NCBI GenBank assembly: GCA_913009265.1
Contig: CAJVYL010000002.1
Coordinates: forward strand, 1 to 47,175
Direction: 5' to 3'
Length of the DNA: 47,175 nucleotides
Origin: an uncultured Methylococcales bacterium
GTDB lineage: Bacteria > Pseudomonadota > Gammaproteobacteria > Methylococcales > Methylomonadaceae
Part shown: positions 1-47,175 of the stretch, one piece after another
Position numbering within the stretch: the stretch's first letter is position 1
How the letters are laid out: every line of letters begins with the position of its first letter
The notes under the pieces: generated by a model
Databases searched by the model: none
What the model was told of the DNA's origin: nothing
Seen by the model: the letters and a program-made list of their open reading frames with translations, nothing else
Translations under genes and position numbers: made by a program

Positions 1-39
1 TAGAGGGGGATAAATTAACCATCAACAAGTAAATGTCTT

Positions 40-91
40 TTGGGGCGTAGGTTTTAAGCTGTATTCAGCAGGCTAAAAGCCTGCGCCCCAA
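40..91. repeat. REP-like imperfect hairpin (TTGGGGCGTAGG...GCCTGCGCCCCAA)
   Basis: Inverted arms visible; right arm shares GCAGGCTAAA-GCCTGCGCCCCAA with hairpins at 5457-5521 and 36112-36173. Confidence 0.7.
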
Positions 92-104
92 TAAATGATT
101 GTTT

Positions 105-521
105 TTATGATCTATTAGACAACCATTTCTGAAAAAAGAAACCGGCATAAATAGAAACAACCATCACAATAGCTTCTATACTACCTGACCCGATACTTGC
201 AACAGCAGGGCCTGGGCAGTATCCACTCATTCCCCAGCCAATACCAAAAATAGCAGCTCCAGCTAATAGCGCTTTATCAATATCGGTGCGTTTAGATAAG
301 TGAAAGCTCTCTTCTAAAATAGGGTCTGGTTTCTTTAGGATTATCCTAAAAGAAATGAAAGTAACTATCAGAGCGCCCATCATTACAAATGCCAAGCTTG
401 GATCCCATTGCCCAGTAATATCTAAGAAATTGATAACTTTATTCGGGTTTATCATTTGCGATAGGGAAAGTCCTATCCCAAAAATAATTCCACTTACTAG
501 TGCGATAAGTACTTGTTTCAT
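105..521 (-). CDS. YeeE/YedE-type (DUF6691-like) membrane protein
   Basis: 138 aa, hydrophobic, GYCPGPA motif; overlaps the next YeeE-like ORF by 4 nt. Confidence 0.8.
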   Translation of the reverse strand: MKQVLIALVSGIIFGIGLSLSQMINPNKVINFLDITGQWDPSLAFVMMGALIVTFISFRIILKKPDPILEESFHLSKRTDIDKALLAGAAIFGIGWGMSGYCPGPAVASIGSGSIEAIVMVVSIYAGFFFQKWLSNRS

Positions 522-937
522 AGTAAGTGCCTAATAATATAAACCGTGATCATGCCTGTTGCCATAAACGTGAGAGTGGCAAAAATAGAGCGTTTAGATA
601 AATTTGCAATCCCACAGATGCCATGACCGCTAGTACAGCCATTGCCTAAACGAGTACCTATTCCAACTAAAAACCCACCAATAGCCACTAGCCAAATAGG
701 GTAGCCTTGTCGAGGGGTAAAAAAGTCAGGTGAGATAAAATTAAAAATAATGGCCCCAATTATTAAGCCCAAAAGAAATACAAATCGCCAAACAACTTCA
801 TTTTTTGGCGAATGGAAAAGGCCATTCATTATGCCGCTAATGCCCGCCATGCGACCATTAAACAATAAAAGAATTGTGACACTAAGGCCAATTAAAGCGC
901 CGCCAAGTAAAGCGGAGAGTGGGGTGAAATTTTCCAC
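518..937 (-). CDS. YeeE/YedE family sulfur-compound transporter half
   Basis: 139 aa, multiple TM helices, GNGCTSGHGICG motif. Confidence 0.82.
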   Translation of the reverse strand: MENFTPLSALLGGALIGLSVTILLLFNGRMAGISGIMNGLFHSPKNEVVWRFVFLLGLIIGAIIFNFISPDFFTPRQGYPIWLVAIGGFLVGIGTRLGNGCTSGHGICGIANLSKRSIFATLTFMATGMITVYIIRHLL

Positions 938-1028
938 ACAAATACCTAAACTAAATTAATAATATGGATATTTAAACTGCTATTAACAAAGGCTTAAATA
1001 TCTTGAAAAGTTTTTAAATGGAGTTAAA

Positions 1029-1700
1029 TTAGCTCTTTTGATTGATCCAGTCAGCACTTACTTTAACTATTTCATCAAAAACAGATTGCTCTGTTCGATC
1101 AATACGCTTTAATAATTTAAATGAATGATCGCCGCCTTCAATAATATGTAAAACGGGCTTTGGAGATAAGGTCTCAAGTAAGGGTTCAAAAACCTTTAAT
1201 TGACATAAAGAGTCTCGCGTTCCTTGAAAAAACAACATAGGTTCGTGAATAACTTTTAAATGATTAAAACGAGGTTTATCTGGTTTTCCTGGCGCGTGAA
1301 GTGGATAGCCAAATAATATAATACCTGCATATAAATCTTCTTTCGAAGTTAAGATCGTTGCATAACGACCTCCCATGCTTTTACCCGAAAGAAATATTTG
1401 TTTACGAGTAACGCCGGTTTTTTCAATAACAGTATTAATTACCTGCTGCCAAGTTTCTTCCAGAACATGAGGCGTATTAGGTGCCTTTAAGCCTTGCTCC
1501 ATATAAGGAAAGTTAAATTTAACCGTTAAAATATTATGTTTTGCTATGCCTTCATGAATTTGAGACATAAAAACAGAGTCCATATCGTGCCCTGCACCAT
1601 GCGCGATAATTAGAACAGATTGATATTCATCAGGAATTAACCAAGTAGATGATATTTCTGCTTTTTTGGTGATGGTGATTTTATGGTGCTCTGTTTTCAT
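1029..1700 (-). CDS. alpha/beta hydrolase (KANL3/Tex30-type)
   Basis: GxSxGG nucleophile elbow (LSGKSMGGR), C-terminal GGDHSF His motif. Confidence 0.8.
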   Translation of the reverse strand: MKTEHHKITITKKAEISSTWLIPDEYQSVLIIAHGAGHDMDSVFMSQIHEGIAKHNILTVKFNFPYMEQGLKAPNTPHVLEETWQQVINTVIEKTGVTRKQIFLSGKSMGGRYATILTSKEDLYAGIILFGYPLHAPGKPDKPRFNHLKVIHEPMLFFQGTRDSLCQLKVFEPLLETLSPKPVLHIIEGGDHSFKLLKRIDRTEQSVFDEIVKVSADWINQKS

Positions 1701-1823
1701 AATATTTTGAATTAGAAGCTCTATGCGTTAACAAATTAAGTCTATAGTTTAACTTTTTTTTTGAAAAAATCAAAAAAGAACTTGACGAAAAAATGAAATA
1801 TACCTAAACTACGCCTTCTTTGC

Positions 1824-1900
1824 GGAGCGGTAGTTCAGTTGGTTAGAATACCGGCCTGTCACGCCGGGGGTCGCGGGTTCGAGTCCCGTCCGCTCCGCCA
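1824..1900 (+). tRNA. tRNA-Asp (GTC)
   Basis: Cloverleaf readable by eye: acceptor GGAGCGG/CCGCTCC, anticodon loop CTGTCAC, T-arm GGGTTCGAGTCCC, encoded CCA. Confidence 0.95.
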
Positions 1901-1914
1901 AAGACATCTAACCA

Positions 1915-2679
1915 TTAAGCAGGGTTCTCACTGCTGATAAAAACACATGGCAAATCAAACTGCTGCTGAGTTTTTATCATTAAGGCTTTTATCCCAAATT
2001 GTTCTGTTGCATTGTGGCCGCCTGCAAACATATGTATTCCACTTTCTTGGCTGTCATGCCAATCATGCTCACTCATTTCTCCGGTAATATAAGCATCCAA
2101 ACCTTGTTTTTTTGCTAATGCCCATTCGCTATTTGCACCGCCTGTAATAATACCTACCGTATTAATTAGTTGAGAGCTATCTTCAGAAGCGAGCATAACA
2201 GAGTGATCTAAAATTCCTTCTAGTTTTTTTGCCAACGCTGTTGCGCTTATCGCCGGCTCTATATTGCCTTTTATACCTGTAGCAGAGCCTTTAAAGTCAC
2301 CAAAAGCTTGCTGATTGATGCAGCCTAGTAATTTTCCTAAAGTAGCGGCATTGCCCACTTCTGGGTGCCCGTCTAAAGGTAAATGATAGGAGTATAAGTT
2401 AATATCATTTTTGACTAAAGGGAAAACTCTTTTTGCAAAAGGGCCGGTTAATGTTTTTGGGCCATGAAACTTCCAGAATAGACCATGATGTACAACTAAG
2501 GCATCAGCATTTTGTTCAATAGCTTGTTCTATAGAGTCTTTTGTTGCTGATACGGCAAATGCAATCTTCTTTATTTGGCTAGCGCCCTCAATTTGTAAAC
2601 CATTAGGACAATAATCTTCATAACTATTCGGTTTAAGTAGTTTTTTGTAGAAACTGGCTAACTGTTGTTGAGTAATCAT
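1915..2679 (-). CDS. Nif3-like dinuclear metal centre protein
   Basis: 254 aa; VVHHGLFW and GGHNATEQFG motifs typical of NIF3/YbgI. Confidence 0.9.
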   Translation of the reverse strand: MITQQQLASFYKKLLKPNSYEDYCPNGLQIEGASQIKKIAFAVSATKDSIEQAIEQNADALVVHHGLFWKFHGPKTLTGPFAKRVFPLVKNDINLYSYHLPLDGHPEVGNAATLGKLLGCINQQAFGDFKGSATGIKGNIEPAISATALAKKLEGILDHSVMLASEDSSQLINTVGIITGGANSEWALAKKQGLDAYITGEMSEHDWHDSQESGIHMFAGGHNATEQFGIKALMIKTQQQFDLPCVFISSENPA

Positions 2680-3182
2680 TTATTCATAACTCCATATTGG
2701 CGCCAAATAACTTTAAATGTCTCTGTTAGTGTCGTATCGTTATTTTCTACGCGGTTTGATATATCTTCGATTGATAACCATTCGCCCTCGTCTATTTCAT
2801 CAGCATTAAGTGAAAAAGGTCCATTGTGATATGCACGATAAACTTGAATAAATTCCATACCTAATTGTGGCGTAGGTGAAAGTTTAAATAAGGACTGTAA
2901 GCTTGATTCAATATTAATCCCCAATTCTTCTGAAGTTTCTCTGATAGCACTGATTGTGTACTCTTCACCTGCATCTACATGGCCAGCAGCTGATGTATCC
3001 CAAAGACCTTTATTTAAGTCTTTTTTCATGGACCTTTTTTGCAGAAAAAGCTGCCCTTGATCATTAAAGATTAGAATATGAACGGCACGGTGACGTAATC
3101 CTAAGGCATGAATTTCAGATCTTGCTAGTGAGTTAATAACTTGGTCGTTTTTATCAACCACAGAGAGGTATTCTATATTCAT
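2676..3182 (-). CDS. NUDIX hydrolase (YfcD/IDI-like)
   Basis: Nudix box GHVDAGEEYTISAIRETSEELGI; overlaps the nif3-like start by 4 nt. Confidence 0.88.
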   Translation of the reverse strand: MNIEYLSVVDKNDQVINSLARSEIHALGLRHRAVHILIFNDQGQLFLQKRSMKKDLNKGLWDTSAAGHVDAGEEYTISAIRETSEELGINIESSLQSLFKLSPTPQLGMEFIQVYRAYHNGPFSLNADEIDEGEWLSIEDISNRVENNDTTLTETFKVIWRQYGVMNK

Positions 3183-3253
3183 AAGTTAAAGTCGATTCCT
3201 AAGCTTTTGTCGTGGTAAGGTAACAGATATCAATAACTAAAATAGTTTACACG

Positions 3254-3853
3254 ATGGCAAGAAGAAGTGAACACAGTCAGCAAGAAATAAAAGACATGGT
3301 TTTAAATGCCGCTGAAACTATAGTGGTGGAAGAGGGCTTTGATAAGTTAAAAGTGCGGAAAATAGCCTTAGATATTGGTTATACCGTAGGCAGTATATAT
3401 ATGGTCTTTGACAATATGGCTGATTTAATCATGAATATTAAAGGCCGTACTTTAGATGATATAGCAACTGAGTTAAATGCAATTGATGCTAGCGATTCAG
3501 CAGAGCAGAAGATTGTTTTGTTGGCTAAAACTTATTTATTATTTGCTTGTAATAACTTTAATCGCTGGCGGATGATTTTTGAACATCAACTTGCAGAGAA
3601 TGAAGAAGTCCCCGATTGGTATCAGCAAAAAGTAAATCAGATATTTAGAATGGTAGAGGCTGAGTTTGAACAATTATCATCGACACATACTGATGAGCAA
3701 AGTAAGCAAGCAGCAAGAGCATTATGGAGTGGTGTTCATGGTATTTGTACTTTATCGCTAACAGGAAAGTTAGACTTATTAGGTGTGGATAGTATTGATG
3801 ATACGGTTGTATTATTAGTCGAAAGCTTTATTGCTGGTTGGAAGCAAAGTTAA
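3254..3853 (+). CDS. TetR/AcrR family transcriptional regulator
   Basis: N-terminal HTH (VRKIALDIGYTVGSIYMVFDN), TetR C-terminal domain. Confidence 0.85.
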   Translation: MARRSEHSQQEIKDMVLNAAETIVVEEGFDKLKVRKIALDIGYTVGSIYMVFDNMADLIMNIKGRTLDDIATELNAIDASDSAEQKIVLLAKTYLLFACNNFNRWRMIFEHQLAENEEVPDWYQQKVNQIFRMVEAEFEQLSSTHTDEQSKQAARALWSGVHGICTLSLTGKLDLLGVDSIDDTVVLLVESFIAGWKQS

Positions 3854-3963
3854 TAACCGCTAGGAGGGGCCTATTGGCCGCGATTGTTCTTGAAATTGTT
3901 TTGGTCGTGGCTAAGGGAGATGAAAAAAATAATCATCCAATCTTACTGGTCTTTTGGTCCGTC

Positions 3964-4021
3964 TTCAATCGAGTAGCAACAGTTACGTAGCCAGCTATGC
4001 GCCTATTGCTACTCGATTGAA
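3964..4021. repeat. Perfect 16-bp inverted repeat (TTCAATCGAGTAGCAA / TTGCTACTCGATTGAA)
   Basis: Arms at 3964-3979 and 4006-4021, in the intergenic region between convergent genes. Confidence 0.85.
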
Positions 4022-4081
4022 TACAAACAAAAATCCTGCCCAATATTGGACAATTATTTATTTCCAGCTCCCTAATAGCAA

Positions 4082-4159
4082 GTAGCCTTGATGCAGTGAA
4101 ACGAAATCAAGGGAGGGTTTCAGATAAACCTTGATTCCACTTTGTTGCATCAAGGCTAC
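4082..4159. repeat. Perfect 14-bp inverted repeat with nested second palindrome
   Basis: GTAGCCTTGATGCA (4082) / TGCATCAAGGCTAC (4146), inner ATCAAGG / CCTTGAT. Confidence 0.85.
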
Positions 4160-4175
4160 AAAATGAGTGGTAAAA

Positions 4176-5345
4176 CTATTTACTCTTCTTCAGCGGTGGC
4201 AGTGGTAAATGTAAAGAAATTAGAAAGGTAGCAACAAAAACCATAGAACCTAAGCATAATAATGCAATAACAGGATCAACCTGTTGAGAGGCTGCATAAG
4301 TATAACTACCTACCGCAATTAACATGGTTAAATTCTGGAAAAACCCTTGTAAGGCGACAGCAGACCCACTACCAATACTATCCTGCCCTAATTCTTGCAA
4401 TGCTGCATTAATAGGTACTATAAACATGCCTCCCGCTACACCTATAGCAAATAATGCCGCCCTAGCCGTCCATACAGTCTCAGTAAAACTTAAAGAAATA
4501 ATAAAAATAGCAACGAAATAAGCAGGGATTCGAGCTCTGCTTAACAATTCTAAAGGGATTAGTTTAGGGACTAAGGCGGAACCCACGATAATACCAATGG
4601 CTAAAAATAAAGTAAGTTCAGCAATGTCACTGGCATTTTGGGTCATTAATACGATGGGTGCCCAGGCAATAATAATGACTCTGACTGTGGCTGCTGCGGC
4701 CCAAAATAATGAGGCACCTAAAATGGCAAAACGTGAGCGAGGGGTAGTAAAAAAAAGTCGTGCTTGGCGATAAAATACAACTACTTTAAACCCAGCTTCA
4801 GTTTTTTTAGTTATTTTTTTAGGTAACAATAAACTAACTAAGGCTGAAATAACAAAAAGAATAATCGTACCAATTAATGCCCATTGGATAGAATAGTCAG
4901 CCACTTTTGCACCAATAATCATGCCCAATAAAATGGCAAAAATAGTTGAGCCTTCTATCCAGCTATTTGCTTTAACTAAAGTATCGTTATCTGCTAATTC
5001 GGGCAATATGCCATATTTTGCTGGGCTGTATATAGCTGCCCCCATGCCGACGATACAATAAGCGATAAGAGGCTCAACATTTAACAATAATAATCCAGTG
5101 CCTAAGGCTTTAATTAAATTGGCAATAATCAGTATGTTGGGTTTTGCATGGGTATCTGCAAAAGAGCCGACCCAAGGAGCTAAAACGATAAAAGCAATTA
5201 AAAATACACTTTGTAAAGCAGGTACATACCAGGTTGCTAATTCAGCAGATTGCATCACTAAAGCGATAATGGTGAATAAAATAGCATTATCCGCAAATGC
5301 AGAAAGAAATTGGGCAATAAGTAAGGGGTAGATTTGTTTATTCAT
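4176..5345 (-). CDS. lplT: Lysophospholipid transporter, MFS family
   Basis: 389 aa; MFS with FADNAILFTI N-terminus and SPAKYGILPEL motif; downstream of aas as in enterics. Confidence 0.9.
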   Translation of the reverse strand: MNKQIYPLLIAQFLSAFADNAILFTIIALVMQSAELATWYVPALQSVFLIAFIVLAPWVGSFADTHAKPNILIIANLIKALGTGLLLLNVEPLIAYCIVGMGAAIYSPAKYGILPELADNDTLVKANSWIEGSTIFAILLGMIIGAKVADYSIQWALIGTIILFVISALVSLLLPKKITKKTEAGFKVVVFYRQARLFFTTPRSRFAILGASLFWAAAATVRVIIIAWAPIVLMTQNASDIAELTLFLAIGIIVGSALVPKLIPLELLSRARIPAYFVAIFIISLSFTETVWTARAALFAIGVAGGMFIVPINAALQELGQDSIGSGSAVALQGFFQNLTMLIAVGSYTYAASQQVDPVIALLCLGSMVFVATFLISLHLPLPPLKKSK

Positions 5346-5456
5346 TGGGTTAGCCTATAACGGAGTATGGCAGTTTGCTAAACAACCACCCGCTGTAATG
5401 CGGGTGGGTTAGATAAATTGGCGACTGAAAGTCGTGATACAGGGTGTAAACCTTGT

Positions 5457-5521
5457 TTGGGGCGCAGTGCTTTAGCCTGCAATACTTTGGTACAAAAGCA
5501 GGCTAAAGCACTGCGCCCCAA
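5457..5521. repeat. REP-like hairpin, perfect 24-bp arms
   Basis: TTGGGGCGCAGTGCTTTAGCCTGC (5457-5480) / GCAGGCTAAAGCACTGCGCCCCAA (5498-5521). Confidence 0.9.
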
Positions 5522-5635
5522 TAATAAAATCGATTTTGTAAACCGTCTTTTATATAAATTGTTTCAAAATTTTTGACACCTCTAAAGGTAAGGTAATGTT
5601 TGAGACCAATCTATTTGCCATACTTTAAATGGTGA

Positions 5636-7777
5636 TTAAACTAGTGATTCTGCCAAATTGGTCACTTCAGGGTAATTAGTTTTGCCTGTCGCTAAAACAG
5701 GGATAGCATCTACGACGATAACCTTTTTCGGCAAACTGATAGCATTTACGCCTTTAGATAAGGCTATCAATTGTTTGTTGGTAGCTTCTTTTTGAGTCGT
5801 TAACAAAATAACCTGTTCACCTTTTTTAGGGTCAGGTAAGCTTGTTGATGCATGTTGAGCTTCTGGCCAAGCTGTTGAGGCAATTTGTTCTACAGCTGTA
5901 AGAGAAACCATTTCTCCACTTACTTTGGCAAAACGTTTACTACGGCCTCGAATACTAACAAAACCTTCATCATCAATGTTTACGATATCGCCAGTGTCGT
6001 ACCAGCCTTCTCCGTAGATTGATTTTGGTGGAATTAATACTCCTGGTTTATTAGGTAATAGATAGCCTTGCATAATATTAGGGCCATAAAGGTGTAGTTT
6101 TCCTGCATCTTTAATACCTGGTACTTCTTCTAATCGGTAATGCATATCGGGCATTAGACGACCTACAGAACCTGATTTAAAATCCATTGGAGTGTTGACT
6201 GACGCTACAGGTGCTGTTTCTGTTGCGCCGTAACCTTCTAATATACGAATACCAAACTTTTCAGCCCATATATCACGTGTGCTCTCTTGTAATTTTTCAG
6301 CACCTGCCACCACATAGCGCATATTATAAAAATCATAAGCATGTGCTTTTTTAGCGTATGCAGCTAGAAAAGTATTGGTGCCAAACATGATGGTTGCACC
6401 TGTGTCGTATGCCATTTCAGGTATAACACTAAAATGTAACGGCGATGGATAAAAGAATGTTGTCATTCCATTTAAAACGGGCAACATAGTTCCGACTGTG
6501 AATCCAAAGGAATGAAACATGGGTAAAAAGTTTAAGACTACATCTTGAGCATTAAAATTTATCCGTGCTCTTAATTGGTTGTGATTCGCTAAAATATTGG
6601 CATGTGATAAAACCACGCCTTTAGGTTCACCTTCTGACCCAGAAGTAAATAACACAACAGCAGGGCTATCAGGACTGTATTGTTGGTGTTTATACCAATA
6701 ATCAGCTGTTTTAGCTTGAAAGGCTGCCTTTAATTTATCTGTGGTAGTAATTGATTCAGCTAAATCTTCTAAATAAACCAAGTTTACTTGTTCTGCTAAG
6801 GCATCAGCATCAGCATTTAATTTGGCTAAATCAATAAAACGACGAGAGGTTAGTACGGTTTTAATAGTAGCCGTTCTACAAGCCGAAGTCATACCTTTTG
6901 AACCTGTCGAATAATTGAGCATTGCAGGAACGCGGCCATATAACTGTAAACCTAAAACAACATTTAATGTTTTGGTAGAGTTTGGTAGAAACACACCTAC
7001 ATTCTCAGCCGCTTGAGTCATACCTTTTATAGCATTACCAATAGCGATGGTTCGGGTGATTAAAGCATCATAAGATAGTGGCTCTCTTTCTAAGTCCTCA
7101 GCAACAGTATGTTTGCCGCCGTGAATTTTGCGTGCCTCTAAAAGCCCAGAAAAAAGAGTTTGCTTATAATGACTGGTTGAAAAAACCATTTCACTCATTA
7201 AATCAGCCAAAATATGACCACAAAATTTACGACGTGATTTCCCTCTTAATTCCTGATTAGCTTTAATCGTGGTATGTGGCAGAATTTTAATGGTGATTTT
7301 AGGAAACCAGCGTAAACGTACAATATTTCTTAGCTTAGAAAAGTGGGTGTATTCTGCGCCATGTATTCTAACGGGTAAAATTGATGCTCCTGATTTATCA
7401 GCTACCATGCCAGTACCATCATAAATTTTCATCAATGACCCTGTTACCGTAATACGCCCTTCAGGGAAAATAACTGTTTTGGTATTACTTTGTAAATGAT
7501 GGATAAGTGCTTTTAACGACAGTGGCTGAGTGGGATTCATGGGGAAAACTGTAGAAAGCCCAAGAAAAGGTTTTATCCACCAACGTTCAGATATTTGAGT
7601 GTTAATTGCAAAGGTAATATTGTCGGGCAAGAACACGCCAAGCAATAAGGGGTCTAAAAAAGAAGTGTGGTTGGATATGATAAGAACTCTATCACCAGCA
7701 TTTTTATAATTATCCAGGCCTTCAACTTCAACTTTATAAATTAAAGTAAGTAGAAAATGTAGTATTTTTTTTAGCAT
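5636..7777 (-). CDS. aas: Bifunctional acyl-[ACP] synthetase / 2-acyl-glycerophosphoethanolamine acyltransferase
   Basis: N-terminal PlsC motifs (NHTSFLDPLLL, FPEGRI), C-terminal AMP-binding (LFTSGSEGEPKGVVLSH); next to lplT. Confidence 0.92.
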   Translation of the reverse strand: MLKKILHFLLTLIYKVEVEGLDNYKNAGDRVLIISNHTSFLDPLLLGVFLPDNITFAINTQISERWWIKPFLGLSTVFPMNPTQPLSLKALIHHLQSNTKTVIFPEGRITVTGSLMKIYDGTGMVADKSGASILPVRIHGAEYTHFSKLRNIVRLRWFPKITIKILPHTTIKANQELRGKSRRKFCGHILADLMSEMVFSTSHYKQTLFSGLLEARKIHGGKHTVAEDLEREPLSYDALITRTIAIGNAIKGMTQAAENVGVFLPNSTKTLNVVLGLQLYGRVPAMLNYSTGSKGMTSACRTATIKTVLTSRRFIDLAKLNADADALAEQVNLVYLEDLAESITTTDKLKAAFQAKTADYWYKHQQYSPDSPAVVLFTSGSEGEPKGVVLSHANILANHNQLRARINFNAQDVVLNFLPMFHSFGFTVGTMLPVLNGMTTFFYPSPLHFSVIPEMAYDTGATIMFGTNTFLAAYAKKAHAYDFYNMRYVVAGAEKLQESTRDIWAEKFGIRILEGYGATETAPVASVNTPMDFKSGSVGRLMPDMHYRLEEVPGIKDAGKLHLYGPNIMQGYLLPNKPGVLIPPKSIYGEGWYDTGDIVNIDDEGFVSIRGRSKRFAKVSGEMVSLTAVEQIASTAWPEAQHASTSLPDPKKGEQVILLTTQKEATNKQLIALSKGVNAISLPKKVIVVDAIPVLATGKTNYPEVTNLAESLV

Positions 7778-7981
7778 ATTAATCTCTCCTGAAACCAGCT
7801 TAGCAGATATGAGGAGTTTACTATAAACTTAAATTAAACAATGTTCAATTAATTATTTGTTATTTTGCTTTTTTAACTATATTTTATCAACTATTATTAA
7901 AAGCAATTACTTAGATTACCAGTACGAATCGTTTTGCCCTGAAAGATAAGGCTAATTTTGCTGGCAAAATAAATATGTATT

Positions 7982-9094
7982 ATGGAAGATAAAAATATGA
8001 CAGACAAACCTTTGCTTTTAGTTGTAGATGATGAGCCGATGAACCTTGAAATAATAGGGGAGTTGCTGGCTGAAGAGTATCAGCTGGAATTTGCTGAAAC
8101 AGGTGTGCAATGTATAGATAAACTAAAAGACTTAGTACCAGACCTTATATTATTAGATGTTAATATGCCAGGTATGTCAGGAATTGAAGTTTGTGAACAA
8201 TTAAAAGCAGATTTTGACACCGATGAAATCCCTGTTATTTTTGTTTCAGCCCTAGGACTCCCCGAAGAACGCATGAAGGGATATAAAGCTGGAGGGGATG
8301 ACTATATAATCAAACCCTTTGAAGAGGAAGAGTTACTGGTAAAAATACAGCTAACTCTAGCAAGTAAACAAGAAAGAAAATCATTGCAACAAGGGTCTAG
8401 TGATGCGATGAGTATGGCGATGACAGCAATGACTCAGGCGAGTGAAATGGGCGAGGTTATGCAATTTACTCGTGATAGTTATCATTGTGAAACTTTAGAA
8501 GCATTATCAAAAAGAACATTAGAGTCATTACGTCAATTTGAATTAAATGCAACTATACGAATGACTGTTGATGAGCAAGATTTTTTCTTTTCTTCATCGG
8601 GCGTTGTTAGCGACCGTGAAAAAGAGGTGATGGGTATTGTTAGAGAGGGGGATCGCTTTATTCATTTTGGTAAGCGAACCATTATTAATTTTAAAAATAT
8701 CTCAGTAATAATTAAAAATATGCCTATAGCTGATTCAGATAAGTATGGGCGATTGAATGATGTTACTGGAATGTTAATAGAAGGAGCTGATTCACGAATT
8801 GTTGGTATTGAGATGGCATCCTCTTTAGTTAAATTGATTAATACTACACGAGATGTTTTAGGTGATATTGAAGTTGCCCATAAAGAAAATGAACAAAAAA
8901 ATACAGCCATATTAAATGATTTAGAAACCAGTGTTGATTGGGCCTTTATTAATATGGATTTGGATCTAGAGCAAGAAGAGTACTTTAAAGGATTGTTAAA
9001 ACATGCAAAAGAACAAAGTTCTTCCCTGTTTGATGCTGATGCCAAAATGGATGAGAAGATAGAAGGGTTGATAAAAACTTTATCCATAAAGTGA
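7982..9094 (+). CDS. Response regulator with uncharacterised C-terminal domain
   Basis: REC domain (VVDDEPMNLEII, LLDVNMPGMSG, KPFEEEELL); start may be the ATG at 7997; ~240 aa C-terminal region without a recognised output domain. Confidence 0.82.
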   Translation: MEDKNMTDKPLLLVVDDEPMNLEIIGELLAEEYQLEFAETGVQCIDKLKDLVPDLILLDVNMPGMSGIEVCEQLKADFDTDEIPVIFVSALGLPEERMKGYKAGGDDYIIKPFEEEELLVKIQLTLASKQERKSLQQGSSDAMSMAMTAMTQASEMGEVMQFTRDSYHCETLEALSKRTLESLRQFELNATIRMTVDEQDFFFSSSGVVSDREKEVMGIVREGDRFIHFGKRTIINFKNISVIIKNMPIADSDKYGRLNDVTGMLIEGADSRIVGIEMASSLVKLINTTRDVLGDIEVAHKENEQKNTAILNDLETSVDWAFINMDLDLEQEEYFKGLLKHAKEQSSSLFDADAKMDEKIEGLIKTLSIK

Positions 9095-9187
9095 CAATAA
9101 AGGTAAATAGTGCTCCTTTGTCCTAAAGCTACCGCTTTTGACTTCCTCCTTTGGAAAGGCTATGTCACCGTTAAATGTTGGTTTTGT

Positions 9188-9475
9188 TAGCTCTTAAGCC
9201 CTCTCTTGCTGGAGAGGGTTTGGGTGAGGAGAAAACAAACAGTATGTAATTCAAATTTTATTTTATCTTTTGATTTATAAGAAGATATTAAAGAAGAAGA
9301 GAATTATTTAAATTTCTCCTCGACAATTGCTCCTGCATTGCTCTACTTACCTACACCCCTGTAGGCATCACCCCTCCCTGCTCCAGCAGGAGAGGGCTTT
9401 TACAAAACATATTGTTTTTATAATAAAATCTCCCCCAACCCCTCTTTTCCAAAGAGGGGAGATAAAAGCTAATAC
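9188..9475. repeat. Inverted intergenic repeat of the CCCTCTC..GGAGAGGGTTTGGGTGAGGAG type
   Basis: GCCCTCTCTTGCTGGAGAGGG... near 9198 mirrored by CCAGCAGGAGAGGGC near 9380 and CCCCCAACCCCTC near 9430; related copy at ~20498-20657. Confidence 0.6.
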
Positions 9476-9702
9476 TTTCACAATCTCTTTAGCCTGCTCT
9501 TAATCCCAAAAATCAATTGGCATTGGATGAATTGATTAAAAATTGATGGCCTATCTAAGGTTTAAAAAAGGGAATGATTAAAGTAGTTATGTTTTTTCAT
9601 TTATAATGATTAATCGCGTTATTTAAGCTCTGTATTCAATATCAAAACAAGATAGTGATTAATGTGGCTATATTCATTTATTTGCTTTAAAACTAGTGCC
9701 TT

Positions 9703-12700
9703 ATGAAAATACTTAATATTTATTTCAAAAATATAAATTCGCTTGAAGGAGAAAGCCGAATTCATTTTGATAAAGCTCCAATAGTTGATGGCGGTGTTTT
9801 TGCAATTACAGGGCCAAATGGATCGGGGAAATCTAGTGTTTTAGATGCTATTACCTTAGGCCTGTATGGTGAAACCTTTCGTTTTGACAGACCTGCTGAA
9901 CATGTAATGACTAAGTCTACTGCAGACAGTTTTGCTGAAGTTGAGTTTGAATTAGCCAAAGACAAATATAAGGCAACGTGGCGTGTTGCTAGAGCCGATG
10001 GAAATGCCAGTGGAGAGCTGCTACCTGCTGAAATGAAATTGATCCATTTAAATGGATCAGAGACAGTTTTAGAAGAGAACGTACAAAAAGTGCGAGAAAA
10101 AATGCTTGAATTAACAGGCATGGATTTTCATAAGTTCAGTAAGTCGATGGTATTGGCGCAAGGTGATTTTGCAGCCTTTTTAAATGCCTTGGATAGTGAA
10201 CGCATGGATATACTGGAAAAAATCAGTGGTAACGATATTTATCAGGAATATGCCCAGCAAGCGGAAGAAAAATATAGTCAGGCACAAATACGTTTACAGC
10301 AATTAGAACAAGATCTTTCGGCTACACCTGTGATGGATCAAGTAGCAATAGAAGCTAGTCAGCATGATTTAGAAGACTTTAAAGAACAGCAAACTGAGTT
10401 AATAACAGAGCAAGACGAAATTGAGCAAAAACTTAATTGGGTGCAAAATATTTCTAGCTTGGAAAAGCAGGCCGTATCTTTAGAAAAGCAGCAAAAAGAT
10501 ATAGAGGGGCAACAAGGTGATAACGAAAAAAACCTTGATAAAGTTAAAGCCTCAAAAAACATATTGGTTTTTGAAGAAGACCTAGCAACCCTAGATAAAA
10601 AATCGGAAGCGATAAAGCAAAGCGAAAAAACCTTGGATTCTTATCGGGGTGAAGTGGAAATGCTGCAAACGCAGCTTAAGTCCTCTCCTTTTGATGAGAA
10701 AACTGCTAATACATCGCTTACTATTTCACAGCAAAAAGCAGAAATTGATCAGCTAAATATTAAGTTAGGCGAGCTAAAATATTCTTTGCCAAAAGAAAGC
10801 ACATTATTGCAATCATTAGAACAACAAAAAGAGCAACAAAGTACCGCCTTAGTGCAATTAGAGTCATGGATTCAAACACATGCTGCGGATAAAACATTAT
10901 TAGACAACTTTCCAGAAATAGCAAAACTAAGAGAAGTAAGAAGTGAGTTGTCGGAAGCCACGGAAAAACAAAGTTCAAGCTCAAAATACATAAGCAATAT
11001 AACTAAGACTTTAGAGAATAAGAAAAAGGAAGTTAAAGCTTTAAAGCAGAAAGGTGAGCAATTAAAAATTGATATAGCAGAAAATGAAACATCATTTAAA
11101 GTGCTTGCAGATGGCAATTCTTTGGAAGAATTACAAGAATTAAAAGCGGAGCAACAACAGCGAGTTCTTGATTACCAAGAGTTACTTGATTTAGCTGCTG
11201 TTAACAGCAAGTTAGGCAAAAAAGGTTTCTTTGGACAGTTTTTTGGCTCTAAAAATGAAGATAAAGAAGAAGCTCTGCTAAAAAAAGAGCATGAGCTATT
11301 ACAGCTGGAAATAGGTCGTGAGAAAAACCTCATTACAACATTAGAAGCCGCTGTTTCTAATGAAGCATTGTTAAAAAAGATGGAGGCAGACAGAACCAAG
11401 TTAATTGATGGAAAGGCTTGTCCCTTATGTGGCGCACTGGAACACCCTTATGCGAAACATACGCCAGCGGTATCAAATTCAAAACAGATTTTAAAAGATC
11501 AGCAAAAGAAAATAAAATCCTTAGTTGTTGATGAGATAGCTTTAAGTAAACAAATTGTCTTGGCTAAGAAACAAGTGGTGCAAAGTGAGCAAAAAGACGA
11601 TAAATTAAAAAATGTATGTGCTCAATGGAATGCTTTAGCAAATAGGTTAAATGCTTTTAGTTTAGATTTAACCATTGAGAACCTTTCTTTAATGAAAAAC
11701 CTAGTTAAAACAGAAAAGAAAGAACTTAATGATATTACTAATCTGCTAAAAAGGACGTCTAAGCTACAGGCAACAGGTACTGATGCAAAGGGGACTATTG
11801 CTACAAATGAAGCATCGATAGAAAGAACAGCTAAAGAATTGGAAGGTTTAACGGCCGAGTGGGAAAACCGTCCAAAAGATACTGATGAGATCGAAAAGAC
11901 TTATAAGGAAGTAGCTGAGCGAGAAAAAGCCTTGTCAGATAAGGTAGAGAAACAATTGGAATTGTTGGGTGAAAAAATGCCCAAAAAATCAAAAGAAGAA
12001 GCTTTTTTTAAGTTGTTAAATGATCGTAAACAAGAGTACCTTAAACAGACTCAAGCTTTGGCGCCTTTAACAGAAGAGATCAAAAAGTTAGATGAAGCGA
12101 TAAAAACAAGTTCTGAAAAAATAAATAGCTTTAATAAGGATATTCAAAAATACTCAAGTGATGTCCAGCAACAAGAAGGTGCAGGAGCACACCTGGCTTT
12201 AACAGAAAAGCAAAAATTAATTGCAGATAAAGAAGTCGCCTTTAATCAGCAAGAAAGTGAGTTAGATGCTTTTAAGCAAAGCTTGCAAGAGAAGGTTAAG
12301 CAAACTGCGGCAATTGATTTATCAGCCTTAAGAGAGACATTGAACTTTGTTCGTAGTGAGGATGCTCTACAGCAAAAGCATCAACAGCTAACTGAAAAGC
12401 TGCTTGAACTGAATAATAAGCAGGATGAATTAGCGACACAGTTAAAAGTAGAGCAAGAGCTTGCAGTAACCACAGAAACAGAATATGACCTGACAGGCAA
12501 GAAAAGTGTTGTTAAACGAAAGTTAGATATTGCTAAGCAAGAAGTTTTAACAATACAGAATAAACTGGATAAGCAAGATAGTTTGCAGCAAAAACAACAG
12601 GGTCTTGTCGATAAAATTGCTGACCAGAAAGTTGAATTAGCTGTGTGTGAAGCAGATAGAAATTCAGTTTCATCAGAAGGTAATATGGACTTTAGACGTA

Positions 12701-13146
12701 AAGTGCAGCAAATTATTTCTGATAAGTTGATGGGGCAAACAAACCAGATACTAGAAAAAATTAGTGGCCGCTATTATGTACGAAAAGTAGAAAGCGAGCA
12801 CGGCTTGGCACTAGAGATAGAAGATACGAAACAGCAAAATGTTCGTCGATTACCTAAAACATTGTCGGGAGGGGAAAGCTTTATTGTGAGTCTTTCTTTG
12901 GCATTAGGCTTGGCAGAAATGTCTAATAATGGTCATGCGGTAGATTCTTTGTTTCTAGATGAAGGTTTTGGTAATTTAGATGCAGAGTCACTGTACTTAG
13001 CGATGACAGCGTTAGAAAATCTACAAACACATGGTAAGGTCGTAGGCGTTATTTCTCATGTGGAAGGTGTTCAAAAAAGGATTAAAACCCAGATTGAGAT
13101 GAGTAAAAAGCCTAATGGCTTGAGTGCTTTAAAAATGGTTTCTTAG
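9703..13146 (+). CDS. sbcC: SbcC-like AAA ATPase/exonuclease subunit
   Basis: 1147 aa; Walker A GPNGSGKSS, zinc hook CPLCGALEHPY within coiled coil, signature LSGGESFIVSLSLALGLAEM, Walker B LFLDEGFGNLD. Confidence 0.9.
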   Translation: MKILNIYFKNINSLEGESRIHFDKAPIVDGGVFAITGPNGSGKSSVLDAITLGLYGETFRFDRPAEHVMTKSTADSFAEVEFELAKDKYKATWRVARADGNASGELLPAEMKLIHLNGSETVLEENVQKVREKMLELTGMDFHKFSKSMVLAQGDFAAFLNALDSERMDILEKISGNDIYQEYAQQAEEKYSQAQIRLQQLEQDLSATPVMDQVAIEASQHDLEDFKEQQTELITEQDEIEQKLNWVQNISSLEKQAVSLEKQQKDIEGQQGDNEKNLDKVKASKNILVFEEDLATLDKKSEAIKQSEKTLDSYRGEVEMLQTQLKSSPFDEKTANTSLTISQQKAEIDQLNIKLGELKYSLPKESTLLQSLEQQKEQQSTALVQLESWIQTHAADKTLLDNFPEIAKLREVRSELSEATEKQSSSSKYISNITKTLENKKKEVKALKQKGEQLKIDIAENETSFKVLADGNSLEELQELKAEQQQRVLDYQELLDLAAVNSKLGKKGFFGQFFGSKNEDKEEALLKKEHELLQLEIGREKNLITTLEAAVSNEALLKKMEADRTKLIDGKACPLCGALEHPYAKHTPAVSNSKQILKDQQKKIKSLVVDEIALSKQIVLAKKQVVQSEQKDDKLKNVCAQWNALANRLNAFSLDLTIENLSLMKNLVKTEKKELNDITNLLKRTSKLQATGTDAKGTIATNEASIERTAKELEGLTAEWENRPKDTDEIEKTYKEVAEREKALSDKVEKQLELLGEKMPKKSKEEAFFKLLNDRKQEYLKQTQALAPLTEEIKKLDEAIKTSSEKINSFNKDIQKYSSDVQQQEGAGAHLALTEKQKLIADKEVAFNQQESELDAFKQSLQEKVKQTAAIDLSALRETLNFVRSEDALQQKHQQLTEKLLELNNKQDELATQLKVEQELAVTTETEYDLTGKKSVVKRKLDIAKQEVLTIQNKLDKQDSLQQKQQGLVDKIADQKVELAVCEADRNSVSSEGNMDFRRKVQQIISDKLMGQTNQILEKISGRYYVRKVESEHGLALEIEDTKQQNVRRLPKTLSGGESFIVSLSLALGLAEMSNNGHAVDSLFLDEGFGNLDAESLYLAMTALENLQTHGKVVGVISHVEGVQKRIKTQIEMSKKPNGLSALKMVS

Positions 13147-13307
13147 TGTTGTATCACTTTGGAAACGGCTGATTGCTGAATTTTATTCAGATCTACTTAT
13201 CTTGTATTACAGCATGTTAATTCGTTTAGTAATACTGGTGTTCATGGTGTTTACTGCCCTAATGTAGAAGTTAGAGGGTATGTTAAGTAGCCCCGAGACA
13301 ATCACTT

Positions 13308-13314
13308 GTTAGGC
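13308..13314 (+). other. Candidate integron recombination R' box (G^TTAGGC), 5' boundary of first cassette
   Basis: CACTTGTTAGGC 22 nt upstream of the pentapeptide-repeat ORF; fits GTTRRRY; near-complement GCCTAAT after the gene at 14222. Confidence 0.4.
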
Positions 13315-13335
13315 AAAAGTAATTACAGATAAAAA

Positions 13336-14148
13336 ATGAAAGCATCGATAATAACACTAGTTATTTTATCTCTAATCTCTATAGTTATTACGGGATTCTG
13401 GGATACCATTAATAGTACCGTACTTCCTAATACAAGCTGGGGACTCTATAGTAGAGATTTCTTTGAAAATTTACTTGTTGAAATTCATGGTGCAATATTA
13501 GATTTATTTGTTGTTGGGATTATTCTTTATTGGTTCGATAAAAGAAAATCTGAAAAAGACAAAATTAAAGAAGCTACAATAAATTTAGAATACCTAAAAT
13601 ATTATTGTGGGAGCGATGTATCATATAGGTTTTATGGTGCTCTAAAATATCTTGAATCTTTAGGTATTCATAATGTTTCAATTCCAGAAGCTAAGTTAAA
13701 CAATCTAAAAATAGATAATTTAAAATTGTTATCTTCAAATTTAATAGCTACGAATTTTACAAAAAGTACTCTAACTTGGGTTAATTTCAAAGACTGTAAC
13801 TTAGAAGCATCACGGTTTATAGATGCAAAACTAAAAAATTGCTCTTTTAAGTCAGTAAAATTAAATCGTTCAAAATTTATTAATGCTCAACTAAAAAGCA
13901 TGGATTTTAGAGGCTGCGAGATTAAAGGAGCAATTTTCAAAAATGCTAGCCTTCAGAGTGCAAATTTTAGAGGAGTGGATTGTTCGCGAGTAAGTTTTAA
14001 AGGTGCAAATTTAAGGTCGGCGAACTTTATCGATGCAACAAATATTACTAGTGATATGATTCTAGAAGCTGATAACTATGAGCATATCAAGCTTCCAGAT
14101 GGAATTAATATTAATAGGGGGGGAATCGAACACCCCTCCGAAACTTAA
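13336..14148 (+). CDS. Membrane-anchored pentapeptide-repeat protein
   Basis: Two N-terminal hydrophobic helices, then A(N/D)LxX repeats (e.g. LQSANFRGVDCSRVSFKGANLRSANF). Confidence 0.85.
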   Translation: MKASIITLVILSLISIVITGFWDTINSTVLPNTSWGLYSRDFFENLLVEIHGAILDLFVVGIILYWFDKRKSEKDKIKEATINLEYLKYYCGSDVSYRFYGALKYLESLGIHNVSIPEAKLNNLKIDNLKLLSSNLIATNFTKSTLTWVNFKDCNLEASRFIDAKLKNCSFKSVKLNRSKFINAQLKSMDFRGCEIKGAIFKNASLQSANFRGVDCSRVSFKGANLRSANFIDATNITSDMILEADNYEHIKLPDGININRGGIEHPSET

Positions 14149-14231
14149 AGTAAGTCTCTTGGCAGCACCACAGCCTATTGACCTTCTATAATAAAGTAAA
14201 AAAATTAATGCATCAAGAAAAGCCTAATCGG

Positions 14232-15852
14232 GTCAGTCGCTCCCGCTAAAACGTATCAACTGGCTCAATAACAAAATTTCTGCAATTAGCGGATAACTAA
14301 GAATGTGTAGGGGGCAGAAACTTGTGCCGGCTAAGCCAGCCACTTATTTCTATCAGCCTGGTTTCCCTGAAAAACCTCACCCAAACAATTTGGCCACAGT
14401 TTATCAGTTAAGAACTGTTATAGGGAATAATGGTTGGCTTGAGTTCATTCGCTATACCTAAATACATCGCTTCCCAATGAGGGATTAAAAAACTTTGAAA
14501 CAGGTTGCGCACTTTTTGCCAGAAGCGCGTCTTGCTTTTTGCTTTATCCAGTGCACGATTAAATAGCTTGCAACATCGCTGCTGTATTTGATCGATTAGA
14601 AAAGCTTGCATCATTAAATGCACCATCACCGTGGATAGGTGGTGATAACCATGGCCAAAATTATGTTCAAAGTGATAGCCGTGATTTTTCAGGGTGTTAA
14701 AGGTTTCGTTCTCGACTTTCCAGCGCGCTCTTGCTGCCCGCATTAACTGCATGAGATTGTTGCGCGTGATCTCTAGGTCTGTCACCCAGGAAAAATGGGT
14801 TGTTTTACCCCCTGGTTTAACTTCCCAATATTCCAGAAAGTTGATCTCTAATTCAAAGTTGGCGTCATTAAGGGGTGCCTTATTAAGGTAGCGAAAGCGA
14901 TGTATCACGCCTTTTTCATCGGTTAGCTCGTGATAAGTGGCTGTTGGCGTGTTATCAACCCAGTCGAACAGAAATTTGTGATCTGTTTGCTTTGCCCCAA
15001 GTAGGTAATGATAGTTTAATTCCTCAAGCAGCCTGATGTGAGGGGCATTGGATGCTAAAGCATCTTCAATCACAATAAACTTCATGTGCGGGTGTTCGCG
15101 CCGTGTGTCTTTTAGGAATCGCTTTGCCGCATTACGTTCACAATCATTCTTACTCGTCCCGTCATGCTTTGAAATCGGTTCAGGGGCTAAAGGAAAGACT
15201 TCTTTGTGGTTGGGGTTGACTAAAACAGCACCCAGCAGTTGATGGTAATAGGTAACTCGACCATCACGGTGATGTTTTTCACAGCATTGATCGCAATGAA
15301 CTTCAGACGATGAAAAATACCCCGTACCATCAATCGATAACAGATAGTGATCATCCATATAAGCAAACCCTTCCAGTCCTTTACCTCTTTGTAATAACTG
15401 CAGCAATTGTGTGTAGTTTTTACGTAGAGCTCGGGGCGCGACTTCATCCAGCCTTTCTCTAAGATAGGTATCACTAGGTGCCTGCTGAATACCGTAAAGG
15501 CTTTTCAGGTTGGAGCGAGTGAGCTCTTCGCTTCTATCTTGGTCAAACTGCAATAAAGAAGGGTATTTGAGACCAAAAATAGCGAGTCCTGACATGAGGT
15601 GATCTGAAAGTGGAATTGATGCACCCGATTTAGGATCTGGTATCTGCTCATATAATTGCCGCATACTTTTAAGCAAACTAGGAACACTAAGTGACTGACG
15701 AAAACCTCGCTGTGACATTTCACTTCACCTCAAACTTTAAGATTGGGGTAGATTATATTGAAAATACCCATAAAAGTTTACGAAAACTTTATTTTTAAAT
15801 TGCCTAGAAGCCTTATTTAGCCCTCTTTTTTATTCGGGCGGGAATTGCTGAC
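14232..15852 (-). mobile_element. Insertion sequence; termini tentative
   Basis: Transposase ORF 14408-15718; possible imperfect terminal inverted repeat GTCAGNNNNTCCCGC (14232) vs revcomp GTCAGCAATTCCCGC (ending 15852); no convincing target duplication. Confidence 0.45.
14408..15718 (-). CDS. DDE transposase (ISNCY-like)
   Basis: 436 aa; SIDGTGYFSS, KHHRDGRVTYYHQLLGAVLVNP, KNDCERNAAKRFL, VIEDALASNAPHI, YHLLGAKQTDHKFLF segments characteristic of ISNCY-type transposases. Confidence 0.8.
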   Translation of the reverse strand: MSQRGFRQSLSVPSLLKSMRQLYEQIPDPKSGASIPLSDHLMSGLAIFGLKYPSLLQFDQDRSEELTRSNLKSLYGIQQAPSDTYLRERLDEVAPRALRKNYTQLLQLLQRGKGLEGFAYMDDHYLLSIDGTGYFSSSEVHCDQCCEKHHRDGRVTYYHQLLGAVLVNPNHKEVFPLAPEPISKHDGTSKNDCERNAAKRFLKDTRREHPHMKFIVIEDALASNAPHIRLLEELNYHYLLGAKQTDHKFLFDWVDNTPTATYHELTDEKGVIHRFRYLNKAPLNDANFELEINFLEYWEVKPGGKTTHFSWVTDLEITRNNLMQLMRAARARWKVENETFNTLKNHGYHFEHNFGHGYHHLSTVMVHLMMQAFLIDQIQQRCCKLFNRALDKAKSKTRFWQKVRNLFQSFLIPHWEAMYLGIANELKPTIIPYNSS

Positions 15853-16103
15853 AAATAAGCAGCATGGTTTTGAAAATTCTGTTTTTTATTAAAATTAATG
15901 CCACTTGGATAATTCTTCTATTACCATTTGTGGCTCGTTATTTTGGCGTTATTTGTTTCCTTCGAGAGCCATTAGCAGAAAAGAAACTCATTGCAGAAAG
16001 AGCTGAAGTTGATTACTGTGAAGTTAATTCGACGGGAAAAAAGTAAGTTCGATGCGGTGAATATAATTCTGCGAAAAAGCAGGGTTTGACACGGAATAAT
16101 AGG

Positions 16104-16256
16104 ATGTTGCTTTTTTCAAAGTTCGTCGTGGAAATCAGAAAAAGGCAGAAAGATCAAAAGCAGGCTTTGATGTTTGCCAAGCTGGACGCGGATAAAATAA
16201 GCGTGGAAGAATGCCAAGGGATTTTGAAAGGGCAGCGAGCAAGAGAACAGAAGTAA
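16104..16256 (+). CDS. Small ORF (50 aa), hypothetical, possible cassette remnant
   Basis: ATG...TAA reading MLLFSKFVVEIRKRQKDQKQALMFAKLDADKISVEECQGILKGQRAREQK, just before an attC-like element. Confidence 0.3.
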   Translation: MLLFSKFVVEIRKRQKDQKQALMFAKLDADKISVEECQGILKGQRAREQK

Positions 16257-16275
16257 AGGAGCTTTACTTATTTTG

Positions 16276-16384
16276 GTATAACGAGCAAAATCAACTTGCC
16301 TTCATTATTCTAATTCTATCTTGCTGAAAAGTAGTCTATCGCCCTGAATAGTCCTGACGCTGTAAGTTATTTTAATGGTTATCT
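16276..16384 (+). other. attC-like recombination site (site C)
   Basis: R''-like GTATAAC (16276), L''-like ATCAACTTGCC, L'-like GTAAGTTATT, R'-like GTTATCT (16378); shares long blocks with 17178-17297. Confidence 0.6.
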
Positions 16385-16449
16385 GTTCCCAGACAGCCTG
16401 GGGCTTTGTTAACATGCAGGTATCTTAAAGAATAAATATAGAGTCAGAT

Positions 16450-17106
16450 ATGTGTAATGCTCATAACCATCCACCAGATTGCACATGTGGATGGGGTGGA
16501 AAAGATCATAAAGGTAAAAGAACTGGCACTAATTCAGCTCTTATAGTGACACGTCAAGTTAAAATAAAAAGGAAAGGGGTTAGTTTTTCTGATGCTTTTT
16601 CTGTAGGTGCTAGAATTCAAGGATTACAAAAAACAGCCTATGTAAACAGTAATGCTAAATGTCCAGTTTGCGGTAAGAGAGTGTTTTTTTATCAATCTGC
16701 TGATGGGGGTAGGGTCTTTTTTGATGCCTTAGGTAAGCCATGGCCTAAGCACCCTTGTACAGATTCTAGAGAATCCACATCAGTACAAATACCCCACGAC
16801 TTTAACAAATGGAAAAAGTGTAGTTGTAAGCGATTTTATATACCCCCAAATGTTATTGTATGTCCAACTTGTTGCATCGAAAGGAGCAACCCAAGAGTTG
16901 AAGATTTAAAAAAAGAGATAAAATATTGCCTTAATAGAATGGTGTTGGCTTTAAATAGATCAAAAATAGAAACAGATAAATACTATCGAGGTGTTTTTAT
17001 ACATAAATACAATTTAGAGGTTAGACGAATAAACGAAAAGTATTTGGTATTATCGAAGATAGATCCCGTATATGAAGGCAAAGCATTTAAAGAATATCCA
17101 AAATGA
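16450..17106 (+). CDS. Hypothetical zinc-ribbon protein
   Basis: CPVCGKRVFFYQSADGGRVFFDALGKPWPKHPCTD and CSC...CPTCC; 218 aa, cassette-sized. Confidence 0.75.
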   Translation: MCNAHNHPPDCTCGWGGKDHKGKRTGTNSALIVTRQVKIKRKGVSFSDAFSVGARIQGLQKTAYVNSNAKCPVCGKRVFFYQSADGGRVFFDALGKPWPKHPCTDSRESTSVQIPHDFNKWKKCSCKRFYIPPNVIVCPTCCIERSNPRVEDLKKEIKYCLNRMVLALNRSKIETDKYYRGVFIHKYNLEVRRINEKYLVLSKIDPVYEGKAFKEYPK

Positions 17107-17177
17107 TAAAAAGTTCACAAATCAAGGGGCAGTCAGTTTGAAATGGGAATAAGTGAAACCTGAGAACTACCAAGTTC

Positions 17178-17297
17178 TTATAACTTGGCAATCAACTTGC
17201 CTTAATTCTTCTAATACAAAGTTCATCTTGCTGAAAAAAGCACATCGTCATGTGTAGTCCTGACGCTGAACACAGCAAGTTATTTTAATGGTTATGC
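17178..17297 (+). other. attC-like recombination site (site D)
   Basis: TTATAAC (17178), ATCAACTTGC / GCAAGTTATT arms, GTTATGC (17291); same body as site C (CATCTTGCTGAAAA..AGTCCTGACGCTG..AAGTTATTTTAATGGTTAT). Confidence 0.68.
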
Positions 17298-17349
17298 TTC
17301 AAAAGAAATACTGCAATATATAATTAATCTAAAACCAAAGAGGATAAAA

Positions 17350-17793
17350 ATGTCATCATATGTTGAAAGTGTAATTGGAAATGGAGAGACAGTTAAATAT
17401 GAAGCTAAAGTAAGTGTTTGGTCTTTACTTCCCTTGCTTATATTAGGGCTTATATTAGGCTTGTTTCTTTCTCCAGCTGCTTGGTGGCTTGGGCTGATAT
17501 TTTGGATTATGGCTTTTTTCCGGTATAAGACAACGGAACTAGCATTAACAGATAAAAAAATTATTGCAAAATTTGGTTTTATCAAAAGAGATACGATAGA
17601 GATTCTTCTTCCAAAAATTGAAAGCATTCAGGTAAATCAATCTATGCTTGGAAGAATGTTGAATTATGGTTCAGTAATTGCTTCTGGAGCAGGAAACCCC
17701 CAAGCCCCTATTCCAGGAATATCTGACCCAATGGCTTTTCGGAAGAAATTTATGGAAGTTCAAGAGAAGGTTCTTGATAATACAAAAGCATAA
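17350..17793 (+). CDS. PH domain-containing membrane protein (bPH/YdbS-like)
   Basis: 147 aa, two TM helices, then YKTTELALTDKKIIAKFGFIKRDTIEILLPKIESIQV; stop codon lies inside GCATAAC. Confidence 0.82.
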   Translation: MSSYVESVIGNGETVKYEAKVSVWSLLPLLILGLILGLFLSPAAWWLGLIFWIMAFFRYKTTELALTDKKIIAKFGFIKRDTIEILLPKIESIQVNQSMLGRMLNYGSVIASGAGNPQAPIPGISDPMAFRKKFMEVQEKVLDNTKA

Positions 17794-17933
17794 CAAAAAG
17801 TTCCAATTGACCGCTGGCAGTACAACTCGTTTTCAGAGGTCATTTTTTATCAAAGTTCAGTGTGTCAGCAGAGTTTATCTTATATCTACCAGCGGCCACT
17901 GAACTTGGCGGTATAAGACTAAACTCGTTAAGG
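17788..17933 (+). other. attC-like recombination site (site E)
   Basis: GCATAAC (17788-17794) is the exact reverse complement of GTTATGC at the start of the same cassette; long imperfect palindrome CCAATTGACCGCTGG...CCAGCGGCCACTGAACTTGG; right box GTTAAGG (17927). Confidence 0.72.
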
Positions 17934-17939
17934 ACTCCC

Positions 17940-18479
17940 ATGACTGAAAAATTGCAGGCTATTCGTAAGATTAGCAATCGACTAGCGACCGCACTGGTGG
18001 TCTTGATCTTACTTATTGTCTGTGGCGCATTCTTTGCGCTCTACAGTCCCAAAGGTTGGATGATTAATGCGCCGATAGCAGCATTTTCGGCCGGAGTTAT
18101 TGGTGGCTTTGTTGGTCTGCAGCGTCGACTAAAAATGATGTCGGATGATGATTTAACATTACTGGCAAATTCGTGGGTATATGTGTGCTTGTCACCACTT
18201 GTCGGCGGAATTCTTGCTGTGGTTCTTTATGTATTATTCATTTCAGAGCTTATAAGCAGTGACCTATTTCCAAAATTTATTCCCGATATTAAAGAGTCAT
18301 CCACTGAGGTTCTGGTTCATAAGGGGTTTTCGGAAATCTTTGCTGTTCACTGCGATTCAGTAGATTATGCAAAAATGATGTTTTGGTCATTCATCGCTGG
18401 CTTTTCTGAAAGGTTCGTGACCGATATCATCAGCAAGTTTGAGAATGATCCAGGGGCAAGTGGAAAGTCAGGCGACTAA
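17940..18479 (+). CDS. Hypothetical membrane protein (cassette-borne)
   Basis: ORF track start (17862) lies inside the attC-like palindrome; ATG at 17940 (MTEKLQAIRKISNRLATALVV...) is 7 nt past the recombination box. Confidence 0.7.
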   Translation: MTEKLQAIRKISNRLATALVVLILLIVCGAFFALYSPKGWMINAPIAAFSAGVIGGFVGLQRRLKMMSDDDLTLLANSWVYVCLSPLVGGILAVVLYVLFISELISSDLFPKFIPDIKESSTEVLVHKGFSEIFAVHCDSVDYAKMMFWSFIAGFSERFVTDIISKFENDPGASGKSGD

Positions 18480-18996
18480 TGCTTCGCTCAGCAGTACATG
18501 ATTGTTGCACTATGAATCAATAATAGGTGCTAGATTTCGATTACCTAGTTTAGTATCACAAACCTAACTGCTTTTCTTTTGTTCGTTTTTCTTAATTGGC
18601 GTAAAGATAGCTGTGTTGTAACAATCACTTCTATGGCAAAAACCATACAAAGAACTAAAAACAGTTCTTTCTGCATAAGAGTACTCTAGTGACTAAGCGG
18701 TTTTTTACTTTTATATACTTCGTCGACGACCCTTTTAAACCAATGGGGTCGAAAAATGGCCGCAAACAAGCAAATCAAAGTGGTTGTTGGAAATGGCAAA
18801 AAGCTGGCTACACTCATAAATAAGAGAAATAAAATAGTATATAAACGTGTTTTCATTTAGCTTATTGTGATTGTAATTTAAATTGTAGGTATTTGAGCAC
18901 TAGCATACATTCAAATCAGACTGGCAACAAGTAAATACACTGAGACGGGTGACAAATGAAAAAACTCAACTGGATAAACACTTATTAATTGATGTT

Positions 18997-19692
18997 ATGC
19001 GCTTAGATAAATTTATATGTAAAAGTACAGAATACTCTTTGGCTGATGCAACAGCGTTAATCGAAAATCGAAGTATTATTGTCAACGGTATTGTTGCTAT
19101 TGGAGCGACCGATCAAGTACATAAAAATAATATTGTGATGCTTGATGGGAAAATATTAACCCCAAGAAGTTTTCGCTATTTTTTGCTTAACAAACCCATT
19201 GATATGATTTGTTCTAATGTTGATGAGAAATATCCATCGGTACTCAATCTCCTCGATGTAGATAGAGTATCTGAGCTGCACATAGCAGGGCGTTTGGATG
19301 CAGATACTACTGGACTTGTGTTAATTACAGATGATGGGCACTGGTCTTTTAATCTAACATCGCCCAAGAATAAATGCGAAAAGGTGTATAAAGTGGTGTT
19401 GTCTCGGCCAATTTCGTCTGACGCGACTAAGCGTTTTCTGGAAGGCGTTCTTCTTCAAGGTGAGTCAAAGCTAACGCTTCCCGCAAAATTAGATATTATT
19501 GATTCATATAATGTCTTGTTGACCCTAACGGAAGGTCGATTTCATCAGGTTAAACGTATGTTTTCCGCCATCGGCAATAGAGTTAAATCACTTCATCGCC
19601 AGCAAATCGGAAACCTAGAGTTAGATGTGGGTATTGGTAATTGGCGAAGCTTAACTGATGCAGAAATTGAAATGCTTTCTGTTAATGATTAA
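18997..19692 (+). CDS. rsuA: 16S rRNA pseudouridine(516) synthase, RsuA-like
   Basis: Starts MRLDKFICKS (S4 domain), GRLDADTTGLVLITDDG catalytic motif, LTEGRFHQVKRMF; longer GTG start at 18949 is less likely. Confidence 0.87.
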   Translation: MRLDKFICKSTEYSLADATALIENRSIIVNGIVAIGATDQVHKNNIVMLDGKILTPRSFRYFLLNKPIDMICSNVDEKYPSVLNLLDVDRVSELHIAGRLDADTTGLVLITDDGHWSFNLTSPKNKCEKVYKVVLSRPISSDATKRFLEGVLLQGESKLTLPAKLDIIDSYNVLLTLTEGRFHQVKRMFSAIGNRVKSLHRQQIGNLELDVGIGNWRSLTDAEIEMLSVND

Positions 19693-19944
19693 CAAAGAAG
19701 AGGGGGTTTTATTTATGATAAAAGCTTATATCCCCAACCTTATCCATTGGAAAAAGGGTGGGGTTCTATTTATTGAAATTTGCATATACCTAACTGGAAT
19801 GCTTAAATACCATACAGTTGCCCGGTCATAGAGCGGGGCATTTAATTTTGAGCCGTTGCTTAAAGTGAACTTTGAATTTTGTGGTATTACCTCTCTACAA
19901 AATTCAATTAATTATTAATGAGGTGAAAATATGGAGTTTTTAAT

Positions 19945-20472
19945 ATGAATGGTCTTACTGCACTTTCTGTGAGTATTGGTGTTTTAGCTGGATTAGCAAC
20001 ATTTTTGGCTGTAGGGCCTCTTGCTGGTGTATTTTTTATCTGGGCTTTAACAATTTCATGGGCAGCTTATTTTGCTTTAGGTGGTGATGATGAAGCAGCA
20101 AAGAACGTTGCAATTTGTAGCGTATTTGGTGTCGCTATGGCATGGTATGCTGCTGTTCAATTAACAAATATTCCTGCTGATGCTGCACTAGGCTTTCCTT
20201 TTATGGCTGCTATTGTTGTAACAATTTCTGTTATCGTTTCATGTTTAGCTGCTAACCTTAAAGTTTTATCTTGTATTCCTGCAACAGTATTAGGTTACTC
20301 AGCAACTTTTGCTTACATGTTACAAACACCTGATATTTTAAATGCAGATGTTTTATTAGCAGCAAATTGGAGCAATCCTTTACTGATTGTTTCTTTCTCT
20401 TTAGTTCTTGGTGTGGGTTTTGGTATTGCATCTGGAAAATTAGCTGCAAAGTGGACAACAGTAGAAGGCTAA
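19945..20472 (+). CDS. DUF1097 family membrane protein
   Basis: 175 aa, ~5 TM helices, FLAVGPLAGVFFIWALTISWAAYFALGGD. Confidence 0.7.
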   Translation: MNGLTALSVSIGVLAGLATFLAVGPLAGVFFIWALTISWAAYFALGGDDEAAKNVAICSVFGVAMAWYAAVQLTNIPADAALGFPFMAAIVVTISVIVSCLAANLKVLSCIPATVLGYSATFAYMLQTPDILNADVLLAANWSNPLLIVSFSLVLGVGFGIASGKLAAKWTTVEG

Positions 20473-20497
20473 TATAAAGAAGGGCTATTACGATGCT

Positions 20498-20657
20498 CTA
20501 AAGCCTTCCCTTGCTGGGGAGGGTTGGGGTGAGGAGGAATTAAATAATTCTCTTTTACATAATTCCTTATTCTTTTTTTCTAAAAGCAAAAAGAATAAGG
20601 AAAAAATTATTTATTTTAACCTCTCCTTTCCCAACCCTCCCCAGCAAAGGAGGGCTT
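20498..20657. repeat. Large inverted repeat (AAAGCCTTCCCTTGCTGGGGAGGGTTGGG.../...CCCAACCCTCCCCAGCAAAGGAGGGCTT)
   Basis: Near-complementary arms ~40 nt flank an AT-rich core; same family as ~9188-9475. Confidence 0.75.
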
Positions 20658-20719
20658 AAAAATAAGTGCCGTCAATCAACATTGAGAAATATAATCTATT
20701 ACTCATTGTTAATTTGTTA

Positions 20720-21940
20720 TTAATGAGTACCGTAATGAGACTCGATATAACGCTCTACTAATTCTTGAAACTCTTCAGCAATTTTATCACCTTTAAGAGT
20801 CACTGTTTTTTCCCCATCTTCATAAACAGGGGCTACAGGTGTCTCACCTGTACCTGGTAGGCTAATACCAATATTTGCATTTTTACTTTCGCCAGGACCA
20901 TTTACAACACAGCCCATAACGGCAACTTCCATTTCTTCAACACCTTTGTATTTATCTTTCCAAACAGGCATTTGGTGACGCAAGAAAGACTGTATGTCTT
21001 GAGCTAGTTTTTGGAAGTAATCACTAGTTGTTCTACCACAGCCAGGACAAGCAATAACCATCGGTGTAAAAGAGCGAAAGCCCATAGTTTGCAATAATTC
21101 TTGAGCAACAATTACTTCATTAGTTCTATCACCACCTGGCTCAGGTGTTAATGAAATACGGATTGTATCGCCAATACCTTGTTGCATAAGTACAGATAAG
21201 GCCGCAGACGATGAAACAATACCTTTTGATCCCATTCCTGCTTCGGTTAATCCTAAGTGTAGTGCGTAGTCGCAGCGTTCAGAAAGATCTTGGTAAATAC
21301 TAATTAATTCTTGAACATTACTGATTTTGCATGAAAGAATTATTTTGTCTTTACCTAAACCATACTCTTGCGCCTTAGCGGCACTTTCCAATGCTGAGAC
21401 AACAATAGCTTCGCGAGTAATTGCGGGCAGCTCTTGTGGATTAGCTAATTGTCTGTTTTCATCTAATAAACGCATTAATACTGATTGATCTAAGCTTCCG
21501 CCATTAACACCAATACGAACGGGTTTATTATATTGAACGGCAGTTTCAATCATTTGTTGGAATTGTGGGTCACGATTTTTACCTCGACCTACATTTCCAG
21601 GATTAATTCTATATTTAGCCAATGTTGAAGCACACTCAGGATATTTCTCTAAAAGTTTGTGACCATTAAAATGGAAATCACCAACAATAGGAACTGAAAA
21701 GCCTTTTTGAATTAATTTATTGTGAATTTCAGGAACAGCTGCAGCGGCTTCCTCAGTATTAACAGTAACTCTAACCAGTTCAGAACCTGCTCTGGATAGT
21801 TCCATTATTTGTTGAACGGAACCAGCAATATCAGCTGTATCAGTATTAGTCATAGATTGGACAACAATAGGAGCACCGCCTCCTACTTTAATATCGCCAA
21901 CTAAAACTTGGTTTGATTGTTTTCTAGGGCTAATAGACAT
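20720..21940 (-). CDS. ispG: 4-hydroxy-3-methylbut-2-enyl diphosphate synthase
   Basis: 406 aa; [38 protein letters not shown]. Confidence 0.96.
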
Positions 21941-22063
21941 ATTATTTTTCTGAATTAATAAATAGAGTGAATCTGAGACCTTAGCTCCTAAGTTAATTAG
22001 GGTGTAAGGTGATATACTTAGAAATAATTATACTCCATCCCTGAAATACATTAAGAGTTAAAT

Positions 22064-22792
22064 GTGCGAATAAATTATTTTTCTGATGTCCATTTGGAAT
22101 TTGGTCCCCAAATTTCACCAGATAATGACGCTGATATTATTGTGGCAGCTGGTGATATTGGTATTTTTAAGCAAGGTCTTAAATGGCTTAAAAAAATCAA
22201 TAAACCGGTGATCTATGTAGCAGGCAACCATGAATTTTATGGTTATGAATATAATCAAACATTAAAAATGTTAAGAGAGGAATGTAAAGGTACTTCAATC
22301 CATTTTCTTGAGAATGATACCTTCATATATAAAAACATACGGTTTTTAGGTTGTAGTTTGTGGGCTGATCTTTATTTAGAAGGTGATGAAAAAGCAAATG
22401 CTTTAGGAAAAACCTTAAATGATTTTAGAAAAATCACCTATCAGGACGAGGCATTTAATCAAAGAATTTTTAGCACATTACATCATTCTTCGAAGCATTG
22501 GTTAGAAACAGAACTGGCTAAAAATTTTGATGGGCAAACCATTGTTGTAACTCATCATGCCCCAACGGAATGGAGTTGGGACGACTCTAAAAATAGATTA
22601 AAGAAAATTGCCTATTGCACAGATTTAAAATATTTATTTCATGAATATGAAATTGAAGCATGGTTTCATGGTCATATTCATAGCCCTGGGGATTATAGAG
22701 TTGCTGGTGCAAGAATATTGAGTAACCCACGAGGATATGTTGGACGTAAAGTCGTTGATAATTTCGATCATAATAAGATTGTCGAAATTTAA
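22064..22792 (+). CDS. Calcineurin-like metallophosphoesterase
   Basis: SDVHLEF, AAGDIG, AGNHEFY, THHAP, GHIH motifs. Confidence 0.88.
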   Translation: MRINYFSDVHLEFGPQISPDNDADIIVAAGDIGIFKQGLKWLKKINKPVIYVAGNHEFYGYEYNQTLKMLREECKGTSIHFLENDTFIYKNIRFLGCSLWADLYLEGDEKANALGKTLNDFRKITYQDEAFNQRIFSTLHHSSKHWLETELAKNFDGQTIVVTHHAPTEWSWDDSKNRLKKIAYCTDLKYLFHEYEIEAWFHGHIHSPGDYRVAGARILSNPRGYVGRKVVDNFDHNKIVEI

Positions 22793-22854
22793 AAGCAGAT
22801 GACTCTATACAAATCAAAGTATGATCTAAATGACACCTAATATTGTGTAACAGT

Positions 22855-22907
22855 GGAAGTGAGGCTTTAGCCTCGCCTGAATTGTGCGAGGCTAAAGCCT
22901 CACTTCC
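22855..22907. repeat. Perfect 22-bp hairpin (GGAAGTGAGGCTTTAGCCTCGC / GCGAGGCTAAAGCCTCACTTCC)
   Basis: 9-nt loop; carries AGGCTAAAGCCT core shared with other REP-like hairpins. Confidence 0.9.
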
Positions 22908-23038
22908 AACGATAAGCTGTGGTTTATTAATAACCACGTAAAGGAATTTATGTATATTAACTCTCTAGTGAGTAAGGAATAACTGATAAGGATTTGTCAT
23001 ATTGAATCACCCTGATTTATTCAGGATAAGGTGTATAT

Positions 23039-24688
23039 ATGATTAAACACATTGCTCAAAAAGCTGTACTGATTTATCCAGAGTTTGATACTCAGAATAC
23101 TTTTTGGAGCTATTCTACGAGCTTAAAATTATATGCTCCTGCCAATGAATTTGGTATGCCTAAAAGGGTATTACCACCTTTAGGATTGATGGGATTATTT
23201 AATCACCTTAAACCTTATTATCAATGCTTGTCTTTAGTCGATAAAAATATCGACCCTCGCCCCTTAAAAGAATTAATTAGTGATGCTGACCATGTCTTTA
23301 TTGGCGGTATGTTAGCCCAAGAACAGAGCTTATTAAGACTTGCTATAGAAGTAAAACAGCTGAAAAAACTTTTAATCGTTGGAGGCACAGTTGTTACGCC
23401 TCAATCTCCTTTAGTCGCAATAGCTGATCATTTAATCGAAAATGAAGCAGAAGGGGTGATTGATCAATTATTGCAAGATATAAGGTCTGCTGAAGCAAAA
23501 AAATACTATAAAGGTTTTACTGTTCCCCCTGAACAGTTTTTTCAACCTGATTATGCTTCCATCAATATGCAAAATTATATGCATATGGCCGTTCAGATTA
23601 GTCGAGGTTGTCCAGAAAAGTGTGAATTTTGCGATATTCCGCTACGTTTTGGTAAAGCCTACCGCGTTACACCTTTCGATCAAACAGAAAAATCCTTTAG
23701 ACAGATGAAAGAGTTAGGCTGGACAGGACAAGTGTTTGTGGTTGACGATAATTTTATTGCTAACCCTAAAAAAACATTAGCTGTTTTGAAAAACCTATAT
23801 CAAATAGGTGAGAAAATTGGCTACCACCATCCCAAATATACCGAATTGACCCTGCGTCTTGCTGATGATTCTCCTATCATGCATGAATTGAGACATTGGT
23901 TCCATAAAGCTCATTTTATTAATGGCTTTTATGGTGTAGAAACACCAAATAAAGCTTCATTAGAGGAAACAAAAAAGACTCAGAATTTACGTGGTGAACG
24001 AAGTTTGGTTGAAAAGTTAAACTATATTTCTGAACAAACTGGGGCTGGTGTAATGATGGGAATGATTTATGGTTTCGATCATGATACTAGTGCTACGGTG
24101 GATGAGTTTGTTGATTTTGTAAATACTACAAATGCGCCTATTGTAATGGCTGGGCTATTAAATGCGTTGCCTTTTACGGGGTTAATGGCAAGATTAGAAA
24201 AAGCAGGACGCACTATTCAAAACAGCAGTGGTAATAATTCTGATGGAATTATTAATTTTATTCCTTATCATTTGTCGATTAAACAAGCGGAACAAAATTA
24301 TTTACGTATCTTGCAAGGTATTTATCATCCACAGGCATATTTTGATCGGGTTCTGAGGCATTTAAAACTAATAGACCCAAGTTTACAAAGTGATTATCGT
24401 GATGCTAGTAGTAACTTAATACAATTAGTAAAAATTCTGACTCGAAAAAATGCACTTACTTTTTGGTATTATTTACCTAGAGTACTGGCAATTTCCTATA
24501 AACGCGGTAGACCTGATCGTTCTAAATATAAAGTTATATTGGCTGAGTATTTCTCATTGTGTGGTCAATACACACATTTTGCTGCACAAGTGAAGGTACA
24601 AGAACAGCAAATTTCTAAACGTGATTATGCCAAATATCAGCTTATATCATGGAGTGAATCTTTGGCAATAAAACGGGAGGCTAAGTGA
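23039..24688 (+). CDS. B12-binding-domain radical SAM protein (DUF4070-type)
   Basis: 549 aa; SRGCPEKCEFCDI (CX3CX2C), VFVVDDNFIANPKK; N-terminal cobalamin-binding-like region (IGGMLAQE, IVGGTVVTP). Confidence 0.85.
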   Translation: MIKHIAQKAVLIYPEFDTQNTFWSYSTSLKLYAPANEFGMPKRVLPPLGLMGLFNHLKPYYQCLSLVDKNIDPRPLKELISDADHVFIGGMLAQEQSLLRLAIEVKQLKKLLIVGGTVVTPQSPLVAIADHLIENEAEGVIDQLLQDIRSAEAKKYYKGFTVPPEQFFQPDYASINMQNYMHMAVQISRGCPEKCEFCDIPLRFGKAYRVTPFDQTEKSFRQMKELGWTGQVFVVDDNFIANPKKTLAVLKNLYQIGEKIGYHHPKYTELTLRLADDSPIMHELRHWFHKAHFINGFYGVETPNKASLEETKKTQNLRGERSLVEKLNYISEQTGAGVMMGMIYGFDHDTSATVDEFVDFVNTTNAPIVMAGLLNALPFTGLMARLEKAGRTIQNSSGNNSDGIINFIPYHLSIKQAEQNYLRILQGIYHPQAYFDRVLRHLKLIDPSLQSDYRDASSNLIQLVKILTRKNALTFWYYLPRVLAISYKRGRPDRSKYKVILAEYFSLCGQYTHFAAQVKVQEQQISKRDYAKYQLISWSESLAIKREAK

Positions 24689-26442
24689 AAAAATATTATA
24701 TTGGTCTTTCAATTACCTACCATGACCCTGCATTAGCCATTATTGACCAGAGCGGGCAGGTGGTTTTTGCAGAAGCAACTGAACGATATATGCAAAACAA
24801 AAGGGCTCTCAATTGTCCGGCTGATCCGTTACTGTATATGAAAGAGTTATTAACTCAATATTGTGCAGATGCTGATGAAATTGTTATTGCTATTAATTGG
24901 AAAAGAAAACGTCCCTTATATGAAAATATTATTTCAGCTTTAGGATGTTTAAAGGCATCTGGTTTAACCAAAGTGGGTATAAAAAAGCTTAGGTCTCCTC
25001 TAAAAAACTATCAGTTGCATCATATGATTGCCAGTCAGCGTAATAATATTGCCAGTGCTGGTCTTAATCTTGTACGTATCATTACTGAGCATTACCCCAA
25101 CTGTATTGTTTCTCACGCTGATTTTGATCATCATTTAACACATGCTGCAACTGCCAGTTATAGTAGCCCATATACAGAAGCGGCTTGTGCTGTTATTGAT
25201 TCGTTTGGAGAAAAGGGATCAATGGCTTTTTATCATTTTAAAAATCAAAAATTAACATGCCTTTATGAAAGTAAAGGGACGGGGAGTCTTGGTTTTTATT
25301 ATATGAAAATTACTGAATTATGTGGCTTCGATTGGTTAAAAGGTGAAGAATGGAAAGTAATGGGTTTAGCCTCATACGGAAAACTTAATTTAAAACTCTA
25401 TGAGTTATTAAAATCTACTATTTCAGTACAAGGCTTTAAGTGTGAGCATGACTCAAAAAAACTATTTATTAGCATTGAAGCACTACAAGAATTTAATAGA
25501 AAAGAAAATCAGTCTATAGAGCATGCAGCTGATCTAGCTTATACAGGCCAGTATTTCTTTACTGAATTAATGACTGAGTTATTACAACATTTACAGAAAG
25601 TGACGGCGAGTAAAAACCTAGCGTTAGGTGGTGGCTGTGCTTTAAATTCAGCCTTTAATGGGATGATTAAACAGCGTACAAATTTTGAACAGGTATTTAT
25701 CCCTTCAGCCCCGGCAGATGATGGCACAGCATTAGGAGCAGCATGGCTTGCTTTGCACAATGATAAACCTGCATTATCGCTAAATACCGAAAAACAAATA
25801 TTATCACCTTATTTAGGTTCAAAAATAAGTAATGATGCTGTTGCACGCTTGATTAAATATAATCGTAGTTTGGATATCCAGCATTTACCTAACAGCATTT
25901 GTAGTGAAACAGCAAAATTATTGGCAGAAGGGGAGTTAGTTGCTTGGGTACAAGACAGGGCAGAATATGGACCCAGAGCATTAGGTAATCGTTCAATTTT
26001 GGCAGACCCTCGGCAAGCTGAAATAAAAGATAATATTAATCAAAAGATTAAGTTCAGAGAAAATTTTAGGCCTTTTGCCCCCTCTGTTTTACATCAATAT
26101 GCAGCTGATTATTTTGAAGGTTATCATCAATCGCCTTATATGGATAAAACACTGAAGATTCGTGAATCTATGCAACACAAAATACCAGCTGTTTGTCATG
26201 TTGATGGAACAGGGCGGTTACAAACTGTTAAGCAGGAATGGAATCCACGGTTTTATAATTTGATTGACAGCTTTTATCAATTAACTCATGTCCCTATTCT
26301 GTTGAATACTAGTTTTAATGTGATGGGGAAGCCCCTGGTGCATTCATTAGATGATGCAATTGCAGTGTTTTTATCGACAGGTTTGGATGCTTTAGTTGTA
26401 AATGATTATTTGATTCGTAAACCTGAGCATGCAAAAGTTTAA
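24685..26442 (+). CDS. Carbamoyltransferase (NodU/CmcH/TobZ family)
   Basis: 585 aa; HHLTHAATASYSSPY, ALGGGCALNSAFNG, AEYGPRALGNRSILADPR, LLNTSFNVMGKPLV; GTGA overlap with the upstream gene. Confidence 0.9.
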   Translation: MKKYYIGLSITYHDPALAIIDQSGQVVFAEATERYMQNKRALNCPADPLLYMKELLTQYCADADEIVIAINWKRKRPLYENIISALGCLKASGLTKVGIKKLRSPLKNYQLHHMIASQRNNIASAGLNLVRIITEHYPNCIVSHADFDHHLTHAATASYSSPYTEAACAVIDSFGEKGSMAFYHFKNQKLTCLYESKGTGSLGFYYMKITELCGFDWLKGEEWKVMGLASYGKLNLKLYELLKSTISVQGFKCEHDSKKLFISIEALQEFNRKENQSIEHAADLAYTGQYFFTELMTELLQHLQKVTASKNLALGGGCALNSAFNGMIKQRTNFEQVFIPSAPADDGTALGAAWLALHNDKPALSLNTEKQILSPYLGSKISNDAVARLIKYNRSLDIQHLPNSICSETAKLLAEGELVAWVQDRAEYGPRALGNRSILADPRQAEIKDNINQKIKFRENFRPFAPSVLHQYAADYFEGYHQSPYMDKTLKIRESMQHKIPAVCHVDGTGRLQTVKQEWNPRFYNLIDSFYQLTHVPILLNTSFNVMGKPLVHSLDDAIAVFLSTGLDALVVNDYLIRKPEHAKV

Positions 26443-28558
26443 GCAGCCTTTTGATCCTGATCTTTTGTCTGTTTATAACAGAGGAAATCATTCTGAGAAT
26501 AACTTAGATAGTCGGTGGTTGTTTTATCAATTAAATAAAATTAAGAATAAATCTGAAGTTATTCCTGTAGCTTATCAGTTTGTTGTTCAAGGTTTAAAGC
26601 AGGCAGAGCAACAATATTCCCAATCATTTATTCCACAATATAGTGTAGAAAGCCTAACTGCTTTACAACCTCTAAATATTGGTGCTTTATCGGAGCAATT
26701 GTTAACAGAGAAAAGTTTTCGCGAATGTATTTGGCAATTCTCAACTGTTCAATTAACTCAACCTTGTTGGTTGCAGAATATTTCACAAATTTCGTGTTGT
26801 CAGTCAAAAATAGCGGTGAAATTAATGCAGATATATTTACAGTTAACTCAAAAAGGAGAGCTAAATAATTTATATCACTCTTTGTTGCTAACACAGGGGA
26901 TAAAAAGTCCTGTGTTATATAACTATCAGTATCATCAGAAAGTTGATATTTCTACTGGTTTTATTGATTTTTCTACAACACAACAAGCCTTATCTTGCTT
27001 TCCCCGTGTATTTTTTGCAGAAATTTTGGGTTTTACATTGGCTTATATGTTGATGCCTTCATTGATCGAAACTTGTTTCCCTGATGAGAAAGTGCCATCT
27101 GCATTTTTTAAACAGCGAAAGATAATTTTACAGAAGCAGTTGGCGCCTTTGCTTAAATGTATTTGTGATTATTTGGATTTATATCCACAACATAAGCAAA
27201 TATTATGGCATCGGCTACAAACAGGCTTTTGGCTTTATCAATTACGAATGCAACAATGCAGGGATCAATTTAGTATAAGAGCTGAAGAGCTACATTCACC
27301 ATTGTTGGCAGTTAGTAAGCTATTCCAGAATAAGCTGGCATCAGCAATGGGGCATCATCATAAAGTATTGTTACAAGGAGTCTCTTTAGAGCAGTGGTTT
27401 GCTGAAATGCCAGAAAATAATTTAGTCTTTCTTCAAGCGTTAAAGCAGTCTCACTATGTAGATAATGACAATGTATTAAATAGTCGCTTACTAAAACTAT
27501 TTAAGTTTAAAGGGCCTATGTTTGGTGTTCTTGATCAATCAGAAATATGTATTTTAGAAAACTGGTTATTAAATGAAGAAAATGATGATCATCATCAGTT
27601 AAAAACACCTCAGAACAACGCCCTTAAATTATCAATAGCTTCAATCACTAACAAAAAAGTATTAATAAACTATGAGAAATTATCTAATAGAGAGCTCTAC
27701 TATTATTTGGTAAATGCTGACTTATATCCTGATGTGTTCTCAGCCGCTAAAGTAAAGGTAGAGATGTTATTACAATTAAATACATTATTTAATAAATTAC
27801 CTTTTAAAAGCTATAGCCATCAACAATTTGATGATTTTATAAGTAATATTTATCAAACAGAAATTAGGGCTTATCAACCATTAATAGGAGAACCCCGAAT
27901 ATCAAAATCAGCTTATATTTGGGGGATAGAACAAATAGCACCGATGATTTTAATTGATGGTTGCTGGTTGCAGAACTGTCATGACATACAATATACCCAC
28001 CCTGAAATTTATCAGATTATGTTCAGTATATATGCTGATGAAATAGGTAATGGGCATAGGCAACAGAATCACTGTTATATTTTTCAACAGCTATTAAAAA
28101 GCTTATCTATTGATGTGCCTCCTGTATATAGTAAAGCAATTACTCAACAGGCAAACTTTATAAATAGTGCCTTTGATTTGCCTACTTATATGCTGGCTCT
28201 CTCCTTACATACCCAGCAATTTTTACCTGAACTTTTAGGTTTAAATATGGCGATTGAGCTTAGTGGATTAGGTAAAGAGTATCTACAATTAATTGATGAA
28301 TGGAATTATTGGGGGATAGATACCACCATAGCCAATATTCATGTCTCAATTGATAACTATGCAGAGGGGCATACTTTTTTAGCAAAGAAAGCTATTCAAT
28401 TATATTTAGATGATATTTTGAACAGCACGGGGGATTCTAAAGTTGTTGATAAACATTGGAAACGAATTTATAAGGGATATACATCCTTACGTTTTGTGGG
28501 GACTCGTTTTAAATTTGCATTGCCTGTTTATTACATGATGAATAAGCTTAAACCTTAG
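26429..28558 (+). CDS. Iron-containing redox enzyme family protein (haem-oxygenase-like diiron oxidase C-terminal domain)
   Basis: 709 aa; YADEIGNGHRQQNHCYIF, ELLGLNMAIELSGLGKEY, HVSIDNYAEGHTFLAKKAI resemble HDO ligand motifs; 14-nt overlap with the upstream gene. Confidence 0.72.
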   Translation: MQKFKQPFDPDLLSVYNRGNHSENNLDSRWLFYQLNKIKNKSEVIPVAYQFVVQGLKQAEQQYSQSFIPQYSVESLTALQPLNIGALSEQLLTEKSFRECIWQFSTVQLTQPCWLQNISQISCCQSKIAVKLMQIYLQLTQKGELNNLYHSLLLTQGIKSPVLYNYQYHQKVDISTGFIDFSTTQQALSCFPRVFFAEILGFTLAYMLMPSLIETCFPDEKVPSAFFKQRKIILQKQLAPLLKCICDYLDLYPQHKQILWHRLQTGFWLYQLRMQQCRDQFSIRAEELHSPLLAVSKLFQNKLASAMGHHHKVLLQGVSLEQWFAEMPENNLVFLQALKQSHYVDNDNVLNSRLLKLFKFKGPMFGVLDQSEICILENWLLNEENDDHHQLKTPQNNALKLSIASITNKKVLINYEKLSNRELYYYLVNADLYPDVFSAAKVKVEMLLQLNTLFNKLPFKSYSHQQFDDFISNIYQTEIRAYQPLIGEPRISKSAYIWGIEQIAPMILIDGCWLQNCHDIQYTHPEIYQIMFSIYADEIGNGHRQQNHCYIFQQLLKSLSIDVPPVYSKAITQQANFINSAFDLPTYMLALSLHTQQFLPELLGLNMAIELSGLGKEYLQLIDEWNYWGIDTTIANIHVSIDNYAEGHTFLAKKAIQLYLDDILNSTGDSKVVDKHWKRIYKGYTSLRFVGTRFKFALPVYYMMNKLKP

Positions 28559-28572
28559 TAGGTGTTTGATTA

Positions 28573-29622
28573 ATGCAGCATTTAAAGTATTTACTAAGTT
28601 TATTTTTCCCTTTATCAGTAGTAGGTTTTTTATATACAGGGCCTCATGACATATTAACAGCATTAATATGGACTACCCCTCTTTGGGCTTTAATTATATT
28701 TGACTGGTTAAGCCCAAATATAAACCCAAATGAGCGTAAAACTCAAGGGCCTAGCTGGTTTTACGATTCTCTTCTCTATCTTTTATGTTTTTTACAGTTT
28801 TTGATTATTAGTTTGCTTTTGATTGATGCTAGTCAATTGCAATGGAATTCAATAAATGATCAGTTTACTTCCATTATTAACCTTATAGTTATGAGGATAC
28901 TTGTAGGTACGAGCTCTGGAAGTTCTGCGATTATTGTTGCCCATGAATTAATCCATCGATCATCAAAGGTGCAACGCTTACTCGGGCAGTTATTGTTATA
29001 TACCGTGTGTTATGAGCACTTTAGAATTACACATTTGCGAGAACATCACCTTAGAGTAGCAACAGCTGAAGATATAAGCACAGCACGGATAGACGAAAGT
29101 TTTAAAACTTACTGGAAAAGAGTGACTATTGGCCACTTTAAATATGCCTGGAACTCTGAAATATCTCGCTTAAAGTTACAGAGTACTCCTAAATATCACT
29201 ATAAAATGTTAAAAAACTTAGTTCTTCAAGGCGTTATTGTAGAAATTGTAATGCTTGTCTTGATAGCAACTTTTTTTGGTTGGGCAGCTGTTATTGTTTT
29301 TATCTATCAAGCATTTTCGGCTGTTCGTTTGTTAGAAACCATTAATTATTATCAACATTGGGGTTTACAGCAGGGTAAGTCTGTCAATAGTTTGGCTTGG
29401 GTTAATCAATCCCAAGTAACAGAATATGCACTAATAGGGCTTCCCAATCATATAGAACATCATAAAAACGCTAAAACACCTTTCTATCAAACTGCTTATT
29501 CAAGCTCAGGCCCAATCATGCCCTATGGATATTTTGTGAGTAATCTTTGGGTTAAATTGAATAATTTATCTTATAAAAAAGATTGTACTGAACGCTTAAA
29601 AAATATTCTTCCTTCTGAATAA
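28573..29622 (+). CDS. AlkB-like membrane diiron alkane hydroxylase / fatty-acid desaturase superfamily
   Basis: HELIHR, HLREHHLRVATAEDISTA, NYYQHWGL, LPNHIEHHKNAKTPFYQ histidine motifs; multiple TM helices. Confidence 0.85.
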   Translation: MQHLKYLLSLFFPLSVVGFLYTGPHDILTALIWTTPLWALIIFDWLSPNINPNERKTQGPSWFYDSLLYLLCFLQFLIISLLLIDASQLQWNSINDQFTSIINLIVMRILVGTSSGSSAIIVAHELIHRSSKVQRLLGQLLLYTVCYEHFRITHLREHHLRVATAEDISTARIDESFKTYWKRVTIGHFKYAWNSEISRLKLQSTPKYHYKMLKNLVLQGVIVEIVMLVLIATFFGWAAVIVFIYQAFSAVRLLETINYYQHWGLQQGKSVNSLAWVNQSQVTEYALIGLPNHIEHHKNAKTPFYQTAYSSSGPIMPYGYFVSNLWVKLNNLSYKKDCTERLKNILPSE

Positions 29623-29653
29623 CCCCCGTTTTTTTGAAAAGTCCTTTACTGAG

Positions 29654-29679
29654 CCCTATTTTATGTGAGATAAATAGGG
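29654..29679 (+). terminator. Putative terminator hairpin of the 23.0-29.6 kb operon
   Basis: CCCTATTT / AAATAGGG 8-bp arms followed by a T-rich stretch (GGTTTTGTTTTTCC). Confidence 0.5.
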
Positions 29680-29760
29680 TGAGGTTTTGTTTTTCCTATC
29701 ATAAAAATAAATGGGTTTCAATAAAACCGTTGTTTTTATTCCAATGAGGAGGAAATAAAG

Positions 29761-30213
29761 ATGAAACATATTAAAAAGACAATTCAGAGATTAATATCAT
29801 TATTAATTCTAATGATGTTATTTGGGTATAGCTCAACTGTATCTGCCAAGATAGAGGGATGTTGGGCTGAATTTTATGAAGATGCTCAATTTAAAGGGGA
29901 AAGCTTTCGTCTACAAGGGCCTTCATTCAAAAGAAATTTAGTTAAAGAGCAAGGGAAGAACTGGGACAAAAGAATTGAAAGTATTTTAATTGGCCCTAAA
30001 GCAACCGTCACAGTATTTGAAAACAAGAATTTTAAGTTAACATTAAAAGAGATGGCTAAACATCCTGTGTTAATGAAATCTTTAGGTATTACTAAGCAAG
30101 ACATACTTGAGGATTCGGAAATTATTCTACATCCAGATTCTAAAATCCATAGCTTTGGAGAGTATAATTTTTATCACAAAATACGTTCATTAAAAGTTGA
30201 ATGTAAGTATTAG
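29761..30213 (+). CDS. Secreted beta/gamma-crystallin-like protein
   Basis: Signal peptide (…YSSTVSA/K), CWAEFYEDAQFKGESFRLQGP Greek-key-like motif. Confidence 0.6.
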   Translation: MKHIKKTIQRLISLLILMMLFGYSSTVSAKIEGCWAEFYEDAQFKGESFRLQGPSFKRNLVKEQGKNWDKRIESILIGPKATVTVFENKNFKLTLKEMAKHPVLMKSLGITKQDILEDSEIILHPDSKIHSFGEYNFYHKIRSLKVECKY

Positions 30214-30252
30214 TGATTAACACCCGACACAGGGATGTGTCAGATATATTTC

Positions 30253-30909
30253 TTAAACAGAAATATCTAAAAGAGAGCCAGGCACTGATCCTTGAGTAGG
30301 CTCAACTGAATCGCTATCAAGCTCATCAGAGCTTTCTAGTTGCTTTTCATCATTATTATCTTCACCCATTCTATCTGCTTTTGTTTCCTTGGCTTCTTCT
30401 TGGGTGAGTTTGATTAAATCAGCACTGGCTTTTTGTGCCATTGATGTGGCTTTACCTGCAACAATTTGATCTTGTGATGATGGGTTTGCTGGAGCTAAAG
30501 CTGCACGGCGAATAGCATCGGCCTTTCTAAGTGTAGCTGCAGGATCTCCAGCAACAGAAGAGGTACTAATACTGACTTCTCCTCCTACCGCATAGCGAAC
30601 ACCGTTTGGGCCTGTTTGATAAGTAAAGCTAGCACCACTCATAGCCAAAGAACCAGCAGCACTTAAATGAGCCTGTTCATGGGCTTTAACTTCTAAGTCA
30701 CGGCTTTTAAGTTGCTGGATCTGTTTTAAATCTTTCGGGCTTAGTTTTTGAGAGGAGAGAGGTGTTAATTTTGAGTCTTCAGATTTAACGCTACTATCTT
30801 TTTCTGTTTCTTCCTTATCCGCAGCAGGCTGTTGTTTTGTTTCAGCTGTATTATGCTGAGGTACAAAACTACTCTGTACATGGGGTTGAGCAGAAATAGA
30901 TGACATCAT
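30253..30909 (-). CDS. SprA-related / putative metalloprotease (CJM1_0395-like)
   Basis: LEVKAHEQAHLSAAG (HExxH), YQTGPNGVRYAVGGEVSI. Confidence 0.82.
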   Translation of the reverse strand: MMSSISAQPHVQSSFVPQHNTAETKQQPAADKEETEKDSSVKSEDSKLTPLSSQKLSPKDLKQIQQLKSRDLEVKAHEQAHLSAAGSLAMSGASFTYQTGPNGVRYAVGGEVSISTSSVAGDPAATLRKADAIRRAALAPANPSSQDQIVAGKATSMAQKASADLIKLTQEEAKETKADRMGEDNNDEKQLESSDELDSDSVEPTQGSVPGSLLDISV

Positions 30910-31143
30910 AAATTTAATTTTGGAATGTGTTTAAAAATTAGCACACTTATTCCTTAGCCTAAAAGTTAGTGTTTAATACTTTTTTATAATGTAATTTCTA
31001 GTAAATAGCAAGTAAATTGTTTGTCCTAACCCCCCGTATAGAGATTCGCTAGTAATTTTCATGGATAAAATCCATGTTATTTTTGTTAGTTAAGTAGAAT
31101 GTTTTAAGTTTTCAGACAATCGCCTGCTTTTTTAACTGAACTT

Positions 31144-31408
31144 TTAAGTCTTTTGCTTTGGTAGCGTTGATTTTTCATTTTTTAGACGGATCTCTCCTGC
31201 GAATAGTCTCCAAGTACCGTTACTTTCTAGATGGCAATAGGCTCTATCATCCGTATTCTCGCCAGTACAGCTTGTAGCAATACTGGCGCCATTGGTAGTA
31301 GCATTACGGCCATACAGTAAGTATTCTTTTGGTACAATAGTTTGGGTAACTAAATTATAGGTATCCTGTTCTAAGAGGTGATATTCAACAAAGATGTCGC
31401 GAGCTAAT
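31144..31408 (-). pseudogene. C-terminal gene fragment of unknown function
   Basis: Open reverse frame LARDIFVEYHLLEQDTYNLVTQTIVPKEYLLYGRNATTNGASIATSCTGENTDDRAYCHLESNGTWRLFAGEIRLKNEK... with stop but no start; 5' end abuts transposase debris; upstream limit approximate. Confidence 0.45.
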
Positions 31409-31454
31409 CATCTAGATATGTGATTCTGAAGATATTTAAATAACCAGTGGTGTT

Positions 31455-31682
31455 GTGAGTAAAGATTATGTTCATATGTTGATAGGATATCCACCGCGCA
31501 TATCCATAAGTGATTTGGTTAAAAGACTAAAAGGTCGAACCTCTAGAATGCTTCAAAGGGAATACCCATCGTTAAAGAAGTGTTACTGGGGGAAGCATTT
31601 CTGGGCAATTGGTTATGGATCATGGTCAGTAGACGATATTACGGATGAGATAGTAAAAGCTCTATTTAGAGCATCATCGTAA
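31455..31682 (+). pseudogene. IS200/IS605 TnpA (Y1 transposase) fragment
   Basis: KDYVHMLIGYPPRISISDLVKRLKGRTSRMLQREYP...YWGKHFWAIGY; N-terminus with first HUH region missing. Confidence 0.8.
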
Positions 31683-31744
31683 ATCCCCAAGTAGTGATGA
31701 TAGAAATATTATTCTTGAATAGGACTTTCAGTGCATAGAGGTTG

Positions 31745-31873
31745 AGTAATCATCAATCTGTTATTGATACAGTAGAGAGCTATATTCGGTTTTATAACTA
31801 TAAAAGAATACATTCTGTTATTGATTATAAACCCGCTTACCAGAACACCAACGAAGTGAAAAAATCGACTTAA
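31745..31873 (+). pseudogene. IS3-family transposase C-terminal fragment
   Basis: SNHQSVIDTVESYIRFYNYKRIHSVIDYKPAYQNTNEVKKST*, matching the IS3 OrfB tail (YI.FYN..R.HS..). Confidence 0.7.
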
Positions 31874-31911
31874 ATAAAACTTGACCATTACAGTTTTTAT
31901 CTGATCAACTA

Positions 31912-33861
31912 ATGACTACATTTAATAAAATATATTTAATTTACTCTGCAGCAGTGGAAGAGCAACTTAACTCTATAAGTTCTCACCCTTTGATAGTAGA
32001 TAATGCCATTAACTTACGCATTGTAAAACTTTCAGAATTAGCCTCTATTCATATTGATGATGGCTTAAGCCATGCTTTAGTTTGGGTCGAGCAGCAGCAT
32101 TATCCACAGGTTTTACGCTGTGCTGAAAACAAAAAATTATCTTTGGGGTTTTTACCTATAAAAGGTGACTCTCTCAGTCAGTTTTATAAAAATCTAGATT
32201 TACCTAAAAGTTTTGATGATTGTTTACAAATTGCATTACAGCAAGATCCTTTATTTATAGACTTAATTATTTGTAATGACGAGGTTGTGACTGATGGTGT
32301 TAATTTAGAGAATCAAACAACAATGCTTGAGTTTATAGGTGATAGCCACACTTATAATGGTTTTCATAAATTTATATTTCAAGTAAAACGATTTATACAT
32401 GCATTTTCTCTAACACCTCAGCCTGTTACTTTAATTACTGCAAAAGATAAAACTGTTTCAACCGCTATTACAGGAATGGTGCTACTAGATTTTCACAAAA
32501 GTGGTGCTCTGGTGCAAATGTTTCAAGAATCGGTCTCTTTAAAAGATAGACGAGTTTCAGTCGCATTATTTGCACCACAATCTATATTATCTTATTTACA
32601 GCTTTCTTCTTCGACCTTTTTGGGGGCATCAAAAAAGAATTTGCCACAGCAGCTTGGTTATATACGTACAGAGTCTTTGCTTGTTAAAACACCTGTGGAT
32701 ACACATTATTTGGTTAATAATAAACCTTTAACGACACGTGAGTTAATTATAGAAACTCTCAGTGTTGGCGTGCAGGTAAATGCGGGGGATAAGTTTAGAG
32801 AGGCGCAGCAATTTACTGATGATAAAGAAAATGTTATCAGTGACCAGTTACCACAACAAGATAGCCGAATTAAGTATTTAGCTGAAACATTACCCTTTTT
32901 TTCGCATGCTTTAGAATCAGATTTTAAAGATTTATTTCTTTCACTTAAAGACAATGCCTGTATTAGCAGTACTTATGTTTTGCTGATGGTATTGAGTACT
33001 TTATTGGCTACTTTAGGTTTGTTTTTAAATAGCCCCTCTGTAGTAATTGGTGCAATGGTTTTAGCGCCTTTAATGGCTCCGATTATTTCTTTATCAATGG
33101 GTTTGTTACGCTCAAATAATGATTTAAGTCAGCGTTCATTTGTAACCTTATTTACAGGGATGTTTATAGCTTTATCACTTTCCGCTTTAATGGCATATTT
33201 ATTACCTTTTCAAGAAATTACCAATGAAATAGAAGGCCGCTTACATCCTTCTACTTTAGATTTACTTGTAGCTGTGCTTTCTGGGGTGGCGGGTGCTTTT
33301 GCTAATGCCAGAGAAAATATTGCAAAAAGTCTACCGGGCGTTGCCATCGCTGTCGCTTTAGTTCCCCCATTATGTGTTTCTGGAATAGGGATAGGTTGGT
33401 GGAATTTTGATGTGTTTTACGGGGCAATGTTGCTATTTTTGACTAACTTAACAGGCATTATTATGGCTGCAGGGTTATCATTTATGGTTATTGGTTTTGC
33501 CCCTTTTTCAAGGGCAAGAAAAGGCATTGTACTCTCTGTTTTTATGGTTTCAGTTATTTCTGTTCCCCTCTATTTATCATTTGTTAATATGCAACAAATT
33601 GCTGTGGTAAAAAAACAATTGTTAGGGCAGAATTATCATATTGGTGGCCAACAACAGCAATTACGTAATGTAAAAGTTTGGCTTGGAGAGCCTTTAAAGA
33701 TTAGTGCAGATTTAATCGGTACGCAACTTCCTGATGCCAGTATTTTGGCTCAATTTGAACAACACTTTGCTGAGCAATTTGGAAAAGCTGTTACAGTCGA
33801 TTTTTCTGTGAGGTTGGTGGCTGAAAGTTACTTTGTCAATAATGAAAAAAAAGGCTTGTGA
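31912..33861 (+). CDS. DUF389 (TIGR00341-like) membrane protein
   Basis: 649 aa; SPSVVIGAMVLAPLMAPI, GVAGAFANARENIAKSLPGVAIAVALVPPLCVSGIG. Confidence 0.87.
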   Translation: MTTFNKIYLIYSAAVEEQLNSISSHPLIVDNAINLRIVKLSELASIHIDDGLSHALVWVEQQHYPQVLRCAENKKLSLGFLPIKGDSLSQFYKNLDLPKSFDDCLQIALQQDPLFIDLIICNDEVVTDGVNLENQTTMLEFIGDSHTYNGFHKFIFQVKRFIHAFSLTPQPVTLITAKDKTVSTAITGMVLLDFHKSGALVQMFQESVSLKDRRVSVALFAPQSILSYLQLSSSTFLGASKKNLPQQLGYIRTESLLVKTPVDTHYLVNNKPLTTRELIIETLSVGVQVNAGDKFREAQQFTDDKENVISDQLPQQDSRIKYLAETLPFFSHALESDFKDLFLSLKDNACISSTYVLLMVLSTLLATLGLFLNSPSVVIGAMVLAPLMAPIISLSMGLLRSNNDLSQRSFVTLFTGMFIALSLSALMAYLLPFQEITNEIEGRLHPSTLDLLVAVLSGVAGAFANARENIAKSLPGVAIAVALVPPLCVSGIGIGWWNFDVFYGAMLLFLTNLTGIIMAAGLSFMVIGFAPFSRARKGIVLSVFMVSVISVPLYLSFVNMQQIAVVKKQLLGQNYHIGGQQQQLRNVKVWLGEPLKISADLIGTQLPDASILAQFEQHFAEQFGKAVTVDFSVRLVAESYFVNNEKKGL

Positions 33862-33957
33862 AATGAATATAATCAATCATACTAATATTTAAAATAAAGG
33901 CCGACATTAAATTGTCATAATAGAAATATATGATGAGCGGATTTGTTTATCAATTAT

Positions 33958-36081
33958 ATGCAGGCAACTCAAATCGAAACAGAGAATCAAGTGTCAGATA
34001 ATATACCTATGGAAATAAACGAATTAGAAAAGCCTGAATATTATATTAATCGTGAGTTAAGTTTATTAGAGTTTAATGTGCGTGTTTTGGCGCAAGCAAA
34101 AAATGAATATGTTCCTTTGCTTGAGCGCCTTAATTATTTATGTATTTCTAGCTCTAATTTGGATGAGTTTTTTGAAGTGCGGGTTGCCAGTGTTTTACAA
34201 ATGGCAAATATTGATCCTGAAGCTTGTAGTTCTGATGGCTTAACCCCCAATGAACAATTAGACAAAATTTGTGCTAAGGCTCATGAATTGGTGGAAGATC
34301 AATATCATGTGCTTAATGAAATACTAATCCCTAAGCTTAAAGAAGAAGATATTCGATTTGTACGGCGTGATAAATGGACTGATGTACAAAGAAAATGGTT
34401 GGCGAAATATTTTAATGAGGAATTATTGCCAATTCTAACGCCGGTTGGTTTAGATTCTGCTCACCCTTTTCCTCGAATTCTAAACAAAAGTTTAAACTTT
34501 ATTATTTCTTTAACAGGTAAGGATGCCTTTGGTCGAAATAGTGGGTGTGCAATTTTACAGGTGCCTCGGGCTTTACCTAGAATTATTCAGTTACCAGCAG
34601 AAGAAACAAAAAGTGGTCCCTATGATTTTGTATTTCTGTCTTCAATTATTCATGCCTTTGTAAATGAGTTATTTAATGGAATGACTGTAAAAGGTTGTCA
34701 TCAATTTAGAGTGACGCGTAATAGCGACTTTTTTGTTGATGATGATGCTATTGATGATTTACTTCATGCGGTAGAAGGTGAATTGGTCATGCGTAACTAT
34801 GGTGATGAAGTGCGCATGGAAGTTGATGAGAATTGCCCTGAACAAACGGTTGATTTTTTACGAGAACGCTTTAGATTAAATATTGATCGAATCTTTAAAA
34901 CCAAAGGCCCTGTAAATTTAAGTCGCTTACAAGCTATTTTTAGTTTAATTGAACGTCCGGATCTTAAATTCGCTCCGTTTAAACCTTACGCTCCTACACA
35001 GTTAGGTAGAAAGAGAAATGTGTTTGATGCGATAAAAAAACAAGATATTTTATTACATCACCCTTATGAATCATTTTTGCCAGTTGTTGAATTTATCCGT
35101 CAAGCAGCTGTTGATCCTTCAGTATTAGCTATTAAGCAGACACTCTATAGAACTGGCGTTGATTCACCTGTTGTAAGTGCCTTAGTTAAAGCCGCAAGAG
35201 CAGGAAAAGAAGTAACCGTTGTTATTGAGTTACGTGCGCGATTTGATGAGAAAGAAAATATAGGCTTGGCAGCAAAACTTCAAGAGGCCGCTGTTCATGT
35301 GGTTTATGGTGTGGTGGGTTATAAAACACATGCCAAAATGTGCCTTGTATTAAGAAAAGAAGGTAAAACCCTGCGTAACTATGTTCATTTAGGGACAGGT
35401 AATTACCATCCTAAAACTGCGCGTCTCTATACTGATTACGGTTTGTTTTCTTGCCATAAGGAATTGGGTGAAGATGTTAGGCGTATTTTCGTTCAATTAA
35501 CAAGTTTAGGTAAAGTAACTAAGTTAAATAAACTTTTACAGTCTCCTTTTACACTTCACGATGGCTTAATTAAAAAAATTGAGCGAGAAATTGAGCATAA
35601 GAAAAGTGGCAAGCCAGCTAAAATTATTCTTAAGGTTAATGCTGTTGTTGAAGAGTTATTAATTCAAGCGTTATACAAAGCATCTCAAGCGGGTGTTGAA
35701 ATAGAATTAATTGTTCGAGGCGTCTGTTGTTTAAGGCCAGGGATTGCAGGCATTTCAGAAAATATAACGGTGCGTTCAATTATCGGGCGATTTTTAGAGC
35801 ATACGCGTGTTTATGTTTTTGAAAATGGCGGTAATTGGGAGGTCTATGGTGCAAGTGCTGATTTAATGAATAGAAATATGTTCAGCCGTGTTGAAACCTG
35901 TTTTCCTATTGATAGTAAAAAGTTACATGATAGAGTTCTAGCCGATTTAGACTGTTATTTAAAAGACAATACCCAGTCTTGGATATTGAAAAGTGATGGA
36001 AGCTATTTACAACGTAAACCAGAAGAAGGTGAAGAGGTCATTACGGCTCAAACTATTTTACTTAAGGGAATGCAGAAATAG
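33958..36081 (+). CDS. ppk1: Polyphosphate kinase 1
   Basis: YINRELSLLEFNVRVL, SSNLDEFFEVRV, YKTHAKMCLV, HLGTGNYHPKTARLYTDYG, NRNMFSRVE; ATG at 33958 preferred over TTG at 33943. Confidence 0.95.
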   Translation: MQATQIETENQVSDNIPMEINELEKPEYYINRELSLLEFNVRVLAQAKNEYVPLLERLNYLCISSSNLDEFFEVRVASVLQMANIDPEACSSDGLTPNEQLDKICAKAHELVEDQYHVLNEILIPKLKEEDIRFVRRDKWTDVQRKWLAKYFNEELLPILTPVGLDSAHPFPRILNKSLNFIISLTGKDAFGRNSGCAILQVPRALPRIIQLPAEETKSGPYDFVFLSSIIHAFVNELFNGMTVKGCHQFRVTRNSDFFVDDDAIDDLLHAVEGELVMRNYGDEVRMEVDENCPEQTVDFLRERFRLNIDRIFKTKGPVNLSRLQAIFSLIERPDLKFAPFKPYAPTQLGRKRNVFDAIKKQDILLHHPYESFLPVVEFIRQAAVDPSVLAIKQTLYRTGVDSPVVSALVKAARAGKEVTVVIELRARFDEKENIGLAAKLQEAAVHVVYGVVGYKTHAKMCLVLRKEGKTLRNYVHLGTGNYHPKTARLYTDYGLFSCHKELGEDVRRIFVQLTSLGKVTKLNKLLQSPFTLHDGLIKKIEREIEHKKSGKPAKIILKVNAVVEELLIQALYKASQAGVEIELIVRGVCCLRPGIAGISENITVRSIIGRFLEHTRVYVFENGGNWEVYGASADLMNRNMFSRVETCFPIDSKKLHDRVLADLDCYLKDNTQSWILKSDGSYLQRKPEEGEEVITAQTILLKGMQK

Positions 36082-36111
36082 TTTTTCTGTAGAGTATTTA
36101 GTAACTGCTTT

Positions 36112-36173
36112 TTGGCGCGCAGGTTTTAACCTGCATTCTTGAGCGTAAGAGCAGGCTAAAGCCTGCGCGCCAA
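36112..36173. repeat. REP-like hairpin (TTGGCGCGCAGGTTTTAACCTGC / GCAGGCTAAAGCCTGCGCGCCAA)
   Basis: 23-nt arms differing at two positions; same family as 40-91 and 5457-5521. Confidence 0.88.
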
Positions 36174-36218
36174 TAATGAACTATTTTTATTGAAGTGGCT
36201 TTAACCCATTAGCAGGTT

Positions 36219-37970
36219 TTAATCTGTAGCTAGCTCAGGTATAAATACTTTAAAAATTGCGCCCCCAGCAGGGTTATGTTCGGCCCATATTTTTCCTTTA
36301 TGGGCTAGCATAATTTCTTGGCTAATCGCTAAACCTAAACCTGTCCCACCAGAACCATCTTTGGTTTTACTACTTTGAATAAATTTATTAAAAATACTTA
36401 ATAATTCATTATCTGGAATACCAATACCTTGGTCTGCAATAGAGATTAAAATTCCAGTAGTCTTTTTGGTGTCAGTAGCTCTTTTTCCTATAATGCTATC
36501 TGAGTTTTCAATATTAATTGTGATTTTCTTGTTTTCTGGTGAATAATTAATGGCATTAGCAAGTAAATTACTTAAAACCTGAAGTATTTTGTCTTTATCA
36601 CAAGAAATGATTGCTGAGTTTTTTGCTTGATTTAGTTCGAAATTAATATTTTTTTCTTTGATTTTGGCTGAATATTCATTATAAATTTGCTGGCTGAGTA
36701 AAAACAGATCATTCTTTTGAATGTTTAACTCTACCTTTCCTGATTCAAGTTTTGATAAATCAAGTAAGGCATTTAATAAGGATAATAAGCGCTGACTACT
36801 GGTTTCGATATTGCTTAAAAATTTATGTAGTTTAGCAGTGCTCTGATCATTTAAGGGCTGTGATTTAAATTGCTTTAGGCATAAATGAGTAAAGCTAATA
36901 ATTGCATGCATAGGTGTTCTAAGTTCATGCGACATATTGGCCAAAAACTCACTTTTGGCAATATTTGCAATTTCAGCTGCATTTCTTGCTTGTTTTAAAT
37001 CTGTTATTTGCTCATCAACCAAGTCTTGTAAATGATCTCTATGTTGCTCTAATTGACTTTCATATTGTTTTTTTTCTGATATGTTAATTAGAATACTTAA
37101 ATATTGATAAGGTATTCCGTGTTCATCAAGAAAAGGGGTGATGCTTTCAGTAAACCATGCTTTTTCACCCTGTTTGTTTAAGTAGCAAGTCTCTCCAACC
37201 CAAGGTACACCTTGAGCTAAAAATTGCTTTTGTTGTTGTAATAGTAATTTATTATCCGAACTGTCATTAATTTCTGCTTGAATGGATAGCTCACCAATAA
37301 ACTCAATACGCTTTCTTTCAAGCATACGACAAAAGTGATTGTTGATATCTATAACACGAAAATCTTTATCTCTCATAATTACGCCAGTAGCAAGCTCTAG
37401 GGCGTGTTTATGGTCTTCAAGTTCCTTTTCGAGTTTTTTATTTAGTGTGACATCCCGAAAAAAACAAACAATAACGTCATTTTCTGGATTATCTGTTATA
37501 TCTTCGGCGAAAGGGTCTTCTTCAATGGAATCATCAAAAAGGACTATGTTTTCATTACTAGCTTGGCCTGTTGAAACATACAATAAAATATCAAACCCCA
37601 TTCTATGTTTTCCAGATAATGGAATATCTGTTGAAGCGCGAGAAGATATAAAGTAATTGATATAGGCGCCAACATTACCATCAACCCAGTCAGGGCAGGG
37701 TATTAAGTCAGGGATTTTACGGGTGATAACCTCGCTTTCACTATAACCAAATATATGCTGAGCGGCTATATTGAATGATTCAACTTTGCCATCTGGAGCG
37801 AATGTAATAATGCCATCTGAGGCATTATGAAGTAGCGATTGTAGTTTTGCTTGTGCTGTTATTAGTTTATTACCAGCCTGAGAGAGTTCGGTGTTTTGTT
37901 TTTTTAAAGTGTTTAGATCTTGAATTACTTGAGTAATTTCTGTTGATTCAGGTGTGTTTATTGACTTCAT
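36219..37970 (-). CDS. PAS-domain hybrid-less sensor histidine kinase
   Basis: PAS domains, His[17 protein letters not shown], HATPase [23 protein letters not shown]. Confidence 0.92.
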
Positions 37971-37984
37971 TTTAGAATAAAATA

Positions 37985-38881
37985 TTAATCCAAAGTAAGT
38001 TGAGCGCGTACTTCATTACCTTTTCCTCTGTATTCAACTAAGGAAAAACTTAATTTGTTTGCAATAGCAATACCTCTACCATGTGAGTCCATTACCCGAT
38101 TAGGATCAAAGTCCATATATGTTTCCCAGTCAAAACCTTCACCTTGATCAGTAATAATGATTTCAATTTTATTTTTTAGGCGTTGAAAATTTAGAGTGGC
38201 TATCTTGTCTTTATTTTGTTTGAGTAATAAGCGTGCAGAAATTTCTTCAACCCAGGTTCCTTTTTCATTAAGTGCTGATTTTTCATCATAAGTAATTCCC
38301 AAGTTACCATGTTCAATAGCATTAACCATCAACTCAGTGAGTCCCATCACTATCTTTTCAGGTTGGGGACAAGCATTTGATACTAAGGATGCAATTGAAC
38401 GTGCTTCATCGAGGGTTTTATATTCAAATACAGCTAAATTAAGCATTCCCATGGTGAGTTTTGTTTGCTCAAGAGATTGCTGAATTGCTTTATAACGTAG
38501 ACTGTCATTAACGGCTGTTTTAACAACTGATAATAAAACCTCTTCATTAAATGGTTTTGTTAAATAATAAAAAGCACCTGCATTTAATCCCTCAGCAATA
38601 TCAGCCACACTCGCTTTGGCTGTTTGAAAAATTATAGGGCGATGTTGCAAAATAGGATGTTGTTTTAGTTTTTCTAAAACTTCCATACCACTCATATTGG
38701 GCATCATTCTATCAAGAAGAATAACATCGTAGATTTCCGGGTCTTTTTCGAGCATTGCCCATGCAATAGCACCGTCTGTTGCAGTACTTGTTTGATAGTC
38801 TTCAGATAGGTATTCAGTAATAATTTCTAAGTTTAACTCTTCATCATCAACTATTAAAATATGAGCCTTATTATTTTCCAT
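37985..38881 (-). CDS. Response regulator fused to RsbW-like ATP-binding domain
   Basis: REC ([23 protein letters not shown]) + [32 protein letters not shown]. Confidence 0.88.
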
Positions 38882-38935
38882 GATGTAGTATCTTTATTTA
38901 ATTGAGCTTTAGTTTGTTATTAGAATTGATTATAG

Positions 38936-39475
38936 ATGAAAAAAAACCAAAAGGTAGTGGGGTTTGCACAATTAGGCGACCCAGTATTGAGACTGCATGC
39001 TGAAACAGTGGAAGATATTAATTCCCTTAAAATTTCTACGATAATAAATACTATGCGTTCTGAATTATCAAATTCAAACGGTGTAGGTTTAGCAGCTCCA
39101 CAGATATTTGAGTCCGTATGTATTGTTATTATCGCTTCCCGACCTTCTAGGCGATATCCTCTAGCGCCTGAAATGGAAGCTGTGGTTATGATTAATCCTA
39201 GTTTTAAAGTTATATCTAATGATATAAAGACAGATTGGGAAGGCTGTTTAAGTGTTCCTGGGATTAGGGCATTAGTCCCTAGATATACAAAAATTGATAT
39301 TAGTTACCTAGATGAGCAAGGTAAAAAGAAAAAATTAATTGCTGAAGATTTTGTTGCTCGTATTTTTCAGCATGAATATGATCATTTAAACGGGCTGGTT
39401 TATCTGGATCGAGTAGAAGATAATAAAGACATTATTTCTGAATCTGAATTTCAAAAGATGATGGAAGGTAACTGA
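38936..39475 (+). CDS. def: Peptide deformylase
   Basis: GVGLAAPQI, EGCLSVPG, QHEYDHLNG motifs. Confidence 0.93.
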   Translation: MKKNQKVVGFAQLGDPVLRLHAETVEDINSLKISTIINTMRSELSNSNGVGLAAPQIFESVCIVIIASRPSRRYPLAPEMEAVVMINPSFKVISNDIKTDWEGCLSVPGIRALVPRYTKIDISYLDEQGKKKKLIAEDFVARIFQHEYDHLNGLVYLDRVEDNKDIISESEFQKMMEGN

Positions 39476-39511
39476 ATTTGATATTAGCATAATTTATATT
39501 GGGCGAACGGA

Positions 39512-39937
39512 ATGAATAATAACAATGTATTAGAATACGAAAACATACCTCAAGTTGCTATGGATGCAATGAATGGTGTGCATAAAGATGAGTTAAATAT
39601 TGTAAATAACGTACATGCTGCAATTGTTGCAGGCAATAAAAATGAGGTTTCTGTTTTATGTGCGCAGTGGTTAGAACATACTAAGGCTCATTTTGATAGA
39701 GAGAATATGATGATGGAAAAATATGGGTTTCCAGCTATTCATTGTCATCAAGGTGAACATATTGAAGCCTTAAAAGGTCTGGAATTAATTATACAAACAT
39801 GGAAAAGTACACAAGATTTAAATGAATTAAAAGCTTACGTTTCTGTTGTTTGGCCTGAATGGTATGTTAATCATATCTCTACTATGGACACGGTTACTTC
39901 TGCTTTTATTAAGCAAGCTATGTTAAATGCTAACTAG
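39512..39937 (+). CDS. Bacteriohemerythrin-like protein
   Basis: H..HT.AHFDRE..M..YGFPAIHCHQGEH...W..NHI metal-ligand pattern. Confidence 0.88.
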   Translation: MNNNNVLEYENIPQVAMDAMNGVHKDELNIVNNVHAAIVAGNKNEVSVLCAQWLEHTKAHFDRENMMMEKYGFPAIHCHQGEHIEALKGLELIIQTWKSTQDLNELKAYVSVVWPEWYVNHISTMDTVTSAFIKQAMLNAN

Positions 39938-40080
39938 CACTCCCCGTCTATTTCTTGCCAGAGTGAAGATAACAAGCTAATATTATTGATTGTATCGTGA
40001 AATGTTCCTTATTTCTTGAGGGATCTAAAGCATAAGTAGCATCGTAAAATTACACTATAAAATGTTTAAAGGAGAAAAAT

Positions 40081-40653
40081 ATGTATAACAAAATGGCAGT
40101 GTTTATCTTAATCTTTATCACTACAATTCTGAGTGGTTGTACAAGTCATTATTATAGACCTGTTGAAGATGTTGATCTGGTTGAGGTCAGTTATGATTCA
40201 GTAGATAGACTTTTGGAAGAAGTAAGCCAACCTATTCCAAAGGGATCGCTTATTGTTGTTAGTACTTTGGTAAATGTTAATGACTTAGAACAAACATCTG
40301 CATTTGGTCGTATTGTTTCAGGTCAAATGGCTTCAGCATTTAACAATTCTGGCTATCGTATAAAACGTATGGAAATGCCAACAAAGTTTTTTGTTGAAGA
40401 TAAAGGTGGCATGCTACATTTAACCGATGAAGCACTTCAGTCGCTGAATAAGCATCAAGCTTCAGCGATAGTTGTTGGGGTTTTTGCTGCTGGTAGTAGA
40501 ACAGCTTATGTTTCTTTACGTGTTGTTGATATTCTTAGCCAAAATACTATTTCTTCAACTGATTTCTCAGTACCTATGGGGCCAGACACTAGTCTTTTAT
40601 TAGAGACAAATGACACAGGTGATGCTAAGCCTGAATCTGTATCTTTAAATTGA
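40081..40653 (+). CDS. FlgO family outer-membrane lipoprotein
   Basis: Lipobox LSGC; PIPKGSLIVVSTLVNVNDLEQTSAFGRIVSGQMASAF typical of FlgO domain. Confidence 0.82.
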   Translation: MYNKMAVFILIFITTILSGCTSHYYRPVEDVDLVEVSYDSVDRLLEEVSQPIPKGSLIVVSTLVNVNDLEQTSAFGRIVSGQMASAFNNSGYRIKRMEMPTKFFVEDKGGMLHLTDEALQSLNKHQASAIVVGVFAAGSRTAYVSLRVVDILSQNTISSTDFSVPMGPDTSLLLETNDTGDAKPESVSLN

Positions 40654-40702
40654 TTTATTAGTTCATAATTTAAAGATAACAACTTTTTTGATTAGAAAAG
40701 AA

Positions 40703-40739
40703 TAACCAGTAATTAAAATATTATTTTAATTACTGGTTA
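40703..40739 (+). terminator. Perfect 16-bp inverted repeat, putative terminator
   Basis: TAACCAGTAATTAAAA / TTTTAATTACTGGTTA, 5-nt loop, ~50 nt downstream of the FlgO-like CDS. Confidence 0.6.
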
Positions 40740-40958
40740 AAGAATCTAAATACTACTCCCCTTAAAAACTGTATATCATCATTCAGGACATTATCAGATG
40801 AATGGGCTGAGGATAGAAAAGACCTGAATTAGTGTCTTATTCTGTTATTCCTAAAATGATGAGAAAGCAGGCAACCCCTTATCAATAAAGAAGACTGTAT
40901 TTGTAGGCTATAGGTTTTTCAACTAAGCTTTCAACTCAGTTTCAGTAAGGAGTTACTC

Positions 40959-42728
40959 TTGTTAACTTTTAATGGCATCAAAAGAGTTTTGTTGATTAGT
41001 TTAAAGTTCATCTATAATTTTCAGCAAACGCTTTTATTATCCATATTGCCAGTCTTAGTTCTAATTCTATCCTCTAGCAATGCTCAAGCTTATGGAGAAG
41101 CTAAAAGTTTAGATAAGGGTTGGCAATATCATTGGGGTGACTCTTCATTTAATAGTGATGGGGTTCCTGAGTGGACTATTAAAAACTCTGATCAAACAGG
41201 ATGGAAGAATATTGATTTTCCATCTAATCCACCCAATCGTTATGGCCAAAAAAATGTTTGGTATCGAACAACACTGCCAAATAACATTTGGCGTGATCCT
41301 GTTATATATATTTTTAGTGTAGATTTAATTACAGAGGTCTATATTGAGGGTCGTAAAATTTATCAGTATGGTTCTTTTGATAAATATGGGCAAGGGCGGT
41401 TTGAAGGCTGGCCGTGGCATATGATTAGCCTACCTAATGATTTTGCAGGCAAAGAAATCTATTTTAGGGTGTTTTCCTCAGCAAGCGATATTGGTTTATG
41501 GGGCGAAGTTAAGCTGATGGAACGCATAGATCAAATTCTATATATCTTAAATAATTCCTTAAAAGATATTGTAGTTAGTGGTTTATCTTTATTGATTTCA
41601 TTATTAGCATTAATTTTTGCTTTTTTTAATACAAATCGCCAAACATATTTTTTGATTTTCTTTTTTACCCTATCATCTAGTGTTATGTTGTTTGCTCAAA
41701 GTCAGGCAAAGCAACTTCTGTTTAATGCTCCTTTAGTTTGGGATCATATTGCCGCAACAACATATTTTGTTCTACCCATTATCATGGCTCTTTTATTTAA
41801 GTCTTGGTATCAATGGCGATTTACAAAGCTTATTCAAGCAATTTGGAAGTTTCATGTTGTATTTTTAGTCCTTGCTATTGGTGGTTCAATTGCTGGTTTT
41901 GTTGAATTATCGACTATGTATTTGATGTTTGATTTATTGCTAATGGTAAGTTTGATTGTTTTATTTATGATTGCACTTATAGAATATAAAGTCGTTGAGA
42001 AAGACGTTAAAATAATGATTTTTAGCTTTGCTGTATTTAGTCTTTTTCTTTTGATTGATATGGGCGTTGCGCATAATATTTTACCCTGGACCCGTATGCC
42101 TATCGCCTTGGGACTACTGTTATTTTCATTCACACTCGTTGTTGTTTCTTTACATCATTTTTCTGTCGTACAAATTGAGTTAAAAGAGTTGAATGTGTCT
42201 TTAGAGAAAAAAGTAGAAGATAGGACTCAAGAGCTTAAACGACTTGCTGGAATTGATTCATTAACTGAATTAATGAATCGACGCGCTTTTTATACGGAAT
42301 CTAATCATATCTTTAATAGCTCTAAACGACATAAGCACGATATGTCGGTATTAGTGTTAGATATTGATTATTTTAAAGTGTTTAATGATTCTTTTGGGCA
42401 TGCTATTGGTGATGAAGTTATCGTTGCGCTTGCAAATTGTATTAAAAACGTTTGTAGAGAAATTGATTTAGCAGCAAGATTTGGTGGTGAAGAGTTTGTA
42501 GTATTGCTTGAAGATACTGATAAAAAGGGTGCAATGATATTTGCTGAACGACTACGCCAGACGATTAGTGAAATTGAAATACAAAATGTAGATAAAAAGG
42601 TTACTGCAAGTATTGGTGTTAGCTATCTTAACCAAGGTACAGAAAATATAAATGAGCTTATTGTACGTGCAGATAAGGCGATGTATATAGCTAAAAATAA
42701 TGGTCGAAATAACTGTCAGCTTGGGTAA
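40959..42728 (+). CDS. 7TMR-DISM-type membrane diguanylate cyclase
   Basis: N-terminal sensor + 7 TM helices; GGDEF domain with FGGEEFVVLL (GGEEF). Confidence 0.9.
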   Translation: MLTFNGIKRVLLISLKFIYNFQQTLLLSILPVLVLILSSSNAQAYGEAKSLDKGWQYHWGDSSFNSDGVPEWTIKNSDQTGWKNIDFPSNPPNRYGQKNVWYRTTLPNNIWRDPVIYIFSVDLITEVYIEGRKIYQYGSFDKYGQGRFEGWPWHMISLPNDFAGKEIYFRVFSSASDIGLWGEVKLMERIDQILYILNNSLKDIVVSGLSLLISLLALIFAFFNTNRQTYFLIFFFTLSSSVMLFAQSQAKQLLFNAPLVWDHIAATTYFVLPIIMALLFKSWYQWRFTKLIQAIWKFHVVFLVLAIGGSIAGFVELSTMYLMFDLLLMVSLIVLFMIALIEYKVVEKDVKIMIFSFAVFSLFLLIDMGVAHNILPWTRMPIALGLLLFSFTLVVVSLHHFSVVQIELKELNVSLEKKVEDRTQELKRLAGIDSLTELMNRRAFYTESNHIFNSSKRHKHDMSVLVLDIDYFKVFNDSFGHAIGDEVIVALANCIKNVCREIDLAARFGGEEFVVLLEDTDKKGAMIFAERLRQTISEIEIQNVDKKVTASIGVSYLNQGTENINELIVRADKAMYIAKNNGRNNCQLG

Positions 42729-42847
42729 TATGTTGACTTGATTTTAACCCATCATCCTAGCTTTCTCCAGCCTCAGCAGAAGAAGGAAGAACAGACGAAC
42801 TTATAATCTGTGGTTTGTATATAGCCATGAAATACTAAATAAGCTGA

Positions 42848-43204
42848 ATGAAAAAAACAGATAAAAAATTAGATAATCAAATATGCAAGGTATTGACTAA
42901 TGCTTGCGAAACAGCAAAGTCTCAAGTAGATGGCTTTCAATGGCTTACGCATTTAGTTAATTACAATCAGTTTCCAGAGAGTCTATTGATCATCTGCATA
43001 TTTGATACTAAGACTGAACTTGAACAAGCTCAACAAGAAAGCCAAAATTTAGTTATTGTTAGTTTAATAAAAAATGAACTTAAGCAGATAAATATCAGAT
43101 TCAACGATATAAAGAGTCATGTTTTATTCGATACGGAAGAAGCATGTGAGGTTCAGCATAATGGAAATTGGCAAAAGCGGTTTAAGGATATCTCTATTAA
43201 GTAA
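42848..43204 (+). CDS. Hypothetical protein
   Basis: 118 aa ORF downstream of the diguanylate cyclase; no family recognised. Confidence 0.6.
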   Translation: MKKTDKKLDNQICKVLTNACETAKSQVDGFQWLTHLVNYNQFPESLLIICIFDTKTELEQAQQESQNLVIVSLIKNELKQINIRFNDIKSHVLFDTEEACEVQHNGNWQKRFKDISIK

Positions 43205-43416
43205 GTTAGTAATATATGTAATCTTTCAATAGCGTTCTATTTTTTTATACAGAGAATTTAAAGCCGTAAAACACTTTATTGTGACATTATTATGAAACAA
43301 TCCATAAACATGTGGGAGCATATAATAAAATAAAAAAAGTATAAGAATTCCCCCAGTTTTTGAAGGTTAAATCTTAAATAATTAGCTAAGTACTTATTGG
43401 AAAAGAGATTATTATT

Positions 43417-43439
43417 TTATACACAATGGCTGTGGATAA
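43417..43439. promoter_or_regulatory. Paired inverted DnaA-box-like motifs (TTATACACA-N5-TGTGGATAA)
   Basis: TGTGGATAA is the reverse complement of the consensus DnaA box TTATCCACA; TTATACACA one mismatch; further TGTGTATAA at 43621-43629. Confidence 0.45.
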
Positions 43440-43753
43440 CTCTGTGAGTAAGTTCTCAATATCTCACTCAACCCCTTTAATAGATAGCTGTTGAATTAAA
43501 TTGATCAGTTTTTATACAGTGACAAAGACTGTATTTAATTCAATGGCTTATGTTTGTCAATGGTATTGGCTGTATTTTATTTTGTTCAAATGTTTGACAA
43601 ATTTAGTTACTTGCACAAAATGTGTATAAGTCATTGATTGTTTATAAAGTGACTTTAATTGGTGTGACTTTATAAGGTTTTACTGCAACAACTAATAATG
43701 TGTTGTTTGTTATTGTGTAGGATAAATGTTTTTTATTTTAAAAGGAAAGAATA

Positions 43754-44326
43754 ATGGCAAAGATTTTATTTTTAGCAGCTAGTGTTAGGAAACAATCTCT
43801 TAATAAGAGGTTAGCAAAGTTAGCGGCTAATATAGCGGAAGAGGCAGGCGCTGAAATTACTTTTGTTGACCTAAACGATTATGAGTTGCCTTTATATAAT
43901 GGTGACTTAGAAGTAGAGCATGGCCTTCCTGAGGCAGCTAAGCAGCTAAAGAAAATTTTTATTGCACATGATGGTTTTTTTATAGCTTCACCTGAATACA
44001 ATAGCTCTTTTTCTCCGTTATTAAAAAATACCATTGATTGGCTATCCCGAGCACATGAAGAAAATGAAGTACCTTTATCTGCTTATAAAGGAAAAGTTGC
44101 TGCTATAGCTGCGATTTCTCCGGGTGCATTGGGTGGTTTACGAGGCCTTGTTTCATTACGTATGTTATTGGGGAATATTGGTGTTACAGTTGTTCCTTCT
44201 CAAGTTGCAATTGGTTCAGGTTTTAAGGCCTTTAATTCAGAAGAAGAGCTAATTGATGAGAAACAAGCGGGTATGCTTAAAGCTACAGTCGATGAGTTAT
44301 TGCGAACTGCTGATAGATTAAAGTAA
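43754..44326 (+). CDS. NADPH-dependent FMN reductase
   Basis: SVRKQSLNKRLA flavodoxin-like motif, SPEYNSSFSPLLKNTIDWLSR, ISPGALGGLRGL. Confidence 0.9.
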   Translation: MAKILFLAASVRKQSLNKRLAKLAANIAEEAGAEITFVDLNDYELPLYNGDLEVEHGLPEAAKQLKKIFIAHDGFFIASPEYNSSFSPLLKNTIDWLSRAHEENEVPLSAYKGKVAAIAAISPGALGGLRGLVSLRMLLGNIGVTVVPSQVAIGSGFKAFNSEEELIDEKQAGMLKATVDELLRTADRLK

Positions 44327-44365
44327 ATAAAAAGACATGGAAATATTTGTATAAGGGGAATTGAT

Positions 44366-44752
44366 ATGAGTTGGAGGGAGAAAACACATGAAGATACATA
44401 CAGTGATCAAGAAATTGAGCAACGCCTAAAAGAAGAATTACCTCATTGGTATTTGGAAAAAGGCTGGATTCGACGTAAGTATAAAACCAGTGGCTGGAAA
44501 GGCACATTGATGGTTGTTAATACAGTTGGACACCTTGCTGAAGTGGCTTTTCATCACCCTGATTTAACAGTTTCCTATGCTTTTGTGATTGTGAAATTAA
44601 TGAATCATGCAGCAAAAGGTATTACCAATAAAGATTTTGAGTTAGCTTATAAAATTGAAGAAGTTGTTATGTGGAAACCTAGTAATGAAGGAGGTGCTTT
44701 AGTAGGAACGCCTGATGACCCTAGGTTTAAATATATAAAATATGACAAGTAA
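44366..44752 (+). CDS. 4a-hydroxytetrahydrobiopterin dehydratase-like protein
   Basis: VGHLAEVAFHHPDLTVSYAFVIVKLMNHAAKGITNKDFELAYKIEE. Confidence 0.87.
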   Translation: MSWREKTHEDTYSDQEIEQRLKEELPHWYLEKGWIRRKYKTSGWKGTLMVVNTVGHLAEVAFHHPDLTVSYAFVIVKLMNHAAKGITNKDFELAYKIEEVVMWKPSNEGGALVGTPDDPRFKYIKYDK

Positions 44753-44776
44753 ACTCGGGCGGTATTATTTAGGGTT

Positions 44777-44804
44777 GTAGAGACAAGGCATGCCTTGTCT
44801 CTAC
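44777..44804. repeat. Perfect 28-nt palindrome GTAGAGACAAGGCATGCCTTGTCTCTAC
   Basis: Self-complementary over its full length, between convergent genes. Confidence 0.9.
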
Positions 44805-44873
44805 TTTAGATAACCCCAGATAAAAGTTGGAATGATTAGCTGTCAAAATTTATGGTATTAAGAAAGGCACCGA

Positions 44874-45908
44874 TTAACCCAATAACTTCCAGCTTAAGTC
44901 CTCGCCAGCTTTAAGGGGGGTAATTGTCTTATCATTTACTTGATAAGTTGCTGGTACAGTCCAAGTTTGTTGTTGTAAGGTTATTGATTTAGAGTTTCTG
45001 GGTAAATTATAAAAATCAGCACCAAAGAAACTAGCAAAGCCTTCAAGTTTATCTAATGCGCCTGCTTGGTCAAATACTTCAGTATAGAGTTCTATTGCGG
45101 CATAGGCACTGTAACAACCAGCGCAACCACAGCTACTTTCTTTAGCACCCGTTAAGTGAGGCGCACTGTCAGTACCTAAGAAAAACTTAGGGTTTCCACT
45201 TGTAGCAGCTTCAAGTAATGCTTGTCTATGATGTTCACGTTTTATAATAGGTAAACAATAATGATGTGGACGAATGCCACCAGCTAAAATGGCATTACGG
45301 TTAAACATTAAATGTTGTGGCGTAATGGTAGCTGCGACTTTACTCGATGCGGCTAAAACAAAATCTACAGCTTCTTTAGTGGTGACATGTTCAACGACAA
45401 TACGAAGATCAGGAAAGTTTTTAACAATATCATTTAAGCTGGACTCGATAAAAACTTTTTCTCGATCAAAAATATCACAATCTGGATTAGTTACTTCGCC
45501 ATGGATTAACAAAGGCAAATCAACTTGTTCCATTGTTTCTAAAATAGGGTATATACCTTTTAAATCACTAACACCTGAATCAGAATTAGTTGTAGCACCA
45601 GCAGGGTATAATTTTATGGCATGAATAAACTCTGATTCAGCCGCTTTTTTTACTTCATCCTGGGTTAAATCACTGGTGAGATAAAGTGTCATTAATGGGT
45701 TAAAGCTAGAATCAGCGGGAAGTGCTTGCAATATCTCTTGACGATAAACTAAAGCTTGATCAACGGTTAGTACTGGCGGATTTAGATTGGGCATAATAAT
45801 TGCGCGAGCAAATTGATTAGCCGTATGAGCGATGACTGTTTTAAGAATATCGCCATTTCTAACATGTAAATGCCAGTCATCTGGTCGAATGAGTGTTAAT
45901 TTATTCAT
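44874..45908 (-). CDS. pyrC: Dihydroorotase
   Basis: RPDDWHLHVRNG, HAIKLYPAGATTNSDSGV, LLIHGEV, FFLGTDSAPH. Confidence 0.95.
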   Translation of the reverse strand: MNKLTLIRPDDWHLHVRNGDILKTVIAHTANQFARAIIMPNLNPPVLTVDQALVYRQEILQALPADSSFNPLMTLYLTSDLTQDEVKKAAESEFIHAIKLYPAGATTNSDSGVSDLKGIYPILETMEQVDLPLLIHGEVTNPDCDIFDREKVFIESSLNDIVKNFPDLRIVVEHVTTKEAVDFVLAASSKVAATITPQHLMFNRNAILAGGIRPHHYCLPIIKREHHRQALLEAATSGNPKFFLGTDSAPHLTGAKESSCGCAGCYSAYAAIELYTEVFDQAGALDKLEGFASFFGADFYNLPRNSKSITLQQQTWTVPATYQVNDKTITPLKAGEDLSWKLLG

Positions 45909-46016
45909 AGTGTTTGTATTTTTCTATTAGAATAGTCGGTTATTCTGTGAATAGTACTTGAAAAATCGTATTCGAGTCCTTATTTCTAAAGATATTTTGT
46001 TTTTTTGGAGTGCCTT

Positions 46017-46280
46017 GTGCCTATATATGAATACCAGTGTCAGGCTTGTGGAAACGAGCATGAAGCTTTACAAAAAATGAGTGCAGAGCCTTTAGTTACT
46101 TGTCCTGCATGTAGTGAACCGGAATTAAAGAAAAAAATTTCAGCTGCTGGCTTTAGATTAAAAGGCAATGGTTGGTACGAAACAGATTTTAAAGGTGGTT
46201 CTAAGAAGAGTGGGGCAGAAGCATCTGCTAAGCCTAGTGGAGGCAGCTGTGGTAGTGGTGGCTGTGGTCATAAACACTAA
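46017..46280 (+). CDS. FmdB family zinc-ribbon protein
   Basis: GTG start; (M)PIYEYQCQACGNEHEALQKMS...CPACSEPELKKKISAAGFRLKGNGWYETDFK; Gly/Cys-rich tail. Confidence 0.92.
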   Translation: MPIYEYQCQACGNEHEALQKMSAEPLVTCPACSEPELKKKISAAGFRLKGNGWYETDFKGGSKKSGAEASAKPSGGSCGSGGCGHKH

Positions 46281-46396
46281 AAATAATTTTATAGAGCGCT
46301 TTTCTTAGGTTTTATAAATTAAGCTTTAAAGGTTGAGTGCGGTTTCCCCCTGCTTTTCCTATATTTTAATAATATTCAATTTAATAGAGAATTAAT

Positions 46397-47175
46397 ATGC
46401 GTACGCACAAGTGCGGAGAAGTAACAAAAAAATATTTAGGTGAAACCGTAGCATTATGTGGATGGGTTCATCGTCGTAGGGATCACGGTGGGGTTATTTT
46501 TATTGACCTTAGAGATCGTGAAGGTTTGGTTCAGGTGGTTTTTAACCCTGATTCAGCAGAGACCTTTGCAATTGCAGAAAGCGTGCGTAGTGAATATGTC
46601 TTAAGAGTAGAAGGTGTAGTAAGAGATCGTTTAGAAGGTACTGTTAACCCAAATATGAAAACGGGCGAAATTGAAATTTTGGTCAGTCATATTGAAGTAT
46701 TAAATGAATCGGATACTCCACCTTTCCCTATTGAAAGTGATATAGAAGTTAACGAAGAAATGCGTTTGCGTTACCGTTATATTGATTTGCGTCGTACTGA
46801 AATGCAAAAAAATATGCGTGTGCGTAGAGATGTAACACGTAATTTACGTAACTTTCTTGATGATGAAGATTATTTTGAAATTGAAACACCCATTCTAACT
46901 AAAGCTACTCCTGAAGGGGCGCGAGACTATATTGTCCCTAGCCGTACTCATGAGAACTCTTTCTTTGCATTACCTCAGTCACCACAACTGTATAAACAGC
47001 TGTTAATGATTGCGGGTATGGATAAGTATTATCAAATTGTGCGTTGTTTCCGTGATGAAGATTTACGTGCGGATAGACAACCAGAGTTTACTCAGATAGA
47101 TATTGAAACATCATTCATGAATGAAGATAAAATCATGGATACGATGGAAAGAATGATCAGAAAATTATTTGCTGA
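46397..47175 (+). CDS. aspS: Aspartyl-tRNA synthetase (truncated by window end)
   Basis: [49 protein letters not shown]...; no stop before window end; fmdB-aspS synteny. Confidence 0.95.

Follow-up and report, generated by a model that had tools for sequence, protein, structure and literature searches.

What four adjacent genes in an uncultured methanotroph make together is the question raised by this locus. The genes, predicted to encode a radical SAM protein, a carbamoyltransferase (CT), a haem-oxygenase-like diiron protein (HDO), and an AlkB-like hydroxylase, lie in a 47,175-nucleotide stretch of DNA (the window) from a genome placed close to Methyloprofundus in the order Methylococcales. 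A first-pass annotation had proposed a single operon leading to a carbamoylated product by a pathway that matched none described. Here, we examine the enzyme classes, the conservation of the gene set, and the relationship of the HDO to proteins linked to nitrogen oxidation, and we weigh what these imply for the product.

Gene layout and predicted enzyme classes

The four plus-strand genes of the first-pass annotation are borne out as open reading frames (Table 1), with overlaps of 4 nt (genes 1 and 2) and 14 nt (genes 2 and 3) and a gap of 14 nt between genes 3 and 4. Their prediction as one operon is supported. The hairpin and T-rich tract noted 3′ of gene 4 are present, with arms CCCTATTT at 29654–29661 and AAATAGGG at 29672–29679 and T-rich sequence from about 29684. 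A role as terminator is unproven because the loop is 10 nt long, the T tract begins several bases past the stem, and the hairpin is not among the calls of a terminator scan of the region, whose three hits are no more than in shuffled sequence. None of the four proteins matched a defence family in PADLOC.

Table 1. Positions of genes and other features in the four-gene region of the window
Feature	Position	Strand	Basis
Gene 1, predicted radical SAM protein (549 aa)	23039-24688	+	ORF
Gene 2, predicted carbamoyltransferase (CT; GTG start, 585 aa)	24685-26442	+	ORF
Gene 3, predicted haem-oxygenase-like diiron protein (HDO; 709 aa)	26429-28558	+	ORF
C-terminal HDO domain with metal ligands, residues 502-663	27932-28417	+	Pfam, alignment
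Gene 4, predicted AlkB-like hydroxylase (349 aa)	28573-29622	+	ORF
8-bp hairpin plus T-rich tract, possible weak terminator	29654-29694	+	Sequence

The four enzyme classes assigned earlier hold up against Pfam families and, for gene 4, a PDB match to AlkB. The product of gene 2 contains both carbamoyltransferase domains, Carbam_trans_N and Carbam_trans_C (PF16861, E = 3e-71; PF02543, E = 5e-34), matches NovN (9s2t, E = 1e-70), GdmN, and TobZ in the PDB, and belongs to a clade in which HxxxH (H149, H153), D172, and D345/D346 are invariant. By these domains and catalytic residues, common to NovN, GdmN, VtdB, and TobZ, it is predicted to be a NodU/CmcH-type O-carbamoyltransferase, although it falls in a clade distinct from theirs. 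Gene 1 matches PF13282 (DUF4070, E = 9e-15) and PF04055 (Radical_SAM, E = 8e-7) and has a CxxxCxxC motif at residues 191–198, of which C191, C195, and C198 are invariant. An NCBIfam search with gene 1 gave no equivalog above its cut-off; the B12/radical SAM families match weakly, Pfam returns no B12-binding match, and the structure model is poor (pLDDT 61). The protein is probably a tailoring enzyme, a methylase or similar.

Gene 4 matches the Pfam family FA_desaturase, and its best PDB match is AlkB (8f6t, E = 1.8e-27). In 12 sequences, the histidines of the AlkB motifs (HExxH, HxxxHH, NYxxHxGL, and HxxHH) are invariant, the third motif reading NYxQHWG or similar versus the canonical NYxEHYG. 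These motifs characterize the protein as a predicted AlkB-like membrane non-haem diiron hydroxylase, and this homology suggests a lipid-like substrate. The motifs and the overall match are common to gene 4 and the alkane 1-monooxygenase AlkB (8f6t, 8sbb), but gene 4 is distant from that enzyme and lies in a biosynthetic operon that has no rubredoxin gene.

The product of gene 3 matches PF14518 (Haem_oxygenas_2, E = 6e-13) at residues 502–664, and its N-terminal half is homologous to its C-terminal half (hhalign E = 9.5e-39), so that the architecture comprises a decayed N-terminal copy, a middle domain, and a C-terminal copy with the ligands. The diiron ligands surmised earlier for this 709-residue protein are present as the full six-residue set of SznF (ligands taken from PMC11705231): E538, H548, E601, H638, D642, and H648 are invariant in 41 sequences. 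An AlphaFold model was obtained with a pLDDT of 89.9 and a pTM of 0.86. When this model was used in Foldseek, the N-oxygenases HrmI, SznF, and RohS came out on top (probability 1.00, with weak E-values, the best being 5e-3), and BesC, CADD, and FlcD matched lower down. Fold and E/H/E/H/D/H ligand set are as in SznF, HrmI, and RohS; these have a single HDO domain, whereas the window protein adds the decayed copy and the middle domain, and overall identity is approximately 11–16%.

Conservation in Methylococcales

CT, HDO, and AlkB are complete in 97 of 311 Methylococcales genomes and all absent from 200; the remaining 14 deviate and are mostly incomplete assemblies. The co-occurrence of the three is far beyond chance (pairwise Fisher p ~1e-68 to 1e-71, uncorrected for shared ancestry). 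Co-location in other genomes, the test named by the first-pass annotation, was found: the four genes occur in identical order at 13 other fetched loci. The conserved unit is nevertheless CT-HDO-AlkB (the trio) and not all four adjacent genes, the radical SAM gene being an optional extra found in some genera only. Close orthologues of gene 1 numbered 26 (58–80%, plus the window itself) among 237 genomes of the family, all of them CT-bearing (hypergeometric 3.7e-19).

The gene distances of the trio's members correlate (r = 0.93). The trio survives rearrangement: the AlkB gene is colinear in one family and divergent in others, and in sponge symbionts, radical SAM-CT and HDO-AlkB lie on separate contigs with every part retained. 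Its range, about one-third of the order's genomes, extends from Methylococcus, including Methylococcus capsulatus (locus L135), to deep-sea symbionts. Across 81 compared loci, no further gene family recurs beside the CT in more than 8. A first contig scan of genomes, with the HDO as sole query, confirmed nothing.

This distribution bears on two possible products. Unusual 16:1 fatty acids are widespread in Methylococcales, and the AlkB-like protein might be a membrane fatty-acid desaturase or hydroxylase serving, for example, such acids in type I methanotrophs, with CT and HDO modifying the lipid. The FA_desaturase match fits this idea, but the protein agrees with AlkB in sequence and motifs, and the trio is missing in about two-thirds of the order's genomes, unlike the 16:1 acids; we consider this explanation improbable. 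Serious consideration was also given to the methylcarbamate-aminobacteriohopanepolyols (MC-BHPs) of type I methanotrophs, which have been reported from all type I strains tested and carry a carbamate in the structure (a tentative mass-spectral assignment; PMC5100885). However, MC-pentol is absent in M. capsulatus (PMC5100885), a carrier of the trio, and MC-triol is reported from Methylomonas methanica, whereas a CT orthologue and an HDO and AlkB of this type are all missing among the homologues listed for genus g287. That genus is taken for Methylomonas from plasmid DNA, a weak assignment, as the plasmid of Methylomonas DH-1 pointed to g287 alone; a plasmid of M. alcaliphilum matched only a related chromosome of genus g279, at 95%, which left that species unplaced. 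An O-carbamoyltransferase would, moreover, not give R-NH-CO-OCH3 directly. MC-BHPs are therefore disfavoured as the product of the operon, to the point of being very improbable.

Relationship to gvg-like and azaserine clusters

That the combination is not a described pathway holds in part. Pairing of an HDO with a CT has already been described for gvg-like clusters (PMC8064604), in which a homologous full-length HDO accompanies a CT, along with an SGNH-type protein, LysE, or a MocR regulator (PMC8064604, PMC8067088). In the literature searched, we found neither such a pair with AlkB, with the CT clade of the window, or in methanotrophs, nor a product for the CT-HDO-AlkB set with or without radical SAM; the published list of gvg-like genera contains no methanotrophs, the hosts of the window operon.

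The full-length duplicated HDO stands beside a NodU-type CT in the window as GvgC stands beside GvgF. A profile built from relatives of the window HDO matches the gvg-like HDOs over most of their length (those of loci L180–L182), and these fall in one tree with the methanotroph HDOs, which do not form one resolved clade. The CTs, in contrast, differ: those of gvg-like clusters form a separate clade (tree support 100/100, branch 2.6) with approximately 30% identity to the window CT, which lies outside the GvgF clade. Hence, this HDO type appears to be coupled to two CT clades. Related members of the clade to which the window CT belongs are found in NRPS, PKS, and terpenoid clusters that lack an HDO of this type.

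We give almost no credence to a complete gvg pathway, leading to the amino acid FVG, at this locus. The shared HDO and CT classes would be expected from it, but the gvg clusters have the core gene gvgA as well as transporter and regulator genes, none of which is in the window operon, and the latter adds AlkB and sometimes radical SAM. No gvgA-like (SGNH/esterase) family recurs beside the trio in the 81 loci, nor do homologues of gvgH, gvgI, or LysE, and together with the different CT clade this contradicts such a pathway.

AzsE of the azaserine cluster resembles the window HDO in length and architecture, with an HDO domain at 528–706, and is 27% identical to GvgC (PMC10445470). It acts in a hydrazone pathway and, in the accessible part of that source, is described with no mention of a CT, whereas the window HDO is paired with one. 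Other HDO homologues lie in clusters with hydrazine-type or SidA N-hydroxylase genes. Gene 3 is thus predicted to encode a duplicated, full-length HDO oxygenase/oxidase of the GvgC/AzsE type, tied to nitrogen oxidation by neighbours and fold, and not the generic HDO of the first-pass annotation. By analogy, its activity is probably N-oxidation at the C-terminal diiron site. The literature searched shows a reaction for no GvgC-type member, and for azaserine the hydrazone oxidase is described as not yet identified (PMC13061610). The trio offers a second natural setting, with another CT clade and a different kind of probable substrate, for the function of these HDOs, and so a handle on enzymatic N–O bond formation from carbamates.

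Proposed pathway and fate of the carbamate

The kinship of the HDO, the N-oxygenase folds, and the CT pairing in gvg clusters lead us to read the operon as hydroxylating, carbamoylating, and then oxidizing nitrogen. The AlkB-like enzyme would hydroxylate an alkyl or isoprenoid chain, and the CT, using carbamoyl phosphate and ATP, would place an O-carbamate on the hydroxyl. The C-terminal diiron site of the HDO may then oxidize either the nitrogen of the carbamate or an amine formed from the latter. FVG of Pseudomonas fluorescens contains an aminooxy group, and a comparable N–O product, such as an alkoxyamine, could arise by rearrangement after N-oxidation. In some genera, the radical SAM enzyme would modify the molecule once more, probably by methylation. 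A compact biosynthetic operon following this scheme, conserved in much of Methylococcales, has in our estimation slightly less than an even chance of being correct; the weak Foldseek E-values, the varied chemistry of HDOs, the absence of gvgA, the related CTs in clusters that lack such an HDO, and the lack of one resolved clade of methanotroph HDOs count against it.

The CT class expected earlier thus stands, but the carbamoyl group may supply nitrogen and be converted, instead of staying as a final decoration, given the GvgC/AzsE kinship and its link to N-oxidation. As first proposed, the carbamate would instead be retained and the HDO would use O2 to alter the chain in some other way, by hydroxylation, by desaturation, or by UndA-like decarboxylation to an alkene. 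Related CTs from the clade of the window CT work in clusters for terpenoids, PKS, and NRPS products whose carbamate is presumably a final decoration, which speaks for retention, as does the match of BesC, CADD, and FlcD to a fold of varied chemistry; the duplicated full-length HDO type with its other genomic partners, and N-oxygenases as top fold matches, point to nitrogen chemistry. Retention is a genuine possibility but, on balance, unlikely.

In many waters and sediments, the release of methane is limited by type I methanotrophs, whose lipids are read in the geological record. Found in about one-third of the order with no product assigned in the literature searched, the trio may point to an unseen metabolite or biomarker. 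Speculatively, and with low confidence, we suggest that many gammaproteobacterial methanotrophs make an undescribed N–O-bearing (alkoxyamine-like) lipid or isoprenoid, for which the carbamoyl group on an AlkB-made hydroxyl would be the nitrogen donor, converted by the duplicated diiron HDO. A product search for a +43 Da shift alone could miss such a final compound.

The USCg-type genomes G028 and G174 contain CT and HDO, and no AlkB was found in USCg at E = 1e-5, so that AlkB is not obligatory everywhere for the HDO-CT pair. The fetched USCg loci, of which L140 is USCg_Taylor, also contain PQQ alcohol dehydrogenase-like genes.

A conserved three-gene unit in Methylococcales

The operon (positions 23039–29622, + strand) encodes a radical SAM protein (rSAM), a carbamoyltransferase (CT), a 709-aa haem-oxygenase-like diiron protein (HDO), and an AlkB-like hydroxylase (AlkB). 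The sequence bears out the four open reading frames of the first-pass annotation, with overlaps of 4 and 14 nt and a 14-nt gap, and Pfam assigns the same enzyme classes (Radical_SAM with DUF4070; Carbam_trans N and C; Haem_oxygenas_2, spanning HDO residues 502–664; FA_desaturase). In comparisons with solved structures, the CT groups with the carbamoyltransferases NovN, GdmN, and TobZ, and the fourth protein matches AlkB (E 1.8e-27).

This gene set is real and strongly conserved, and apparently undescribed so far. Co-location in other genomes, which the first-pass annotation had left to neighborhood searches, was found: CT, HDO, and AlkB (the trio) lie together in 55 of 68 fetched Methylococcales loci, and most of the remainder stop at a contig border. 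The trio is colinear in 34 of the 55 loci, 13 of these also having the rSAM gene upstream, and AlkB is divergent from CT–HDO in the other 21. Three symbiont-type genomes have a peptide deformylase after the CT and an HDO–AlkB pair on another contig. Clustering of all neighboring ORFs revealed no further family recurring beside the CT in more than 8 loci.

Among 311 Methylococcales genomes, 97 contain all three genes, 200 none, and 14 another combination (pairwise Fisher p 4e-68 to 5e-71, in a test that ignores shared ancestry). The CTs counted were orthologue-like matches of approximately 44% identity or more, including fragments, picked from the listing by eye. The shared-ancestry objection is partly answered because the trio rearrangements are independent. 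Between-locus distances agree across the three genes (r 0.93), as vertical inheritance alone would also produce. Genus group g287 (probably Methylomonas) is among the genera lacking the trio. In two USCg-type genomes, CT and HDO are present with no detectable AlkB.

Named genome records with close CT relatives are Methylococcales, as is the window's own genome (assembly incomplete, 64%). The hosts include Methyloprofundus, deep-sea MAGs, sponge and snail symbionts, Methyloglobulus, Crenothrix, Methylocaldum, Methylotetracoccus, Methylococcus capsulatus, and Methylothermaceae.

Ligands and fold of the HDO

The HDO is an internal duplication (hhalign, N half versus C half, E 9.5e-39). Across 41 sequences, among them gvg-like, rhizobial, and Streptomyces relatives, six residues of the C half never vary: E538, H548, E601, H638, D642, and H648. 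These residues correspond to the listed SznF ligands E215, H225, E281, H311, D315, and H318 (PMC11705231), with identical spacing in E-x9-H and H-x3-D, and probably supply the diiron ligands anticipated for this protein. A single-sequence search of solved structures gave no match, and the HDO profile weakly matched the N-oxygenase RohS (E 0.012) around the E-x9-H motif. With the good AlphaFold model (pLDDT 89.9), Foldseek ranked HrmI, SznF, and RohS first, all N-oxygenases, at modest E-values. One operon-bearing genome (G428) encodes, in addition, a divergent HDO that is also full-length (775 aa, 31%; locus L204, 7275–9602) and has no adjacent CT.

Carbamoyltransferase clades and a putative pathway

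In other proteobacteria, gvg-like loci (L180–L182, L193) place full-length HDOs of this type beside a carbamoyltransferase. The core of gvg-like clusters is gvgA, B, C, and F (PMC8064604). Pseudomonas fluorescens WH6 loses the antibacterial and herbicidal phenotype due to FVG, an aminooxy-bearing compound, when gvgA, gvgC (haem-oxygenase domain), or gvgF (carbamoyltransferase) is knocked out (PMC8067088). The azaserine-cluster protein AzsE shares the HDO architecture (PMC10445470).

The carbamoyltransferases fall into two strongly supported groups, one comprising those of the gvg-like loci and the other those of Methylococcales plus related enzymes encoded in NRPS, PKS, and terpenoid clusters. 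One HDO type is therefore coupled to two CT clades, an argument for a chemical link between carbamoylation and the HDO step. Hydroxylation, then O-carbamoylation, then nitrogen oxidation would join the facts best. By analogy with FVG, the carbamate may be turned into an alkoxyamine; we found no demonstration of the GvgC reaction in the accessible literature, and a 2026 paper still described the azaserine oxidase as unidentified (PMC13061610). AlkB homology is the one pointer to a lipid-like substrate. The methylcarbamate-aminobacteriohopanepolyols of type I methanotrophs are disfavored as product by their reported occurrence (PMC5100885). We infer that the operon is a variant within the HDO–carbamoyltransferase kind, its function being putative.

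Related CTs also occur in other settings. On a Planktothrix agardhii plasmid (L151), one (48%) clusters with a squalene/phytoene synthase, P450s, and Rieske oxygenases, the probable product being a carbamoylated triterpenoid or steroid. In Chitinophaga and kin (L139, L141–L143, L145, L146, L148, L149), a related CT lies directly 3' of a giant NRPS/PKS-like gene.

The radical SAM gene and other features of the window

Of 237 family genomes, 57 bear the CT, and close rSAM orthologues (58–80%, with the window's own gene counted in) are confined to 26 of these 57; the gene thus behaves as an accessory to the trio. It mostly lies directly upstream of the CT and is placed elsewhere in two genomes (G564, G566). 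The radical SAM cysteines are invariant, family matches are weak and scattered over several B12/rSAM families, and the predicted structure is a poor model. Fragments of the rSAM gene persist in a Methyloprofundus-group genome that lacks an orthologous CT (G571, contig C18), likely a relic of operon loss. In family f185 genomes (L190, 6224–9781; L192), a second CT (47%) adjoins another B12-type rSAM gene (about 29%), which is a separate rSAM–CT pairing.

The inverted repeat upstream of the operon has no other copy in the window and none in the fetched loci. A pentapeptide-repeat protein comes after the SMC/SbcC-like ATPase.

Further features of the window
Feature	Position	Remarks
SMC/SbcC-like ATPase, 1147 aa	9703–13146	matches LmuB/Lamassu-type and other defence models
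Long inverted repeat	22855–22908	upstream of operon; arms GTGAGGCTTTAGCCTCGC (22859–22876) and reverse complement (22886–22903)
Small beta/gamma-crystallin-like protein, probably secreted	29761–30213	just downstream of operon
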